64,000 nucleotides of DNA from Myxococcota bacterium (GTDB lineage Bacteria; Myxococcota; JAJVIH01): positions 1-64,000 of the forward strand of contig JAJVIH010000035.1 in the NCBI GenBank assembly GCA_022072125.1. The letters run 5' to 3'. This document shows positions 1 to 64,000 of the stretch, piece after piece. The notes under the pieces were generated by a model, which saw only the letters and a list, made by a program, of their open reading frames with translations, was not told the DNA's origin and ran no database searches. Made by a program: the position numbers and the translations under genes. Numbering within the stretch: the first letter of the stretch is position 1; each line of letters starts with the position of its first letter.

Positions 1-1
1 G

Positions 2-1132
2 CCGGCGGCAGGATCTGGCGAGGCATCCTTGAGGGAGGAACTCGTCCGCCTCGAAGAAGAGAAGACCGAACTCCACACCCGCCTGAAGGACGCCATCTGG
101 AAGCTGGAACAGGCGCTGCAGCGGGAGTCCGCGATTCAGACCGATTCGCTGATTCTTGGCGAACAGATCAGCGTGCTGGAAGCCCAACTCGCCGAGGCCC
201 GCAACCAGAAACTGGAGGCCCAGGACCACGAGCAGGCCAGCCGGGCCGGAAAACTTTCCACCGAGGAAATGCTGGGCGAGTTGCGCGCCGAACTGGAGGC
301 TTCCATCCGCTCCCAGTTTGAAAGCGAGAAGGCGAGGTGGGAGACCCGCAAGCAGGAATTGAAGGAAGAACTGTCCATCGCGACGGAAAGAGCAGCTGAA
401 CTCCAGAAGATGAACGATCTGCTCAAGTCGGAAATCCGGGACCTGAGGGAGCGTTCGTCCGCCATGGAGACGCGCCTGGAGTCGGCGGTGGTGGAGCGCG
501 CGGCCATCCAGTTCCGTCTGGATGAGGCGGAGAAGCGCGCCGCCGGCATTGGCGGCCTCGTGGCCTCGGGCGAACTGGAAAAAGCCCGGGAGGAAATCGC
601 CAGTCTGAAAGTCCGGGTGGAGGAATTGCAGGCGGAACTCAACGCCATCCGGGAAAAGGAGCAATCCGCCCGCGCTGAACTGGAGCAGCGCCTGAAACAA
701 CTGGAGGCGGATCGTGTCTCCCTGGAAGGGCGGGCGGTTTCCGCCGAGGCGGCCAGCCGGGCGTTGCAGGAGCGGGTGCGCGAACTGGAGCAGGAGCGGA
801 AGGATCTGGCGGCGCAAGTGGAGACACTGGCTTCCGCGCCGCAGGTTGATGTCCTCGCCGTGCAGAATCTGGAAATCCGCATTCAGACCCTGGAGGCCGA
901 CCTCAAGGACATGGAAGAGGCGCGCCAGCGGTCCGCGGCGGAGGTGGAACGCCTGCGCAAACAGCTCAAGCAGCGCGACGGCGATATCGAAAATCTGGCG
1001 CAGCGGCTCCGCTCGGTGGAGAATGAGCGGGACGCCGCGACGGACAAGTTGTCCGACGCACTCAAAGAGGCCGAGCGGCGCAGCCGGGAAGGCGCCCAGG
1101 AAAGGGCCGCGGAACTTCCGGCGGCCACCTGA
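2..1132 (+). CDS. Coiled-coil protein, 5' end outside the window
   Basis: The frame is open from base 2, so the gene starts upstream of the window; 376 residues are visible. TTG at 29 could serve as a start, but nothing favours it. The visible protein is almost wholly Glu/Arg/Leu/Ala/Gln-rich with heptad-like spacing of Leu and Ala, the pattern of a long continuous coiled coil, with few aromatic residues. It has no visible membrane segment, Cys pair or catalytic motif. Its tail is hydrophilic. The stop lies 14 bases before the next gene on the same strand, so they are probably co-transcribed. Function unknown; a structural, polar or segregation role is possible but not shown. The missing N-terminus may carry the informative domain. 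Confidence 0.8.
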   Translation, partial: PAAGSGEASLREELVRLEEEKTELHTRLKDAIWKLEQALQRESAIQTDSLILGEQISVLEAQLAEARNQKLEAQDHEQASRAGKLSTEEMLGELRAELEASIRSQFESEKARWETRKQELKEELSIATERAAELQKMNDLLKSEIRDLRERSSAMETRLESAVVERAAIQFRLDEAEKRAAGIGGLVASGELEKAREEIASLKVRVEELQAELNAIREKEQSARAELEQRLKQLEADRVSLEGRAVSAEAASRALQERVRELEQERKDLAAQVETLASAPQVDVLAVQNLEIRIQTLEADLKDMEEARQRSAAEVERLRKQLKQRDGDIENLAQRLRSVENERDAATDKLSDALKEAERRSREGAQERAAELPAAT

Positions 1133-1146
1133 ATGCGGGCGCGACC

Positions 1147-1416
1147 ATGAATACTTCCGAACCTGAACTGCTGAATACCGAGGACCGCCTGGTATTGCAG
1201 ACCTCCGTGCTGCGGGCCTTTGAGCGGTCGAGCCGCGGCCAGGCGATCCTGATCCGTCCGCACGACAACATGCCGCCGCGCGCCGCGCCGCCGCGGAAGA
1301 AACCCGGCAAGTCCGGACGCCCATGGGGCCATTTTGGCGCGGACTTCGCGGGCAGGCTGATCGCCCAGTTTGACTCCATCCATGAAGAGCGTGGCGAGCC
1401 TGGCGAAGACGGTTGA
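1147..1416 (+). CDS. Small protein of unknown function (89 aa)
   Basis: Starts with ATG 14 bases after the coiled-coil gene. The first half is amphipathic and plausibly helical (residues 8-28), the middle is a basic Pro/Arg/Lys-rich stretch around residues 43-58, and the tail is acidic. There is no Cys, signal peptide or membrane span. The end overlaps the next gene by about 35 bases, consistent with coupled translation. I do not recognise the family. The basic centre could bind nucleic acid or acidic protein, which is inference only. Confidence 0.5.
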   Translation: MNTSEPELLNTEDRLVLQTSVLRAFERSSRGQAILIRPHDNMPPRAAPPRKKPGKSGRPWGHFGADFAGRLIAQFDSIHEERGEPGEDG

Positions 1417-1921
1417 GCCTGCGTTCGTGGACGCGGCTTTCGCCCGGACAGCGGTCCAGGCGCTTGGCGATGCAGCGGGTTTGGGCCGTATCCTGGATAT
1501 CACCTGTGCGCCGGTTGAAATGGATCGCCAGGGATTGCTTCATTCCCCCGTGCGCGGTCTGCGGCGGGGGGTGTCCGGCGTGCGCAGGTTTCTGCAAAAA
1601 GCCATCATCGGCTCCACCAGCGAGGAGTGGAGCCCGCCGGTGGGGGAACATCCGCCGGGATGGCGGTCCTCGTTTGGCTGCTTCCCGGATGGACCTGCCG
1701 GGCCGTTGTTTCCCGCCGGATTCCGGCTGGAGGGGACCGCCAGCCGGGAATGGGAGCAATTGTTGTCGCTGGCGGAGCGCGGCCAGGTGGTGGTTTTGGA
1801 CTACGAGGGCGGGCGCCTCGCCCTGGTTCCCGCCGATCATGGGGTGGAAGGCTGGGCAGGAACTTTCGCCATGGGCAAGGCCAATATCCAGGAATGGTTC
1901 CGGCGTCATGCCATTGGATGA
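1382..1921 (+). CDS. Protein of unknown function (179 aa)
   Basis: The frame is open from a TTG at 1370; ATG at 1382 is the first good start and gives 179 residues. The C-terminal half reads like a folded domain: residues about 130-170 alternate hydrophobic and charged residues (VVVLDYEGGRLALVP) and end in an amphipathic helix with the sequence NIQEWFRRHAIG. No signal peptide, Cys pair or catalytic motif is visible. It overlaps the preceding gene and lies 60 bases before the sigma-factor gene, so all may share a transcript. No family recognised. Confidence 0.55.
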   Translation: MKSVASLAKTVEPAFVDAAFARTAVQALGDAAGLGRILDITCAPVEMDRQGLLHSPVRGLRRGVSGVRRFLQKAIIGSTSEEWSPPVGEHPPGWRSSFGCFPDGPAGPLFPAGFRLEGTASREWEQLLSLAERGQVVVLDYEGGRLALVPADHGVEGWAGTFAMGKANIQEWFRRHAIG

Positions 1922-1981
1922 AAAAAAATTTCCCTCCGGGGCGTCTCTGCTGTGTGGGACGGCGAAATGGGTGAACGCCCG

Positions 1982-2608
1982 ATGGTGAATTACCACGAGC
2001 TTTCCAGCGCCGGCCTGCATGAACTCGCTCTCAAAGGCGACGAAGGCGCCTGGAGGTACATCCATGGTTTTGTGTTCCGCATATGCAGCCGTTACAAGCC
2101 CCGGATTGATCCGGCCGACGTGGCTCAGGAGATTGTCATGCGCCTGATCTCGGGCAACCGCCTGACCTCTGTCCGGGACCCGGTGGGTTTTCGCGGGTTT
2201 CTGAAAACCACCGCGTCCCGTGTCATCTGCGACAAGTTGCGGAAGCGCGGATTTTCCACGGTCCCGCTGGATGTGGAACTGGATGACGGCGTGCAGCTTC
2301 CGCGGCCGCTGGTGTCCGGCGAATTGAGCCCGGACCATCAGGCGGAACTGGAGGAACTCCAGGAAAAACTTCATGTCCTGTTGGCGAAAATGGGCGAGCC
2401 CTGCGCCACGATCCTGCGGGAATACCTGAAATACAAACTGGGCGTGGCCCACGAGAGCCACGAGGAACTGGCCAGGGCTTTGGGCAGGCCCGCCGGAACG
2501 GTGGCCGCTCAAACCCATCGCTGCATCAAGGCTTTGGCGGATGATCCGGAAGTCCGGAAGCTGTTTTCACCGGAAGACAACAAAACCGGGGAGGGAAGCC
2601 ATGGCTGA
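1982..2608 (+). CDS. ECF-like RNA polymerase sigma factor
   Basis: Of 208 residues, the N-terminal part matches sigma region 2: DVAQEIVMRL at 46-55 is the core-binding helix, and GFLKTTASRVICDKLRKR at about 72-89 resembles the -10 recognition helix. A helix-turn-helix (region 4) covers about 160-184, with LARALGRPAGTVAAQTHRCI. Length and two-domain layout fit extracytoplasmic-function sigma factors, which redirect RNA polymerase to a specific regulon. ATG at 1982 is chosen because conserved sequence begins soon after; ATG 1967 and GTG 1952 are alternatives. The stop overlaps the next gene by 8 bases, so the partner is translationally coupled. No transmembrane anti-sigma factor follows, unlike classical ECF operons. 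Confidence 0.8.
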   Translation: MVNYHELSSAGLHELALKGDEGAWRYIHGFVFRICSRYKPRIDPADVAQEIVMRLISGNRLTSVRDPVGFRGFLKTTASRVICDKLRKRGFSTVPLDVELDDGVQLPRPLVSGELSPDHQAELEELQEKLHVLLAKMGEPCATILREYLKYKLGVAHESHEELARALGRPAGTVAAQTHRCIKALADDPEVRKLFSPEDNKTGEGSHG

Positions 2609-3095
2609 CCTTCGCGATCAGACGCTGGAATGGGCGTTGTCGGGCAAGCTGGACGATCAACTCCGTGCGGAAGGCGCCAGCGAGGAGGCCCTGCGGATGG
2701 TCCGGCGGTGGCGGGTGTTTCTGTTGGCCATGGAAAACGCCGCCGTCCGGCGGTGGGCGGATGAGGATACGGAAACCGTCGAGGAGTTGGACCTGCCTCC
2801 AGCCATTGCCGCCGGGGTGGAGAAACTGAAAACCGGCAGCCAGGTTTCCGCGGTGCGGCGCGCCCTGGAGATTTTCAAGGCGCCGGTGGAAAAGGCGGAG
2901 GAGTTGCTGGAATCCATGGTTTCCGCGCCGCCATCGCTGGTTCCCGCCGCGAAAGATGATTTGACACGGGTGACTGGGCCGGAAGGGCAATCCGTCGCGC
3001 CCCGTCCGGCGGAATCCCCCGGCGGGGAAGAGCAGGCCGCGAAACCGCCGCCATCCTCCTCCGGAGAGAGCGGAGAGCCGGAGGAGAAAAAATAG
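2601..3095 (+). CDS. Small soluble protein coupled to the sigma factor, possible regulator
   Basis: ATG at 2601 follows a clear GGGAGGGA ribosome binding site and lies inside the end of the sigma-factor gene, giving 164 residues. Residues 1-110 look helical (WALSGKLDDQLRAEG, MVRRWRVFLLAME), and 115-164 are a disordered Pro/Ser/Glu/Lys-rich tail. There is no signal peptide, membrane helix or HxxxCxxC zinc motif, so it is not a classical zinc or membrane anti-sigma factor. Coupling to the sigma gene suggests it modulates that factor, but this is inferred from position only. Confidence 0.65.
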   Translation: MADLRDQTLEWALSGKLDDQLRAEGASEEALRMVRRWRVFLLAMENAAVRRWADEDTETVEELDLPPAIAAGVEKLKTGSQVSAVRRALEIFKAPVEKAEELLESMVSAPPSLVPAAKDDLTRVTGPEGQSVAPRPAESPGGEEQAAKPPPSSSGESGEPEEKK

Positions 3096-3247
3096 GCCGC
3101 CGGCGGATTGAATTGACCGGATTCCGGCTCCCCCGTTATGGATGGAGCCGCACGCCTCCGTGAAGTCCGCCCGTTGCGCCTGGCCGTGTCCGCGTCAGGA
3201 ACAGCAGTCCGGAGAGGCGAAAAGACCGGGATAACCCACCGCGGCGG
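3096..3247 (+). other. 152-base gap with a weak promoter-like match
   Basis: Between the sigma-factor partner and the GT-C protein. TTGACC is present about 20 bases into the gap, but the hexamer 17-18 bases downstream (around TATGGA) is poor. No strong terminator hairpin with a T-run is visible after 3095. The downstream gene may use its own promoter or read-through. Confidence 0.2.
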
Positions 3248-5305
3248 ATGAAAAGAGATTGGATGACCGGGCAGGGGGCTCAGCCAGACATGCGCGAACA
3301 GGACGCCGGCAGGGGCGAACGTCTTTGGCGGGTATTTGGTTTGCTGGCGGCCGGCGGCCTTGTCTGGTACGGCTTGGGAACGCCGTCATACCTGATCCAT
3401 TTTGTGCTGTTCAGCATTCCGTGGATATGGCTGCTGACGCGCGTTCTGCCTTTGGAACAGGCGGGATTGCCGCTGTCCTGGATGGGCGCGCTCGCCGTTC
3501 TGGGGGCGTTCACCGCCCTGGCCGGCCATACGCGCGGACTTGGCCTGGGCATGGTCATTCCTCATCTGTGGACCATGCTGGCGGTGCTTCCGATGGCGGT
3601 CTGGGTGTTGCGGAAGCGCGGCCAGCCAGGCGTCCGTTTCGTTCCGGACTGGCGCGGCGTCTTGGGCGGAGCGGGAGCCGGCCAGCGGTTGTGGCTGCTG
3701 TTTCCCGTGCTGGCGGCGGTGTGGTTCGCTTCCACCGCGCCGCTGATTTTTTACGACGCCCTGGTCTACCACCTGGGGTTGCCCAGCCAGTATGTGCAAC
3801 GCGGCGGGATGGAAGCCTTCGACTGGCATTATTTCTCCATGATGCCCCAGGGCGTGCAGACGCTTGTTCTGGCGTTCTGGTTCGACGCTTCCTTCCTGCG
3901 CCATGAACTGGGGCCGATGGCTGTCCATGGCGCGGGTTTTCTGTTGCTCATGGGCGCGGGATGGGAACTGGCGCGCGCGCTGCATCCGGGAAGCCGGGGA
4001 TTGGTCGCCATGGCCTGCGCGATGACCTCCACGGTGGGCGTCATGCTGCTGCATTTCCACGTGGATCAATGGGCGGCGGCTTTTTTGACAGGCGCGCTGG
4101 CGGCGGCCTGGAAACCTGGATTGCCGCCGGTCCGCCGCGCCTTGCTGTTTGGACTGCTCGCCGGAGCGGCCTTGGGGGCGAAGTACAACTCCATTCCCTA
4201 TCTCGCGTGTTTCGCGCCGGCGGTTGCGTGGCGGTGGTGGTCCTCGGACCGGGAGATGCTGACCCGCTGGAAGCCGCTGGCGGTATTGACGCTGTCCGCA
4301 TTGGTTGGCGGCGGGTTCTGGTACCTGCGCAATCTGGCGGCCTTCGGCAATCCGGTCGCGCCCTTCGTGTGGGGGGGAGGAAGCTGGACGCCCGGACTGG
4401 CGCGCCAGCAGTCGGAATTTCTCGCCGCCCATGGCCCCAGCGGGCTTTCGCCGCTCGAATTTTTCCGGCAACTCTTCTTCACGCCCGCGCCCGATGGGTT
4501 TGTTTCCCAGGATTTGCTGCCCTGGCTGCCCGCCTGTGCGGTCATGGCGTTGTTGTGGCCCCGCCCCTCATGGGAGAGTTCCGCTGGTGATCCTGGGCGG
4601 GACAAGGAGCCATCCGCCCGTACTGGCGGATCCTCGCTGGCGCAGTGGCTGTTGTTGTGGGCTGGCGCCGCCGCCGCGGTGGTGTATTGGGCGCGCAGTT
4701 CCGCACAACTCCGGTTTCTGTTGCCGGTGCTGGCGGTATGGGGAGCCATGGCCTCGGCGGCCATCGAATCGCGTATCCGCAGGGAATGGATGTTTGGCGT
4801 TCTGACCGCCGCGCTGCTGTTCACAGGGGTCAACAACCTCGCGGCGGGTCTGTTCAAAATCCTTCAACTGGAGGGGCAAACCGCATGGTTTTCCGGCGTC
4901 GAGGACGCCTGGACTTTCCGCCGTGTCCGCCTGCAGGCCGGCGAGGCGCACAAGGCCATCGCCCGTTTGCCCAAAGGCGGTGTTCTGCTGGCCGTGGGCG
5001 AACAACGGCTGCACCTGCTTCCCGCCCGGGCCATCGCGCCCACCGACTGGGATCCGCATCCCTGGGCGGATTTGCTGCGCAAGCCGCCTTCGCCCGGGGA
5101 AATCCGCCAATGGCTGAAGGACAACGGCGTGACCGCGATTTTCATCAATGAAGGGGAGTATTTCCGCACCAGCAAGCCGCAGAACTTCGGCGATCCCGCC
5201 ATGGCGCGAAAGCTGCTGGAGCAAACCCGTGAATGGCTGAGAGCCAACGCCAAACTGGTGTCCAGCGACGCCGGTTCGGAACTGTGGGTGATCAGCAATC
5301 CGTGA
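3248..5305 (+). CDS. Multi-pass membrane GT-C-like glycosyltransferase
   Basis: The 685-residue protein has a hydrophilic N-terminus (about 25 residues), then roughly ten or more hydrophobic segments to about residue 540, and a soluble C-terminal domain of about 140 residues. This resembles lipid-linked-sugar glycosyltransferases of the PMT/ArnT-like (GT-C) fold. The segment PLIFYDALVYHLGLPS with Asp170 matches the acidic loop after the first helices where these enzymes place their catalytic acid. The likely role is transfer of a sugar from a polyprenyl-phosphate donor outside the inner membrane; substrate unknown. ATG 3248 lies near GGCGG, and ATG 3290 is an in-frame alternative. The gene stands alone and converges with the small lipoprotein gene. 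Confidence 0.75.
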   Translation: MKRDWMTGQGAQPDMREQDAGRGERLWRVFGLLAAGGLVWYGLGTPSYLIHFVLFSIPWIWLLTRVLPLEQAGLPLSWMGALAVLGAFTALAGHTRGLGLGMVIPHLWTMLAVLPMAVWVLRKRGQPGVRFVPDWRGVLGGAGAGQRLWLLFPVLAAVWFASTAPLIFYDALVYHLGLPSQYVQRGGMEAFDWHYFSMMPQGVQTLVLAFWFDASFLRHELGPMAVHGAGFLLLMGAGWELARALHPGSRGLVAMACAMTSTVGVMLLHFHVDQWAAAFLTGALAAAWKPGLPPVRRALLFGLLAGAALGAKYNSIPYLACFAPAVAWRWWSSDREMLTRWKPLAVLTLSALVGGGFWYLRNLAAFGNPVAPFVWGGGSWTPGLARQQSEFLAAHGPSGLSPLEFFRQLFFTPAPDGFVSQDLLPWLPACAVMALLWPRPSWESSAGDPGRDKEPSARTGGSSLAQWLLLWAGAAAAVVYWARSSAQLRFLLPVLAVWGAMASAAIESRIRREWMFGVLTAALLFTGVNNLAAGLFKILQLEGQTAWFSGVEDAWTFRRVRLQAGEAHKAIARLPKGGVLLAVGEQRLHLLPARAIAPTDWDPHPWADLLRKPPSPGEIRQWLKDNGVTAIFINEGEYFRTSKPQNFGDPAMARKLLEQTREWLRANAKLVSSDAGSELWVISNP

Positions 5306-5316
5306 GCGCGTGGCCG

Positions 5317-5352
5317 GACCCGGGAACGCCGGACGGCGCGGGCCTCCGGGTC
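5317..5352. terminator. Inverted repeat between convergent genes
   Basis: GACCCGG (5317-5323) pairs perfectly with CCGGGTC (5346-5352), with further GC pairing inside. It lies between the stops of two convergent genes and could end transcription both ways, but there is no T-run, so this is a possible terminator only. Confidence 0.4.
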
Positions 5353-5353
5353 A

Positions 5354-5626
5354 TCAGCGCTCGATGCGCAGGGTGAAGCATTCCCGCTGGCACTGGTTGG
5401 CCTTCAGCGCGTCGCAGGTTTTGGATTCGCCGTTGATGCATTCCGAGCAGGCGAAATCCGCCCCCGTGCAGCCCTCGTCACAATTCAGGCCGGAATATTT
5501 GATTCCGCATCCATCCATCTTCTGGCAGGCAATGGAACAGTCGCCGCTGGTTCCGCACCCAGCCAGCATCACCCCCGCCGCCAACAGCGCCAGGAAAATT
5601 CCCAGACGAAGCCGTCCCTGATTCAT
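5354..5626 (-). CDS. Small Cys-rich lipoprotein
   Basis: The 90-residue protein starts with a lipoprotein signal: Met-Asn-Gln-Gly-Arg, a hydrophobic core, and lipobox MLAGC with Cys24 as the acylation site. The mature part (about 66 residues) has nine further Cys residues (for example CSIACQKMDGCGIKY and CSECINGESKTC), suggesting a disulfide-locked periplasmic or surface mini-domain. The start is fixed by AGAGGAA eight bases upstream. Such short Cys-rich lipoproteins are common in Myxococcota-like genomes and mostly uncharacterised. It is divergent from the DUF6600-like gene across a 233-base region. Confidence 0.8.
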   Translation of the reverse strand: MNQGRLRLGIFLALLAAGVMLAGCGTSGDCSIACQKMDGCGIKYSGLNCDEGCTGADFACSECINGESKTCDALKANQCQRECFTLRIER

Positions 5627-5665
5627 GTGCCATTCCTCTTTGAGATTGGAGAAAAAATCGGGGGG

Positions 5666-5694
5666 AACATAGAAAAACCTTCCTGCGAAAGCAA
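5666..5694 (-). promoter_or_regulatory. Putative sigma-70-type promoter of the small lipoprotein
   Basis: On the minus strand TTGCTT (5694-5689) and TATGTT (5671-5666) are separated by exactly 17 bases and lie 40 bases before the start codon. Matches to consensus are 3/6 and 4/6. Good geometry, moderate sequence. Confidence 0.4.
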
Positions 5695-5757
5695 CACGGA
5701 AGTGACGCCGCGCAAAAGATTCCTTCGCCAGGGGATTCCGGCCCGGTGTTCCGCCGA

Positions 5758-5786
5758 TTGCGGCCCAGACGCCGGGGGGATACACT
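5758..5786 (+). promoter_or_regulatory. Putative promoter of the DUF6600-like gene
   Basis: TTGCGG (5758-5763) and TACACT (5781-5786) are spaced by 17 bases, 74 bases upstream of the ATG. The -10 matches consensus at 4/6 and the -35 at 3/6. Confidence 0.3.
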
Positions 5787-5859
5787 TTCGCTGGCATGGG
5801 ATTTGCTCCATGACCGTTTGGGTGTGTGCTGGTTGATTGAATTGAACGGGAAAACCTCC

Positions 5860-7512
5860 ATGAACGCCATCCGCGGATTATCCCTGCTGCTCGCTTTTCT
5901 GACGGGTCTGGCCGTGTTCGCGCCGTCCGCCCCCGCCCATGCGCAGGACGATATGGAAGACGTGAGCGTCTTTTATGAAGAGTTGGAGCCCTATGGCGAA
6001 TGGGTGGCCGTCGCGGATTATGGCTACGTCTGGCGTCCGGTGGGGCTGTGGACGGGATGGCGTCCCTACACCTACGGCGAGTGGGTGTACACGGAATACG
6101 GCTGGACATGGGTGTCGCATTTTTCCTGGGGATGGGCGCCGTTTCATTACGGGCGCTGGGTGCTGACGGATACGCATGGATGGGTCTGGATTCCCGGCAC
6201 CACCTGGGCGCCTGCCTGGGTGGTGTGGCGCACCAGCGACACTGTGATTGGCTGGGCGCCCATGGGTCCCACCTTTGTGGTTGGCGTCACCGTTGGCCCG
6301 GCGTGGGGATGGGGTTGGGGCTCCTGGGGATGGTGGACATTCATGGGATGGGGGCATTTCGGCGGAGTGGTGATCCGTGAACGCTGTTTGCCTCCCGCCC
6401 GCATCCGGGAGGTATGGCCGCAAACCCAGCAGACCGTGCGCGCCCGCGAGGTGCGCGGACACCAGTATTATCCGGGGCCGTCGCGGGAGCGGGTGGAGCA
6501 GTCCAGCGGACGAAGCGTGCATGAATTCCGGGTGCGGGACGCCGGCTCGGCGGGACAGATGTCGAAAGGCGGCGGCGAAGCCGGCACGGTCGCCATGTAC
6601 CGTCCGAAATTCCGCGCGGAGAAGGACCTGGTGAATGTCCAGAGCCTGCCTGAACGGTTCCGTCAGCAATCCCCTGAGTTCCGGGGATATACGCCCAACG
6701 CCCGCTCCTTCCTCAATTCATCGCCCATCGCGGCGCCGCTTCCTTCCGCCGCGTCCAGCACTCTGCAAGCGCCTGGCGTTCCGGCGGCGCCGTTGCAACC
6801 GCAAACACCACAGTTCAATGCGCCCCAGAGCCCGGTTTTCAATGCGCCTGCCACGCCTTCGTTCCAGGCCCCGCAACAGCCGTCGTTCCAGGCTCCCGGA
6901 AGTTCGCAGTTCGCGCCCGCGCCGCGCGGCGGTGATTTCCAGGCGCCCGCCTACACGGCGCCGCAGCCTTTTGTTCCGCGCACCATGACCGTTCCACGCA
7001 ACGATTGGGGCCAGCCCAAGTGGAATGGACCAGCCCCCAACCTGGGACAGCCCCGGCAGTTCGACAATTCCCAGGCGCCGGCGTTCCGGCGCAATCCCGG
7101 CTGGACGGACCCTTCTCCGCAGCCGGACTACAACGCCCCGCGTTATCAGTCCCCGGATCTGGATGCGCCGCGCATGCCCCGCGCTCCCGCATATCAGTAT
7201 CAGCCCCGGCAGTATGAAGCCCCCCGCGCGCCTTCCGTGCAACCGCGCCAGCCCGCTTATGAATACAAGGCGCCGTCCCACGATGTTCCCCGCGCCGCGC
7301 CCCGTTATGACAGTCCGCGCCCGGCCACGCCTTCCTGGCAGGCGCCGTCGTATCAGGCCCCCATCCAGCGCAGCCCATCGTTCCAGGCGCCATCGTATCG
7401 TGCGCCCTCGTACAACGCGCCCGGCTTCCAGCCGCGGACGCCCAGCTACACGCCGCCGTCAGGATCACCCCAGTCTCCCGCGCCGCGCCGCCGCCAGAAC
7501 TGGGGCAAATGA
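5860..7512 (+). CDS. Exported DUF6600-like Trp/Tyr-rich protein with Pro/Gln/Ala-rich tail
   Basis: ATG 5860 gives 550 residues with a signal peptide ending near AHA-QDD at about residue 28. The frame is open further upstream, but the signal peptide fixes this start. Residues about 35-190 consist of repeated W-P/YG-W units (YGEWVAVADYGYVWRP, WRPYTYGEWVY, GWAPFHYGRWV), the hallmark of the DUF6600 family, whose function is unknown. From about residue 290 the chain is low-complexity Pro/Gln/Ala/Ser with recurring SFQAP and APSY units. It probably sits in the periplasm or on the cell surface. It converges with deoA. Confidence 0.8.
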   Translation: MNAIRGLSLLLAFLTGLAVFAPSAPAHAQDDMEDVSVFYEELEPYGEWVAVADYGYVWRPVGLWTGWRPYTYGEWVYTEYGWTWVSHFSWGWAPFHYGRWVLTDTHGWVWIPGTTWAPAWVVWRTSDTVIGWAPMGPTFVVGVTVGPAWGWGWGSWGWWTFMGWGHFGGVVIRERCLPPARIREVWPQTQQTVRAREVRGHQYYPGPSRERVEQSSGRSVHEFRVRDAGSAGQMSKGGGEAGTVAMYRPKFRAEKDLVNVQSLPERFRQQSPEFRGYTPNARSFLNSSPIAAPLPSAASSTLQAPGVPAAPLQPQTPQFNAPQSPVFNAPATPSFQAPQQPSFQAPGSSQFAPAPRGGDFQAPAYTAPQPFVPRTMTVPRNDWGQPKWNGPAPNLGQPRQFDNSQAPAFRRNPGWTDPSPQPDYNAPRYQSPDLDAPRMPRAPAYQYQPRQYEAPRAPSVQPRQPAYEYKAPSHDVPRAAPRYDSPRPATPSWQAPSYQAPIQRSPSFQAPSYRAPSYNAPGFQPRTPSYTPPSGSPQSPAPRRRQNWGK

Positions 7513-7560
7513 GTGTTCAGCGGTTTTCCCGCGTGAAATGAATGACGGTTTGCGCGGGGA

Positions 7561-8868
7561 TTAACGGACAATTCCGGCGAAGAGTTCCGGCGGGGCGGCG
7601 TCCTCCGGGCCAATGCGCACCGCCGAGAGCAGGCGCTGCACAATGGCGTCATCGCGGCCGGGTGCATGGTTCACATGCATGGTGAACAGCGGCTGTCCCT
7701 TCTTCACCCGGCCGCCGATATGCGCATGAACCTCCAGCCCGGCGGCGGGATCGATATGGTCTTCCTGGCGCTTGCGGCCCGCGCCCATGTCCACCGCCGC
7801 CCAGCCAATGGATGTGGCGTCCATCGCCTGGACCACGCCGGCCCGGGGTGCAAGCACGGCGGCCTGGCGTTTGGCCGCGGGCAACAACTCCGGTTGATCC
7901 GCCACGCGCGAATCGCCGCCCTGGGCTTCCACCAGCCGGCGGAACATCTCCAGTCCGGCGCCATTGTGGATGGCGTTGCGGATGGACGCCCGTCCGTCTT
8001 CCAGTTTGCGCGCCACGCCGCCGAGAACCAGCATGTGCGCGCCCTGTTCAATCACCAGTTCCGTGACGGCGTTCTCCACTTCGCCGCGTAGAATGCCGAT
8101 GGACTCCTTCACTTCCAGCGCATTGCCCACCCAAGCCCCCAGCGGCTGCTCCATCGCCGTCAGCAGGGCCGCCGTTTTCACGCCTGCTCCCTTGCCGATT
8201 TCCACCATGGTGCGCGCCAGCCTGCGGGCGTCCGCCAGGGTTTTCATGAAGGCGCCCGAACCGTATTTGACATCCAGCACCAGCGCGTTCAGGCCTTCCG
8301 CCAGTTTTTTGCTCATGATGCTGGCGGAGATCAGCGGAATGCTCTCGACCGTGCCGGTCACATCCCGCAAGGCGTAGAGCCGCTTGTCGGCGGGCGCGAT
8401 GGTTTTGCTCTGGCCGATCATCACCACGCCCAGCCGCTCAAGCTGTTTTTTCATGCGCGGAATGGTCATCTGGGTGCTGAAGCCGGGAATGGACTCCAGC
8501 TTGTCCAGGGTGCCGCCCGAATGTCCCAGGCCGCGTCCGCTCATCATCGGCACGGCCAGGCCGCAGGCCGCCGCCAGGGGCGCCAGGGGGATCGAGACCT
8601 TATCGCCGACCCCGCCGGTGGAATGTTTGTCCACGCGCGGGCGGTCGAGAAAATTCAGGTCCAGCACCTCGCCCGAAGCGAGCATGCGGCTGGTCCAGGC
8701 GTTCAACTCGGCGGCGTTCAGCCCGCGGATGCAGACCGCCATCAGCAGGGCGCTCATCTGATAATCGGCGATCCGGCCGGCGAGATAGCCGTCAAAAAAA
8801 TTGGCGATGGCCTGCGCGGAGAGTTCCTTGCCATCCCGTTTGGCGGCGATGATCTCGTAAGGGGTCAC
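7561..8868 (-). CDS. deoA: Thymidine/pyrimidine-nucleoside phosphorylase
   Basis: The 435 residues match family length (about 435-440). The enzyme splits thymidine or uridine with phosphate into the base and (deoxy)ribose-1-phosphate in the cytosol. The family signature DKHSTGGVGDKVS is at residues 80-92, and the glycine-rich GRGLGHSGGT at 111-120 has Ser where Thr is usual. I cannot separate DeoA from Gram-positive-type Pdp by eye. It starts with GTG overlapping the deoB stop (GTGA), so it is translationally coupled. Its product, deoxyribose-1-phosphate, is the substrate of the deoB mutase encoded just upstream, which makes a coherent nucleoside salvage unit. Confidence 0.93.
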   Translation of the reverse strand: MTPYEIIAAKRDGKELSAQAIANFFDGYLAGRIADYQMSALLMAVCIRGLNAAELNAWTSRMLASGEVLDLNFLDRPRVDKHSTGGVGDKVSIPLAPLAAACGLAVPMMSGRGLGHSGGTLDKLESIPGFSTQMTIPRMKKQLERLGVVMIGQSKTIAPADKRLYALRDVTGTVESIPLISASIMSKKLAEGLNALVLDVKYGSGAFMKTLADARRLARTMVEIGKGAGVKTAALLTAMEQPLGAWVGNALEVKESIGILRGEVENAVTELVIEQGAHMLVLGGVARKLEDGRASIRNAIHNGAGLEMFRRLVEAQGGDSRVADQPELLPAAKRQAAVLAPRAGVVQAMDATSIGWAAVDMGAGRKRQEDHIDPAAGLEVHAHIGGRVKKGQPLFTMHVNHAPGRDDAIVQRLLSAVRIGPEDAAPPELFAGIVR

Positions 8869-10037
8869 GCCAGGATTTCCCGGGCGAAACCGGCGCCCGC
8901 GGGCGGAGCGGCCACGCCAAACAACTCCGCCAGCGTGGCTCCGATATCAGCGAAGCTGGAACGCTCGCCCAGCGATCCGCTGCGCACGCCGCCTTTTCGC
9001 CACGCCAGCACCGGGACGTATTCGCGGGTATGATCGCTGCCGCCCGCCGTCGGGTCGTTGCCGTGGTCCGCCGTCAGAAGAAGGATGTCGCCCTCGCGCA
9101 TGGCGTCCTGCATGGCGGGAAGGGCGTCGTCAAAAACCTTGAGCGCCTGGGCGTATCCCTTTACGTCGCGGCGGTGGCCGTAAAGCATGTCGAAATCCAC
9201 CAGGTTGGTGAAGATGAGGGCGCCGCGCCGGGATTTCATGGCGGCGATGGTGCGTGCGATTCCATCCGCGTTGCCATCGGTGTGAATATTTTCCGAGACC
9301 CCGCGTCCGGCGAAAATGTCGTGAATCTTGCCTATCCCCACCACGGGGATATTCGCCTGAACGAGGTGATCCAGCACGGTATTGGCGGGAGGCTCCACGC
9401 TGAAATCCCGGCGGTTGTAGGTGCGTTTGAAAGCTCCCGGTTCGCCAATGAAGGGACGGGCGATCACGCGGCCCACCCGCCAGGGTTTGAGAATGTCGAA
9501 AGCGATTTCACAGATGCGGTAGAGTTCGTCCAGCGGGATGACCTTCTCATGAGCGGCGATCTGAAAGACCGAATCGCCGCTGGTGTAGACGATCAGCGAT
9601 CCGTCCGCCATATGTTCGCGGCCCAGCTTTTCGATGATTTCCGTGCCGCTGGCGGGGATATTGCCGAGCACCCGCCGCCCGGCGCGTTCTTCAAGGGGTT
9701 TGATGATCTCCGGCGGGAACCCTTCCGGAAAGGTCTGGAAGGGTTCGCGATTGATCAGCCCGGCGATCTCCCAATGGCCGGTGGTGGTGTCCTTGGCGGG
9801 GGAACTCTCCAGCATCCGTCCATGAAATGCGCCGGGAGAATCATCCGGTGGGACGCCCAGAATGGTGGTGGCGTGCCCCAGGCCCAGCTTCTGGAGGTGA
9901 GGCAGGTTCAACCCGCCCACCGCCTGAGCGATATGGGCGAGGGTGTTGGCGCCGGCGTCTCCAAACCGCTCCGCGTCCGGCAATGCGCCGCATCCGCAGG
10001 AGTCCAGGACAATCAGGGTGATGGTGCGATCGCTCAT
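8865..10037 (-). CDS. deoB: Phosphopentomutase
   Basis: The 390 residues match DeoB length. It interconverts (deoxy)ribose-1-phosphate and -5-phosphate in nucleoside catabolism. It belongs to the alkaline-phosphatase superfamily with two metals. Visible signatures are VLDSCGCGALPDA near the N-terminus with Asp12, the substrate loop AKDTTTGHWE at about 81-90 with the phosphorylated Thr, and LTADHGNDPT near residue 328. The ATG overlaps the stop of the upstream FecR-domain gene (ATGA), and the stop overlaps the start of deoA. All three genes are therefore one translational unit. Confidence 0.95.
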   Translation of the reverse strand: MSDRTITLIVLDSCGCGALPDAERFGDAGANTLAHIAQAVGGLNLPHLQKLGLGHATTILGVPPDDSPGAFHGRMLESSPAKDTTTGHWEIAGLINREPFQTFPEGFPPEIIKPLEERAGRRVLGNIPASGTEIIEKLGREHMADGSLIVYTSGDSVFQIAAHEKVIPLDELYRICEIAFDILKPWRVGRVIARPFIGEPGAFKRTYNRRDFSVEPPANTVLDHLVQANIPVVGIGKIHDIFAGRGVSENIHTDGNADGIARTIAAMKSRRGALIFTNLVDFDMLYGHRRDVKGYAQALKVFDDALPAMQDAMREGDILLLTADHGNDPTAGGSDHTREYVPVLAWRKGGVRSGSLGERSSFADIGATLAELFGVAAPPAGAGFAREILA

Positions 10038-11347
10038 TTCGTCTTCTGCGGCGTTGGCGCCAGCGGCAGCCGCAGAAACGGAGTGGTCGAGGGGGCGGGA
10101 GAGGCCGGAGCCTTACCGCCATCCGCCGCGGGCGCCGGTGGCAGGTTCGTGAACGACTTGCGCAGACTGTCGTTCAGAACCGGTTTTCCACCCGTATTGT
10201 CTCCAGAAGGCTTGAACGGCGCAAGGGATTTTCCCGGGGCGGGATCGTATCCACGCCGGTTGAGATCCAGCAGTTGCGGCAATGCGATCTTGAAATGTTC
10301 CAGTTGGGGCTTGGCGGCGGCGAGTTTTTTCGCGGCCCCCTTGTCGTTGCTCTCCTTGACCCGCTGTTCCAGGATTTCCACCAGAACGGCCCGGGCGGCC
10401 AGGCTGGCGCTCGCCCGGTTGACTTCCAGTTGGACCTCGACCACCTGCTGATCATCCGATGCATCCGCGGCCGCCACCGCCGCCGGTTGCTTGCGCAGAT
10501 CGTCCAGCCGGTTGATGGCGTTCACAAGATCACCCTTCACCGCCAGCGCGCCGGCGATATTGTCCTTGGCTATCCGGTCCGCATTCATGAAGGCGTTGGC
10601 GATGCGCTGCTTTTGCCATTTGTTCCAGTCAAACGCGGCGAATTCGATCTTGCGGGGAGGGGTGGGGTCTTTTCCCGGCTCCACCTCGGAGGCCTCCTGT
10701 TCACCCACCCGCACGCGGCTCTGCCTGCCGCCCAGTTCCACCACCCCATTCTTGACGGCCAGCAGAACGGCGCCGTCCATTCCGACGTTCATGGCGAATT
10801 CGGTGCCGCGGATGCCCGCCACGGCGGTCGCCGTATGCACTTCAAATGGGTGTTTGTTGGTGGCGCGCGTCACCTTCGCGAACATGCGGCCAAAGAGCAG
10901 GGCCACCGCCACCGGCTCCTTTTCCCGGTTGGCGGAAGGATGAACCAGCGACACCATGGCGTTTGACGCCAGCCAGAGCGTCGAACCGTCCGCCAGTTTC
11001 AACTCCACCCGGCTTTTGCGGCCGGTTTTCACGGTTTCTCCCGGCGCCAGTTCAGCACCTGCATTCAGCGGTCTGGAAACCCGGTTCAGGTCCAGCGCGG
11101 TGACTTCGCCATGGGCCTGGAGCACCACATTCGCCGCGGCCGCCGTGGGGGCGGGGGGAGCGGCCGTGTCCGGGGCGGGTTCAACCGCCGCCGCCAGGGT
11201 GGAGGATAGGGGCGGGTCCACCGGCGAGGGCCGGGAAGTGGGGGTTGCGCCCGCCGGGTCTCCATCCGTGGGTGGAGCGCTTTTCTGGCAGGCGGTCAAT
11301 GCAGCGATCGAGAATACAAGGGCGAGAAGAGAGGTCCCGGATCTCAT
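10034..11347 (-). CDS. FecR-domain lipoprotein
   Basis: The 437 residues start MRSGTSLLALVFSIAALTAC, a lipoprotein signal with Cys20. A Pro/Ala/Thr linker follows. Residues about 75-215 form a FecR-like domain (GETVKTGRKSRVELKLADG, AVAGIRGTEF), a beta-rich periplasmic fold. Residues about 225-360 are helical and charged, and the tail is Pro-rich. ATG 11371 also opens the frame, but ATG 11347 gives a proper signal and lies 8 bases after a promoter-like -10. FecR domains in TonB systems sense signals for ECF sigma factors; here no FecI or TonB receptor is adjacent. It is instead coupled to deoB, which is unexpected. Confidence 0.8.
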   Translation of the reverse strand: MRSGTSLLALVFSIAALTACQKSAPPTDGDPAGATPTSRPSPVDPPLSSTLAAAVEPAPDTAAPPAPTAAAANVVLQAHGEVTALDLNRVSRPLNAGAELAPGETVKTGRKSRVELKLADGSTLWLASNAMVSLVHPSANREKEPVAVALLFGRMFAKVTRATNKHPFEVHTATAVAGIRGTEFAMNVGMDGAVLLAVKNGVVELGGRQSRVRVGEQEASEVEPGKDPTPPRKIEFAAFDWNKWQKQRIANAFMNADRIAKDNIAGALAVKGDLVNAINRLDDLRKQPAAVAAADASDDQQVVEVQLEVNRASASLAARAVLVEILEQRVKESNDKGAAKKLAAAKPQLEHFKIALPQLLDLNRRGYDPAPGKSLAPFKPSGDNTGGKPVLNDSLRKSFTNLPPAPAADGGKAPASPAPSTTPFLRLPLAPTPQKTK

Positions 11348-11355
11348 GGATGGAA

Positions 11356-11384
11356 ACCATACCCAATCCATGAAAGGGTTTCAA
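11356..11384 (-). promoter_or_regulatory. Putative promoter of the fecR-like/deoB/deoA operon
   Basis: On the minus strand TTGAAA (11384-11379) and TATGGT (11361-11356) have a 17-base spacer. The -10 ends 8 bases before ATG 11347, so transcription would begin at or next to the start codon, implying a nearly leaderless mRNA. No Shine-Dalgarno sequence is present, in agreement. Confidence 0.45.
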
Positions 11385-11417
11385 CCTAAAACTGCGTAAA
11401 CGCTTTCGCGGTACGTG

Positions 11418-11446
11418 AAAAACCTGTTGCACTCAACTGCAGCAGG
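11418..11446 (-). terminator. Rho-independent terminator of the MBL-fold gene
   Basis: On the minus strand, six bases past the MBL-fold stop codon, a 9-bp stem with one mismatch (arms 11446-11438 and 11431-11423) has a six-base loop and is followed by five T. This separates the MBL-fold gene from the downstream FecR-like operon. Confidence 0.8.
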
Positions 11447-11452
11447 CTGGAA

Positions 11453-12274
11453 CTAGACGGTGAAGGTCAGCCCCTCGCGCGACGCCTCGGTGTTGGGGAA
11501 TACCGTGCGGGCGTTTTCAATGACCGAATCCACGATGGTGTCAGTATTCAGCGGTTCGTGGTGGAAGATATACAGGGTTTGCACATTGGCGCGCTTGGCC
11601 AATTCCGCCGCGTGTCTCCAGGTGGAATGGCCAAAGCCCTTCTTGCTTTTCTCATACTCTTCGGGGGTATAGGCGGCGTCGTATATCAACGCTCCCGCGT
11701 TGGCGACAAAGCGTTCCAGCGCCGGGTCGCCATTGGGCAAATGTTCGTAGTCCGTGATGAAACAGACGCTGGAGCCCTTGTACTCCACCCGGTAGCCCAT
11801 GGCGCCGAAGGGGTGATTCAGGCCGCAGGTCTTGACCATGGCGCCATCCCCCACGGGATATTCGCTGTCCGCCTTGATCTTCTTGAAGGTCATGTTGGCC
11901 CGCATGATATCAATGGTGACAGGGAAGTAGGGGAATTTCATCTGGCCATCCAGAATCGCCTTGACGCTCAGGCCCTTCTTGGTCTCGCCGTGGATGGTGA
12001 TGTTGTTGCCCGGCACATAGGCGGGAACAAAAAACGGGAACCCCATCAGGTGGTCCCAGTGGTAATGGGTGAAAAACAGGTCCGCGGTGATGGGCATTTC
12101 CTTGAGCAACTTCTGGCCCAGTTCACGGATACCGCTGCCGGCGTCGAAAATCAGCAGGTGACCGCCCACCCGCATCTCGATGCAGGTGGTGTTTCCCCCG
12201 TACTTGATGGTCGTCGGTCCGGGCGTCGGCAAACTGCCTCGCACCCCCCAAAAAGTGACCGAAATATTGCTCAT
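11453..12274 (-). CDS. Metallo-beta-lactamase-fold hydrolase
   Basis: The 273-residue cytosolic protein (no signal) opens WGVRGSLPTPG at about 9-19, typical of a phosphodiesterase/RNase Z-like MBL subgroup. The metal-binding motif HYHWDH occupies 70-75 (H70, H72, D74, H75). Later candidate ligands are in FITDYEH, GFGHSTW and IFHHEP. Members cleave phosphodiesters such as cyclic nucleotides or RNA ends; the substrate here is unknown. The ribosome binding site GAAGGGA sits seven bases from ATG. It has its own candidate promoter and terminator, so it is probably monocistronic. A cyclic nucleotide phosphodiesterase role would fit the cNMP-binding protein at 23 kb, but this is speculation. Confidence 0.88.
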   Translation of the reverse strand: MSNISVTFWGVRGSLPTPGPTTIKYGGNTTCIEMRVGGHLLIFDAGSGIRELGQKLLKEMPITADLFFTHYHWDHLMGFPFFVPAYVPGNNITIHGETKKGLSVKAILDGQMKFPYFPVTIDIMRANMTFKKIKADSEYPVGDGAMVKTCGLNHPFGAMGYRVEYKGSSVCFITDYEHLPNGDPALERFVANAGALIYDAAYTPEEYEKSKKGFGHSTWRHAAELAKRANVQTLYIFHHEPLNTDTIVDSVIENARTVFPNTEASREGLTFTV

Positions 12275-12345
12275 TCGTTCCCTTCGGCTCGAATCACTCT
12301 TCCGGAGACTCGGGGAATAATTCCACCGTTTGGCTCATATGCCAC

Positions 12346-12372
12346 GTTATAACGCAGCCGCCAGCTTGTAAA
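12346..12372 (-). promoter_or_regulatory. Putative promoter of the MBL-fold gene
   Basis: On the minus strand TTTACA (12372-12367) and TATAAC (12351-12346) each match consensus at 5/6. The spacer of 15 bases is short. It lies about 70 bases upstream of the start codon. Confidence 0.4.
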
Positions 12373-12595
12373 GTTTTCGGCGTGGGACGGCGGGAAGTGA
12401 AAACACATGGGACAGGTTCCGCCACCTTTCTGGAAAGCGGCTGAATTATTCCGTTTTCCGGCGGAAGGGCGTTGTCTGATGCAAATGAAAGGGTCCGGAA
12501 ACACCCAGCCGGATACCGGCTCACCCATGGGTCAGGTATCATGGGAGCGGGCCATTTCCATCCACGTGTCCAGCCGGGAGAGTTGGCGCCGGGAC

Positions 12596-12619
12596 GGTCA
12601 GGACCGATCCACCCTGACC
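12596..12619 (-). terminator. Inverted repeat after ribA
   Basis: GGTCAGG (12596-12602) and CCTGACC (12613-12619) are perfectly complementary with a 10-base loop, five bases past the ribA stop codon. There is no T-run, so this is a possible terminator or RNA 3'-end stabiliser. Confidence 0.4.
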
Positions 12620-12623
12620 TGAC

Positions 12624-13283
12624 TCATTTGCCGGCGGCGCCGCGCAAATCCAGTTCATCGAAGAAATGACCCGAACGTTCCCGCTTGGTGCGCAGATAAT
12701 GGACATTGTGCTCCTGCGCCGTCACCACGTGGGAGACCCGTTCCACCACCTCAATACCCTGGTTGCGCAGTTCGTTGACCTTGCGCGGGTTGTTGGTCAT
12801 CAGGCGGATGCGTTCCGCGCCCAGGGCGCGCAACATTTCCGCCGCGATATCGTAGCGGCGCATATCATCCGGAAAGCCGAGCGCGCGGTTGGCGTCCACG
12901 GTGTCCAGGCCCTGCTGTTGCAATGCATAGGCGCGGATCTTGTTGCCCAGACCGATGCCGCGTCCCTCTTGCCGCATGTAGAGGATGACCCCCGCGCCTT
13001 CCTGCTGGATGGCCCGGCAGGCCCGCTCAAACTGCGGACCACAATCGCATTTGAGAGACCCGAAGACATCTCCCGTCATGCATTCCGAATGGATGCGGCA
13101 CAGCACGCCCGTGTCCGCGGAAGCGGCGGCCGGATCGCCCACCACCAGCGCAACATGCTCCTTGTCATCCTGATTGTTGCGAAACACCACCACCTTGAAC
13201 ACGCCAAAGCGGGTGGGAACATCTGCCTTGGCGTACACCGTCACCTCAACGGGGGCGGGAGCGGCCGCAACGGCTTTCGACAT
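12624..13283 (-). CDS. ribA: GTP cyclohydrolase II
   Basis: It catalyses the first step of riboflavin synthesis, GTP to 2,5-diamino-6-ribosylamino-pyrimidinone phosphate. The 219-residue stand-alone form has no fused RibB domain. The zinc site is clear: Cys68, Cys79 and Cys81 in CRIHSECMTGDVF and LKCDCGPQ. The catalytic loop RQEGRGIGLGNKIRAYALQ and the C-terminal LMTNNPRK motif are intact. I chose ATG 13283 because GGAG lies seven bases upstream; the frame is open to a GTG at 13316, which lacks a good site. No FMN riboswitch is visible upstream and no other rib gene is nearby. Confidence 0.95.
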   Translation of the reverse strand: MSKAVAAAPAPVEVTVYAKADVPTRFGVFKVVVFRNNQDDKEHVALVVGDPAAASADTGVLCRIHSECMTGDVFGSLKCDCGPQFERACRAIQQEGAGVILYMRQEGRGIGLGNKIRAYALQQQGLDTVDANRALGFPDDMRRYDIAAEMLRALGAERIRLMTNNPRKVNELRNQGIEVVERVSHVVTAQEHNVHYLRTKRERSGHFFDELDLRGAAGK

Positions 13284-13595
13284 GTAAAACTCCGCATCGT
13301 CAATATGGTTATTCACCCGCCCCGCCGTAGGCTGCGGAGAGCAACCGGCGCGGCGGACTCAACGGTAACTCCCGGACCAGTCCCGGTCAAGCGGCCGCCA
13401 AATCACCCCTTGCATCCATCCATCGCCGGATTGTTATAGTCCCCTGACTGGAATTGTCATGTTCGTCCAAGATTTTTTTCCGGGAATTTCACGGGAACGT
13501 GCGGGTATGGGATGGGAAAACATAGCCGCCCCTTGCTGTCCGGAATTGCTTCGTTCAGTTGCCCCAGCGGACCGCGCGGTTTTACACTCCGGGAC
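13284..13595. other. 312-base divergent intergenic region
   Basis: It lies between ribA (minus) and the CsgG-like gene (plus). A TATAGT hexamer at 13435-13440 (5/6) has TTGCAT at 13410-13415 with a long 19-base spacer, a weak plus-strand promoter candidate 155 bases upstream of the ATG. No other structure seen. Confidence 0.3.
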
Positions 13596-15011
13596 ATGAA
13601 GCATGTTTTCAAGAAGCCGGGTTGCGGGCGGAGGCGGGGCTGTGTTGCGCCGCCGGTTCTTGCGCTGACCCTGATATGGGCGCTGCCGGCGGCGGCGATG
13701 GAGTCCATTCCGGATTTTCCGGCGAGCGCCGCTCCCACGGCGGCGCCCGGGCAGGCGGAAATCCAGATCGCGCGCGGCGAAAAAATCGCGGTAGTGGATT
13801 TCCGCGGCTCCGGTTTGCCGGACGGCGTCGTGGCCGGGCTGACCGATCTGGTGGTGATGGAGCTTCAGCATATGAACGTGTGGGAGATCGTCAGCCGCAA
13901 CAGCATCCGCGCCCTGCTCAAGGTGGAGGAGCAGAAGCAGTTGCTGGGCTGCGACGAGGCGTCCTGTTACCGCGACTTTTCCCGGCTGATGGATGTCCGC
14001 TTCATCGTCGCCGGAACCGTCAGCAAGACAGGCAATCTCCATGTTCTCAACCTAGAGTTGATTGACGCGCACGCTCCCGCCGTGCTGGACCGGGTTTCGC
14101 AGCGGCTGGCCGGCGATCAGGACGATCTGTCCGGCGCCATCCGTTCCGCCGTTCATGCCCTGATGGCGGCGCCGTTGCAGGCCGCCGGCGGAAAGGGCGA
14201 CAGCCTCTCCGGCGATCTGCTGAACGCCATGAAACTCGCGCGCCGGCCCAAACGCTTCAACCTGAATATCGGCCCCGTGCTGGAAATCCCTTTTCTGGAG
14301 AGCCGCGACGACGCGAAAATCCTGCCGGTGTATCCGCTGTTTCTGCGCGCCAGCGTGGAGGCCAGCCTGACCGTCGCGCCGTGGCTGCAGGTCTTCACCT
14401 CCACCGGCTTTTCCTGGGCGCTGTCGCGCAACAATTTCCAGCAAACCCAGTTGGCCTTCACCGTGGTGGATGTCAAGGGCGGCGGCTCCCAGACCGGTTA
14501 TACCTCCATCACCACGGAACTGGATTACTCCGCCTGGCGGCTTCCCTTTGTGCTGGGGGCCAAACTGCGCCCTTCGCAAGGGACTTTTTTGCCCTGGATG
14601 GGGGCGGGAGCCGGCGTAAGCCTGATGCATTTTGCTCCGGAGCGCGGATTCACCACGGTGCGCGATTTTGAAGCCAGCGGCGGCAATCAGGAAAAATCCG
14701 GAGTCCGCACGGAAATGGAGCCTGTTCCCCATGACGCTCTCAATGTCATGTATCTGGACATGACAGCGGGCGTGGGGTTCGATTACCTGATCTCCGATTT
14801 GATTGGTTTGAGCGTGGACATGCGCTGGCTGGGGCTCCAGCATATCAGGGGAAAGCGCGATATCCTGATGTCGGGTCCAAGCCAGAGCGTGGAAGGAACC
14901 AATGAGCGTGGGGAGCGTTCGGTATTGGTGGGGCGCGCCGGGGATATCCAGACCGTACCCAGGTTCGCCCATTATCTGACCATCGGCGCCTCGTTTATCA
15001 TCCATTTCTGA
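13596..15011 (+). CDS. Exported CsgG/TolB-N-like domain fused to an outer-membrane beta-barrel-like domain
   Basis: ATG 13596 gives 471 residues with a basic n-region, a hydrophobic core and cleavage near AAA-MES. Residues about 55-190 resemble the CsgG/TolB N-terminal nucleotide-like fold: KIAVVDFRGSGLPDGV, LTDLVVMELQ, VVSRNSIRAL-like helices and RFIVAGTVSKTGNLHVLNLELID. Residues about 220-471 alternate short amphipathic strands and Gly/Asn turns and end in Phe (ASFIIHF), the usual last-strand signature of an outer-membrane barrel. The upstream open frame (from 13512) lacks a signal. It is followed 10 bases later by an alpha/beta hydrolase gene. Function unknown; this fusion is seen in Myxococcota-type envelope proteins. 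Confidence 0.75.
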   Translation: MKHVFKKPGCGRRRGCVAPPVLALTLIWALPAAAMESIPDFPASAAPTAAPGQAEIQIARGEKIAVVDFRGSGLPDGVVAGLTDLVVMELQHMNVWEIVSRNSIRALLKVEEQKQLLGCDEASCYRDFSRLMDVRFIVAGTVSKTGNLHVLNLELIDAHAPAVLDRVSQRLAGDQDDLSGAIRSAVHALMAAPLQAAGGKGDSLSGDLLNAMKLARRPKRFNLNIGPVLEIPFLESRDDAKILPVYPLFLRASVEASLTVAPWLQVFTSTGFSWALSRNNFQQTQLAFTVVDVKGGGSQTGYTSITTELDYSAWRLPFVLGAKLRPSQGTFLPWMGAGAGVSLMHFAPERGFTTVRDFEASGGNQEKSGVRTEMEPVPHDALNVMYLDMTAGVGFDYLISDLIGLSVDMRWLGLQHIRGKRDILMSGPSQSVEGTNERGERSVLVGRAGDIQTVPRFAHYLTIGASFIIHF

Positions 15012-15021
15012 AAGGAAGCCC

Positions 15022-15879
15022 ATGCGGCATACCCACGAAACCCTGACCAGCAAACGCGGCGTCACCCTGCACCGGCAACAGTGGACGCCAGACAATCCCC
15101 CGCGCGCCGCCGTGCAGGTGGTCCATGGTCTGGGAGAACATGCGGGACGTTACGGCAACGTGGTGGACGCCCTGCTGCCGGAAGGCGTCGTGGTCGTCGG
15201 GCATGATCACCAGGGGCATGGCCGTTCCGGCGGTCCCCGGGCGTATGTCGAACGCTGGGAGCATTACCTCGAAGACCTGGATCAGATGGTCGAAAAAACC
15301 GCGCGCGAGTTCGCGGGCCTGCCGCTGTTCATCATCGGGCATTCGATGGGCGGGCTGATCAGCATCCGTTATCTGCAATGGACCAACCGGCTGGATCGGA
15401 TCGCCGGGGCCGTGATTTCAGCGCCTGCCCTGGGCGTGGCTGTTCCGGTTCCCCTGATCAAACAGAAGGCGGCGGTGCTGTTGTCCCGCCTGATGCCTTC
15501 GCTGGCGATGGCCAACGAAATTGACGCCGGCCTGATCTCCCGCGATCCAAAGGTGGTGGAGGCCTATGTCAACGATCCCCTGGTGCTGAAGGTGGCCACG
15601 CCGCGCTGGTTCACGGAATTTCTGGGCGCCGTCGAGCAGGCCTTTGCTCAGGTGGAAAGCATTCAGGTTCCTACCCTGTTTTTGCAAGGAACCGGCGACC
15701 GCATTGTGCCGCCCGCGGAAACCCGGCGTTTTCAGGAGCTGGTGAAACACCCGGACAAAACCTTCATCGAATACGATGGCTTCTACCACGAGGTCTTCAA
15801 CGAGACGGACAAGGATCGCGTCCTCGCCGACACCCGCAAATGGCTGCTGGAGCGGATTGACCAGCGCGGGAATGGCTAG
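15022..15879 (+). CDS. Alpha/beta hydrolase, monoacylglycerol lipase/lysophospholipase-like
   Basis: The 285 residues have the serine hydrolase plan: oxyanion region VVHGLGEHAGRY at 34-44, HDHQGHGRSGGPRAY at 61-75, and nucleophile elbow GHSMGG with Ser108. The likely Asp is in GTGDRIVPP (about 229) and His in YHEVFNE (about 262). The GEHAGRY and GHGRS motifs are typical of monoglyceride lipase/PldB-like enzymes that release fatty acids from monoacylglycerols or lysophospholipids. There is no signal peptide, so it is cytosolic or peripheral. A good AAAGGAAG site lies seven bases upstream. It is co-transcribed with the CsgG-like gene. Confidence 0.88.
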   Translation: MRHTHETLTSKRGVTLHRQQWTPDNPPRAAVQVVHGLGEHAGRYGNVVDALLPEGVVVVGHDHQGHGRSGGPRAYVERWEHYLEDLDQMVEKTAREFAGLPLFIIGHSMGGLISIRYLQWTNRLDRIAGAVISAPALGVAVPVPLIKQKAAVLLSRLMPSLAMANEIDAGLISRDPKVVEAYVNDPLVLKVATPRWFTEFLGAVEQAFAQVESIQVPTLFLQGTGDRIVPPAETRRFQELVKHPDKTFIEYDGFYHEVFNETDKDRVLADTRKWLLERIDQRGNG

Positions 15880-15912
15880 GGGATATTCCCGGCGGGCGGC
15901 CGCCCCGGAAAA

Positions 15913-16977
15913 TCACCGGGCGAAGCGGCGGTAAACCTCCGCCAGGCGGGGCGCCCATGCCTGCAGTGAGAAGGCGTCCTCGACCCGCCTGCGTCCCGCT
16001 TCCCCCAGCGTCCGCCGCAGGGATTCGGACTCGATAAGCCGGGTCAGCGCTTCCACCCATTCCTGTTGCGTGGAAGCCAATAATCCATTGATATCGTGCT
16101 GGATGATGTCGCGGTTGACGCCCACCGGGCTGCCCGCGGCGGGAACCCCGGCGGCCATGTACTGGAGCAGCTTGGCGCCGCATTTGCCGCGCGTCCACGG
16201 GGTATCCGCCAGGGGCATGACACCGGCGTCGAAGCGGGCGATTCCGGCGGCTTCTCCGTCCTCGCTCCAGGCCAGTTCCACCACCGGAACGCCGGAAATC
16301 GCCGGGCGTCCGCGCGACAACACCGCCAGTTCGATGGGGTGGCGCCGGTTGATTTGCTCCAGGGCGGGAGCGATGGTTTCCAGTTGATCAAAATTGTAGG
16401 GCAGGCCGACCCAGCCGATGCGAAACGGGCGGCGTGCTCCATAATCCTGGCGCGGCTGGTATTTGGTCAGGTCCACCACTGTCGGCGCGATCACCACGCG
16501 CGGGTTGTGTTGGCCGGCCCATGCGGCGAGATGATGGTTGCCGGCGATGACCCCGGCGGCCTGGCCAAGCAGCCAGGCGATTTTCCGGTGGTGAAACCGG
16601 GTCAGATAAATGGCGTCGTCAAACTCCACCACCACCGGCGGCGCGCCGGGGGCGTGCAATAGCCAATGTTCCAGCACCGGCGGCAGGTAGGGAAAGGCCT
16701 GGTGCTCCAGCACCACCAAGTCGAATCCACTGGCGCCGCGCATTTGCCTGATGCGCGCCGCCAACCGTTCCAGCGAATAGGCGGCCCGCTTCAGGTCGCG
16801 CCGCAAGCCGGGCTTTTTGGGATCGCTGCCGCCGATAATGTCGAAATAACGGGCGTCAAACAGGGGACGGACTTCCACATCCACCCCGTTTTCCCTCAAC
16901 AGGGGCAGAAACTGGTAAATTCGGTAGCGGGAGGAGGCGCCCTGTGGATCGGTTTTCGACAGGTACAGGACTTTCAT
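15913..16977 (-). CDS. Glycosyltransferase, GT4-like GT-B fold
   Basis: The 354 residues begin MKVLYLSKTDPQGASSRYRIYQFLP, the donor/acceptor-domain opening common in GT4 enzymes, where SxRYR precedes the first helix. The second half carries FRIGWVGLPYNFDQLETIAPALEQI and a terminal GKCGAKLLQYMAAGVPAAGSP motif, equivalent to the nucleotide-sugar binding region (here Lys-Leu-Leu rather than the classic EX7E). The substrate is not predictable. The start overlaps the rsmG stop by four bases (ATGA), so it is the third gene of an operon with the TPR-like gene and rsmG. Confidence 0.85.
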   Translation of the reverse strand: MKVLYLSKTDPQGASSRYRIYQFLPLLRENGVDVEVRPLFDARYFDIIGGSDPKKPGLRRDLKRAAYSLERLAARIRQMRGASGFDLVVLEHQAFPYLPPVLEHWLLHAPGAPPVVVEFDDAIYLTRFHHRKIAWLLGQAAGVIAGNHHLAAWAGQHNPRVVIAPTVVDLTKYQPRQDYGARRPFRIGWVGLPYNFDQLETIAPALEQINRRHPIELAVLSRGRPAISGVPVVELAWSEDGEAAGIARFDAGVMPLADTPWTRGKCGAKLLQYMAAGVPAAGSPVGVNRDIIQHDINGLLASTQQEWVEALTRLIESESLRRTLGEAGRRRVEDAFSLQAWAPRLAEVYRRFAR

Positions 16978-17657
16978 GTCCGCGCCGCCGGGGCCGCCTT
17001 CCGTGCGATGGCGAGAAACCGTTCGCCGCCATGCCGCGTCTGGTAGGAACGGTATTCCACTCCGGCGGGCGGATTTTCCCCGCCGCCCTGCATCACCTCG
17101 CGCTGGTTGGCGGAAGCCCAGGCGATGACCACTCCGCCCTTGCCCAGCAACGGCAGCCCGGTGCGGAGCACCGTGGCGGGCGGCCAGGTCGCGCGGGACA
17201 GCACGGCGTCAAAGGCCTTCCAGTGCAGGCGGGCAAGCGGATGGGGTTCGTCCGGTTCGATGCGCGTCCAGTGAACGTCCACGTTGCGCAGGCCCAGTTC
17301 GCTGGCGATGGTTTCGAGGGCGCCGCATTTCTTGCGGACGCTGTCCATCAGGTGGAAATGGGAATGGGGCAGGGCGATGGCCAGTGGAATGCCCGGAGCG
17401 CCGCATCCCGATCCGATGTCCAGGATGCGATGGAGGCCGGTTTGTTTCCGCAGCACGGGCAGGGCGGCGAGTGAGTCGCGCAGGTGCAAATCCGCCGCCT
17501 GTTCAGGTGGGATGCGGGTCAGGTTGATGCGGCCGTTCCACTCGTAAAGCAGGCGCAGGTAAGCGGCCAACTGCTGGATGGTTTTTGATTCCAAGTCCAG
17601 ATCGTCCAGTTGGGCCTGGACCTGCTGCTCTGAAAAGGCGTCCGCGCCGCCGCTCAT
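16974..17657 (-). CDS. rsmG: 16S rRNA (guanine-N7) methyltransferase RsmG
   Basis: The 227 residues match RsmG/GidB, which methylates G527 of 16S rRNA using SAM. Visible are LYEWNGRINLTRIP at 37-50, HLRDSLAALPVL at 58-69, and the SAM loop ILDIGSGCGAPGIPLAI at 78-92. MDSVRKKCGALE (about 105) follows, as expected. It overlaps both neighbours by four bases. In many bacteria it sits beside mnmG/gidA, but here it lies in an operon with a TPR-like protein and a glycosyltransferase. Confidence 0.93.
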   Translation of the reverse strand: MSGGADAFSEQQVQAQLDDLDLESKTIQQLAAYLRLLYEWNGRINLTRIPPEQAADLHLRDSLAALPVLRKQTGLHRILDIGSGCGAPGIPLAIALPHSHFHLMDSVRKKCGALETIASELGLRNVDVHWTRIEPDEPHPLARLHWKAFDAVLSRATWPPATVLRTGLPLLGKGGVVIAWASANQREVMQGGGENPPAGVEYRSYQTRHGGERFLAIARKAAPAART

Positions 17658-18604
17658 GGAGAAGCGGGCCCGGGGGCGGAGTTGAATGCGCCGGCTGCCT
17701 CCTTTTTGGCCCGTTCTTCCAGGGCCTTTTTGAACTCAAGGAATTGCCGTTCTTCTTCCACCACCGGGGTTTTGCCGGCCTTGAGTCCGTCCAGCACCTC
17801 CTCCAGGCGTTTGCGTTCGGCTTCCCGGGCGATAGGGAAGATCCGGATCTTTTCTTCCAGAAACGCCACGGCCTTCTCCTGGTATCCCTTGTCCATCAGG
17901 CGCGCGCAGTATTCCACGAAGGCGTCAATATCGGTCCAGCCGGCCTCGGCGAACAATTTCCCCGCCCCTTCGATATCGCCTTCGTGCCAGCGGGCGCGGG
18001 CCATCCACTTCAGGGGGGCCGTGGAATCGGAGTAGAGGTTGCGCACCTGATCATTGGCGGCGAAGACCTCGCGGGCCTTTTTTTCCGACAGCAGCTTGTC
18101 GCTCCATTCACGGGCGCGGACGCGGGCGAATTCGTCCTCCGGATAAAGGGCGTAGGACATCATCAGCGCCGTGTAAGCCTCGCGGCCGCATTTTTTCAAC
18201 CGTTTACAATCCGCCGCGATACGCCGGTAAATGGTGGCGATGCGTCCCCGCTTCACGTTGCCGTGAAACTGGTTCATGGGTTGGACAGCCAGGACATTCT
18301 GCATGCTTTTCCAGGCTTCCCATGGCTGGTTTGTGTAAAGCCGCGCCTCGGCGAGATTGAGTTGCGCGGTCACGTAGGCGGGCGAATCCTTGCGGATGCC
18401 CTGGAAGACCCGGGCGGCCTCCGCGTATTTCTTCTCCATCATCAGGCGCATGCCCTTGCCCAGTTCGCCGCCGTCTTCCTTTTTCGCCGCTGGAGCGGGC
18501 TTGACGCCCTGTGCGCTGGCGGCGAAGGGGCCCGCCAGCAAGGCCACGATGGCGGCGCCCGCGAACAGAACCCTGTTTGCGGATGGATTATCCAATGCGA
18601 TCAT
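17654..18604 (-). CDS. Exported TPR-like protein of unknown function
   Basis: ATG 18604 gives 316 residues with a signal peptide ending near ASA-QGV (about residue 32); GGGGAC lies upstream. The rest is helical with repeat-like pairs (MMEKKYAEAARVFQGI, NLAEARLYTNQPWEAWKSM, ARWHEGDIEGAGKLFAEAGW), suggesting degenerate tetratricopeptide repeats at about 50-270, then a charged coiled-coil tail and a Pro/Ala end. A periplasmic scaffold role is likely. First gene of the operon with rsmG and the glycosyltransferase. Confidence 0.7.
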   Translation of the reverse strand: MIALDNPSANRVLFAGAAIVALLAGPFAASAQGVKPAPAAKKEDGGELGKGMRLMMEKKYAEAARVFQGIRKDSPAYVTAQLNLAEARLYTNQPWEAWKSMQNVLAVQPMNQFHGNVKRGRIATIYRRIAADCKRLKKCGREAYTALMMSYALYPEDEFARVRAREWSDKLLSEKKAREVFAANDQVRNLYSDSTAPLKWMARARWHEGDIEGAGKLFAEAGWTDIDAFVEYCARLMDKGYQEKAVAFLEEKIRIFPIAREAERKRLEEVLDGLKAGKTPVVEEERQFLEFKKALEERAKKEAAGAFNSAPGPASP

Positions 18605-18739
18605 CTGCTTGTCCCCATGGAACCATCGGTTCAAAAAGCGCCGTCAAGGTAATGATTCCCCCCGGAAAAGCAAGGCGCTAAACCCAAATGCGGGTGAAGA
18701 CCATTCCGGGACGCGGGCCTGGCCGGGGAATCCAGCCGG

Positions 18740-19507
18740 TTAGCGGGAGGTGATCCGGCGGCGGGACTGGGGTGCGGGCGGGGCGGGCGGCTCCACATAG
18801 ACCCGTCCGCGGAGCAGCAGGTGCTGCATGGCTTCCCACATCTCGCTCGCCATGCCGTCCGCCGCGCCATTCGTGGAAGCGATGCGGTAGAACTCCACGG
18901 TCTTGCGGGCGCAGTCCAGGGTTTTGGCTGGAAGGGGCATGATCAGCGATTGCTGGGTCAGGTGGTGGTCCACGGCGGTTTCCCATTCGGGTGCGTGGGC
19001 CAGTTCAAAGATGGACCATTCAATCAATCCCAGGTCCGCCAGCGCCCGGTATGGTTTGGTCTCTTCGGAGGCCAGGCAGGCGGTGGAGGCGATGCAGAAA
19101 CCCTGCACGCCCATTTCAAAATCCCAGCGGTTCATGCCGGTGTACGGCCGGGGGTGCTTGCGCCAGTCCGTGCCATGGGCGCGCACCAGCAGGGCGGCGA
19201 TCCATTCCAGATAGGTTTGCAGCAGCGGTTCGGAATAGGCGTGGGGCGATCCGCCTCCAGCCCGCCGGGCCGCCCGGATCAGCCAGGGAAACGCTGAATG
19301 CACGACATTCAGCAGGATATGCTCAAGCCCATCCTCGCGGGCCCGGGCCAATTCGCCGGCCAGCGGCTGCTGGTTATCGTCATGGGGATCGCTCAGGGTT
19401 TCGACCGTATTTTCAAATCCCAGAAGGGTGATGCGGGTGAGCGCATGCGCGCCTTCGCCGGCGTCCCGTTCAAGCCAATCAAGCAGGCTGATATCCTTGA
19501 TGTCCAC
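18740..19507 (-). CDS. Protein of unknown function (255 aa)
   Basis: It starts with GTG at 19507; AAGGG lies about 11 bases upstream. The protein is mostly helical with many Trp, His and Glu residues (LLQTYLEWIAALLVRAHGTDW, NRWDFEMGVQGFCIAST), lacks a signal or membrane span, and ends in a Pro/Arg tail. The codon usage and length argue that it is real, but I recognise no family. It is separated by 135 bases from the TPR-like gene downstream and divergent from the WD40 gene. Confidence 0.65.
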   Translation of the reverse strand: MDIKDISLLDWLERDAGEGAHALTRITLLGFENTVETLSDPHDDNQQPLAGELARAREDGLEHILLNVVHSAFPWLIRAARRAGGGSPHAYSEPLLQTYLEWIAALLVRAHGTDWRKHPRPYTGMNRWDFEMGVQGFCIASTACLASEETKPYRALADLGLIEWSIFELAHAPEWETAVDHHLTQQSLIMPLPAKTLDCARKTVEFYRIASTNGAADGMASEMWEAMQHLLLRGRVYVEPPAPPAPQSRRRITSR

Positions 19508-19811
19508 GCCGGCAGCATCCCTTCAGTCATCGCCAAAGGCAAGTTTTTGGGCGGCATCCCGGGATCGCGCCAGGACAGCGGCGTGGGCCGCCATCCTGAC
19601 CAGCCATGGAGGGGGCCCGCACCAGTGCTTCAGGTATTGAAAAAGGGGCCTTTCGCCACCCGGTGTTGGTGTTTCCGGGAAGGAACGGCCCTCAATTTTG
19701 ATTTCCCACCGTGCGCGGGCTATCTTTCCTTCCGTATTAATGGATGATCGCATTGGCGGCGTCTGACGCACCCCATGATGTGGCGCGCCGCCGCGCGAGG
19801 GGAGTACCCAC
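19508..19811. other. 304-base divergent intergenic region
   Basis: It lies between the unknown minus-strand gene and the WD40 gene. Other than the plus-strand promoter at 19698-19726 I see nothing; overlapping open frames on both strands look like GC-driven artefacts. Confidence 0.35.
19698..19726 (+). promoter_or_regulatory. Putative promoter of the WD40 gene
   Basis: TTGATT (19698-19703) and TATCTT (19721-19726), each 4/6, have an exact 17-base spacer and lie 85 bases upstream of the ATG. Confidence 0.45.
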
Positions 19812-21683
19812 ATGAACTGGATGGGCCGCGCCGGTCTGTCGTTGATGGTCTGCCTGACGCCCGCGGCGTCCTGGGCGCAGGATATCGTGAAACCCATTTC
19901 CCGCGACGTGCGGTTCGTGGACGGCCGCCCGGAGAACCAGCAGTCGCCGATCACCGCCATCGCCTGGAGCGACAAGGGCGGCGTCGCCGCCACCGCGGAT
20001 GAAAAGAACAACATCTGGGTTTGGGATGTGAAGAGCGGCGCGCGCATCGCCGAGTTCACCGGGCACCGGGATCGCATCACCAGCATCCGCATTGGCTCCA
20101 ACGAAAAATTCATGGTGTCCGCTTCGATGGACAAAACCGTCCGGGTCTGGGATTTGCGCACCCTCAAACCCATGCGGGAAATGCGGCTGCATGATTCCTT
20201 CGTGTTTGATGCGGCGCTCTCGCGCAAGGGCGGCACGTTGTTTTCCATCGGCGCCGACGAAGCGGTGATGGTCACGCCCCTGAAAACCGGGACCGCCATT
20301 TCCAACTGCAAACTGCTGAAGACGGTTCCCCGCCGTATCGCCCTGACCGGCGACAACAAAATCGTGGTCATTGGCGACTGGAAGGGCAAGATCAGCCTTC
20401 ATGATTCCAAGGCGCTCTGCACCGTGGTGCGGGAATACAACGATCTCAAATCCAACGTGATCGCCCTCGATGTCCGGGAAAACACGGTCTCCGCCGTGGA
20501 CGCCAGGGGCAATATCGTGGTGATTGACGCGGGCAAGGCCGGTCCCACCCGCAAAACCGAGGGACAGGAACCCGCCACCGCCGCCGCCGTGGACGCCGCC
20601 AAGGGGATCGCCGTGCTGGTGGCCGCCGGCGGCAATCTGGTCTTCCGCAAACTGGGGGACGGGTCCATCATCAAGAAGGCGCCCGCGCCGAAGGGTGATC
20701 CTTATGTCTCGGTGCTGATCAATGGCGCGCAGGACAGGGTTCTCGCCGGACACAAAAGCGGCGCCCTGACCATCCTGAATCTCAATGGAGAATACGACGA
20801 CCGCCTCCGCCAGGGTTTTCGCCTGGAACTGGCGGTCAATTCCGAGGACGGCGAATACACCGCTTCCTCCCACGCCGATGGAACCATCCGCGTCTGGAAT
20901 CCGGCGACCGGGGTGCTGAAATATGTGCTCTCCGGACACGCCAAGCCGGTCCGCGGCATGGCCTTCGGCCGCGGCGGCGTCATGGCGTCGGCCAGCGAGG
21001 ATGGCACTGTCCGCATTTGGGACCTGAAGGTGGGGCGTGAACTGAAGGCGATCGCCGCCAAGGCCAACCTGACCTCGGTGGGCATGAGCCCGGACGCGAA
21101 ACTGGTCATGGCGGGGGTGGATGACGGACGCATCCTGGCGTGGGAAGTCGCCTCGGGGGATCAGGTATGGAGCGCCAAGGCGGCCAAAACCGCCGTGGTG
21201 TCGCTGCATGTTCATCCGGCGGGGGCTTTTCTGGTGGCGCTGGCCCAGGAAGGTCCGCCGTCTTCCTGGCAGGCGGCCAACGGCAAGGTTTTTTCGCCCA
21301 TGGACGCCGATCCCAAGGTGGGGCCCATCACCCTGGGCGCGTTTTCGGATGACGGCATGACCTTCGCCGGCGCGGGGAAGGGCGGAACCCTCGTGACCTG
21401 GAAGCTGGACACCAAGAAAGGCTTCCAGCCAGGAAAGCCTTTGCAGGGCCATTCGGGCGAAGTGGTGAGCATCGCCCGCATTCCCGGCAAGAATGTCATC
21501 ATGAGCCTGGGCCGGGACAACGTGGTCCGGCTGTGGTCCATGAAGGACCTGACCGGGGTGAAGGCCTATGCGGTGCAGGGGATGAACCTGGCGGGGCTTG
21601 GATATGGGCGCGCCGACAACAACGCCGTGGTCTTTGATCGGTCCGGCATGATGCGGGTCTGGGCGCTGCCCGCCGCATTTTGA
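19812..21683 (+). CDS. Exported WD40-repeat beta-propeller protein
   Basis: The 623 residues start MNWMGRAGLSLMVCLTPAASWAQ, a signal peptide cleaved near Ala-Gln. Repeats fit the WD40 pattern (GH...x...S...D..VRVWD): GHRDRITSIRIGSNEKF then MDKTVRVWDLRT, GHAKPVRGMAFG then EDGTVRIWDLKV, and GHSGEVVSIARIPG then DNVVRLWSM. About twelve blade-like units are discernible, suggesting two propellers. Location is periplasmic. GGGGAG is well placed before ATG. No enzyme motif; a scaffold role is likely. The next gene is another propeller, 126 bases on. Confidence 0.85.
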   Translation: MNWMGRAGLSLMVCLTPAASWAQDIVKPISRDVRFVDGRPENQQSPITAIAWSDKGGVAATADEKNNIWVWDVKSGARIAEFTGHRDRITSIRIGSNEKFMVSASMDKTVRVWDLRTLKPMREMRLHDSFVFDAALSRKGGTLFSIGADEAVMVTPLKTGTAISNCKLLKTVPRRIALTGDNKIVVIGDWKGKISLHDSKALCTVVREYNDLKSNVIALDVRENTVSAVDARGNIVVIDAGKAGPTRKTEGQEPATAAAVDAAKGIAVLVAAGGNLVFRKLGDGSIIKKAPAPKGDPYVSVLINGAQDRVLAGHKSGALTILNLNGEYDDRLRQGFRLELAVNSEDGEYTASSHADGTIRVWNPATGVLKYVLSGHAKPVRGMAFGRGGVMASASEDGTVRIWDLKVGRELKAIAAKANLTSVGMSPDAKLVMAGVDDGRILAWEVASGDQVWSAKAAKTAVVSLHVHPAGAFLVALAQEGPPSSWQAANGKVFSPMDADPKVGPITLGAFSDDGMTFAGAGKGGTLVTWKLDTKKGFQPGKPLQGHSGEVVSIARIPGKNVIMSLGRDNVVRLWSMKDLTGVKAYAVQGMNLAGLGYGRADNNAVVFDRSGMMRVWALPAAF

Positions 21684-21699
21684 TGGCGGAGCGCGCGCA

Positions 21700-21728
21700 T
21701 TGACAGCACCACCTTGTCCAGTTAATTT
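21700..21728 (+). promoter_or_regulatory. Putative promoter of the PQQ-propeller lipoprotein
   Basis: A perfect TTGACA (21700-21705) and a weak TAATTT (21723-21728, 3/6) with a 17-base spacer lie 82 bases upstream of the ATG. Confidence 0.45.
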
Positions 21729-21809
21729 TCGGTAGTTCCAGTTTTGCAACAGCCATAAGGCCTCCCCCTCATCAGGGAACCGAGGGGAAACGGGGTGGAG
21801 GGAATCATT

Positions 21810-23009
21810 ATGACACAACACCGTCCATTCGGGACCCAGTCGCCGTTTCTGCTGACCATTGTGCTCGGCGCGCTCGCCCTCGCCTCGTGCCAGGGCAAAC
21901 CGCTGAAGAAGGAATGGGAATTCATCAGCACCGGCCCGTCATATTCGACGCCCCTGGTCCTGGACAAAGTGGTGGTGTTTGGCAACGAGTCCGGTGATGT
22001 CACCGCGGTGGACAAGGAGACCGGTCAGCGCGTGTGGCGCTACGCCGCGTTCAAAAATGTCATCAGCCATCCCGCGTTCGGTCATGGCAAAATCTGGTTT
22101 GGCAGCATCAACACCATCTTTTTCGGCCTGAATCCGGATTCGTCGGAATTTTTCAAATTTCAGACCAAGGCCCCGATCAAGGGCGATCCCCTCGTCACCG
22201 ACGACATGGTGTATATCGGCAGCTATGACCAGCATTTGTACGCCTTTCTGGTCAAGGGGCAGCCCAAGCCGGTCTTCAAATGGCAGTTTCCGGCGGAACT
22301 CTCCCGCAAGACCATCATCAAGGAAATCGGCCCGGATGGTCAGCCCCGCACCCGCGAGGTGTTCGACACCATTCCGGAGGTGCTGGAAGTGGGGGCGTTC
22401 GCCTACTCCGCGCCCGTGCTGTCCAAGGGAATCCTGTACGTGGGCAATCTCGACCACAACCTGTACGCCATCAAGGCCGACAATGGTCAGATGGTCTACC
22501 GTTTCAAAACAGGGGCCCAGGTGACCTCCAGCCCGCTGGTTCACGAAGGCGTGGTTTATTTCGGCTCCAACGACCGCCACCTCTACGCCATCAAGGAAGG
22601 CGCGGATCCCAACCAGGACAAAAGCGCCGTCCTCTGGAAATACGAAACCAAGGGTTGGATCAACTCCTCCCCCCGCGAAAGCGACGGCAAACTCTACGTG
22701 GGCAGCCTGGACAAGAACCTGTATGTGCTCGATTACAAGAATCTGGAAAATGGGCGTCCCAGGGAAGTCTGCACCTTCCAGGCGGCGGGAGAGATTATCA
22801 GCTACCCGGCCTTCTACAAGAACCTGGTGATTTTCGCCGGCGGCCAGAACGACGGCCATATCTACGCGGTGGATAAAAACACCTGCAAGCTGCTTCAGAA
22901 GGAAAAGACCGGTTGGAAGATTGAGTCCGATCCGGTGGTGGATGGCGACCGCCTCTACGTCACTTCGGGGGACAAGAAACTGTACGCCTTCCGGTTGCAG
23001 GCGGACTGA
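21810..23009 (+). CDS. PQQ-type beta-propeller lipoprotein
   Basis: ATG 21810 follows GGAGGGA and gives 399 residues. The signal ends in lipobox ALASC with Cys27. Tandem PQQ-like units follow: GDVTAVDKETGQRVWRY, DNLYAIKADNGQMVYRF-like, GSNDRHLYAIKEG, VGSLDKNLYVLDYKN and DKKLYAFRL. Each has the Leu-Tyr-Ala-(Ile/Phe)-x-x-x-Gly-x3-W blade end typical of BamB/PQQ-domain proteins, without evident PQQ-dehydrogenase catalytic residues. It resembles BamB in size and membrane anchoring, but no bam gene is near, so I do not call it bamB. Confidence 0.85.
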   Translation: MTQHRPFGTQSPFLLTIVLGALALASCQGKPLKKEWEFISTGPSYSTPLVLDKVVVFGNESGDVTAVDKETGQRVWRYAAFKNVISHPAFGHGKIWFGSINTIFFGLNPDSSEFFKFQTKAPIKGDPLVTDDMVYIGSYDQHLYAFLVKGQPKPVFKWQFPAELSRKTIIKEIGPDGQPRTREVFDTIPEVLEVGAFAYSAPVLSKGILYVGNLDHNLYAIKADNGQMVYRFKTGAQVTSSPLVHEGVVYFGSNDRHLYAIKEGADPNQDKSAVLWKYETKGWINSSPRESDGKLYVGSLDKNLYVLDYKNLENGRPREVCTFQAAGEIISYPAFYKNLVIFAGGQNDGHIYAVDKNTCKLLQKEKTGWKIESDPVVDGDRLYVTSGDKKLYAFRLQAD

Positions 23010-23048
23010 TGTCCGCCGATGGGCTTGAGGCGTCACCTGTGAGATAAC

Positions 23049-24680
23049 ATGTCCACGTCTCCGGCAGCAGCGCAGCCCGCCTATTACACAGCAGAAGATA
23101 TCGTTAATTATTGCCTCTACTACCTGACCAATGGTCAGTTGCAGGAGGCCGCCCAATGGTTTTCCTCGTGTCAGGAGGACATTGGCTACATGCTGATCAG
23201 CCGGGCCAGCACCGAAAAGGCCCTGATGCAGCGCGTGGCCAAGATGTTCGCCATGGCCAAGGATTTCGCCAAGGCCGCCTATTGTTGCGAGCAGATGGAA
23301 GACTGGGCCAACGCCGCCCGGCTCTATGAACGCTGCGGCGATTTCCAGATGGCCGGAGAAATGTTCTCCAAGGTCCAGGATTTCGCCAACGCCGCCGCCA
23401 TGTTCGAGAAGTGCCAGAACTTCAAGCAGGCAGCCACCCTGTATCTGCACGTCAAGGATTACCTGAACGCCGCCATCAACCTGGAGCGCATCAAGGAGCA
23501 TTTCCAGGCGGGCAAGCTCTACTACGGCCTGAAGCGTTACCAGAAAGCGATGGAATTGCTTCAGCGGCTGGAGGAAAACGACCCGAATTTCCTGGAAGCC
23601 AGCCGCATGACCGCGGAAATCCTGGCCCTGTCGGGCAGCGTGGACCTGGCCATCCGCAAGTTGCAGGGCGTGGTGGAAGAACGCGGCATGCACCGGGAGA
23701 CGGCCGATATCTGGTACATCCTGGGGATTCTGCTGCGCAAGCAGGAGCAGTTCGCCGAGGCGGCGGAGATTTTCGAGAAACTGGTCACCTTCGACACCAA
23801 TTACAAGGACGCCGGCAGCAGGCTGCAGGAAGCACGCCAGCACATCAAGTCCCGCCCTCCGGTTGCGGCGCCCTTCGTGGCCCCGGAAAAGCCCGCGGCC
23901 CCGGCGGGCGCGCATGCCGCCATGTCCGCCGCCGCCCATCCCGGACACGCCGGCCAGGTGGACGCCACCATCAAGATGCCGTCCATCACCGCCAAGGCGT
24001 CCTCGGCAAAGGGGCAATCCATTGTCGGTTTGATGTCCGGTTTCGAGGAACTGAAGGCCATTTCGTTTTTCTCGGAGCTGTCGCTGCCGGAACTGCGGAA
24101 TATCCACCGGGTCTGCGTGACGGTGAACGCCTCGCCGGGACAGGTGCTGATTGAGCAGGGAATGGAAGGCAAGTCCCTGTTCATCGTCGTCAAAGGCGGC
24201 ATTGAAGTCCGCCGCAAGGGAGAAGACGGCCACGAAGCGGTGTTGGCCAGGCTGGGGCCCGGGGCCCACGTGGGCGAGATGAGCCTGCTCGATGACGCCC
24301 CCACCTCCGCGCGGGTGATCGCCTCGGAGGAATGCGAACTGCTGGAAATCGGCAAGGAGCAATTTCACAATCTTCTCAATAGTTCCGACGCCATCGCCCA
24401 CAAGGTTTACCGGGTGTTTGTGAAAAGCCAGCTTGATCGCCTGCGGGAAACCAACAAAAAACTGGGAGCGATGGAAGCCCAATTGAAACAGGCGGGAATC
24501 GCCCCGATCCGCCCGCAATCGGCGGAACAGGCGAAGGCTCCGGCGCCGCCCGCCCCCCCCAAACCGCGCATGCCGCCACCCCCGCCGCGGCCGGTCTCCT
24601 CGGTCCGCAATCCGGCGGCTCCCCAGGCTCCGGCCGCCAGCATGCCGGAGACCAATAGCGGCGGGGAATTTCCCTGGTGA
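23049..24680 (+). CDS. TPR-rich protein with a cyclic-nucleotide-binding domain
   Basis: The 543 residues begin with a helical repeat region (about 15-275) with TPR-like pairs: CCEQMEDWANAARLYERCGD, EMFSKVQDFANAAAMFEKC and LRKQEQFAEAAEIFEKL. An Ala/Pro linker leads to a cNMP-binding domain at about 335-455. The phosphate-binding cassette is GEMSLLDDAPTSARV (residues 409-423) with the expected Glu and Arg. The C-terminus is Pro-rich. Such proteins bind cAMP, cGMP or c-di-GMP and usually regulate motility or secretion. It lies 39 bases after the propeller gene and three bases before a PilZ gene, suggesting a nucleotide-signalling unit. Confidence 0.88.
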   Translation: MSTSPAAAQPAYYTAEDIVNYCLYYLTNGQLQEAAQWFSSCQEDIGYMLISRASTEKALMQRVAKMFAMAKDFAKAAYCCEQMEDWANAARLYERCGDFQMAGEMFSKVQDFANAAAMFEKCQNFKQAATLYLHVKDYLNAAINLERIKEHFQAGKLYYGLKRYQKAMELLQRLEENDPNFLEASRMTAEILALSGSVDLAIRKLQGVVEERGMHRETADIWYILGILLRKQEQFAEAAEIFEKLVTFDTNYKDAGSRLQEARQHIKSRPPVAAPFVAPEKPAAPAGAHAAMSAAAHPGHAGQVDATIKMPSITAKASSAKGQSIVGLMSGFEELKAISFFSELSLPELRNIHRVCVTVNASPGQVLIEQGMEGKSLFIVVKGGIEVRRKGEDGHEAVLARLGPGAHVGEMSLLDDAPTSARVIASEECELLEIGKEQFHNLLNSSDAIAHKVYRVFVKSQLDRLRETNKKLGAMEAQLKQAGIAPIRPQSAEQAKAPAPPAPPKPRMPPPPPRPVSSVRNPAAPQAPAASMPETNSGGEFPW

Positions 24681-24683
24681 TCC

Positions 24684-25079
24684 ATGACCCAGGGAATTGA
24701 AAAGCGGAAACACCACCGCGCCCGGGTCGCCCTTCTGGTGTTGTACCGCTGCAATACCCTGGATGAATACTCCTGCGAATACGCCATTGATGTTTCGGTG
24801 GGCGGCCTGTTCATCCGCACGGAGCATCCGTTGAAAATGGGACAGAAACTCTTCCTGAAATTCACCGACAAAGATGGCTCCCACATGGTGGAGACCAACG
24901 CCACGGTGGCGCACGTGAAAACCGGTCTGGAGAACGGGGATTCCTTCATCGAAATTGGAATGGGCGTCCGCTTCGACGACCTGGAGGAGGAAACCCTCGC
25001 CGTGCTGGAGCGGGTGGTTCATGGCCGCCGCTATGGCGACGAGACGGCCGCGCCCGCCGAAGGCGAAGCCGCGGAATGA
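24684..25079 (+). CDS. PilZ-domain protein
   Basis: The 131 residues have both c-di-GMP-binding motifs of PilZ: RxxxR (Arg8-Arg12 in RKHHRARV) and DxSxxG (Asp36, Ser38, Gly40-Gly41 in DVSVGG). The remainder is a beta-barrel-like pattern (GQKLFLKFTDKDGSHMVE, ATVAHVKT, IGMGVRFDDL). PilZ proteins are c-di-GMP receptors controlling motility, polysaccharide or other outputs. It starts three bases after the cNMP-binding gene and overlaps the next glycosyltransferase start by four bases (ATGA), implying tight co-expression. Confidence 0.92.
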   Translation: MTQGIEKRKHHRARVALLVLYRCNTLDEYSCEYAIDVSVGGLFIRTEHPLKMGQKLFLKFTDKDGSHMVETNATVAHVKTGLENGDSFIEIGMGVRFDDLEEETLAVLERVVHGRRYGDETAAPAEGEAAE

Positions 25080-26230
25080 CCCGCGTTCTGGTGCTGGCCT
25101 CTTCCTATCCTTCCGTACGGAGGCCGTTCGCCGGTTCCTTTGTGGCCGAATGGAATGGCGAGTTGCGGCGCGCCGGCGCCCGGGTCACCGTGGTGTCTCC
25201 GGAACCTCCGGCGCCTGATTCCCAGGCTCATGACCTTCATTTTTCCTGCGCCGGCTCCCATGGCGGTCCGCACAGGCTGGCTCCTTTGCAGGGACTCGTG
25301 GATGGCTTGCCATGGCTGGGCGCGCGCATGGCCGCCGGAGCGGAGTTGGCGGCGCGGATGATGTGGCGCGCCCTCGATATCCAGCCCGCGCCGGATGTGA
25401 TCCAGGCGCATTGGTGCATTCCCGCCGGACTCGCCGGGGCGGCGCTGGCCATGCGGTGGAATCGCCCCTTGGTGGTGACCTTGCACTCGGCGGATGTTCA
25501 CGCGCTGGAGACGCTGCCGATGGGCGCCCGGCTCGCCTGCTGGATCGCCGATCGCGCCGCGCTGGTGACCGCGACCTCCGCGCATGTGGCGGAGCGTTTC
25601 CGCCGCCTCACCCGCGGGCGGTTTGATGGGCGCATGGCTGTCACGCCCATGGGCGTGCATGCGGATGCGCGTTGCTCCCCCGGTCCGGCGCCGGATGAAC
25701 CCCTGCGGGTGCTCTTCGTGGGCAGGCTGGTGCGTCAAAAGGGCGTCCATGTGCTGCTGGAGGCGCTCGCGGGGGTAGGGGTTCCGGTCTCCGCGGTCAT
25801 CACGGGGGAAGGTCCCGAGCGGGCCGCGCTGGAGCGCGCGGCCGCCCGGCGTGGCTTGGAGAGCCGTTTTACCGGTCCGGTTTCGCCGGCCGCCCGCGAT
25901 GATTTGTTCCGCCGGTCCAGCGTGACCGTGGCGCCGTCGCTGGTGCTGTCCAATGGACGCACCGAAGGTCTGCCGCGCGTGATCGTGGAGTCCATGGCGC
26001 GCGGATGCCCGGTGATTGGCGCGGACTGCGGCGGCGTGCGCGAGGTGGTGCGCGACGGCTGGAACGGATATATCGTCAGACCGGGCGACGCGGGGGAGAT
26101 CTCCCGGCGCCTGCTTGAACTGAACCGGGATCGCGCGTGCAGCCGCGCCATGCGTGAGCACGCGATTCAGTCGGTGTCCGGAATGTCGTGGAAACCCTGC
26201 GTGGAGGCCGTTCTCCCGGCGGCGGCATGA
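25076..26230 (+). CDS. Glycosyltransferase family 4-like protein
   Basis: The 384-residue protein has no signal. The N-terminal half (MTRVLVLASSYPSVRRPFAG) carries the donor/acceptor Rossmann start, and IQAHWCIPAGLAG and TLHSADVHALE are usual for GT4. The C-terminal half has FVGRLVRQKGVHVLLEAL and the EX7E-type motif in RTEGLPRVIVESMARG, which binds the nucleotide sugar. The family transfers sugars onto lipid or polysaccharide acceptors; specificity unknown. It overlaps the PilZ gene (ATGA) and is followed by a second glycosyltransferase after four bases. Confidence 0.9.
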   Translation: MTRVLVLASSYPSVRRPFAGSFVAEWNGELRRAGARVTVVSPEPPAPDSQAHDLHFSCAGSHGGPHRLAPLQGLVDGLPWLGARMAAGAELAARMMWRALDIQPAPDVIQAHWCIPAGLAGAALAMRWNRPLVVTLHSADVHALETLPMGARLACWIADRAALVTATSAHVAERFRRLTRGRFDGRMAVTPMGVHADARCSPGPAPDEPLRVLFVGRLVRQKGVHVLLEALAGVGVPVSAVITGEGPERAALERAAARRGLESRFTGPVSPAARDDLFRRSSVTVAPSLVLSNGRTEGLPRVIVESMARGCPVIGADCGGVREVVRDGWNGYIVRPGDAGEISRRLLELNRDRACSRAMREHAIQSVSGMSWKPCVEAVLPAAA

Positions 26231-26234
26231 GGCC

Positions 26235-27350
26235 ATGGCGAATATCCATCTGTTGACCAAACCCCTTGGGCCTCCCTGGAACGATGGCACCCGGGTGTTC
26301 ACCCGCAACCTGCTGGAGCATCTGCCCCCGCTGGAAGGGCATCAGGTGACGGTTCCGGTGGCGGAGCAATCCGGCTGGAGTTGGCCGGGAATCCGCGCCG
26401 GGGTGGTGAGGGTTCCGCAAACCGGCGGGCGATACGCGGAACGCGCCATGACCCTGCTGGACGTGGCCCGCCGCCTGGGACCCCGCGATCTCGTCCACCA
26501 TATCTTCACGCCGAATCCGGCCGCCTCGGTGGCAGCGATGCTGCTCGGCCGCGTGCGCCCTTCCCGCACCCTGCAGACGATCCCGTCGCAGCCCAGCACC
26601 TGGGTGGGCGCCGGGAAGATGTGTTTCGCACAAGTGAACGTGGTGATGTCCGAATTCGCCCGCGAAAAGCTGTCGGAGCAGGGGGTGAAGGATGTGCGGG
26701 TCATCCGCCCCGGCGTGGATACGGAAGTCTTCTCCGCCAGCGAGGAAAAACGCACGGCGGCGCGCCGCGCCTTTGGCCTGGAGAACAGTTTTGTCTACCT
26801 CTACCCGGGGGATTACGAATTTTCCGGCGCGCACCAGTGGGTGATTGACGCCTTCGCGGATGTTCACCGCGAGTTGCCGCGAACCCGCCTGGTGATGGCC
26901 TGCCGGACCAAAACCCCGGACGCCAAGGCGACTGAAGATGGTATGAAGCAGCGCTCGCGCTCCATGGGGTGCGCGGGAGATGTGCTCTTTCTCAACCATG
27001 TGGATGATTTTCACGGGCTTCTGCAGGCCTGCGATCTGGTGGTCTTCCCGGCGGCGTCGCTCTATGGCAAAATGGATATTCCCCTGACGTTGCTGGAAGC
27101 GATGTCCATGAACAAGCCGGTCCTGATCTCCAGCGAACCGCCCTTGTCCGAATTGTACATGGACGATATCGGCGATCTGATCCCGCCGGGAGACGTGAAG
27201 CACCTGACCCGATCCATGCACTGGTACGCAACCGACGCCCTGCGGTACCGGCGGGCTTCCAGCAACGCCCGGGCGCTGGTGCGCAGTTTCTTCGATGCGC
27301 CGGATATCGCGAATCAGTACGCCGATCTATACCGCGAGTTGTTGGGGTGA
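26235..27350 (+). CDS. Glycosyltransferase, GT4-like
   Basis: ATG 26235 gives 371 residues; the open frame extends upstream into the previous gene, but this start sits four bases after its stop. It has MANIHLLTKPLGPPWNDGTRV at the N-terminus, and the C-terminal half contains YLYPGDYEFSGAHQWVIDAF and the EX7E-like region PLTLLEAMSMNKPVLIS. Sequence differs from the previous enzyme, so the two probably add different sugars. It sits between a GT and a methyltransferase, in line with synthesis of a methylated surface glycan. Confidence 0.82.
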   Translation: MANIHLLTKPLGPPWNDGTRVFTRNLLEHLPPLEGHQVTVPVAEQSGWSWPGIRAGVVRVPQTGGRYAERAMTLLDVARRLGPRDLVHHIFTPNPAASVAAMLLGRVRPSRTLQTIPSQPSTWVGAGKMCFAQVNVVMSEFAREKLSEQGVKDVRVIRPGVDTEVFSASEEKRTAARRAFGLENSFVYLYPGDYEFSGAHQWVIDAFADVHRELPRTRLVMACRTKTPDAKATEDGMKQRSRSMGCAGDVLFLNHVDDFHGLLQACDLVVFPAASLYGKMDIPLTLLEAMSMNKPVLISSEPPLSELYMDDIGDLIPPGDVKHLTRSMHWYATDALRYRRASSNARALVRSFFDAPDIANQYADLYRELLG

Positions 27351-27351
27351 G

Positions 27352-28086
27352 ATGGATCCGCAACGCTACTACGACGAGTTTTCCCACACCTACGAACATG
27401 GCCGCGACCGCGGATACCACGCCATGCTCGACGCGCTGGAAGCCTCGGTGGTCGAGAAGGCGATCGATCGCCTGCACCCGCCCGCCCGCGCCGGCGTGAC
27501 CGGCCTGGAGGTGGGGTGCGGCACGGGCCTTATCATGGCCCGCCTGCACAAGCGCTTTCAGCGCCTCTGCGGCGTGGACCTGTCCCCCGGCATGCTGTCG
27601 CACGCCCGCGCCCGCGGATTCGAGGTGGAATGCGCCCCGGCCACGAATCTGCCTTACCCAGACGGCGGTTTTGACGTGGTTTATTCGTTCAAGGTGCTGC
27701 CCCATGTGGAGGACATCGCCGCCGCGTTGCGCGAGATGGTCCGGGTGACCCGCCCCGGCGGCTTCGTGGTGGCTGAGTTTTACAATCCCCTTTCCCTGCG
27801 GGGGCTGGTCAAACGCCTGAAACCGGCCACCAACATCAGCGGACGGGTGCATGACACCGATGTGTTCACCCGCTTTGACACGCCCCGCCAGGCGCGCGGT
27901 CATTTCGCTTCGCTGCCCGTGTCCTTTGAGTTTGACGCCGGCGTTCGCGTTTTGACGCCCACGGCGGCGATCCACCGCGCCCCGGCCGTGGGGACCATTC
28001 TGAGGCGCGCGGAGGGCTGGGCCGCGCATTCTCCGCTCCGGCAATTCGCCGGGTTTTATATCTGCGCCTGGCGGAAACCGGGATGA
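27352..28086 (+). CDS. Class I SAM-dependent methyltransferase
   Basis: ATG 27352 is one base after the previous stop; 244 residues. The SAM motif I reads LEVGCGTGLIMARL (about 49-62), motif II VDLSPGMLSHARARG (about 74-88), and VYSFKVLPHVEDI with VTRPGGFVVAEFY follow. This is a small-molecule or glycan-modifying methyltransferase by fold; substrate unknown. No signal peptide. It overlaps tsaB by four bases (ATGA). Confidence 0.85.
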   Translation: MDPQRYYDEFSHTYEHGRDRGYHAMLDALEASVVEKAIDRLHPPARAGVTGLEVGCGTGLIMARLHKRFQRLCGVDLSPGMLSHARARGFEVECAPATNLPYPDGGFDVVYSFKVLPHVEDIAAALREMVRVTRPGGFVVAEFYNPLSLRGLVKRLKPATNISGRVHDTDVFTRFDTPRQARGHFASLPVSFEFDAGVRVLTPTAAIHRAPAVGTILRRAEGWAAHSPLRQFAGFYICAWRKPG

Positions 28087-28781
28087 CCGCCCGGCCCGCC
28101 GCGATCTCCCGGGCGATCGTGCTGGCCCTGGAAACCGCGACGCCCGTGGTTTCGCTGGCGCTGCGGACCGCGGACGGCGTCATCCACGAAAACATGCAGC
28201 CGCCGGGGGCCCAGGCCAGCGAATGGCTTGCCCCCGCCGCGCAATTGTTGCTGGCCGGACAGGGACTCAAACCCCGGGATTTGCACGCCCTGGCGGTTGG
28301 AGCAGGACCGGGCGCCTTCACCGGGTTGCGGGTGGGTTACGGGTTCGCCAAGGGCCTCGCGCTGGGGCTGGAAATCCCGTTGATCGAAATCCCGTCGCCG
28401 CTGTCCATCATGACCCAGGCGGCGGAACAAGGGATTCCTGGAGTTCGCTTGGTGGCGCTGCTGGACGCCCGCCGCGGTGAGGTCTACGGCCAGCGTTATC
28501 ATAGGGAGGGCGCCCGCTGGTTCGCCAGTGGCGGCCCTTTCGCCGCCAAACCGGACAGCCTGGCGGAGCATCTGACATCCCCCGCGGATCAATGGATGGC
28601 CGCCGGTTCCGGCGCGGACGTCTGGAGTGACGTCTTCCGGCGGCTGGGACTGGTTCTTCTGCCGGGAGTTTTTCCGCGCGCGCGGGACTTGATTGCGCCG
28701 GCGCTGGAATCCCTTGCGGCGGGAGCCTTCCGCCCGGTTGATCAATGCGAACCCGTTTACCTGCGTTCCCCGGTGGATTGA
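28083..28781 (+). CDS. tsaB: tRNA threonylcarbamoyladenosine biosynthesis protein TsaB
   Basis: The 232 residues match TsaB, the dimerisation partner of TsaD in making t6A37 on ANN-decoding tRNAs. Visible are VLALETATPVVSLAL near residues 14-28, the family motif VGAGPGAFTGLRVGYGFAKGLAL at about 79-101 (shown here in two parts: VGAGPGAFTGLRVG, YGFAKGLAL) and LLDARRGEVYGQRY at about 123-136. It closes the cluster after the methyltransferase. tsaD and tsaE are not in the window, but a Sua5-type TsaC is at 42.3 kb. Confidence 0.93.
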   Translation: MTARPAAISRAIVLALETATPVVSLALRTADGVIHENMQPPGAQASEWLAPAAQLLLAGQGLKPRDLHALAVGAGPGAFTGLRVGYGFAKGLALGLEIPLIEIPSPLSIMTQAAEQGIPGVRLVALLDARRGEVYGQRYHREGARWFASGGPFAAKPDSLAEHLTSPADQWMAAGSGADVWSDVFRRLGLVLLPGVFPRARDLIAPALESLAAGAFRPVDQCEPVYLRSPVD

Positions 28782-28836
28782 AACCCGCCCGCGCGGCGAA
28801 CGGCGTTCTGGACATGGGTGATGCAGGGCCTCCGCT

Positions 28837-29643
28837 TCAACTCTTCGGATCGAGGCGTTCGCGCAGCCCTTCGCCCAGCAGGTTGAGCCCCAGCACGGTC
28901 ACGAAAATCGCCAGTCCCGGAAAAATGGCGACATGCGGCGCCACCAGCAGATAACTCACGCCGCTGTCCAGCAGCGCGCCCCAGGATGGCGCGCCCAGCG
29001 GCGCGCCCAGCCCCAGAAACGACAACGACGCCTCCGCGAGAATGGCTCCCGCCGCGCCGAAGGTCGCCTGCACCAGCAGGGGCCCCGCCATGTTGGGCAG
29101 CAGGTGGCGGCGCATGATGTAGGGTCCCGCCGCGCCCAGCGCCAGGGCGGCGGTGACAAATTCCCGGTTCTTCAGCGCCAGGGTTTGCGCCCGCGCCAGC
29201 CGCGCGTAACCGACCCATCCAGTGGCGGACAGCGCGAAAATCACATTGGCGATGGATGGTCCCATCACCGCCGCGATGGCGATGGCGAGCAATATTCCTG
29301 GAAACGCCAGGAAGATATCGGTCACGCGCATGACCGCTTCATCCGTCCATCCGCCCAGGTAGCCGGACGCGCAGCCGATTGATACGCCAAACGCCGCCGA
29401 TAGCATCACGGTTCCGCCGCCCGCCAGCAACGCCGTGCGCGCGCCGTGGATTAGCGTCGAATAGATGTCCACGCCGTTGACGCCCGCGCCCATCCAGTGG
29501 CGGACGCTGACCGGAGCAAATTCATCGGAAAGCTGGAGTTGCTGGGGATCGTGGGTGACGAGCCAGGGTGCGAACAGCGCCGCCAGTCCCAGCCCGGCGA
29601 GGATGATAAAGCCTAGCCCCAGTTTCACGCGGCCCGCGCCCAT
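28837..29643 (-). CDS. ABC transporter permease, DppC/OppC family
   Basis: The 268 residues have about six hydrophobic segments. The N-terminus (VKLGLGFIILAGLGLAALFAPWL) and HDPQQLQLSDEFAPVSVRHWMG match OppC/DppC permeases, which import peptides, nickel or similar. The cytoplasmic EAA-type loop is RLARAQTLALKNREFVTAAL at about 147-166, with RHLLPNMAGPLLVQ following. No partner permease, ATPase or binding protein is in the window, so it is an orphan. It ends in LRERLDPKS, as usual. It converges with tsaB and is two bases after the acyltransferase-like gene. Confidence 0.9.
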   Translation of the reverse strand: MGAGRVKLGLGFIILAGLGLAALFAPWLVTHDPQQLQLSDEFAPVSVRHWMGAGVNGVDIYSTLIHGARTALLAGGGTVMLSAAFGVSIGCASGYLGGWTDEAVMRVTDIFLAFPGILLAIAIAAVMGPSIANVIFALSATGWVGYARLARAQTLALKNREFVTAALALGAAGPYIMRRHLLPNMAGPLLVQATFGAAGAILAEASLSFLGLGAPLGAPSWGALLDSGVSYLLVAPHVAIFPGLAIFVTVLGLNLLGEGLRERLDPKS

Positions 29644-29645
29644 GT

Positions 29646-30641
29646 TCAGACGAAACGGTGGCTGCCCTGCACGCCGTCGCTGCTCTGGGAGTCGCCGGAC
29701 TGATACTGCGGATCGAGCAGCAGGTTGATGCGCTCCATCACCAGATCGGCGAATTTCTGGAAGCGCTCACGGTGTTTGTCTTCATCGGCGGGCAGGAAGG
29801 GAGTGAAGGGGGGTTCCGGGATGAAGGGCTTCATTTCCTCCACCGTGATGGGTTTGCCGATGCGGTAGACGATCCGGCCCCTGCGCGCCCACGGCGAACT
29901 TCCGGGGTATACCTTGTCGCTGCCATTGCAGCCCACTGGGACCACGGTTTCCGGATGGGCCAGCGCCACCTGCGAGATGCCGATATGTCCCTTCGGCAGG
30001 CGGACCGATCGCGTGCCCTGGGGAAAGATCAGCAAATCCAGGTGTTCGTCGCAGGTCTGGCGGTTGATCTCGTTGAAACGGCGCATCATGGCCGCGTGCA
30101 GGCGCGCCACCAGTTGCGGCCAGCCCTCGCGCGCGGGGTCGAAGTCGAGTCCCAGGATATTGCGCGGGGTTTTCGCCAGTTCCTGGGGCGCTTCCCCGGG
30201 ATAGGGGGCCTCCCGCCCATGGACCGCGGCGTCCACCGCTCCACGCAGGACCTCGTATTCCCGATCGGTGGGACGCCGCTTCATCGTGGAGATGAAATCC
30301 TTGGTGATGAGATATCCCCATGACACGGTGGGGATATTGTTGGCCCACTGCATGAACGCCGCCATGAAGGGGTGCTCGTAGTATTTGCCCTTGACCCAGG
30401 TGGCGGTGTAGCGGCCGGTGGTCCGGTATAGCTTGTACTGGAAGGGCCAGTAATTGTACCGGTCCGTGTGGTTCATGGCGAAAATGACGGGCGGCGGCGG
30501 CAGGTTCTCCAGACCTTCGAGACGGATATCCACCCCGGGAATGAGGTGGTAATTGATCGTCAGCATGGTGTTGGCGATCAACCATTGGGAAAAGGGACGC
30601 GGAGTCAGTCTCAACCGCTGCAAACGGGGCAAATCCAGCAT
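29646..30641 (-). CDS. PlsC-like acyltransferase with altered motifs
   Basis: ATG 30641 gives 331 residues; the open frame extends upstream without protein-like sequence. The protein resembles 1-acylglycerol-3-phosphate acyltransferases. Block I reads MNHTDRYN (56-63), where the canonical catalytic HX4D would need Asp at 63 but Asn is present; an Asp is at position 60. Block III reads IFPQGTRS (205-212), with Gln for the usual Glu. An extra region of about 100 residues separates the blocks. So it may use a different catalytic arrangement or be a non-catalytic member. Substrate unknown. Two bases upstream of the ABC permease gene. Confidence 0.75.
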   Translation of the reverse strand: MLDLPRLQRLRLTPRPFSQWLIANTMLTINYHLIPGVDIRLEGLENLPPPPVIFAMNHTDRYNYWPFQYKLYRTTGRYTATWVKGKYYEHPFMAAFMQWANNIPTVSWGYLITKDFISTMKRRPTDREYEVLRGAVDAAVHGREAPYPGEAPQELAKTPRNILGLDFDPAREGWPQLVARLHAAMMRRFNEINRQTCDEHLDLLIFPQGTRSVRLPKGHIGISQVALAHPETVVPVGCNGSDKVYPGSSPWARRGRIVYRIGKPITVEEMKPFIPEPPFTPFLPADEDKHRERFQKFADLVMERINLLLDPQYQSGDSQSSDGVQGSHRFV

Positions 30642-31019
30642 GGACGGTGGTTTAGCAGAAGCAGCGGCCGGATGCACGCGAGACAAATCACGGAAAACGG
30701 CCCACCCGCCCGCTCCCGCGCGGGTGGATCGGCGCCAATCCCGCTGTTTTGCCGGGTGCGGCGTCTCCTTGCGAATCGCGGATGGGGACACTCCACCCAC
30801 AGAACCGGCCAGCAAAGGTGGGGGGTGTCAATTTCCTGTCACGGGAATTTGCGGGGTTCCGGCGCGGGCGTATCAGAAAACTGGATGATGGCGTGGTCTG
30901 TCCCGCCGTGAAATACTGTAAGTAATTGAATCCGTGGAAAAATTACCTGCGTTTGCCACGGGGCTGGTTTTGGCGCCAGAATTGCTAAATACGAAACAGG
31001 GATTCGCCGGAGGACTGTG
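30642..31019. other. 378-base divergent intergenic region
   Basis: It lies between the acyltransferase-like gene (minus) and the first propeller lipoprotein (plus). A TGGCGCCA palindrome is at about 30970-30977. I find no promoter with good spacing before the seven-gene cluster, although the last 100 bases are relatively AT-rich. The first gene has a strong GGAGG 6 bases before its ATG. Confidence 0.35.
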
Positions 31020-32717
31020 ATGCGGGGACAATCCGGACAAGTGTTGTTGGTGGCGACCGGCGCCTTGGCCATCGCCATATCCGCGGGGGCGGCGTTGCTG
31101 ATTTCCTCCTGCGGGGATAGCGCCAGCGATATAACGTTATTCCCGGATTCCGCAGGCGAGATCGTTCCGAACAGCGCGGGCGGAAGCGACCGGTCGGCGA
31201 CGGGCGGCTCCCGTGATGCTGGAACCCCGGCGGAGCCTCCGCCCCCGGAAACCGAAAACAATTATCTGCTCGCCGCGCCCGTCAGCAGCCGCAACTATGT
31301 CTATGTGCTGAATACCAGCCTGGGAACCATCGCGCGGATAGATCCCAAAACCCGGGAGGTCCGCAGCATCCGCGCGGGCCGGCAACCCATCGCCCTCGCC
31401 ACCCTGGAAGGGCAGGATACCGCCGTGGTGCTGACCCAGGGCGATCCCGCCCTGGCCCTGGTGATGTCCAACCCGGAAGCGGATACCGTCCGTTCGGTCC
31501 GGCTGGCCGAGCCCTATGACTCCCTGACCGTGTCGCCCGGGAGGCAATACGCCATCGCCTGGTTCAACGAAGGACGCGGGCGTCCTTTCGACGCCAACCG
31601 CCGCACCGCGCCCAAGGTCGCCATTGTGGACCTCACCCTGTTGCAGGCGGGCGAAACCGACGCCTCCAAAGTGGTTGTGGAGCGTTCGGTGGGGTTTCGC
31701 ATGACCGATATCCTGTTTGACCAGAATGGCTCCCGGGCTTACCTGGTCTCCAAGGCGGAAATCGCGGTGATGACCCTCGACAAACTGCGGGACGAGCCGC
31801 TGCTGCCGCGCCGCCGCATAGACGATGTGGAATTTGAAGACGTGGAGCGCCGGGAATTCGCCATCACCCCCGATGGCTCCTTCATCCTCGCCCGGTCTGA
31901 CAACGCCAATCGCCTGTTGTGGGTGGACTGGACGTCCGCCACCCGCGGTTCGCTCACCCTGCCTTCGGCGGCGACCGATCTGGATTTGTCCCCGGACGGC
32001 AGGCGCGCGCTGGTGGTGCTCCGCGAAACCAACCAGGTGGGGCTGGTGGATGTGCCGGCGGGCCTGCGGGATGAATCGAAACTCCGGCTGCTGAGCACCG
32101 GGGGCTCGTTTGCGGGACAGGCGGTTCTCAATCCCGCGCGCAACCAGGCGGCTCTCTACACCACCGTGGTTTACCGCGAGGAATTGCTGCTGCTGGATCT
32201 GGATACCGCGGCCATCGTCAAACTGGATAGTTCATCGGGTCTGGACAAGGCGATTGCATCGGTGGGGTACGCGCCCGGCGGCGAATCGCTGGTGATTATC
32301 CATCGCGCCGCCAAACCGGGCGAGAGCCCCGCTGTTTCGGACCTGGAGCGGCGCACCGACCAGGCGCAAGGATATTCGCTGGTGGCGTTGGATGAAGGGG
32401 TCGTTCGCCTGTTTGAAACGCCCGTGGCTCCGGGGGCCATCGCGTTTGACCCCTCCGCTTCCTGGGCTGGCGTGGTGCTGTACGGCGGCCAGCAGGATCA
32501 GCGCATCAACGAAGTTCACCTGCTGGATCTGCGCCGGTTGATCAAGGAGGCGTCGCATCCCATGCCTTCGCAACCGGAGTACCTGGGCGCATTGCCGGGC
32601 GGCGAATGGCTCTATGTCGCCCAGAAGCATCCGTTGGGAAGGATTTCCTTCATCCCGCTGGGAGGAGGACAACCGGTCACCATCACCGGATACGAAATCA
32701 ACGCGGAAGCGGAGTGA
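31020..32717 (+). CDS. Beta-propeller-like lipoprotein A
   Basis: The ATG follows GGAGG; 565 residues with a lipoprotein signal ending ISSC (Cys31). A Ser/Gly/Pro/Glu-rich linker to about residue 80 follows. The body has propeller-like repeats: SRNYVYVLNTSLGTIARID, VRSIRAGRQPIALATLEG, AEPYDSLTVSPGRQYAIAWF, AATDLDLSPDGRRALVVLR. It ends GALPGGEWLYVAQKHPLGR. About seven blade-like units. The next gene is a close paralog over its full length, so these arose by duplication. Role unknown; probably periplasmic or surface exposed. First gene of a seven-gene exported-protein cluster. Confidence 0.78.
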   Translation: MRGQSGQVLLVATGALAIAISAGAALLISSCGDSASDITLFPDSAGEIVPNSAGGSDRSATGGSRDAGTPAEPPPPETENNYLLAAPVSSRNYVYVLNTSLGTIARIDPKTREVRSIRAGRQPIALATLEGQDTAVVLTQGDPALALVMSNPEADTVRSVRLAEPYDSLTVSPGRQYAIAWFNEGRGRPFDANRRTAPKVAIVDLTLLQAGETDASKVVVERSVGFRMTDILFDQNGSRAYLVSKAEIAVMTLDKLRDEPLLPRRRIDDVEFEDVERREFAITPDGSFILARSDNANRLLWVDWTSATRGSLTLPSAATDLDLSPDGRRALVVLRETNQVGLVDVPAGLRDESKLRLLSTGGSFAGQAVLNPARNQAALYTTVVYREELLLLDLDTAAIVKLDSSSGLDKAIASVGYAPGGESLVIIHRAAKPGESPAVSDLERRTDQAQGYSLVALDEGVVRLFETPVAPGAIAFDPSASWAGVVLYGGQQDQRINEVHLLDLRRLIKEASHPMPSQPEYLGALPGGEWLYVAQKHPLGRISFIPLGGGQPVTITGYEINAEAE

Positions 32718-32728
32718 TGGAGGGCGTC

Positions 32729-34429
32729 ATGGACGAAGGAAGGTTGATTCAAACCTGTTATGCCGTCGCGATTCTGCTGGGAGTTTTCGCCTGTGCGGGA
32801 TGCACCAGCGGCTCCTCGGTAAGCCCTGCCGGCGTCACGAACAAACCGAAATCGGCGAATGCAGCGGGTAATATCTTTGATAATGATGAAGCCCCCAGAC
32901 CCAGAGGAGATCAGGGAAGCGGAGCTTCGCCGCCGGACGCCGGGCAGGCTCCGCCGCCGCCCGAACAGGAAATCATCCCCATCCGGTATCAGCGCCCCGC
33001 CACCACGCGCAATTACGTTTATGTCGCCAACGAAACGCTGGGAAAGGTAATCCGTATTGATCCGGAGACCCGGCAGGTGGCGTCCATTCCAGTGGGCGGC
33101 AAGCCCGGCGAAGCGGTCGCCATTGAAGGCGAGGACGCGGCGGCGGTGCTGAACCGGGGGGACGGATCGTTGTCGCTGATCATCAGTTCTCCGGAGACCG
33201 ACGTGGTCCATACGGTGAGCCTGGGCGAACCTTACGAAAACCTGGCGCTTTCTCCGGGCGGACAATACGCGGTGGCCTGGTTTGACCGGTCCAAGCCGGA
33301 GAAATCCGCCGATGGCCAATCCGCCAGCAGCATCGCCGCCAACCAAATTGCGGTGGTGAACCTGTCCCGCCTGCGCCAGGGGGGCGCCAACCGCAAGGAA
33401 GTGGTGGAGACCCGCACGGTTGGATTTCGCGCCACCAATGTCTTTTTCAACAAGGAAGGGACGCGCGCCTTTGTGGTCGCCAAAAGCGAGGTGTCGGTGG
33501 CGGATCTGGGCAACCTGGCCGCCCAGCCGTTGCTGCCCCGTCTGCGCATCAACGACAAGTCATTCGAGGAAGTCGAACGCCGGGAGGTGCTGGCGGACGC
33601 CGGCGGGCGATACCTGTACCTGCGCAGTCTGGACGCCGATCGTTTGATCGCCCTGGACATGGTGAACAACCAGAAACTGGAGTTGAAGCTCCCTTCGGCG
33701 CCCAGTGATCTGGATTTGTCCCCCAACGGCGCGATGGCGGTTGCGGTGCTGCGCGGCGACAGCAGCGTGGCGGTTTTCCCGGTTCCTGGGGTGTTCACGG
33801 ATCCCTCCAGCATCAGGATCATCAAGTTGGGGAGCGCCGCGGCTGGTTCGGCGGTGATGTCGCCCGTTCGCAACGAGGCGTTGCTCTTCACCAACGCCGA
33901 ATACCGGGAACAGCTATCCACCGTGAATCTGGACAAGGGCGAGGTCGTCACCTTCGACAGCCGCCATGGACTGGACAAGGCCGTCCTCGCGGCGGAGTAC
34001 GCGCCGGATGGCTCCTCCGCCCTGATTCTCCATGCCTACCTGGCGGCTTCTCCCCCATTTACCTCGGTTGAGGAGCAGGTGGACGCAACGCCCGGCTACT
34101 CCCTGTTCAACCTGCAGGCGGGGGTATTCGCCCTGGAGCGTCTGACCAGCGACGTGAAAAGCTGGGTGTTTTCTCCGGATGGCGCGCGGCTGGCGTTGTT
34201 GATCCCGTCCAAGGATGCTTTTGAAGTCCAGCTAGCCGATATGCGGTCGCTGCTCAAGGTCTCGTCGGTCCGGTTCCAGTCCAATCCCGAATTCATGGGA
34301 GCCCTGCCAGGTTCGCGCTGGGTGTACATCACCCACAAGCATCCGGCGGGACGCATCACCTTCATGCATTTTGACACGGGCGAGGTTCGCACCATCACGG
34401 GCTTCGATCTCAACAGCAACGCCGATTGA
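32729..34429 (+). CDS. Beta-propeller-like lipoprotein B, paralog of A
   Basis: ATG 32729 follows GGAGGG; 566 residues. The lipobox ends ACAGC (Cys25). The body aligns with lipoprotein A throughout: TRNYVYVANETLGKVIRID, GEPYENLALSPGGQYAVAWF, ASDLDLSPNGAMAVAVLR-like, and the ending GALPGSRWVYITHKHPAGR. Similarity is clear but far from identity (perhaps half the residues in aligned stretches, judged by eye), so the duplication is old and both copies kept. It starts 11 bases after gene A. Confidence 0.78.
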   Translation: MDEGRLIQTCYAVAILLGVFACAGCTSGSSVSPAGVTNKPKSANAAGNIFDNDEAPRPRGDQGSGASPPDAGQAPPPPEQEIIPIRYQRPATTRNYVYVANETLGKVIRIDPETRQVASIPVGGKPGEAVAIEGEDAAAVLNRGDGSLSLIISSPETDVVHTVSLGEPYENLALSPGGQYAVAWFDRSKPEKSADGQSASSIAANQIAVVNLSRLRQGGANRKEVVETRTVGFRATNVFFNKEGTRAFVVAKSEVSVADLGNLAAQPLLPRLRINDKSFEEVERREVLADAGGRYLYLRSLDADRLIALDMVNNQKLELKLPSAPSDLDLSPNGAMAVAVLRGDSSVAVFPVPGVFTDPSSIRIIKLGSAAAGSAVMSPVRNEALLFTNAEYREQLSTVNLDKGEVVTFDSRHGLDKAVLAAEYAPDGSSALILHAYLAASPPFTSVEEQVDATPGYSLFNLQAGVFALERLTSDVKSWVFSPDGARLALLIPSKDAFEVQLADMRSLLKVSSVRFQSNPEFMGALPGSRWVYITHKHPAGRITFMHFDTGEVRTITGFDLNSNAD

Positions 34430-34442
34430 GGAGGTGGGGAAC

Positions 34443-35990
34443 GTGAAGCAAGGCATTCTGTGGCTGATGGCCGCCGCCGCTCTGACGGCCTGCGGCGACC
34501 GGGACGAGCGCTATGAACGTCCCATGAATTCCGATGGTCCGCACAGCATCGGCGGGGCCATTCATTTTCTGGCGCGTGGACCAGGACGGTTGATCCGCAT
34601 AGACGCGGACAAGAAGACCATCTCCCATTACGAAGTCGGGAAGGATCCCGGCCTGATCACCGCCAATCAGGCGGGCAAAACCCTGTTCGTCATCGATCAG
34701 GACCGGAAACAGCTTCATGTGTTCAATGAAGCGGGCGACCAGAAGAAGATCGCCCTGAAGGCCGCATACACCCGGATTTCGTTCACCCCTTCCAGCCAGC
34801 AGGTGATCTGCTCGTTCACCCCAGGCCAGCAGGCGGACAGCGCTTCCTCGCTGGGTGCGATCAACATCAACCAGATTGAAATCGTGAATCTGGCGAACGC
34901 CTCCACCATGGTGGAAACCCTGGTGTCCGGGGCCCTGGGAGCGGAACGGTTTGTGTTTTCCAACAACAATCCGGATGGCGTGGGTCCCTCCGCCGCCGCC
35001 GCCGTGACCACCGCCGGGTTGACTTTCTTCGATTTCGCCGACCCCAAGGTGCGCCGCGTATCCATCCCCTTGAGCCTGCCCGATGGTTCGCGCATCCAGC
35101 CCCAGGAAGTCTGGTTCTCCGCCGACAACAAATACGTCTTCATCCGGGCCGCGTCGTGGGATGAAATCATCACCCTGACGTTGAATAAGGTTCCGCTGGC
35201 CAACGACCCGTCATTTTCCTCGACCATTCAGGTCAACATCAATTTCATGTCCTCGCGGTCGCGCGGCCTGACCGCCCTGCGTCCCCTGGATGGGGGCAGG
35301 GTGCTGGCGGCCTACTCCGGCAGCAGCGAAGTGGTCATCTACGACGCCGGCAACGCCGGGGCGGATCCGGTGATCTACGGCGGAATCAATGGTCCCGTTT
35401 CCTGGATTGAACCGCTCTCCGATGGCGCCCAGACCTACTATTTCCTGCTGGCGGCGGGGAGGCAGAAGGCCTATCTGCTGAATGCCGCCAACGGCGCCTT
35501 CGACGCGATGAACCTGCAGCCCCTGTCCAGCCAGATTCCGTCTCCCAATGGCCGGACCATCGTTCTCATCGGCGCATCCGGATTGATCCGGCTGGTCAAG
35601 GCCGAGACCCGTACCGGGCAGACCGGCTCCGCCACGCCGCGTTTGCGGGAGATTCCCATCCAGGTCAATGCGGCCCAGAGCGGATTTGTATTCGGAAACA
35701 ATGGCGATGCGCTGTTCGGCCTGTTCCGCAAGAACAACGAAAACTTCTCCCGCCTGCTGACGGTGGACCTCAACTCGGGCGCCCCCGGCGAGGCCGGACT
35801 GGATGAAATCTACGAGTCCCTGGGAGTGACTCCCTCGGGACATATCCACATGCGGCTGAAGCGGGACAAGGGGACGCTGGCGGTGATGCCGCCGGGAGAA
35901 CTGACGAAGGACCGCATCTGGAAAGTGGGCGGCTACCTGTACCATGGGGTGTTTGATCCGGCGGAGCCGGAAGGGGAGGAGCCGAAATGA
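34443..35990 (+). CDS. Beta-propeller-like lipoprotein C
   Basis: GTG 34443 follows GGAGGTGG and gives 515 residues; the open frame extends upstream into gene B but lacks a site. Lipobox LTAC (Cys17). The sequence is a distant relative of A and B: IHFLARGPGRLIRIDADKK parallels their LGTIARIDPKTR region, followed by repeated GxxxYxx and DLNSGAPGE-like blade ends. It lies 13 bases after gene B and overlaps the next gene by four bases. Function unknown. Confidence 0.75.
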   Translation: MKQGILWLMAAAALTACGDRDERYERPMNSDGPHSIGGAIHFLARGPGRLIRIDADKKTISHYEVGKDPGLITANQAGKTLFVIDQDRKQLHVFNEAGDQKKIALKAAYTRISFTPSSQQVICSFTPGQQADSASSLGAININQIEIVNLANASTMVETLVSGALGAERFVFSNNNPDGVGPSAAAAVTTAGLTFFDFADPKVRRVSIPLSLPDGSRIQPQEVWFSADNKYVFIRAASWDEIITLTLNKVPLANDPSFSSTIQVNINFMSSRSRGLTALRPLDGGRVLAAYSGSSEVVIYDAGNAGADPVIYGGINGPVSWIEPLSDGAQTYYFLLAAGRQKAYLLNAANGAFDAMNLQPLSSQIPSPNGRTIVLIGASGLIRLVKAETRTGQTGSATPRLREIPIQVNAAQSGFVFGNNGDALFGLFRKNNENFSRLLTVDLNSGAPGEAGLDEIYESLGVTPSGHIHMRLKRDKGTLAVMPPGELTKDRIWKVGGYLYHGVFDPAEPEGEEPK

Positions 35991-36688
35991 GCAGGCTGTT
36001 TGTCGCGCTGGCGGGCCTGGTTCTGCTGCTGTCGCCGATCCAGGCCGCCGCGGATGCGGGCAATCTGAAAATTGGAACCAGCACGGTCTGGCTGACCGGC
36101 AAGGATTTCGACGTCATCTCCAAGGACGACGCCACGACGTCGTTTGATCTCACGGGTGGTTTTGCGCTGCTGGATGATCTCTTTCTGGAAATCACCTGGG
36201 AGCGTTTCCGCAAGGGCGCCAATATCCACGACGCCCACTTCAATCAGCTCACTCTCAACCAGTGGAGCCTGAGCGCCCGTTACCGCTATCAGATTCTCGG
36301 GTGGCTGGCGGTGCAGGGCCGGGCGGGAGGCAGCTTCGGCTATGGCCAGTACCGCATCCGCGAATACGAAGAGGACGATGAAAACGTGTACTCCGCCAAT
36401 TCCTGGACCTTCGGCGGGCTGGCCCTGGCCGGCGTCGAGTTTTGCCTGCCCCGGGAGTACATGCAGGAAATCGGCGCCCGATCCACGGAGGACAACGTAT
36501 TCACCTTCGCATTGGTCATCGAGGCGGGAGGGGTGTTCCGTTCGCCGCTGTCTTTCGACACCACGCCGCAGGCGCCTGATCCCGTCAACGAAAAAAAGAC
36601 CGCCCGGCTGGAGACCGTTCCAGTCAACATGGGTTCCCTCGGCCTCACGGGACCCGCCCTGCGCGTGGGTGTGTTGATGTACTGGTGA
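35987..36688 (+). CDS. Small outer-membrane beta-barrel-like protein
   Basis: 233 residues. Signal peptide MSRLFVALAGLVLLLSPIQAAA. The mature 210 residues alternate hydrophobic and polar residues in short strands (FLEITWERFRKG, LSARYRYQILGWLAVQGRAG, FALVIEAGGVFRSP) and end PALRVGVLMYW, an aromatic C-terminus suited to Bam recognition. Around 8 strands are likely, as in OmpA/OmpX-like proteins, too few for a wide channel. It overlaps gene C (ATGA). Possible surface or anchor component. Confidence 0.7.
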   Translation: MSRLFVALAGLVLLLSPIQAAADAGNLKIGTSTVWLTGKDFDVISKDDATTSFDLTGGFALLDDLFLEITWERFRKGANIHDAHFNQLTLNQWSLSARYRYQILGWLAVQGRAGGSFGYGQYRIREYEEDDENVYSANSWTFGGLALAGVEFCLPREYMQEIGARSTEDNVFTFALVIEAGGVFRSPLSFDTTPQAPDPVNEKKTARLETVPVNMGSLGLTGPALRVGVLMYW

Positions 36689-36898
36689 CCGGCGCGGGGT
36701 TGGTTCATCCGGCTGAACGGTGGCTTGTTGGGAATTGTCCGGTGCTCCCCCTGACAGGAGAAATAACCGGCTGGCCGGGATGGATGCCCATGGGTACGGG
36801 ATTTCCGGTTTGATATCAGGCCGCTTTACAAGCATGGGCGGGCGGGCTAGAAATTGTCCGTTTTCCCCGTTGGCGTTTCCCCCGGCGAATCCGGAACC
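36689..36898 (+). other. 210-base gap in the exported-protein cluster
   Basis: No terminator with T-run, no good promoter and no supported small ORF. The longest open frame (from ATG 36781) lacks a ribosome binding site. Confidence 0.3.
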
Positions 36899-38005
36899 AT
36901 GATGCAAAGCCCTGATCTTATTCCGCCTGTACGCCAGCGCCTGAATCGCGTCTTGGTGCTGTCCGCCTGCCTGTTCGCCGTGAGCGTGTCTGGCGGTTGC
37001 TCCAAAAAAAACAGCGGTCCCGATGGAGCCGCCCCCGAAAAGACGGGGCTGACCCCGCTGACGGCGCCGTCCAGGGTGGAAGCGCCGCCGCCGCCGCAAC
37101 CCAAGGCGCGCACCACGCCCTGTCTGGACGCCAGTTCCTTCAAAAACCTCAATCTCGCCAAACTTCCCCCCGATATGCTCAAGGAGTTCGGGTGCATCGC
37201 CGCCGATGAACTCTGTCCCTGCGATTGTCCGGCCAGCCTGGGCGTGTGCCTGGCCAATCCGGGGATGTGCAACCGCGCCCACCGCCTGGGCCGCTTCATC
37301 AATGTCCTGCTGGAGAACAAGGCCGCCGGCGATCAGCTCAAGGAACACCTGACCAAGGGTTTTTTTCCCACCTACGAGTCCAAACAGGCGGATCTGGAAC
37401 TGGACAACGTGGCCTTCACCGGCCCGGCGGCCGCCGATGTGACCATCGTTGAATTTCTGGATTTCCAGTGTCCGTACTGCCGGTTGACCTTTCCCGCCAT
37501 CAAGATGGCGGCGGAACAGATGAAGGGGAGAAAAGTCAAGGTAGTGCTGAAACATTTCCCCCTCTCCAGCCATCCTTTTTCGGACCTGTTCGCCCGGTCG
37601 TTTGAAGCCGCCCGCGAACAAAAGAAGGAATGGCAAATGGCTGAACTCCTGTTTGCCAACCAGGACGCCGCTTCACCGGAATTGCCCGTGCTCATCGCCC
37701 AGAAGCTGGGGATGAACATGGACAAGTTCAAGTCGGATTTGCAGCCGGATGGCCAGCCGGCCGCGCGCGTGGAGCGCAACAAGCTGGAGGCGCGGCGCTT
37801 GAACCTGGATTCCACCCCCAGTATTTTCATCAACAATTATCCGTTCAAAATCGGGGCGTCGCCGGACTTCATCCAGGATCGCGCCGAAGACATTCTGGAA
37901 GGCGACCGGAAATGCAATGAGGCCGCCCGCAAGATTGAACCGCCGGTGATCGGCGGGGCGGCTCCAACGGCGGGGGCGACCCCCGCTGGCGGGGTAGGTC
38001 CCTGA
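36899..38005 (+). CDS. DsbA-like thioredoxin-fold lipoprotein with CPYC
   Basis: 368 residues; the frame opens at 36854, but tandem ATGs at 36899 and 36902 give a signal ending VSGGC (Cys34). A Pro-rich linker and a Cys-rich segment follow (CIAADELCPCDCPASLGVC, about 105-124, then MCNRAHRLG). The thioredoxin-like domain is at about 170-345 with catalytic CPYC at 191-194 in FLDFQCPYCRLTFPAI, the DsbA/ DsbC active-site form, and the cis-Pro segment LDSTPSIFINN. Likely a periplasmic thiol oxidase/isomerase or thiol reductase, perhaps serving the Cys-containing cytochromes encoded next to it. 210 bases after the barrel gene. Confidence 0.85.
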   Translation: MMQSPDLIPPVRQRLNRVLVLSACLFAVSVSGGCSKKNSGPDGAAPEKTGLTPLTAPSRVEAPPPPQPKARTTPCLDASSFKNLNLAKLPPDMLKEFGCIAADELCPCDCPASLGVCLANPGMCNRAHRLGRFINVLLENKAAGDQLKEHLTKGFFPTYESKQADLELDNVAFTGPAAADVTIVEFLDFQCPYCRLTFPAIKMAAEQMKGRKVKVVLKHFPLSSHPFSDLFARSFEAAREQKKEWQMAELLFANQDAASPELPVLIAQKLGMNMDKFKSDLQPDGQPAARVERNKLEARRLNLDSTPSIFINNYPFKIGASPDFIQDRAEDILEGDRKCNEAARKIEPPVIGGAAPTAGATPAGGVGP

Positions 38006-38034
38006 CCGGCGCCGGATTCTGGGAGAGCAAACGC

Positions 38035-39234
38035 ATGAAATCTCAACCCTTCCGGATGAGCCTCGCCGCCCTGGTTGTGGCGCTGGCCGCCTCCATCGCC
38101 TGGGCGCAGGCGGACAAACCCGTGGTGGTTCCGGGAACCGTTCCCGCGGGCGGCCCCGCAAAGCCGGTGGAGCCCGTCAAACCGGCTGAACCGGCCGCCC
38201 CAGCCGTTCCAGCCGCGCCCGCGGCGCCCGCCCAGCCCGCGACGGCGGCCCCGGCGCAACCCGCCGCTCCTGCTTCGCCTGCTCCGGCGGCGGACGCCAA
38301 AAAGGATGAGGGCAAGAAAGAAGACAAGCAGGAGCCCCCCGCGCCCAAACCCCAAACCCGCACGGTTCGCGCCGCCGGCAAGGGTTGGGAAGTGATCCTC
38401 AAGGTGAAACCCGGCATTCCTGATCCAGGCAAGGTGGCGCTTGTCGATGTCCAGGCCTCCCGTTTGGTCAATCCGCCGGATCCGTTTTATGGGCCGCGCG
38501 TGCCGGTCACCAGCCGCCTGGTCGCAACTCCCGCGCACGAAAATTTCAAGGGCGACGCCCGCCGTTACGAAGTGCGGCCTTCCGGCGATGCAGGCAATTA
38601 CGCCTTCCACTTCACCCCGCCGCGTGAAGGCTGGTTCAAAATCCGTTTCCAGTCCACCTTCCGCAATGAAGAGATGGATATCACCGCGCGTATCCCCGTG
38701 GGCATGTGGCCCCTGCCCAAGGACGACTCCGTGGAGATCGAGGGCGGAAAAAAGAAAAAGGAAGAAGCTCCGGTGATGCCCGCTGGCCGCGGACCGGTGG
38801 TTCCGCAAGGCTTCAAGGCGGGGGTCAGCACCGCCTCGCCCGCGTCCGCTGGCGCCGGGGATGAAGATGCGGTTCACGAGGCGATGGAAGAGATCGGCGA
38901 GGCCTGGGCGGGGTTGTCTGGTCAGGTTTTCGCCGCCGCTTCCCCGGTGCAAAGCCGTAGCGAGGCGGACGCGGACAATCTGCTCAAGGTCATCCGTGAA
39001 TTGAAGGCCAAGGGGCCCATGCCGATGGGGAGCGCCGCCGACGCCATGATGGCGGAAATGGAGACCCGCGCCGCCGAATTGCAGGGGTTCGTCAAGGCGA
39101 AGAAGTACAAGGAAGTCCGTGACGTGATGAACGCCATGTCCGCGGGACTCTGCTTGCGGTGCCATCTGGTGTACCACATGGATGTGATGCAGTCGGCGGA
39201 CAACTATCCAGCGTCGCTGGGAACCTTGAAATGA
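38035..39234 (+). CDS. Exported Pro/Ala-rich protein with C-terminal cytochrome c'-like haem motif
   Basis: 399 residues; ATG follows GGGAGAG. Signal peptide ends AWA-QAD. Residues 28-100 are a Pro/Ala/Lys spacer, a wall-spanning-type linker. Residues about 110-225 look like a beta-sandwich (YAFHFTPPREGWFKIRFQS). The last 120 residues are helical and end in CLRCH (Cys373, Cys376, His377), near the C-terminus, where cytochromes c' carry their haem site. It is probably a fused carbohydrate- or protein-interaction domain plus haem module. 29 bases after the DsbA-like gene and 14 before another cytochrome gene. Confidence 0.72.
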   Translation: MKSQPFRMSLAALVVALAASIAWAQADKPVVVPGTVPAGGPAKPVEPVKPAEPAAPAVPAAPAAPAQPATAAPAQPAAPASPAPAADAKKDEGKKEDKQEPPAPKPQTRTVRAAGKGWEVILKVKPGIPDPGKVALVDVQASRLVNPPDPFYGPRVPVTSRLVATPAHENFKGDARRYEVRPSGDAGNYAFHFTPPREGWFKIRFQSTFRNEEMDITARIPVGMWPLPKDDSVEIEGGKKKKEEAPVMPAGRGPVVPQGFKAGVSTASPASAGAGDEDAVHEAMEEIGEAWAGLSGQVFAAASPVQSRSEADADNLLKVIRELKAKGPMPMGSAADAMMAEMETRAAELQGFVKAKKYKEVRDVMNAMSAGLCLRCHLVYHMDVMQSADNYPASLGTLK

Positions 39235-39248
39235 TGGAGCGGAAGCCA

Positions 39249-40196
39249 ATGAAACGCGGATTCTGGATCAGTTTCGGTATTGCGGCCTTTCTCTTCGCCG
39301 GGGTCCAGGCGCTGGCGCAGGATGACGAAGGCGAAGCCCAGCCGGAGAAGCAGAAGGGGAGTGAACTGCCCGCGGCGCGCGGGGATGCGGTCAACGGCGA
39401 GAAGCTCTTCCGCATCCACTGCGCCGCCTGTCACGGCTTCACCGGCCGTGGGGACGGCGCGGCCGCGAAGCATCTGGCGGTTCCGGTGATCAACCTGCAT
39501 GACGGCGGGCTGATGAACCGCCGCACCCCCACCGAACTGGCGCAGATCATCGAACGCGGGGCGATTTCGGTCAAAGGCTCCCGCGCCATGCCCAGCTTCA
39601 AGGAAGCCCTGTCCCCGCTGGAACGCTGGGATATCGTGGCGTATCTCGAAACCCTGTACCCGAAAATCCAGGATTTCTTCCCGGAGGCGGGCCGTTTCAC
39701 CGTCAAGAAATTCGACATGGATGACACCGGCAAGAGCCGGATCAAGAAACTGCTGGAATCGGATTTGTCCCCGGCGGAGTCCTCGCTGGTGCTGATCACC
39801 GTGTTCAAGGGCGGATCGGAGCGCGGCGAGCCGCGCAATATCCCCTATGTTCCCGCGGAACTGGACAACCTGAAGAAGGAAGACAAACTGGGATACCTGG
39901 CGTTCTTTGACATTCCTGGACCGAAGGGTTCCATGTCGGTGGGAATGGCGATTGCGCCCAACGGAACCATCCTCAAGCTGTCCGGCACCGATGCGCTGGG
40001 CGTCAACGCTGCGGACAACCGCATGCTGAAAGAGTTTGAGGGGCAGGGTAAACGCGGTTCCAAACCCGAGCCCTTCAAGGCGCGGACCAAACCCGCGAAT
40101 GTCTACGCGGCGGGGGTTTTTCGCGGGTGGGTCCGCATGATCGAGGCTGTGTATGGCTTCGAGCGCGACGAAAAGGATCGCACCTGGGCGGATTGA
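39249..40196 (+). CDS. Exported monohaem cytochrome c
   Basis: ATG 39249 (after GGAAG) gives 315 residues; signal ends ALA-QDD. The class I haem site is CAACH (Cys58, Cys61, His62) in GEKLFRIHCAACHGFTGRGDG, and MPSFKEALSPLERWDIVAYL downstream supplies the likely axial Met. Residues about 140-315 are a second domain without haem motif that I cannot identify. Electron carrier in the periplasm, partner of the preceding haem protein. Last gene of the cluster. Confidence 0.88.
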   Translation: MKRGFWISFGIAAFLFAGVQALAQDDEGEAQPEKQKGSELPAARGDAVNGEKLFRIHCAACHGFTGRGDGAAAKHLAVPVINLHDGGLMNRRTPTELAQIIERGAISVKGSRAMPSFKEALSPLERWDIVAYLETLYPKIQDFFPEAGRFTVKKFDMDDTGKSRIKKLLESDLSPAESSLVLITVFKGGSERGEPRNIPYVPAELDNLKKEDKLGYLAFFDIPGPKGSMSVGMAIAPNGTILKLSGTDALGVNAADNRMLKEFEGQGKRGSKPEPFKARTKPANVYAAGVFRGWVRMIEAVYGFERDEKDRTWAD

Positions 40197-40519
40197 CCGG
40201 CGACCGCCCGGGGCGGAGGTGACGCGCCGCCCAACCCCTGCCTGAGCGGATCGCCGGGCGTCATCCCGGCGGCGCGTGTTCGCCGCCGCGTGGCGGACAA
40301 GCCGCGCGGCCTGACGTACTGTGGGGCGGCTTTCTTTCCAGATGGCGCCTGTGGGGACGCCGGCGCGACCAAGAAAATCTCACGCGGCATGAGCCGGCCG
40401 GGGTTTTGCTTCAACGGTGAATGGGCGCTGAAATCCGGGAGCGGATGTCCCGCTGTTTTGACCAATCCTTGCGCTGACCGATAGAGTTTGCTCCGCCGCG
40501 AGGCGGATTGGGAAGGATT
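40197..40519 (+). other. 323-base intergenic region
   Basis: It holds the promoter below and a GC hairpin (GGCGGCG ... CGCCGCC, within about 40272-40297) without T-run, perhaps a terminator for the cytochrome cluster. Nothing else is supported. Confidence 0.35.
40458..40487 (+). promoter_or_regulatory. Putative promoter of the transglutaminase/tsaC operon
   Basis: TTGACC (40458-40463, 5/6) and TAGAGT (40482-40487, 4/6) with an 18-base spacer, 33 bases before ATG 40520. Confidence 0.45.
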
Positions 40520-42271
40520 ATGCCGAATCTGATCGCCATGTCGTTCGAGGGCGAATTGGCCCCATCGTTTGAATTGCGTTGTCTGAAGCCGGGCAGGACC
40601 CCGCCGGATGGTTGGGGAATCGGCTTTTATCCCGGCGGCGAACCTTCCGCCTCGGTGCTGAAGGAGCCCGCGCCGCCCCACGGCAGCATCCGCAGCCAGC
40701 TTGTGGATGCGTGGGAGCATCTGGCGTCCTCGATTTTTGTCATGCACATGCGCCGCGCCCGCTGGGGCAGCATGAGCGACGCCAACACCCAGCCGTTCTG
40801 CCGGAGTTGGGGACGCCGCGACTGGCTGATGGCCCACAGCGGCAGCCTGGCCCGCAAGCTGGAAATTCCGCAAGATGCATTGTTCGAGCCGGTCGGCTCC
40901 ACCGACTCCGAGGCGATTTTCTGCGCGCTGCTCAACCGGTTTCACGCCCATGGCTGGAAGCGCCTGCGCGACGCCGATTTGCTGACGGTCCACGACTGGC
41001 TGCACCAGTTGAACGAATTGGGAGACATGTCTCTGGTGATGACCGACGGCGGCGATGTGCTGGTTTACGCGGACAAACACCGCGAAAGCCAGTTGTACAC
41101 CTGGCGGGTGTTGCCGCCCTATGACAGCCTGGCGGTGGGCAACAACGACTTGATGGCGGATTTTTCCCGGCGCGGCGTGAAGAGCAGAAAGGGGGTCATT
41201 GTCTGTTCCGAAAAGCTCAAGGCCGAACAGGGGCCGGAATCCCAGTGGAAGCCCCTGGCGCCCGGACGCATGATGTTAATCCGGCAGGGCGCCATCCGCG
41301 CGGAAATACAGGCGCCCGACGGCGCCGGAAGGGATCGGGTTGTCGTGAACAGCCATGCCGCTCCCCGCAGGCCCTCGACCATGCGGCCGAAAACCCTCTC
41401 CGTGGTTCACCGGACAGTGTACAAATACGAGGAACCGGTGCAGCGCAGCAGGCACAAATTCCGCCTGAGACCGTTGCATGATCCCTTGCAGAATCTCTTG
41501 CAGCATTCATTGTCGCTGTCCACTCCCGGGCAGACCACGGAATTTCAGGATGTCTTCGGCAACCATGTGCATCGCCTGCATGTGGAAGAACCATTCAGCG
41601 AAATGGTCATCGAGGCGAAGTCCAGGGTGCGGGTGCTGGACACCGATCCGCTCAATTTTAATCCGCTGCACGTGCGCTCGACCATCCCGCTGGTCTGGAT
41701 GCCGTGGCAGCGCCACATGTTGCAGCCTTACCTGCTGCCGCCCGAATTGCCCGAAACCGAGTTGGCCGAACTGACCGAATACGCCATGAGTTTCGTCGAG
41801 CGGAACTCTTACGATCTGCTGGACACCCTGCTCGACATGAATGACAGCATCTTCAAGGAATACAAATACAGCCAGGGGTCCACCAACCTGTACACGACCC
41901 CGTTTGATGTCTACGTCAACCGCCGCGGAGTCTGTCAGGACTTCGCCAACCTGTTCATTTGCCTGGCCCGCCTGTTGAGCGTGCCCGCGCGGTATGTCTG
42001 CGGGTATATCTACGTGGGGCCGCGCAACGAGAACCAGGTGCAGTCGGAGGCCAGCCATGCCTGGGTGCAGGTTTATCTGCCCGAGGCCGGATGGAAGGGC
42101 TTTGATCCCACCAATGGCTGCATGACCCAGACCGATCACATTCGCGTCGCCGTGGGCCGCAATTACGTGGACGCCACCCCGACATCCGGCACCATCTACC
42201 AGGGAGGAAAGGGTGAGTCCCTCTCGGTGGATGTGCGCGTGGAAGCGCTTCCTGAAGCTGGAGAAACATGA
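40520..42271 (+). CDS. Class II glutamine-amidotransferase-like domain (no nucleophile Cys) fused to transglutaminase
   Basis: 583 residues; start fixed by GGAAGGATT before ATG 40520. Residues 1-265 match the YafJ/EgtC class II amidotransferase fold: DGWGIGFY (30-37), HMRRARWG (76-83), HSGSL (106-110), GSTDSE (126-131). In this family the chain starts Met-Cys, Cys being the catalytic nucleophile; here it starts MPNLIAMSFEG with Pro at position 2. Residues about 293-400 match the transglutaminase N-terminal region (VVHRTVYKYEEPVQRSRHKF), followed by a catalytic domain with Cys472 (RRGVCQDFANLF), His513 (ASHAWVQVYLP) and Asp529 (FDPTNG). Only the transglutaminase or protease half looks active. 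No signal peptide. Overlaps tsaC by four bases. Confidence 0.85.
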   Translation: MPNLIAMSFEGELAPSFELRCLKPGRTPPDGWGIGFYPGGEPSASVLKEPAPPHGSIRSQLVDAWEHLASSIFVMHMRRARWGSMSDANTQPFCRSWGRRDWLMAHSGSLARKLEIPQDALFEPVGSTDSEAIFCALLNRFHAHGWKRLRDADLLTVHDWLHQLNELGDMSLVMTDGGDVLVYADKHRESQLYTWRVLPPYDSLAVGNNDLMADFSRRGVKSRKGVIVCSEKLKAEQGPESQWKPLAPGRMMLIRQGAIRAEIQAPDGAGRDRVVVNSHAAPRRPSTMRPKTLSVVHRTVYKYEEPVQRSRHKFRLRPLHDPLQNLLQHSLSLSTPGQTTEFQDVFGNHVHRLHVEEPFSEMVIEAKSRVRVLDTDPLNFNPLHVRSTIPLVWMPWQRHMLQPYLLPPELPETELAELTEYAMSFVERNSYDLLDTLLDMNDSIFKEYKYSQGSTNLYTTPFDVYVNRRGVCQDFANLFICLARLLSVPARYVCGYIYVGPRNENQVQSEASHAWVQVYLPEAGWKGFDPTNGCMTQTDHIRVAVGRNYVDATPTSGTIYQGGKGESLSVDVRVEALPEAGET

Positions 42272-43404
42272 GCCCGGCTTCCGCATTCTCCACGCGCGTG
42301 GTGGCCGCGGACGAAGCCGGCATTGAAGAAACGGCGGCCATCCTGCGGGAAGATGGAATCGCCGCCATCCCGACGGAAACCGTTTATGGCCTGGCGGGCA
42401 ACGCTTTCAGCTTCGACGCCGCCGCGAAGATCTTCGAGGCCAAGGATCGCCCATCGTTTGATCCGCTGATCGTTCATATCCCTCCGCCGCCACGGGCCGT
42501 AGGCAAACGTCTGATCAAATGGCTCTGGGATTGGGGGGTGATCCACCCCCATGGCTTGCCGGTCACGCAATGGGGCAGGGTGTCCGCCTTGATGGATGTC
42601 TTCTGGCCTGGCCCGCTGACGATTGTATTGCCGCGCGGCGATCGCATCCCGGAAATCGTTACCGCCGGTTTGCCCAGCGTGGGGGTGCGCATGCCCCGCC
42701 ACCCTGCTGCGGCGTCCCTGCTGCGGCGTCTGGATTTCCCCCTGGCGGCTCCCAGCGCCAATCCGTTCGGACGCATCAGCCCCACCAGCGCCGGCGATGT
42801 GATGGCGGGGCTTGGCGGGCGGATTCCCCTGATTCTCGATGGGGGACCCTGCGAGGCCGGCGTCGAGTCCGCCATTGTTCAGCCTCTGCTCACCGGACGT
42901 ATCCGCTTGTTGCGGCCGGGCGCCGCCACCGCCGAGGAAATCGGCCGGGTGCTGGGAGAGCCGCTGGAGTTGGCCCCGCGCATTCCCGTGCAGGAGGCGC
43001 CCGCGGCGCCGGGCATGCTGGAAAATCATTATGCGCCGGAACGCCCCTTGTGGATGTTGCCCCACGCGCTCCCGGAGTTGAGCGGCATGGACCGGCGCGC
43101 CATGAAATGGGCGATATCCCAGGCGCAGCGCTCTGGCGCGGCGGTATTGGCGTTCCGGCGCCATGACGGCGGGGTGCGCGAATCGCTGGAAGCCGGACTG
43201 GGCATGCCGCTTCAATGGTTTGAACTCAGCGAGGATGGCGATCCGGTCCAGTGCGCCCGGGAGTTGTTCAAGGCGTTGCGCGCGATGGATGGATCGGGGG
43301 CCGGAACCCTGTTCTGCGAACCGCCGCCCGGGCAAGCCGGGTTGATGTACGCCATTGGCGACCGCTTGGGCCGGGCCTCGCGGCCGTTGCCCGCGCTGTG
43401 CTGA
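42268..43404 (+). CDS. tsaC: L-threonylcarbamoyladenylate synthase, Sua5-type
   Basis: 378 residues, the long form with a C-terminal Sua5 domain. It makes threonylcarbamoyl-AMP from Thr, bicarbonate and ATP for t6A37. Visible are ETVYGLAGNAFSFDAAAKIFEAKDR (N-terminal, in parts: ETVYGLAGNAFS, IFEAKDRPSFDPLIVHI), LPSVGVRMPRHPAA, and APSANPFGRISPTSA at about residues 166-180, the KxSxxRxSxN-type substrate site. ATG overlaps the transglutaminase stop (ATGA). Its partner tsaB lies at 28 kb. Confidence 0.93.
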   Translation: MSPASAFSTRVVAADEAGIEETAAILREDGIAAIPTETVYGLAGNAFSFDAAAKIFEAKDRPSFDPLIVHIPPPPRAVGKRLIKWLWDWGVIHPHGLPVTQWGRVSALMDVFWPGPLTIVLPRGDRIPEIVTAGLPSVGVRMPRHPAAASLLRRLDFPLAAPSANPFGRISPTSAGDVMAGLGGRIPLILDGGPCEAGVESAIVQPLLTGRIRLLRPGAATAEEIGRVLGEPLELAPRIPVQEAPAAPGMLENHYAPERPLWMLPHALPELSGMDRRAMKWAISQAQRSGAAVLAFRRHDGGVRESLEAGLGMPLQWFELSEDGDPVQCARELFKALRAMDGSGAGTLFCEPPPGQAGLMYAIGDRLGRASRPLPALC

Positions 43405-43418
43405 TCAGGAGGACGGAT

Positions 43419-44522
43419 TTGGAACTCACCGGTCATCCCCTTCCCGCCCCGCCGCCCCGCTGGATGGTGGTGCTGATGATGGCCTTGCGCCGGAAAATCA
43501 TTCGCGCGCTGAACGCGATGACGCCGGCGGAACTGGTCCTGTTCGACATGTCCGCAGGCGTGGCGCGCACCCAGGTGATTGGCGTGCTCGCCGCGCTGAA
43601 TATCGCCGATCGTCTCGACAGCGGACCCGCCACCGCAAGGGAACTGGCGCGCCTGACGGGAGTCAACGCCGGCGCGCTGCACCGTTTGATGCGCGCCTCT
43701 GCGGCGTGGGGCGTATTCGACCTGGATGGGGAAGGGCGATTCCACAACAACCGGCTTTCGCGGGCGCTGAAAACCGGGGCGTCCACGGCCCGCGCCTTCG
43801 CGCAATATATGGCCTCTGCTTCCAACGTTCACGCCTGGGCGGCGGCGGCGGAACCGGTCAACACGGGCCGCAGCGCGTTTGAACACGTCCACGGCATGGG
43901 CATATGGGAATGGTTTGATTTGCATCCCCATGAGCGCGAGACCTTCGCCCGCGCCATGATGTCCCTGACCATCGTGGACGCCCCGGCGATCGTTTCGACG
44001 TACCCGTTTCACGAGATTGGAACCTTATGCGATGTCGGCGGCGGACGCGGCACGCTGCTTTCCGAGGTGCTGCTGCGCAATCCGGGGATGAAAGGCGTCC
44101 TGTGCGATGCGCCCGGGGTGCTGGAGTCTGCCGCGTCCCTGCTGGCGGCTCGCGGCGTGCAGGACAGGGTCACGCTGCGGCAGGGCAGTTTTTTTGACCA
44201 GGTTCCTCTGGGGGCGGACGCCTGGATGCTCAAGAATATCCTCCATGACTGGGATGACGAGCGCTGCCGGAAAATCCTGCGGGTCATTCGTGCGGCGATG
44301 AAACCGGGACAGAAGTTGCTGGTGATTGAATCCCTGCTGGAGCCAAATGGAAATGACGAAATATCTGTAGTTTCGGATGTCCAGATGCTGGTCGTGTGCA
44401 GCGGCGGATGCGAGCGTTCCCGCGAGGAGTATTTCGCGCTGTTCCGGGACTGCGGTTTCCGCCCGGGCCGCGTGCTGCAAACCCAGTTGCAGATGGCCGT
44501 GATCGAGGGCGTGGCGGTTTGA
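43419..44522 (+). CDS. O-methyltransferase, dimerising plant-COMT/hydroxyneurosporene type
   Basis: The open frame begins at 43251, inside tsaC. TTG 43419, seven bases after AGGAGG, is the best start (367 residues); ATG 43464 is the alternative. The N-terminal helical dimerisation domain (LAALNIADRLDSGPATAREL, LMRASAAWGVFDLDGEG) precedes a Rossmann SAM domain with CDVGGGRGTLLSEVL (motif I), SFFDQVPLGADAWMLKNILHDW and LLVIESLLEP. This set is typical of small-molecule O-methyltransferases in secondary metabolism or pigment formation. The substrate is unknown. 14 bases after tsaC. Confidence 0.85.
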   Translation: MELTGHPLPAPPPRWMVVLMMALRRKIIRALNAMTPAELVLFDMSAGVARTQVIGVLAALNIADRLDSGPATARELARLTGVNAGALHRLMRASAAWGVFDLDGEGRFHNNRLSRALKTGASTARAFAQYMASASNVHAWAAAAEPVNTGRSAFEHVHGMGIWEWFDLHPHERETFARAMMSLTIVDAPAIVSTYPFHEIGTLCDVGGGRGTLLSEVLLRNPGMKGVLCDAPGVLESAASLLAARGVQDRVTLRQGSFFDQVPLGADAWMLKNILHDWDDERCRKILRVIRAAMKPGQKLLVIESLLEPNGNDEISVVSDVQMLVVCSGGCERSREEYFALFRDCGFRPGRVLQTQLQMAVIEGVAV

Positions 44523-44562
44523 ACGCGCGCCGTCATTCCTGCTGCCCCATTGAACAGGCGGG

Positions 44563-45516
44563 ATGGACCGGATGAAGAACAGGTTGAGGTTCCTGATCCG
44601 CCTGGTGCTGCGCGGGATACTCGGCGCCGTGGTGATGCTCGCCGCTTTCGCCGCATCATGGATGGTTCTGTTTCAGGAGGGCGCATCCGCCTGGGGGGCC
44701 GGCGAAAGCGAAACCAGGGCGGAATATCCGGGGGATCGCTGGATGCCGGACGCGGTCTTGCGGAGCACCCGGGCGGTTTCCATCGCGGCGCCGCCGGAGA
44801 AAGTCTGGCCCTGGCTGATGCAGATCGGGCAGGATCGCGGCGGTTTCTATAGCTACGAGTGGCTGGAAAACCTGGCCGGGAGCAATATCCGCGGGGTGGA
44901 TCGCCTGATCCCGGAATTCACGCGCGAACGCCAGCCCGGAGAAAAAGTCTGGCTTGCGGATCCATCCCGTTTTGATGGTCAGATGCACAATGTGGTTGTG
45001 GAAGCGCATGCGCCGGACCGGCTGGTGTTGTGTGCGCCGCCCGACATGGAAGCCATCCGGACGCGGGGATTGGCGTCGTTTTTCCTGTGGTCGTTCGCGC
45101 CGCGGTCAGACGTGAACGGCAATACGCGGTTGATTGTCCGCTCCAGCTATGGCGTGGATTATCCGCAAACCGGCGTGGTTTCGCTGATGCATTTTCTCAT
45201 GGAACGCAAGATGCTGGCTGAACTGTCGCGGCTCGCGGGCGGCGGTTCCACGGATGGCGGCTCCAGCGAAGTCATCTGGTTCGCCGCGCTGGTGTTGTCG
45301 GCGTTGCTGTTGTGGGCCGCCTCGATGTTGTCCCCATGGCATACGGGCTGGCTGATTGGCGCGCCCGGAATGGCGCTCTGGAGCATGGTGCTGTTTCAGG
45401 CCTGGCCATCGGCGATTGCAGGCGGGGTGCTGGCGCTGCTTTCCGTCATCATATTGATCTGGTCGTGGCGTCAGGTGGGGGTGAATGATGACGGTTTTGC
45501 CGATCCTCTTTCGTGA
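44563..45516 (+). CDS. Membrane protein with START/polyketide-cyclase-like (SRPBCC) domain
   Basis: 317 residues. N-terminal membrane segment at about 14-35 (LVLRGILGAVVMLAAFAASW), then a soluble START-like domain at about 65-215: VSIAAPPEKVWPWLMQIGQD is the usual first strand and helix, and DRLVLCAPPDMEAI follows. Three hydrophobic helices end the protein (about 237-310). Likely binds a hydrophobic ligand at the membrane; function unknown. ATG 44572 is an alternative. Overlaps truC by 32 bases. Confidence 0.72.
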   Translation: MDRMKNRLRFLIRLVLRGILGAVVMLAAFAASWMVLFQEGASAWGAGESETRAEYPGDRWMPDAVLRSTRAVSIAAPPEKVWPWLMQIGQDRGGFYSYEWLENLAGSNIRGVDRLIPEFTRERQPGEKVWLADPSRFDGQMHNVVVEAHAPDRLVLCAPPDMEAIRTRGLASFFLWSFAPRSDVNGNTRLIVRSSYGVDYPQTGVVSLMHFLMERKMLAELSRLAGGGSTDGGSSEVIWFAALVLSALLLWAASMLSPWHTGWLIGAPGMALWSMVLFQAWPSAIAGGVLALLSVIILIWSWRQVGVNDDGFADPLS

Positions 45517-46171
45517 CGAGTGGCTCTGCGCCGTGGACAAACCCTCTGGCCTGGCGGTTCACCGGGGCTGGGCGCGCGAACGCGACACCGCCATGACCCT
45601 GTTACGCGACCAGCTTGGTCAATGGGTGTATCCGCCTCACCGGCTGGACCGGGGAACCAGCGGTTGCCTGGTTTTCGCGCTCAATCCGGAAGCCGCGCGG
45701 GCGCTTGGCGAACAGTTCGAGCGCGGGGAGGTTTTCAAGCGTTATCTGGCGTTGACGCGGGGCGAATGGCGCGATCCCGTTCTGTTGGACCATCCCGTTC
45801 GCGCGGACAGGAAGGGCGTGCGCGTTCCGGCCGCGACGGCGTTCCGGCCGCTGGCCCGCGGCGGCGGTTTCACGTTGACCGAAGCCATTCCGCGGACGGG
45901 GCGGCTGCACCAGATCAGACAACACCTCAAGCACCTCGGCCATCCCATCGTGGGGGATGTGGAATACGGCAAGGGCGATATCAACCGGCGCTTCCGTGCT
46001 GAATTTGGATTCCATCGCCTGGCGCTTCACGCCGCGGAACTGCGCCTGAAACATCCTGTCACTGGCGCCGGGTTCATTTTCCGCGCCCCTTTGCCGGCTC
46101 CGTTTCTGCAGGTCCTGATGGCGCTGGGCATTCCGTATTCCAGCGCGGAGGATGATGGACGGGACCCGTGA
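45485..46171 (+). CDS. truC: RluA-family tRNA pseudouridine synthase, TruC-like
   Basis: 228 residues. RluA/RluD family catalytic motif HRLDRGTSGCLVFAL at 52-66 with Asp55. AVDKPSGLAVHRGW at 16-29 and PRTGRLHQIRQHLKHLGHPIVGD at about 137-159 (in parts: PRTGRLHQIRQHLKHLG) are intact. The lack of an S4 domain and the short length favour TruC (tRNA U65) over RluD, but family-level assignment is safer. ATGs at 45485 and 45488 are both possible. Confidence 0.85.
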   Translation: MMTVLPILFRDEWLCAVDKPSGLAVHRGWARERDTAMTLLRDQLGQWVYPPHRLDRGTSGCLVFALNPEAARALGEQFERGEVFKRYLALTRGEWRDPVLLDHPVRADRKGVRVPAATAFRPLARGGGFTLTEAIPRTGRLHQIRQHLKHLGHPIVGDVEYGKGDINRRFRAEFGFHRLALHAAELRLKHPVTGAGFIFRAPLPAPFLQVLMALGIPYSSAEDDGRDP

Positions 46172-46385
46172 CAGGCCGCCGGGAAGAGACAAGGTCGCCT
46201 TCCCCCCGGATGGAATATGGAACGTCATCCCATGAAAGTCCGCCGCCTTGCAGCAGCGGCGGCGCGGACGCCGGAGATCGAATGATGGGCGATGATTGCG
46301 GACTGGAAGCAGAAGCAGATCCAAATACGGCAGGGGCGCCCGGTCCTTTTGATGCCTTCTCTACCCCCAAAACCAGATGGCGGCG

Positions 46386-46408
46386 GGGAAGGAACGCCTT
46401 CCCTCTTT
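46386..46408 (+). terminator. Short hairpin with weak T-tract after truC
   Basis: GGGAAGG (46386-46392), AACG tetraloop, CCTTCCC (46397-46403), then TCTTT. A 7-bp perfect stem and a short T-run; plausible intrinsic terminator of the truC operon. Confidence 0.45.
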
Positions 46409-46434
46409 GCCGGGGGGGAGGGGTGCGCTATACT
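46407..46434 (+). promoter_or_regulatory. Putative promoter of pgpH, nearly leaderless
   Basis: TTGCCG (46407-46412) and TATACT (46429-46434, 5/6) with a 16-base spacer. The -10 ends eight bases before ATG 46443, so the transcript would begin at or just before the start codon. No Shine-Dalgarno sequence precedes this ATG. Confidence 0.45.
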
Positions 46435-46442
46435 TAACTGGA

Positions 46443-49085
46443 ATGAGTGAGGAAATGTTCAGCCGCCTCGGGCAGCAGATTGAACCAGGGCCGGAATCTG
46501 TTCCCGCGGTGAAAAAATCCCGGAAGCGGGAACTGGCCTTCCTCTGGGTTGGCCTGGCGGCGGTGTCGGCGGCCGTGGCCTTTCTTCTCACGCCCGGGTT
46601 GTATTCCAGCGGCGCGTTGCCCACTTCGGACAGTTTTCTGGACAAGATCGCTTCGGAAAGCATCAAGGCGCCGCGCGACTACACCATCCCTGATGAAGAG
46701 CAGACCGAACTGAAACGGGACGAAGCCGAGCGGGCGGTACGTTCGGTTTATAATTTTGACAGCAATATTTCCGACGAACTGAACGATCGGATTCATCGGG
46801 CCTTCGCCCATGTGCGCGCGCTGTTCGAGCCCGATCCGTCCGTCGCCGGGGAGCCAGCGGGGGAGTCCGGCGACCCCGTCAATGAATCGGAAATGGACAT
46901 GGCGATGGGCGGACGTCCGGCCCCAGCCCCGGTGCGCCCGCCCTATGCGGATCCCGCCGCGCCGCCGCCCAGACCAGCGGACAAGGCGGGAGAGAAAGCC
47001 GCGCCGGCGAACGGAAAACCCGCCGTCGAGGCCCCCGCCGGACCCGATCCCACGGTGCTGGCCGCCGTGGACGCGGAAAAACCCCGCTTCTTTAGCATTC
47101 TGCGCATGGCCCCGAACGAGCGCGTGTGGAAGGCCCTGCGCGACGAACGCTTCTCTCTCGCGGTGGAGAAGGCTGCTGTTGATTTGCTCAAGCGCGCCAT
47201 GAGCCAGGATTTGTCCGAGGACGCCACGCGGCGGATCGAGGACACCGGACGGCTGGTGACCATCCAGCGGTTGCGCAACGGCGAGATATTCGAAGAGGAG
47301 AACATCAAGTCCGATCTGGTGCGGGATATCGTCGAGGCGCGCCGCCAGTTGCAGGAGGCTCCGGTGGCGGAACTGGAGGGGCTGGCGCCGGAGTTGCAGT
47401 ACGCCATCCGGGCGATTGTCAGCCAGGTGATTGTCCCGAACACCAGCTTCAACGCCATGGAGACCACCCAACGCAAGCGTCAGGCGCGGGACGCGGTCCG
47501 CCCCCTGACGGTTTCGGTGAAGAAGGGCGAGGTGGTGATCCGCGAGGGAGAGCGGTTTGAGCCCCGCCATCTGATGATCCTCAAGGGCATCGCCAGCGTC
47601 ACCCGCGAGCAGAGCCGCACCCAGGCGTTCCTGGGCAGTTTCTGCGCGGTGGGGCTGTTCATTGGCGTCAGTTTTCTGTTTGCGCGCCGCAACATCAGGA
47701 AGTTCCGTGTCTCCCCGCGCGATGTGGTTTACCTGTCGGTGGCGTTGCTGGGCACGCTGCTGTTTGGCCGGCTCTGGATGTCCGTGGCCCCGGCCCTCCG
47801 CGATCACTTGCCGGACGCCTCCAACGTGACGCTGTATTACCTGTTCCCGGTGGCCGCGGGCGCCATGATGACGCGCATGGTGTTGAACAGCGAAGTGGCG
47901 ATCATCTACTCGCTGATCGCCTCCGTGCTCTTCGGCATGATGGCGGAAAACAGCTTCCCCATGATGATGTTCGCGGCGGTCAGTTCCCTGCTGTGCGCCC
48001 ACGGGGTTGGCAAGGTCAAACAACGTTCCACCATCATGAAGGCGGGCGTCCATGGCGGGCTCGCTTCGGCGGGCATTGTGCTGGCGATGTCGCTGATGGA
48101 CGGCAAATTCACCTCGCCTTCCGCGCTCAGCAGCGGCGTGATGGCCTTCGCGTCTGGTCCCATCTCCGCCATGATCGTGCTCACCATGTCTTACCTGGTG
48201 GAGGATGTTTTCGGATACACCACCAATATCCGCCTGCTGGAACTGGCCAATCTGAACCACCCGGTGCTGAAGGAGTTGATTCTGCAGGCGCCGGGCACCT
48301 ATCACCACAGCATCATCGTCGGGTCGCTGGTCGAGGCGGGGGCGGAGGCGATTGGCTGCAATCCGCTGCTGGCCCGGGTGATGGCCTACTACCACGATAT
48401 CGGCAAGGCCAAGAATCCGGAATATTTCGCCGAGAACCAGAAGGGCGGGCTCAACCGGCACGACAAATTGTCGCCGCATATGAGCGCGCTGGTTATCAAG
48501 GCCCATGTCAAGGATGGCATGGAGATGGCCCGCCAGCACAAGCTGCCTGATCCCATTATCGCCGCGATTGAACAGCACCATGGCAACACGTTGATCCGCT
48601 ATTTCTACCACAAGGCGCGCCAGCAGGAGGCGCCGGACAATCCGGTGCGGGAGGATGATTTCCGCTATCCCGGACGCAAACCGCAGTTCCGCGAATCCGC
48701 GCTGTGCATGCTGGCTGACGGCATCGAGGCGGCGGCGCGCTCCATTCCCGATCCCACGCCGGCGCGGCTGCAGGGCTTGGTGCAGACGATGATCAACCGG
48801 CTGTTTTCCTCCGGGCAACTCGACGAATGCGACCTCACCCTGCGCGATCTGCACAAGATCGCCGAGGCCTACACCCGCGTGCTGACCGGCATGTACCACC
48901 ACCGCCCGCGTTATCCGCAGCAACCGGCCAAGGTGCGGGCGCGGGCCAGCGGATCTTCGCCCCAGGCGGAAAACAATGAATCCACCCCCAGGCCCGCCGC
49001 CGATGAACATCATTCTTCAGAACCGGTTGCGGCGCCCGCCGCTTCCTCTCCGTACGCTGCGGCGAAGAGCCCTTCAGGTTCTTGA
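46443..49085 (+). CDS. pgpH: 7TM-HD family phosphohydrolase, c-di-AMP phosphodiesterase PgpH-like
   Basis: 880 residues. One N-terminal membrane helix (about 25-45) is followed by a long extracytoplasmic region, including an unusual Pro/Ala/Glu stretch at about 140-200 (PVRPPYADPAAPPPRP). Seven membrane segments lie at about 395-600, then the cytosolic HD domain: APGTYHHSIIVGSLVEA with His621/His622, and AYYHDIGKAKNPEYF with His651-Asp652. PgpH enzymes hydrolyse the second messenger c-di-AMP; some members act on other dinucleotides. Start chosen at ATG 46443; the frame opens earlier, at 46377. The end overlaps ybeY by 83 bases, an arrangement seen in many bacteria. Confidence 0.9.
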   Translation: MSEEMFSRLGQQIEPGPESVPAVKKSRKRELAFLWVGLAAVSAAVAFLLTPGLYSSGALPTSDSFLDKIASESIKAPRDYTIPDEEQTELKRDEAERAVRSVYNFDSNISDELNDRIHRAFAHVRALFEPDPSVAGEPAGESGDPVNESEMDMAMGGRPAPAPVRPPYADPAAPPPRPADKAGEKAAPANGKPAVEAPAGPDPTVLAAVDAEKPRFFSILRMAPNERVWKALRDERFSLAVEKAAVDLLKRAMSQDLSEDATRRIEDTGRLVTIQRLRNGEIFEEENIKSDLVRDIVEARRQLQEAPVAELEGLAPELQYAIRAIVSQVIVPNTSFNAMETTQRKRQARDAVRPLTVSVKKGEVVIREGERFEPRHLMILKGIASVTREQSRTQAFLGSFCAVGLFIGVSFLFARRNIRKFRVSPRDVVYLSVALLGTLLFGRLWMSVAPALRDHLPDASNVTLYYLFPVAAGAMMTRMVLNSEVAIIYSLIASVLFGMMAENSFPMMMFAAVSSLLCAHGVGKVKQRSTIMKAGVHGGLASAGIVLAMSLMDGKFTSPSALSSGVMAFASGPISAMIVLTMSYLVEDVFGYTTNIRLLELANLNHPVLKELILQAPGTYHHSIIVGSLVEAGAEAIGCNPLLARVMAYYHDIGKAKNPEYFAENQKGGLNRHDKLSPHMSALVIKAHVKDGMEMARQHKLPDPIIAAIEQHHGNTLIRYFYHKARQQEAPDNPVREDDFRYPGRKPQFRESALCMLADGIEAAARSIPDPTPARLQGLVQTMINRLFSSGQLDECDLTLRDLHKIAEAYTRVLTGMYHHRPRYPQQPAKVRARASGSSPQAENNESTPRPAADEHHSSEPVAAPAASSPYAAAKSPSGS

Positions 49086-49488
49086 GCAGATAGGCGCGGC
49101 GGATGCGTCGCTTGGCGTGGTGCTGGCGGGCGAGGTCCATGTCCGCAGCCTCAAGCGCCGGTATTTTGGCGGAGGCTCCGCCACCGATGTGCTCAGCTTT
49201 CCCGCTCCGGCGCTTCCCGGACAGCCCGCCCCGCTGGGGGATTTGGTGATCTGCGGTCCGGTGCTGGTCCGCCAGGCGCGCCAGCATGGCGCGGCCATCG
49301 AGATGGAAGCCCTGGCCTTGTTGATCCACGGTTGCCTGCACCTCACCGGCTGGGATCACGATACGGACTCCCGGCGCGGGAAGATGATGCGGCGCGAGCG
49401 GGCCATTTTTTCCGCAATCGCTCCAGGCGTTCCCTGGCCGCTGGAAGCCGAATACGCGCGGTTCAATGGCGAAAAACAGACTGTTTGA
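49003..49488 (+). CDS. ybeY: Endoribonuclease YbeY
   Basis: 161 residues. The zinc site HGCLHLTGWDH occupies 109-119 (His109, His113, His119), matching the family consensus H-G-x-L-H-L-x-G-x-D-H. ATDVLSFPAPA at 60-70 is the second family signature. YbeY processes 16S rRNA 3' ends. Start at ATG 49003, inside the 3' end of pgpH; ATG 48976 also opens the frame but adds a Pro-rich tail. Confidence 0.93.
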   Translation: MNIILQNRLRRPPLPLRTLRRRALQVLEQIGAADASLGVVLAGEVHVRSLKRRYFGGGSATDVLSFPAPALPGQPAPLGDLVICGPVLVRQARQHGAAIEMEALALLIHGCLHLTGWDHDTDSRRGKMMRRERAIFSAIAPGVPWPLEAEYARFNGEKQTV

Positions 49489-49547
49489 CAGACAGGAGAA
49501 AAATAAGCGCGATGTGGCGTCACCCTAGGGATTGCGCGGGATTGGGG

Positions 49548-49570
49548 ACGCCGCGGGGGCCCTGCGGCGT
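49548..49570. terminator. GC-rich hairpin between convergent genes
   Basis: ACGCCGC (49548-49554) and GCGGCGT (49564-49570) are perfectly paired with a nine-base GC-rich loop that can pair internally. It lies between ybeY (plus) and the membrane TPR gene (minus). No T-run, so this is a probable rather than certain terminator. Confidence 0.45.
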
Positions 49571-49587
49571 GGATGCCTGTAGCCAGC

Positions 49588-50712
49588 CTACCTCGGCAGA
49601 TCGGGGGCGGATTCTCCGGGGCCGGGGCTCGCCGCCCCGCCGCCGGATGCTCCCTTGAAACTGTTGAGGATGCGGTAGAACGCCACGCGCGCGCTGCCCG
49701 CGTTTTTGCTGTTGGAAAATTCCTTGACGATGCGGTCGTAAATCGCCATCGCGGTCTTGCGGTCGCCGTTGATTTCCGCCATCTGCCCCTGGTACCAGAG
49801 CGCATCGGGAATGAACTCGGATTTCGGATTCAGATCGCTCATCTTGCGCAGTTCCTCTTCCGCTTCCTTGAATTTCTTGAGTTTGAAGTAGGCGTCGCCG
49901 CGCCAGAAATGGATGCGTTCAATGAAGTCGTTGGCGGGCTGCAGCATCATCGCCTGATCCAGCAGTTTGACGCCTTCGGTCAGGCGGCCCGCCTTGACGG
50001 ATTCCTCGCCCTTCTCGACCAGCTTGCGCAGAGCCCCCGAGCGCGCCTCGGCGAGGCTGGCGGTCATCACCTTTTCAATGAATTTGCTGACGTGTTCCTT
50101 CTCGACCCGGTTCCAGTTCTTCATCGCGTCGTCAATATTGCCTTCGCGGATTTGGTCGTAGGCTTCCTCGGCCAGCTTCTCGTTGCGGGTGACGCGGGAC
50201 TCCTTCTGCTTGCGTTCATCGGTCTGCTTGACCAGCGTGGCCAGTTCGTCGGCCTTTTCCTGCAGTTTTGTTTCGACCTCGCTCAGGCGGCGCTCGGAGG
50301 CGTACCAGGCCCCGGTGGCGATGATGACAATGAACAGCACATAGGAAACCGCCGAATTGTACAGGTACCGCTTCTGGTACTGCTCCTGCCGGACCTGGAT
50401 TTGCTTGATGTCCGCCGCAAGGTTCTTGACCAGGTTGTCGGTCTTGATGGTCATGTTGCGCGATTCGATGATCTCTTTCTTGATCTCGATGAATTCGCGC
50501 CGGACGTCGCTGATTGGCGCTCCTGTCTCGGGAACCGGTGGTTCCGCCGGTTTTTCAGGCATGACATTCTCCATTCCGGGAGGAAGTCCCGGATCCGAAG
50601 CCAGTCCCGGATCGCTGGAAAGTCCGGGGCTGCTTATTCCACCGTTGACGCCGGAAGCGATACCTTCGCCGTGCCCGATGTCACTTCCTCGCCTTTTTGA
50701 TTTTTTGCCCAC
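49588..50712 (-). CDS. Membrane-anchored TPR protein
   Basis: 374 residues from GTG 50712; ATG 50574 is an alternative start. The N-terminus holds a Ser/Pro/Gly repeat (SDPGLASDPGL) then a coiled coil around 70-110. One membrane helix lies at about 118-137 (SAVSYVLFIVIIATGAWYA), followed by a second coiled coil and TPR-like helices at about 235-345: HFWRGDAYFKLKKFKEAEEEL, DALWYQGQMAEINGDRKTAM. Such proteins resemble BamD/YbgF-like scaffolds with a periplasmic TPR domain, but the long cytosolic part is unusual. Its start overlaps the dehydratase gene upstream by 79 bases, so they are co-transcribed. Confidence 0.75.
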   Translation of the reverse strand: MGKKSKRRGSDIGHGEGIASGVNGGISSPGLSSDPGLASDPGLPPGMENVMPEKPAEPPVPETGAPISDVRREFIEIKKEIIESRNMTIKTDNLVKNLAADIKQIQVRQEQYQKRYLYNSAVSYVLFIVIIATGAWYASERRLSEVETKLQEKADELATLVKQTDERKQKESRVTRNEKLAEEAYDQIREGNIDDAMKNWNRVEKEHVSKFIEKVMTASLAEARSGALRKLVEKGEESVKAGRLTEGVKLLDQAMMLQPANDFIERIHFWRGDAYFKLKKFKEAEEELRKMSDLNPKSEFIPDALWYQGQMAEINGDRKTAMAIYDRIVKEFSNSKNAGSARVAFYRILNSFKGASGGGAASPGPGESAPDLPR

Positions 50713-51062
50713 ACTCGTAAGGTCAGAAGGGCCGTTTCAGGGCCTTTTTCGACTCCATCTATCACGCCGCCGCAGGTCAGCGTGTCCCCCGGCCACACGA
50801 TCCGCTTGAAGCGCAGGTTGGTCTCGCGGAAATTGCGGACGCCCACCCAGTCGGTCAGGCATTGGGCGATGAAGCCCGCGCTGATCATTCCGTGGGCGAA
50901 TACCCCTGGATACCCGCCGGATTTGGCGAATTCCTGATCCCAGTGGATGGGATTGAAGTCGCCGCTTGCCCCCGTGTACATCACGATCTGGGTTTTGGTG
51001 ATGGGCGTCTTGGTCAGATAGGGGATGGCGTCCCCGATCCGCCATTTCCGTGTTTCGCTCAT
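50634..51062 (-). CDS. MaoC-like dehydratase/hotdog protein, HadB-type
   Basis: 142 residues. A hotdog fold with the hydratase-2 motif GASGDFNPIHWDQEFA (31-46): Asp35 and His40 are the expected catalytic pair, followed by GVFAHGMI. Enzymes of this type add or remove water across enoyl-CoA or enoyl-ACP. It overlaps the next hotdog gene by four bases. The pair resembles the (R)-specific HadA/HadB dehydratase of FAS-II in mycobacteria and also occurs in Myxococcota-like genomes; a role in fatty-acid or lipid synthesis is likely. Confidence 0.85.
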   Translation of the reverse strand: MSETRKWRIGDAIPYLTKTPITKTQIVMYTGASGDFNPIHWDQEFAKSGGYPGVFAHGMISAGFIAQCLTDWVGVRNFRETNLRFKRIVWPGDTLTCGGVIDGVEKGPETALLTLRVWAKNQKGEEVTSGTAKVSLPASTVE

Positions 51063-51511
51063 TTCCGCTCCTCCGGCTCGGGGCGGTACACCACCACGGT
51101 CAGCTTGGTGAAGACTTCCGAGCCGTCCTCGCCGGTTCCGGTTTCTGTGATCTCGATGAACTCATTGCGGCCGCTGGCGCCCTGTTTTTCATGGATACTT
51201 TTGATCTCCCCAACCACGGTGATCTTCTCCCCGGCGGTGATGGGGCGGATATAGCGGACGCCGAACTCGCCGTGCAGCACGCGGCGGTAATCCAGGTTCA
51301 GGCTTTCCCGCACATTGGAGCCGGGCTTGAGGGTCATGATGAAGGTGGGCGGCGCGACCAGGGATTTAAAGCCGAGGGCGCGGGCGATTTCCTCGTCGTG
51401 GTAAATGGGATTGTGCTCGCCCAGGGCCTCGGCGAATTTCCGGATGGCGCCTTTTTCGATTTCATTGACGCCGGGCAGGGATTTGAGCCCGATCAGGGAC
51501 CGGTCCAGCAT
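51059..51511 (-). CDS. FAS1-type dehydratase-like hotdog protein, HadA/HadC-type
   Basis: 150 residues from ATG 51511; TTG 51544 would extend it, but the putative promoter's -10 covers that codon. It contains ALGEHNPIYHDEEIARALGFKS (28-49, in parts: ALGEHNPIYHDEEIAR), the N-terminal MaoC-like signature with Asn34 and His38, and LVAPPTFIMTLKPG, but lacks the catalytic Asp/His pair of its partner. It is therefore the substrate-binding subunit of a heterodimer with the downstream protein. A GGAG is present about nine bases upstream. Confidence 0.85.
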   Translation of the reverse strand: MLDRSLIGLKSLPGVNEIEKGAIRKFAEALGEHNPIYHDEEIARALGFKSLVAPPTFIMTLKPGSNVRESLNLDYRRVLHGEFGVRYIRPITAGEKITVVGEIKSIHEKQGASGRNEFIEITETGTGEDGSEVFTKLTVVVYRPEPEERK

Positions 51512-51542
51512 GAAGATGAACTCCGGGAGAAAACCGGCGGCC

Positions 51543-51570
51543 AATGTACCACACGGACCATAAATGTAAA
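51543..51570 (-). promoter_or_regulatory. Putative promoter of the dehydratase/TPR operon
   Basis: On the minus strand TTTACA (51570-51565, 5/6) and TACATT (51548-51543, 4/6) with a 16-base spacer, 32 bases before ATG 51511. Confidence 0.5.
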
Positions 51571-51920
51571 CCGCTTTGAATCAGACCGGGATGTATGGCG
51601 TAGTCATTCCGTTCGTGAAGTCCCGCGTTATTCTCTGGTTTTGTCCAGGGGGCTGCCGCCATGCGGCGGCGGCGTGCATGGAACCTCCGAACCACCGGCC
51701 AGGCGCGCCAACACCAGGCAAACCATAACAGGTGTGGACACCGCGGGTGCGTGGACCCGCATGGTCAATACCGGAAACCCGGGATCAGCGATGGGCTGCT
51801 CCGGCGCTGATCCCGGCCGGGCCGGAAAGACCACAGGGGCGCATGATCCCCGGGAGCCGGGTCTCAGCCATATCCATGGGGGGCATGGCGCAACTTCCGG
51901 CGCCCGTCCAGCCCGGGCCG
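51571..51920. other. 350-base intergenic region with an inverted repeat
   Basis: A perfect 9-bp inverted repeat (GGGATCAGC at 51781-51789 with GCTGATCCC at 51806-51814, 16-base spacer) is present. There is no credible ORF or RNA gene. It lies between the rpoH terminator and the dehydratase promoter. Confidence 0.4.
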
Positions 51921-51953
51921 AAAAAATAGCCCGCTCCGGGAATGGAGCGGGCT
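51921..51953 (-). terminator. Rho-independent terminator of rpoH
   Basis: On the minus strand, 25 bases past the rpoH stop, a perfect 10-bp stem (arms 51953-51944 and 51937-51928) with a six-base loop is followed by ATTTTTT. A strong intrinsic terminator. Confidence 0.92.
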
Positions 51954-51978
51954 GGGAGAGGAGGGAGAAGAGGGCGAT

Positions 51979-52830
51979 CTAGGCCATGGCCTGGAAATCG
52001 GAGAGTTGGCGCGCCAACTGGTCCTTGGTGCGTTTTTCGAGTTGGCGGGCGCGTTCCCGGCTGATGCCAAAGCGGTCTCCAATCTGCTGCAGGGTCATCG
52101 GTTCATCCGACAGCAGGCGCTGCTCGACGATGAAACGCTCGCGTTCGCCCAGCACCTTCAGGGCTTCGCGCAGCGCCCCCTGCAGCCGGCCCATCTCCTC
52201 GGACTGAACCATATGACCTTCCACGTCCGGCGTGTTGGACTCCAGCCGGTCGAGCCGGGAGGTCCGGCCTTCGTCGTCGAAGGTGGCGTCGAGGCTGATG
52301 TCAGGCGACTTCAGGTTGATATTGGCCAGTCCGGATTTTTCGGCCTCGGGCAGCACCCCCGCATCCATGGACATTTCAATGGAGGGGCCATCGCCATGGG
52401 CTCCGAAGGTCACCGATTCCCGGGTTTCGCGGGAGCCGAAGAACAGCTTGCGGTGGGCTTCCTTGGAGCCCAGCCGGACCGCTTTCACATTGGCCAGAAT
52501 GTAGTTCTGGATGTACACACGAATCCACCAACTCGCGTAGGTGATGAAGCGGAAACCCTTGTCCGGGTCGAAGCGTTCAACCGCCTTCATCAGGCCCATA
52601 TTGCCTTCCTGGATCAGGTCGGCGAGGCGGATGCCATAGTAGGCGTATTTATGGGCGACGCGCACCACCAGCCGCAGGTTGGCTGAGACAAGTTTCTGGG
52701 CGGCCTTCTGGTCGCCCTTGTCGCGGTAGCGGCGGGCCAGTTCGTATTCCTCTTCCTTGGAGAGCAGACCATAGCGGTTGATGTCGGCCAGGTAGAGGTC
52801 CAGGGATTCCGAGCGGTAGGCGCCTTTCAT
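51979..52830 (-). CDS. rpoH: RNA polymerase sigma-32-like factor, region 3 not recognisable
   Basis: ATG 52830 follows GGAGG with five bases spacing; TTG 52902 is the longer but weaker start. 283 residues. Region 1.2/2 is strong: LDLYLADINRYGLLSKEEE, DLIQEGNMGLMKAVERFDPDKG (in parts: DLIQEGNMGLMKAVER), GFRFITYASWWIR. An RpoH-box-like motif, AHRKLFFGSRE, is at about 125-135. Residues 136-210 are then acidic and Gly/Ser-rich without the helical region 3 expected after that box. Region 4.2 helix-turn-helix is intact at 245-272 (LQQIGDRFGISRERARQLE). Directs heat-shock or stress transcription in Gram-negatives. Monocistronic with its own terminator. Confidence 0.85.
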   Translation of the reverse strand: MKGAYRSESLDLYLADINRYGLLSKEEEYELARRYRDKGDQKAAQKLVSANLRLVVRVAHKYAYYGIRLADLIQEGNMGLMKAVERFDPDKGFRFITYASWWIRVYIQNYILANVKAVRLGSKEAHRKLFFGSRETRESVTFGAHGDGPSIEMSMDAGVLPEAEKSGLANINLKSPDISLDATFDDEGRTSRLDRLESNTPDVEGHMVQSEEMGRLQGALREALKVLGERERFIVEQRLLSDEPMTLQQIGDRFGISRERARQLEKRTKDQLARQLSDFQAMA

Positions 52831-53054
52831 GACTTCCTCCAGGTTGACCGGTCCCGGTGTCTCCGGGGCCACATGAGGAATGTACAGCAAGGAGTGTGCC
52901 AAAACTCACATGGGCTTAAACGGGATGGAAAAGCCGGGGAAAGGCCTTTTGGATGTGGATGGTTTATTACAAATTAAATACTTGTTTTATAAATACTTAT
53001 TAATTTATATATAAAGATAAATTGTATAATTGATTTCCGGAGGAGGATATGCGG
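52831..53054. other. AT-rich divergent region upstream of rpoH and a small ORF
   Basis: Within this GC-rich window, about 77 bases (52961-53037) are nearly pure A and T. A perfect -10 hexamer TATAAT is at 53025-53030 (plus), but no good -35 lies upstream. The region must carry the rpoH promoter (minus) and whatever drives the small ORF. The local composition differs sharply from its surroundings. Confidence 0.55.
53025..53030 (+). promoter_or_regulatory. TATAAT -10 element in the AT-rich island
   Basis: A perfect -10 hexamer 25 bases before the small ORF start. No -35 match at 16-18 bases upstream; the AT-rich stretch could act as an UP-like element instead. Confidence 0.4.
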
Positions 53055-53216
53055 ATGAGTTTCCGACTGGATTTTTCAATTTGGATGGCATCTAAACATG
53101 GTCACGATCCGTGTCTGTTGGTACACGATCCGGGAAATTGCTCACACAATCCGCTGTATTGTCTGTCCTGTTGTTCCGGACAGTGTGAATCCCCTTGCTC
53201 CCCGCCTTTTTCATGA
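53055..53216 (+). CDS. Possible small Cys-rich protein (53 aa)
   Basis: ATG 53055 follows AGGAGG (53041-53046) with an optimal eight-base spacing; an earlier in-frame ATG at 53049 is too close to it. The product is 53 residues with seven Cys (20, 29, 36, 39, 40, 44, 48), clustered in YCLSCCSGQCESPC, and a Met-Ser-Phe-Arg-Leu-Asp start. There is no evident signal peptide. It could be a metal-binding or disulfide-rich peptide. The strong ribosome binding site and promoter-like upstream element support expression. The short length leaves a real chance that it is spurious. Confidence 0.45.
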   Translation: MSFRLDFSIWMASKHGHDPCLLVHDPGNCSHNPLYCLSCCSGQCESPCSPPFS

Positions 53217-53263
53217 AACAGGGATGGGAACCCCACTTTGCTCGCGGCCACTCCCCCGAGGTT

Positions 53264-53297
53264 TTGCATGCCCCCATTCTCCGCGCCGGGCATGCAA
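53264..53297. repeat. Perfect 10-bp inverted repeat
   Basis: TTGCATGCCC (53264-53273) and GGGCATGCAA (53288-53297) with a 14-base spacer, about 50 bases after the small ORF and before the convergent lipoprotein. No T-run; could be a protein-binding site or part of a terminator. Confidence 0.6.
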
Positions 53298-53361
53298 TCA
53301 AGGGATGATTCAGTCTATTCACGCATCAGATATCCTGTGCGGATGTGGTGGATGTTTTGGA

Positions 53362-53916
53362 TCAATCCTTCTTTTTTTCCAGAAGATCACCTGTGGTGGG
53401 GGAGGCGAGGATCTCGAATTGCTCTGAACCGGATGTGTATTCAAATTTGTACTTCCAGGTGTTGTTCTTCCACTCCAGCTCCCATTCCTTGAGGGTGAGA
53501 TTCGCCCCCAGCGATGGCTGGATTTTCTCCCAGACCTGGTTCCAGGGGAGGATGCCATCCGCCGGATATTTCCCCGGCGAGGGGAAGGGAGCGGATTCTC
53601 CTTCGATCTCGCGCAGTTCAAAGGTGGCCGGGTCGTAAGCCACTTCCGCCTCCCCGCCTCCCGGAGTATCAATGATGACCTCGCATTTGGCGTCAGGGGT
53701 TCCGGCATCGTCTTCGTATACGCCCGCCACGGTTCCATCAAACCATTCCAGCGCCTTGGCGGACGCCTCCTCCACGCTGATCCTGCCGAGGCATTTCGCG
53801 CCGGCGGGCAGGTACTTGCGCTCTTCCTTCTTCGCGGATTCCATGGGACGTTTGGCGGCGCATCCACCCACGAGGGCGAGGGTCAAGAACGCGGACAACA
53901 AGGCGATGGTTTTCAT
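53362..53916 (-). CDS. Lipoprotein of unknown function
   Basis: ATG 53916 follows GGAAGGA; 184 residues. Lipoprotein signal ending LVGGC (Cys19). The mature protein is mixed alpha/beta with a strand-helix-strand pattern (CEVIIDTPGGGEAEVAYDPATF, in parts: CEVIIDTPGGGEAEVAYD; LKEWELEWKNNTWKYKFEY; LASPTTGDLLEKKKD) loosely like PepSY domains, with one conserved-looking Cys near residue 42. Its role is unknown. It converges with the small ORF. Confidence 0.75.
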   Translation of the reverse strand: MKTIALLSAFLTLALVGGCAAKRPMESAKKEERKYLPAGAKCLGRISVEEASAKALEWFDGTVAGVYEDDAGTPDAKCEVIIDTPGGGEAEVAYDPATFELREIEGESAPFPSPGKYPADGILPWNQVWEKIQPSLGANLTLKEWELEWKNNTWKYKFEYTSGSEQFEILASPTTGDLLEKKKD

Positions 53917-54319
53917 GGAAATCCTTCCGGAGTGCCGATTGCACTCATGTGATTCTTCAGGGTTTTTCTTCACGAGCGGATGCCTGGCCCGCCGTCATCC
54001 CCATACTGTCCGCCGCTGGTGAATGGGCTTGTATCCGGATTTTTTCGCGCGGCAAGGGGGTTGAGGCTGTATTCGTATTTTGTGAATCCTGCCCGCAATG
54101 CATCCTCTCTATCGCGTACCGTGAACCTCGCCCCGGTCGCCACGCATCCGTCCTTCTCCCTCCCCGCGGCGCGGGGAGGAACGTTGGAACTGAAGTTCGC
54201 CGGGGAGAGCGTATACAAAATGCGCGAATTTCTCCTCCAATAAATCCAACATAACTCACATTGCCCTGATGACGCGCTGTGTTATCCTGTAGCAGTCATG
54301 AACCGCAGGAGAGTCCGCC
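53917..54319. other. 403-base divergent intergenic region with a hairpin
   Basis: A perfect 9-bp inverted repeat (CCTCCCCGC at 54159-54167 with GCGGGGAGG at 54171-54179) with a three-base loop is present. The plus-strand promoter of the next gene is at 54261-54288. A minus-strand open frame (about 82 codons, 53970-54218) has protein-like composition but no start or ribosome binding site. Confidence 0.4.
54261..54288 (+). promoter_or_regulatory. Putative promoter of the zinc-ribbon-like gene
   Basis: TTGCCC (54261-54266) and TATCCT (54283-54288, 4/6) with a 16-base spacer, 31 bases before the ATG. Confidence 0.45.
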
Positions 54320-54883
54320 ATGGCCGATGATACCCCCGAAACGGTTTTGCATACCCCCATCTCGCCCCGTCTGGAGACCGAGATCGCCGAAGCCGCCAAA
54401 CGCCTCAAGGTTCCCGTCCAGAATCTCGTGCGCGATGTCCTTGAAGACGCCTTCCGTGTGGCCGGCCGCGTCCAGAGCAATGTCGGCGGCATCGTCACCG
54501 AAATCGTCAAGGACGCCTCCGGCATCGCCCGGACCATCCGTCAGGAAGTGGCGGATGCCCAGGCTTCCTCCCCCCCTGCCGGTCAGGACAGCGCCCCCGC
54601 CGGCGGCGCATCCTCCGCCTCCGGTGAAAACCCGGCCCCCGGCGGCGAAGAGGAAGAGAAGGATGACGCCGCAACCCATGATATCCGCCACGCCTTCCCC
54701 GACGTGATCGGATGGATGCCCATGATCCTGAACCAGAACACCCTGTGCGACCATTGTGACAAGCGCATTTACACGGGGGAAACCGCGTACATGGGGGCGT
54801 CCACCGAGGTGGAGGAGCAGCCGGTGATCTGCGAGTTCTGCCTGCCTGGACCGCGCCGGTCCGGTCAGCGCAGGAAGGTATGA
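54320..54883 (+). CDS. Protein with helical N-terminus and C4 zinc-ribbon-like C-terminus
   Basis: 187 residues; GGAGAG precedes the ATG. Residues 15-60 form amphipathic helices resembling ribbon-helix-helix or Arc-like proteins (EIAEAAKRLKVPVQNLVRDV). A disordered acidic/Ser/Pro linker at 78-118 follows. The C-terminal 65 residues have Cys143, Cys146, Cys171 and Cys174 in CDHC and CEFC, a four-Cys zinc site spanning 25 residues. Possible DNA-binding or scaffold protein. Its last 19 bases overlap the tail of the opposite gene. Confidence 0.72.
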   Translation: MADDTPETVLHTPISPRLETEIAEAAKRLKVPVQNLVRDVLEDAFRVAGRVQSNVGGIVTEIVKDASGIARTIRQEVADAQASSPPAGQDSAPAGGASSASGENPAPGGEEEEKDDAATHDIRHAFPDVIGWMPMILNQNTLCDHCDKRIYTGETAYMGASTEVEEQPVICEFCLPGPRRSGQRRKV

Positions 54884-56721
54884 GCCCGCGCCATCAGGTT
54901 GGTGGGGCTGAACACCACCACTGAATTGCTGCCCGACAGGATATTGGCCAGCCGGTACTGATCGCCGATTTTGATCAAACGCAGGCTGGAAGGGCCGCGG
55001 CGGGGCAGAAGTTCCCGGTCAATATCCGGCGCGGCGATGGTCAGCGGCGACAGGTTTTCCTGAATTTGCACGGTGATGACGGTTCCCCGCGGGGTGGGCG
55101 CGGTTCCGGATTTGATGGCCAGGCGGATGCGCGTGATCTCTCCCTTTTCCGGGTACGAACGCACCAGGCCGTCTTCCAGATGGCGTCCGGCATAGCCGCT
55201 GCGGCTGCCATCCACCACATATTGTTTGTTGGCGCGGACATCAAAGGCCAGCGGCGGGGGAAAGCACGAGCCATCCAGCGGGCTGGTCAGCGAGACGCCT
55301 TCCGCGTTCCATGACAGGATATCCGACTCGCGCAGGCAATCGGGGCGCGCGGCGGGCGAGGTGATGACCACCCGGTCGCCGCGCCGCAGGTCTCCGGTGG
55401 GGTTGAACCCCTGAATGGCGATGCGGGCGTTGGTCAGGGTTCCGCCCGAATGGCTCATCAGGCGGCCTTCGTAGGTGAAGGTCCAGGTTTCGCCAATGGA
55501 TGCGCCTTCGGTCAGCACCACGCCGTAGTTCATGGAGGCGTTGCCGCCGTTCACCACCGAGGGAAGCTGGGGAATCGAGCCGTCCGCCGCTGAACCGGAG
55601 ACGCCATCGCTGGTGATGCCGGGCGGGCGGGCGGTGGGGCCTTGGGGATTCATGTCAATATACCAGTGGGGGCGGGTGGCCGGGGCGTTCGCGCCGGGCG
55701 GTTCAGCTTGGGCGCCCGTCACGTCAATCACGCGGATGGAGCCGTCCACCAGCAGCGCGTAGGCGAACAGACCTTTGAGCGGCGGGTCTATAAAGGTGAG
55801 TTCCTTGGGGACGATCGCCACATCCACCGCGCTGCGGGTCAGTTCAATGCCGGGCACCGGGTGCGGCGGCGCGAGGGGGGAAGGATTGATCAACTCCCCT
55901 TTCACCAGGTCCAGCACCACGATGGCCGGCCGGGTGATCTCCGCCACATAGGCCCAGCGCTGATCGGGGGAAATCGAGAAATTCACTGGGGTTCCGGGAA
56001 GCGGCCAGCCCTTCCGCACCGCCAGGCTGGCGGGGTCCGCCGCCAGCAGGGAGGGGCCGGAATCCTCCAGCACGTAGAGGGTTCCGCCATCTTCGGTCAG
56101 GGTGATGCGGTTGGGGATGCCCGGCAGTTTGGCGCGGGCGGATTCGCTCCATGCCTTGCCGGCGCGGCGGTCCAGCCGCTCCAGATCAATATCCAGGCGG
56201 ACGATCTCGGAGGTATTGGGAAGCGTCAGCCAGACCGAAGCCACGCGGGCGGATGTGATCAGGGGAGAAACCGCGGCGCGTCCCAGCCGCACGCCCATGT
56301 GGATGCGCGTCAACCCGCGTTCAAAGGAATCGCCGTTGACTCCGGGGCTGGGCGGGGCGTCCGGGTCCAAGTCCACTTCGGTGAAGGTTCCCGCGTCCAC
56401 GATGGAGATGTCCAGCGAACCGCGGTTAAAGACCATCAGGTAGCGGTTGCCGGGCAGGGTCAGAACCTCTTCCGGCAATTGGCCGACGGGGACATCCAGC
56501 GGGTAATAGCCGACGGGAGCGGGCAGGGCCGCGCCGTTGACCAGGTTGAATACGCGCAGGCTGTTCTCCACCGAACTAGAGACAAATACGATGCTCGAGC
56601 GTCCGCCGCCGCCTTCGATGACGGCGGCGTCCATGGGACGCTGAAGGGCGTCGAAAACAAATGTGGGCGGGTCCGAACAGGCGGATAGCAGCAAGGCGAT
56701 GGCGAACAGGAAGTTCCGCAT
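54865..56721 (-). CDS. Beta-propeller-like lipoprotein D
   Basis: 618 residues. Lipobox LLSAC (Cys15). The body has repeats typical of a beta-propeller: GNRYLMVFNRGSLDISIVD, GGTLYVLEDSGPSLLA, DQRWAYVAEITRPAIVVLD. A middle segment (about 340-440) and a domain at 430-560 with SDGVSGSAADGS-like loops may be an extra sandwich. Surface lipoproteins of this style are common in Myxococcota. One base after lipoprotein E. Its 3' end overlaps the opposite zinc-ribbon gene by 19 bases. Confidence 0.75.
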   Translation of the reverse strand: MRNFLFAIALLLSACSDPPTFVFDALQRPMDAAVIEGGGGRSSIVFVSSSVENSLRVFNLVNGAALPAPVGYYPLDVPVGQLPEEVLTLPGNRYLMVFNRGSLDISIVDAGTFTEVDLDPDAPPSPGVNGDSFERGLTRIHMGVRLGRAAVSPLITSARVASVWLTLPNTSEIVRLDIDLERLDRRAGKAWSESARAKLPGIPNRITLTEDGGTLYVLEDSGPSLLAADPASLAVRKGWPLPGTPVNFSISPDQRWAYVAEITRPAIVVLDLVKGELINPSPLAPPHPVPGIELTRSAVDVAIVPKELTFIDPPLKGLFAYALLVDGSIRVIDVTGAQAEPPGANAPATRPHWYIDMNPQGPTARPPGITSDGVSGSAADGSIPQLPSVVNGGNASMNYGVVLTEGASIGETWTFTYEGRLMSHSGGTLTNARIAIQGFNPTGDLRRGDRVVITSPAARPDCLRESDILSWNAEGVSLTSPLDGSCFPPPLAFDVRANKQYVVDGSRSGYAGRHLEDGLVRSYPEKGEITRIRLAIKSGTAPTPRGTVITVQIQENLSPLTIAAPDIDRELLPRRGPSSLRLIKIGDQYRLANILSGSNSVVVFSPTNLMARAHTFLR

Positions 56722-56722
56722 G

Positions 56723-58138
56723 TCAGAAATCCCTGCCGGCGGCGCGGCGCGCGCCCACCCGCGCCACCGGTTCTATCTGGTGGGCGGAGCGGTCCACGGA
56801 CAATACGGTGACGGTTCCATCCTCGAAATTGCCGACCAGCACGCGCAGCGCGACTCCGTCCGGCGAGTGGGAAGATGGAACCTTGTAGGGAATCATTTCA
56901 AAAGGCCCATCGAAGAAATCCCCCTGGATGCCCCGGATGATTTCCAGCGTGAACGGGTCCGCCACCATGACCATATCGTCGTCATGGCAGGAGATCAGCA
57001 GGACATCCCGCGCCTGTTCCATGTCCAGATAGAGCACCCGTCCCGCACCGGCGCAGAGAGCCGCCGAGCGCTTCACGCGGTGGGCGATATTGCGTCCATC
57101 GGGGGAGGGGGCGATGTCAATGGCGGCCAGTTGATCGGGGCTTCGCGAGATGGCGTACAGGGTGCGTCCATCGGGGGAGAGGATGGCGCTGCGGATTTCG
57201 TTGGCTCCCAGGGTGCGTCCGAATTGCAGGTAGGTGAAGGGGATGGATACCGGCGATAAATCCGGATTCAGCGGGGCGTTCGCCAGATCGCGCAGGAAGA
57301 AAAAGCCCAGCATGGCGGCTTCCACGTCGTCGTAGCGGAGCGGGGCGTAGGCGGCGCCGGTGATGGGCGAGACCACGATGCTGGAGGCTCCGCCGCTGCG
57401 GGTCTGCAGGATGCGGCGGCGGAGAAGCAGCGCGTCCAGGTTGCGATCAGCGGCGAAGGTATCCATGGCAAAGGAAGCGATTTCGCCGCGGCGCAGGTGG
57501 GAGACCAGCAGATGGGATTCCGTCAGTCCGGCCGCCCCCGCCGGCAAAAAGGTCAGTCCGAAGGGATCATCCGCGCCGGTTTCGATGGAAGCGGGACGCT
57601 TGCACACCTGCCCGCCTTCCGGGGAGTTGAGGAAGCAGCGGAGCGAACGGCCATTGTCGCCGATTTCGATGGGGGTGATGGAATTGCCTTCGCGCACCGC
57701 CGCGAAGAGCAGTTCGGTTTCACCCATGCGGGCGTAGCGCAGTTCACCGCCAAAATTGAGTACTTCCACGCCCTGGCCAGCCAGAATGGCGTCGTCAAAT
57801 ACGCTGGGAACCAAGTCGGGAAAGCGCTTCGCCCGGTATTTGCCGTTGTCCTTCGCGATCAGTTCTTCCAGCTTCGGCAGATCCAGGACGCGGATGGAGC
57901 CGCCGCTGTACTCCAGGTTGAAGTTGGCGCCGAGCACATAGGCGGTGTTCGCCCCGGGAAAGCCTGGCTCTGCCTGTAATGACGGAGTGGCCGAAGACCG
58001 CAGGGCCATCCCGACCGGGAAGGGCATGGCGCGCTCGAACGGGGGCGTGCCGGTTTTGTCTCCGCACGCCGTCAGGAGGGCCAGGGCGCCAGCCGCCAGC
58101 ATTCCGGCCCGGCAGAATGGAAGGATGCGCCGGATCAC
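56723..58138 (-). CDS. Beta-propeller-like lipoprotein E
   Basis: 471 residues. Lipobox LLTAC (Cys25). Repeats such as GGSIRVLDLPKLEELIAK, MGETELLFAAVREGNSITPIEI, SPDGRTLYAISRSPDQLAAID, ARDVLLISCHDDDMVMVADP fit a propeller. No haem or enzyme motif. ATG overlaps the glyS stop (ATGA), so it is the third gene of the glyQ-glyS operon, which is surprising for a lipoprotein. Confidence 0.75.
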   Translation of the reverse strand: MIRRILPFCRAGMLAAGALALLTACGDKTGTPPFERAMPFPVGMALRSSATPSLQAEPGFPGANTAYVLGANFNLEYSGGSIRVLDLPKLEELIAKDNGKYRAKRFPDLVPSVFDDAILAGQGVEVLNFGGELRYARMGETELLFAAVREGNSITPIEIGDNGRSLRCFLNSPEGGQVCKRPASIETGADDPFGLTFLPAGAAGLTESHLLVSHLRRGEIASFAMDTFAADRNLDALLLRRRILQTRSGGASSIVVSPITGAAYAPLRYDDVEAAMLGFFFLRDLANAPLNPDLSPVSIPFTYLQFGRTLGANEIRSAILSPDGRTLYAISRSPDQLAAIDIAPSPDGRNIAHRVKRSAALCAGAGRVLYLDMEQARDVLLISCHDDDMVMVADPFTLEIIRGIQGDFFDGPFEMIPYKVPSSHSPDGVALRVLVGNFEDGTVTVLSVDRSAHQIEPVARVGARRAAGRDF

Positions 58139-60234
58139 GGTCCCTGCACGCGGCTAAAATCCGCCAGTTCACGGCAAAGTCCGCGCACCTGGGCGAGCAA
58201 CGCCAGCCGGTTGGCGCGGACCGCCGGGTCCTGATCCATGACCATGACCTTTTCAAAGAAACGATCCACCGGGTCTTTCAGGCTGGAGGATATGGCGTTG
58301 AAGGCGTCGTTGTACCAGCCCGCCCGGACGTATTCCGCCACCTTGTCCTGCACGGCCTTCACGGCGGCGTACAGGTCGCCTTCCTCGGCCTCGCGGAACA
58401 AGGCAGTATCCACGGATTCCGGAATGGCGAGGCCTTCCCCACGCGCCTTGTCCACGATATTGGCCGCCCGCTTGAAGGCGCCGGAAAGCCGGGCGTATCC
58501 AGGGCTCTCGCGAAATTGGGCCAGGGCGGCGAGTTTGTCCGCCAGGTCCTGGTAATGGGCGAAGGGAACCGTCAGCACCGCGTCAATGATGTCCGCCGGC
58601 GCTTCCTCGGCGAACAGGTTCTTGAGGCGGGTCTCCACGAACTCGGCCAGTTCACGCCGCAGTTCCTCTGGTTTGGCGAACCCCGGGATATTCCGGGCGA
58701 ACTGTTCCGCCGCCGCGGGGACCAGCGCCAGCAGCGCGGGCCATTTGCGCGCCCGCAGAATGCGGATCATGCCCAGGGCGGCCCGGCGCAACGCAAAGGG
58801 ATCGGCGCTGCCGGTCGGCTTCTGTCCGATGCCGAACGCGCCGCACAGGGTGTCGAATTTGTCGGCCAGCGATACGATGGCGCCGGCGTCCGTGGCGGGA
58901 AGGGCGTCGGACGCCCCCTTGGGAAGATAATGCTCTTCAATCGCCCGGGCGACAGCTTCGGTTTCACCGGCGGCGCGGGCGTATTGTCCGCCCATATATC
59001 CCTGAAGTTCCGGAAACTCGAAGACCATGCCGGTCAACAGGTCCGCCTTGCACAGGTAGGCGGCGCGGCGCACGGTTTCCCGGTCGCCGGCGTATCCCAC
59101 GTGGTTCATGATCTGGTCCGCCAGCCAGACCAGGCGGTTGGTTTTGTCGAGGTAACTGCCCAGTTTGGGGTGATAGACCTGGTGTCCCAGTTCCAGCACG
59201 CGGTCTTCCAGCTTCTTTTTGCGATCCTCGTGGAAGTAGAAGGCGGCATCGGAAAAGCGCGCGCGGATGACGCGGCCATGGCCGCGCATGACGGCGGCGG
59301 GGTCCCGCACGGCGGTATTGTTCACCGCGGCGAAGCGGTTGGACAGCTTCAGGTCCGGCGTGCGCAGCGCGAAGTATTTCTGGTGGTTGCGCATGGTCGA
59401 GATCAACACTTCGCTGGGGATCTCCAGGAATTTTTCCTCGAATTCGCCCAGTTCGGCCAGCGGCCACTCGGTGATCTGGGTGACGGTTTCCAGCAGATCG
59501 TCGTCCTCCACCACCACCAGACCGGCGGATTTCGCCTTTTCCGCCAGTTGGGAGCGGATGGCCTGCTTGCGCTCCGCCGGGTCGAGAAGGACATGGGCCT
59601 TCCGGAGTTGTGCGGTCAAATCGTCGAACGATGAAACCGGGAACTCGTCCGGCGCCATGAAGCGGTGGCCGCGGGACCGGTTGCCGCTTTTGACCCCCGC
59701 ATACTCGAAGGGAATGGTCTCGCCCCCCAGGACGGCGGCGATCCACCGCACCGGGCGGGAGAACGGCTGCTGAAATGCGGACCAGCGCATGGACTTTTTG
59801 AACGGAATGGCGCCCACGAAGCCGGGCAGGTTTTCCGCCAGCACTTCCAGCGCGGGACGGCCTTTTTCATGCCGGCGGATACCCACCACTTCGCCTTTGG
59901 AAGTGGACAGCACCTGCAATTCCATGACATCCACATTGTTGCGCTGGGCGAAGCCGATGGCGGCCTTGCTCCATTTGTTGCCTTCCACGCGGGCCACGCG
60001 CAGGGCCGGTCCCAGGATTTCAATATCCCGGCCGGGCTGGACGGCAGGTACGCCCATGGCCGACAGAACCAGCCGGCGCGGAGTTCCCGCCACGCGGATT
60101 TCCCGCAGGGGGACCACCAGCCGCTGGTCCGACAGGAATTTCTCCAGCAGGCCAGGCAGGTCTTTCAACGCCTGGGTGACAACTCCGGCGGGAAGTTCTT
60201 CCGCGCCGATCTCCAGCAGCAATTCCTGGCTCAT
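58135..60234 (-). CDS. glyS: Glycine-tRNA ligase beta subunit
   Basis: 699 residues, matching the family (about 690-700). It begins [19 protein letters not shown], the usual GlyS start, and has [14 protein letters not shown] (about 44-57) and [16 protein letters not shown] (about 238-253). The C-terminal half contains anticodon-binding/DALR-like helices. It forms alpha2beta2 GlyRS with GlyQ. ATG overlaps the glyQ stop by four bases, and it is overlapped by lipoprotein E. Confidence 0.95.
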
Positions 60235-61151
60235 GGCGTGCGGCTCCGCAGCAGGGGGAAGCCCAACCGCTCACGTTCCTTGAGGTAGGCGTGGGCGCAG
60301 GCCCGGGCCAGGTCGCGCACCCGCAGGATATATCCCTGGCGGGCGTTGACGGAAATGGCGCCGCGGGCGTCCAGCAGGTTGAAGGCGTGGCTGCACTTCA
60401 CGCAGAAATCGTAGGCGGGCAGCACCAGGGAACGGTTGGGTTTTTCTCCGGTATGGCTGGCCGCCAGCAGGCGTTTGCACTCCGCTTCGTACTGATTGAA
60501 CAGGTTGAAGTGCAGGGCGGTATCGGCCTCCTCGAAATTGAAGGTGCTGAATTCCACCTCATTCTGGTGGAAAACATCGCCATAGGTATTGGTGGGGTTC
60601 CATTTCAGGTCGTAGACGTTGTCCACGTTCTGCAGGTACATGGCCACCCGCTCCAGGCCATAGGTGAGTTCGCCGGCCACCGGATTCAACTCGATGCCGC
60701 CCGCCTGCTGGAAATAGGTGTACTGGGTGATCTCCATGCCATCGGACCAGACCTCCCAGCCCAGGCCCCAGGCGCCAAGGGTGGGGGATTCCCAGTCGTC
60801 TTCCACGAACCGGATGTCGTGATCCAGCGGGTCCAGCCCAATCGCCCGCAACGAGTCCAGGTAAATCTCCTGCATATTGACCGGCGAAGGCTTCAGGATG
60901 ACCTGGTATTGGTAATAATGTTGAAGGCGGTTGGGATTCTCTCCATAGCGGCCGTCGGTGGGACGGCGGGATGGCTCCACATAGGCCACATTCCATGGCT
61001 CGGGCCCAAGCACCCGCAGGAAGGTGTTCATATTGAAGGTGCCGGCGCCTTTTTCCAGATCGCAGGGCTGTACAATGACGCAGCCTTTGCCGGCCCAGAA
61101 CTGGTGCAGGGCGAGGATGAGGTCCTGAAAATATCGGGCGGGTTGCAGCAT
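60231..61151 (-). CDS. glyQ: Glycine-tRNA ligase alpha subunit
   Basis: 306 residues, matching GlyQ. Class II synthetase catalytic subunit: [20 protein letters not shown] (in parts: [19 protein letters not shown]), [30 protein letters not shown] (in parts: [33 protein letters not shown]), and [22 protein letters not shown] (in parts: [18 protein letters not shown]). No Shine-Dalgarno sequence is seen at ATG 61151, so leader features differ from neighbours. First gene of the glyQ-glyS-lipoprotein E-lipoprotein D unit. Confidence 0.95.
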
Positions 61152-61457
61152 CAGCGGATTGTGACAGAGAAATTCCGTTTCATCTTCTTATTGAAGGGCG
61201 AAAGGCGCGCTTCCGCCGGCGATTCCCACACGGGATGGCCTTTTCAGACGGCGTGCGATTTAGCGTGAATCCGCCAGCCCCGTCAATGAAAGAACCGCCG
61301 CCCGGCGCGGGTGGGCGGCGGTGGGGGCGTCCACGCAATAGGCTGGTATCCATGGGCGTGGGAATGATTCCGTCATTCTTGCCTCCGGACCGGTTGTTTG
61401 ATCCCCTTTTTGTCCCATGTCATAACCTTGTCCGGGGTCCGCCAGCGGAGAATCAAC
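61152..61457. other. 306-base divergent intergenic region
   Basis: Between glyQ (minus) and the MYXO-CTERM-like gene (plus). No riboswitch, T-box or clear promoter is visible; overlapping open frames in several phases look like GC artefacts. Confidence 0.35.
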
Positions 61458-62681
61458 ATGGGACAGATGAGGATTTGGGGCGCGGGGATGATTGTGTTGG
61501 CGATGGGGATGCCCACATGGGGCATGGCCGCCCAGCCTGGCGCCGTTCCAGTGGATGGCGGGTTGCCGATCATCAAGAATGATCACGATGCGGGCGGCGC
61601 TCCGGTTGGTTGCACCTCCGGCTCGGGTTCCTGTGAGGTGATGCAGGATTTCGTGACCTGCAATTGCGCCAACGGAGCCTCCACCGGCGAAGCCCGTTCG
61701 CAGGGCGGATTGCCTTCTCCTCCCCCGACATTGGAGGAATGCAAGTCCCGGCTCGCCAAAGCCTGTTCCTCCGCCACGGATGGCGGGGCGGGGGATTCCG
61801 GCGGGGTGAGTTGCGAAAGCAAGGATGGCCGCTGTTCCTTCTCGGGCGGCTCCTACAATTGCAGTTGCGCCAATGGCATGGGTGCTGGCGGCGGTGGTTC
61901 GCCGGGCGGCCCCAATCCACCCCCTCCCACCCGGGAGGAATGCGAAAAAACCCTGGCTTCGATCTGTTCCTCCACGCCCGGAGGCGGTGGAGAAATCAAA
62001 TGCGAGAACCCGGCCGGCCGGTGTAACCTGTGGAACACAGGATCCGATTGCAGATGCGTGGATGGACGCGGCGTCAGTTCATCTTCAGGGTCTGATCCAT
62101 CGCAACCGCCCCCGAATGCGCCCCCTCCCACCAGCGAGCAATGCGACGCCCTGCTGGTCAAAACCTGTGGATCGGAAGCCCCGGATATCAACAAAATCTG
62201 CCAACCCGCTTCTGTCGCCTGGTGCGACAACAATTTCGGCTCACGCAAGGAGTGTTTCCGGCTGGAATGGTCGCTGAACCATCGGATTGAATGCTGCAAG
62301 GAATACGACAGGCAGCCCGAGGCGATGGGCAAACTGCTGGAATGCGCGAAGAAGATTGACTGTTCCGACCCTTCCCAAGCGGAAAAACAGCTTGAGGCAT
62401 GCGCGGATTCCACGATTGGGGAAGGACCCGATCAACCCCTTCCGGGAAAAGGCGAGAATGGAGGGGGAACCTCTGGCGGCAGCACCCCGCCGCGCGGCGA
62501 CGCAGGCGCGGACAGCGCCGATTCCGGTTCCGCCGGTGATGGCGGGGCATCCCAAACCGTCAAGGCTTCCGGAACGGGTTGCACATGCAGCACGCCGTCC
62601 AGCGGGGCTCGCGCGCCGTGGTGGGCGGCGGTTTCCGTGATTGCCGGCGCCGTGCTGCTGTTCCGCCGCCGGCGGAAGTGA
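61458..62681 (+). CDS. Cys-rich exported protein with a MYXO-CTERM-like C-terminal anchor
   Basis: ATG 61458 (after GGAGA) gives 407 residues; a signal peptide ends near GMAA-QPG. The body has three repeated modules, each opening PPPTxEECxxxLxxxC (PPPTLEECKSRLAKAC, PPPTREECEKTLASIC, PPPTSEQCDALLVKTC) and preceded by a Cys cluster (CESKDGRCSFSGGSYNCSC). The C-terminal 35 residues are GTGCTC, a hydrophobic helix (WWAAVSVIAGAVLLF) and RRRRK, the layout of MYXO-CTERM sorting signals, which a myxosortase-type enzyme uses to anchor proteins in the outer envelope. Likely surface displayed. Confidence 0.8.
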   Translation: MGQMRIWGAGMIVLAMGMPTWGMAAQPGAVPVDGGLPIIKNDHDAGGAPVGCTSGSGSCEVMQDFVTCNCANGASTGEARSQGGLPSPPPTLEECKSRLAKACSSATDGGAGDSGGVSCESKDGRCSFSGGSYNCSCANGMGAGGGGSPGGPNPPPPTREECEKTLASICSSTPGGGGEIKCENPAGRCNLWNTGSDCRCVDGRGVSSSSGSDPSQPPPNAPPPTSEQCDALLVKTCGSEAPDINKICQPASVAWCDNNFGSRKECFRLEWSLNHRIECCKEYDRQPEAMGKLLECAKKIDCSDPSQAEKQLEACADSTIGEGPDQPLPGKGENGGGTSGGSTPPRGDAGADSADSGSAGDGGASQTVKASGTGCTCSTPSSGARAPWWAAVSVIAGAVLLFRRRRK

Positions 62682-62705
62682 TTGCCAGAGCCTCTGTGTG
62701 TCTTC

Positions 62706-62736
62706 TCAACGGTCCCCAATGGGGCCGTTGATTTTT
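62706..62736 (+). terminator. Rho-independent terminator of the MYXO-CTERM-like gene
   Basis: An 11-bp stem with one bulged T (arms 62706-62717 and 62721-62731) and three-base loop is followed by TTTTTG. A strong intrinsic terminator 24 bases after the stop. Confidence 0.9.
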
Positions 62737-62755
62737 GGGGAGATTGGTTTTACGG

Positions 62756-62773
62756 CGTTTCCTGATGGAAACG
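62756..62773. repeat. Short perfect hairpin
   Basis: CGTTTCC (62756-62762), TGAT loop, GGAAACG (62767-62773). Stem of 7 bp without a T-run, 36 bases before the lipase-like stop on the other strand. Confidence 0.5.
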
Positions 62774-62808
62774 ATGCGCCGCCGCATGGATCCGCGCGGA
62801 AACCCGGA

Positions 62809-63519
62809 TCAACGGGCTGGTGGTGAAGCCGGGGATGGCGCGGGCTCCCCCAATACCCTGTATACTTCGCGGATAACCGATGGTTTCAGCAGGTATTCCG
62901 GGTGCGATACGCCATGGAGATCACACCTGCGTGCGCCCAGCCAGTGCGCGGACTCATGCGGAAGGATCATCACATCGGAATCGCTGACGAAGCAGGTGGC
63001 GTCAAGACCAACTCCGGCGGGTGACTGGCTGTTCAAATCATTCAGGAAATCGCTGCCGGGGCGGAGCAGGGTGATCAATTCCGTGCGGGCGAAGCGCGCG
63101 GCGTAGGTGCCGTAATGGGGCGTGCCCATGGTGATGAACCTGCGGATGCGGTGGGTTTGTCCCAGCCGCTGGGCGGCGTAGCGGGCGATCAGTCCGCCCA
63201 TGCTGAACGCCACCACGTCCACCGGGCGGTTTCCATTGACGCGATGGGCGGCGGCCAGCATTTCCGCGAAGTCTCCGGCGATGGCCTCCAGCGGGCGGCG
63301 GCCGTAGTGGAAGGCCCAGGTGTTGGGATTTCCCATCAATCTGAAAGCGGCCTGGAAGGGGGCGAAATTCCCCCGGTGCCCGCCCAGTCCGTGGATGAAC
63401 AGGACAGGGGGTTGATCGGATTCTCCGCGAACGGCGACGGATTCTGATTTCGGCAGCACATGGGTCAGTCCCTGCACGGCCGTGAGTCCCAGGTAGCGGA
63501 GAACATCGGGATCAAGCAT
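62809..63519 (-). CDS. Alpha/beta hydrolase, lipase/esterase-like
   Basis: 236 residues, no signal peptide. FIHGLGGHRGNF at 41-52 is the oxyanion/HG motif; nucleophile elbow FSMGG has Ser106 in VVAFSMGGL. Candidate Asp in SDSDVMILPHESAHW (about 183) and His in HGVSHPEYLL (about 208). Resembles bacterial triacylglycerol lipase/PGAP1-like esterases. Substrate unknown. Lies 10 bases after the TPR gene on the same strand. Confidence 0.82.
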   Translation of the reverse strand: MLDPDVLRYLGLTAVQGLTHVLPKSESVAVRGESDQPPVLFIHGLGGHRGNFAPFQAAFRLMGNPNTWAFHYGRRPLEAIAGDFAEMLAAAHRVNGNRPVDVVAFSMGGLIARYAAQRLGQTHRIRRFITMGTPHYGTYAARFARTELITLLRPGSDFLNDLNSQSPAGVGLDATCFVSDSDVMILPHESAHWLGARRCDLHGVSHPEYLLKPSVIREVYRVLGEPAPSPASPPAR

Positions 63520-63529
63520 TCATCATGTC

Positions 63530-64000
63530 CTAGCGTCCCAGCAGCTTTTTGAGCAGGCCGACGCCCTTGTCCGCCGCTTCCTTTTCATTGCGCGACTGGA
63601 GAATGCGCAATTCCTGGCGGGCTTCCACGTGTCCGGGATTGAATTGCAGACAGCGCTCGAAATGTTCGCTGGCAGTGCGGGTCTCTCCGGCCACACGCAG
63701 GATAACCCCCAGGAAATAGTGGGCCTGGAACATGCCGCTGTCCATGTACAGGGCTTTTTCAATCATCATGCGGGCTTCCAGGGTTTTTTGCCCCTTGTCT
63801 CCGCCGGGATTGTTGTAGTGCGCCCATGCGATGAAGGCGAGGTACTCGGGCTGGTTGGTGTCCAGTTCGTAGGCTTTTTTGAATTCACTCAGGGCTTCGG
63901 CGAAGCGCTTGGCGGCGAGGAAACGTTCTCCGGTCTGGAAATGCACCTCGGCGCGCACGCCTGAATTGTCCACTTCCTGAATGGAAGCGCGCTGCAATTC
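63530..64000 (-). CDS. TPR protein, 5' end outside the window
   Basis: The frame is open to the right edge, so the start is missing. About 155 residues are visible. Two or three tetratricopeptide repeats are clear: GERFLAAKRFAEALSEFKKAYELD (in parts: ERFLAAKRFAEALSEFKKAY), AHYFLGVILRVAGETRTASEHFERCLQFNPG (in parts: LGVILRVAGETRTASEHFER). Such C-terminal TPR segments cap regulatory proteins in Myxococcota-like genomes (with DnaJ, PilZ or FHA domains), but the missing part decides. Lies 10 bases before the lipase gene. Confidence 0.78.
   Translation of the reverse strand, partial: ELQRASIQEVDNSGVRAEVHFQTGERFLAAKRFAEALSEFKKAYELDTNQPEYLAFIAWAHYNNPGGDKGQKTLEARMMIEKALYMDSGMFQAHYFLGVILRVAGETRTASEHFERCLQFNPGHVEARQELRILQSRNEKEAADKGVGLLKKLLGR

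Follow-up and report, generated by a model that had tools for sequence, protein, structure and literature searches.

Several described envelope systems share parts with the locus analysed here. The iron uptake systems encoded by fetMP-fetABCDEF/P19 in Campylobacter and UPEC are among the closest: the C. jejuni fetMP-fetABCDEF cluster includes the thioredoxins FetE and FetF (PMC10783030), FMN-binding or thioredoxin-like genes occur in P19 clusters elsewhere (PMC8238504), and electron supply or removal by thioredoxins or FMN-binding proteins has been proposed for P19 clusters. Extracytosolic redox systems flavinylated by ApbE carry the flavinylation motif [ST]GA[ST] (PMC8238504). At the level of single proteins, the nearest counterparts are the FMN-binding folds of RnfG/NqrC, class II cytochrome c (cytochrome c', PF01322; four-helix bundle, C-terminal CXXCH), the DsbA/BdbD thiol oxidoreductases (thioredoxin fold, CxxC, cis-Pro) and the YVTN/surface-layer propeller proteins (1l0q).

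Here, we describe a block of seven genes in a 64,000-nucleotide stretch from a Myxococcota bacterium (GCA_022072125.1, contig JAJVIH010000035.1, positions 1 to 64,000; hereafter the window), and find that it is two independent Myxococcota modules, ABCD and EFG, which are neighbours in the window genome. As an explanation of the whole, a surface complex formed by ABCD next to a dithiol-centred redox module formed by EFG is the best we can offer, a plausible account to which we nevertheless commit with reserve. As far as literature searches show, both modules were previously unnamed, and these searches likewise returned no named system matching either of them, in agreement with the first-pass annotation of this DNA. 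Two gene sets of exported proteins only, conserved in much of Myxococcota, are thereby separated and given testable anatomies.

The seven open reading frames are intact, without internal stops, and all lie on the + strand at 31020-40196 (Table 1), as previously annotated. Signal peptides and lipoboxes assigned by eye place lipobox-type cysteines on A, B, C and E and signal peptides on D, F and G, none of the seven looking cytoplasmic, so that the annotated export of every member holds. Junctions are tight within module 1 (A and B overlap at TGATG, B and C are 13 nt apart, C and D overlap at ATGA) and within module 2 (29 nt between E and F; 14 nt between F and G, or an overlap with the alternative G start). 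The gap between D and E is the exact point at which comparative genomics divides the block; no terminator-like site was found in it, so that the two modules could be cotranscribed in the window genome. Among the window proteins, Pfam recognizes DSBA/Thioredoxin_4 in E, cytochrome c in G and, weakly, an OmpA barrel in D, with no matches in A, B, C or F; family profiles and folds confirmed the annotated parts list of propeller lipoproteins, a barrel, a DsbA-like lipoprotein and two cytochromes.

Table 1. Positions of the seven genes and of the gap between the two modules in the window
Feature	Position	Strand	Description
Gene A, module 1	31020..32717	+	565-aa lipoprotein, YVTN/surface-layer-type beta-propeller
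Gene B, module 1	32717..34429	+	Tandem paralogue of A, ~40% identity
Gene C, module 1	34443..35990	+	515-aa second propeller-type lipoprotein, GTG start
Gene D, module 1	35987..36688	+	233-aa small outer-membrane beta-barrel, motif F[DE]hhS.DD
Inter-module gap	36689..36898	.	210 nt, between D and E
Gene E, module 2	36899..38005	+	Lipoprotein: Cys-rich domain CPCDCP...C...C, then DsbA/Thioredoxin_4 with CPYC
Gene F, module 2	38035..39234	+	Ala/Pro-rich linker, beta-sandwich, C-terminal cytochrome c'-type bundle (CLRCH)
Gene G, module 2	39249..40196 (start alternatively 39234)	+	Class I cytochrome c (CAACH), then FMN-binding-type fold

The division rests on 195 Myxococcota genomes in which full-length A and the G domain were counted. 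Full-length A occurs in 31/195, G in 45/195 and both in 13/195, a co-occurrence somewhat above expectation (odds ratio 3; p 0.01 without correction for phylogeny). F and G have relatives that adjoin each other, and relatives of A, C and D adjoin elsewhere; conservation in dozens of genomes rules out chance. Among the 13 genomes with both modules, A and G adjoin in the window genome only: in a single-contig genome (G094) A and G lie at 1.109 Mb and 0.479 Mb, respectively, with about 630 kb between them, and in the remaining 11 the modules are on different contigs. Because the modules were never seen adjacent in the 12 other two-module genomes, their adjacency is a local feature of the window genome. 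The single envelope machine proposed in the first-pass annotation thus did not hold up: gene order is conserved within each module, but the seven-gene set is syntenic in no relative. A GTDB-wide scan by one narrow peptide pattern returned named records that were all Deltaproteobacteria/Myxococcota MAGs, one of them labelled Bdellovibrio.

Module 1 combines propeller lipoproteins with a small barrel. The profile of the A/B family matches the YVTN-type propeller 1l0q (E 1.2e-18), the match of C is weak (5c2v_B, E 4e-4), and OMP_b-brl was found in 7/10 members of the D family; no Pfam family was found for the full-length propeller proteins. Propeller repeats link A and B, and weakly C, to the YVTN/surface-layer proteins, from which A-C differ in being lipoproteins of the envelope whose fixed operon includes a small barrel. 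The C-terminal end of the A family carries a conserved QxHPxGRISF...TG[FY]EhN segment. A Cys-rich N-terminal segment, present in most other A members, is missing from window A and B, and the duplication of A that gave B was seen in the window genome only. A search for a further conserved gene at the A-C-D loci found none common to them. Most likely, lipoproteins and barrel form a complex that serves in surface display or binding, with ABCD as an outer-membrane or surface module in which the propeller lipoproteins A, B and C would be made together with the OmpA-like barrel D.

Module 2 unites thiol, heme and flavin-type folds. E has the thioredoxin fold, CxxC and cis-Pro of a DsbA-like thiol oxidoreductase, CxxC and cis-Pro being kept in 26/26, and differs from DsbA/BdbD in that window E is a lipoprotein with an extra N-terminal Cys-rich domain, co-encoded with F and G. 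Compared with CcmH, this N-terminal domain gave no Pfam match and an hhalign probability of 47 locally and 3 globally, and its Cys pattern differs from the LRCxxC of CcmH. AlphaFold predicts F with a pLDDT of 69 overall and about 90 over most of the beta-domain, as a beta-sandwich (residues 106-224) whose fold most resembles those of CrdA and P19/FetP/FtrA, plus a four-helix bundle. The C terminus matches cytochrome c' (4cx9, E 1e-5; PF01322 in 7/12 members) and has the bundle and terminal C..CH of that class; unlike cytochrome c', it is fused behind a beta-sandwich, and it is missing or heme-less in several lineages. G (pLDDT 84) is predicted to combine a class I cytochrome c with a second, C-terminal domain (residues ~141-312) whose best Foldseek matches are the FMN-binding folds of RnfG/NqrC (prob 0.96-1.00). 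It departs from RnfG/NqrC in its fusion to cytochrome c and its position outside any Rnf/Nqr operon, and none of the readable FMN-type domains carries [ST]GA[ST], which rules out a flavinylated G of the ApbE type. As E-values of the F and G fold matches are modest (~1e-3), we name folds and not functions.

Of the 44 loci, 26 have E immediately before F and 14 do not, the other 4 being interrupted by a contig end or not long enough to decide, and F and G are adjacent or fused wherever both are readable. Fusion into one protein occurs in 8 loci (L025, L026, L030, L033, L039, L112, L114, L115), and most of the fusions carry no heme motif. CXXCH is missing from G in 16/44 loci, a few of these truncated, and 21 loci have an F with a heme-bearing c' bundle. 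Most heme-less G proteins retain a residual match to the cytochrome profile, which points to loss of heme rather than gain, and on the G tree a single change accounts for the split between heme and no heme, so that the difference counts as one event and multiple independent losses are ruled out. Loss of heme through loss of cytochrome c maturation is likewise ruled out, since PF01578 (cytochrome c maturation/assembly) is present in 29/30 EFG carriers, heme-less ones included. One deep clade has a cytochrome without a heme site, yet the fold and the operon persist. In L023 and L024 the c' bundle of F is kept with LRGH in place of CxxCH at its heme site, and the heme site of G is kept.

We propose an extracytoplasmic redox role for EFG, a module in which the dithiol of the DsbA-type lipoprotein E would form the conserved core. 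In heme-bearing lineages, including the window genome, F and G may dock with E or with its substrate, and electrons would pass from the thiol centre of E via F/G into the cytochrome pool of the periplasm; where heme is missing, the F/G folds would retain a docking or substrate-binding role alone. An invariant E dithiol together with dispensable hemes argues for a thiol-centred module, and the 14 loci in which E does not adjoin F-G count against the mechanism. VKOR is missing in 9/11 genomes with linked E and a heme-bearing G and present in 6/6 genomes with unlinked E and in 10/13 heme-less genomes, an association that is not significant and comprises no more than 2-3 independent pairs; with so few pairs, we rejected this anti-correlation as proof for a relay. 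Because the lineages are related, the independent VKOR comparisons are few and the comparison of disulfide re-oxidation partners covered VKOR alone, we regard a dithiol-centred module in which F and G of the heme-bearing lineages accept electrons or pass them on as a tentative reading, possible but well short of established. A dithiol-to-heme relay, or the replacement of such a relay, lends itself to direct testing, also in a relative whose genome is closed.

The invariance of the dithiol would also suit a dedicated disulfide or folding factor for specific envelope proteins, with F and G as substrate-binding scaffolds and heme transfer as an accessory function, and so would the dispensability of the F/G heme sites in one deep clade and the missing flavinylation motif in the FMN-like domain of every G. 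Hemes are, however, kept widely across the phylum, in many cases in F and G together, and this wide retention argues that they matter in those lineages; nor does any conserved substrate gene travel with EFG. We consider such a folding factor somewhat unlikely.

EFG may instead act on metal. Iron or copper could be bound by the P19/CrdA-type domain of F, with E and G supplying or removing electrons, and the fold of the F beta-domain, the fet and P19 precedents and the MacB-type permeases upstream in the loci of one family (f4) are consistent with this. Given the FMN-binding and thioredoxin genes of P19 and fet clusters, the resemblance is worth stating: both sets pair a P19-type fold (here F) with a thioredoxin-fold protein (here the lipoprotein E), and some P19 clusters include FMN-binding domains (PMC8238504). 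The MacB neighbours are, however, limited to that family, and Ig-like folds are common to many non-metal proteins. The FTR1 permease (PF03239) is absent from the window genome and from 25/30 EFG carriers, no ABC transporter is conserved, a FetA-type DUF2318/YHS protein was not seen with EFG, and EFG adds cytochrome c and c' domains. Columns conserved in at least 80% of 42 F sequences include one His only, H192 (34/42), the only well-conserved possible metal ligand, and its position is taken by Thr in those F-G fusions that were inspected. Membership in the FetMP/P19 iron uptake system is ruled out by the missing FTR1 and by a P19 metal-ligand set that, judged by sequence columns, is not conserved, and metal handling in the wider sense we judge to be unlikely.

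It is more doubtful still that EFG is a heme-based replacement for DsbB/VKOR in VKOR-less Myxococcota, in which E would be re-oxidized directly by the co-encoded cytochromes and the hemes would have been shed in the clade that mostly has VKOR. Least probable by far is a joint envelope machine of all seven genes, for example for extracellular electron transfer across D: one strand, short gaps, export of every product, the D-E gap in which no terminator was found and the mild co-occurrence of the modules speak for it, but synteny has already largely refuted it, with the modules not adjacent in the 12 other two-module genomes and most genomes having one module alone; D is, moreover, a 233-aa OmpA-like barrel, and multiheme cytochromes are absent. 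A porin-cytochrome (Pcc/Mtr) conduit is ruled out by the single CXXCH in each of F and G and the small size of D, and a core role in extracellular electron transfer is weakened by there being two mono-heme sites only, that of G missing from 16/44 loci in which the operon persists.

A divergent gene of an FHA/GGDEF family lies just upstream of EFG in about 11 loci (L025-L028, L031, L032, L039, L106, L109, L114, L115), hinting at signalling control of the operon; the window is without it. Conserved downstream neighbours, TruD-like and DUF4388-like as called by eye, gave no functional clue. Unlinked E-like proteins in family f4 have degenerate Cys domains, and their loci have a conserved neighbourhood, which also gave no functional clue. 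MacA/MacB/TolC-type genes are directly upstream of F-G in L018-L021 and L034, all of this family. Within the window, a single open reading frame at 40523-42268 (+) encodes a class II glutamine amidotransferase (GATase_4) fused to a transglutaminase-like protein of bacterial type, and elsewhere in the window genome (G000:C41:6215-8662) four DsbA-type domains are arranged in tandem in one or two proteins.
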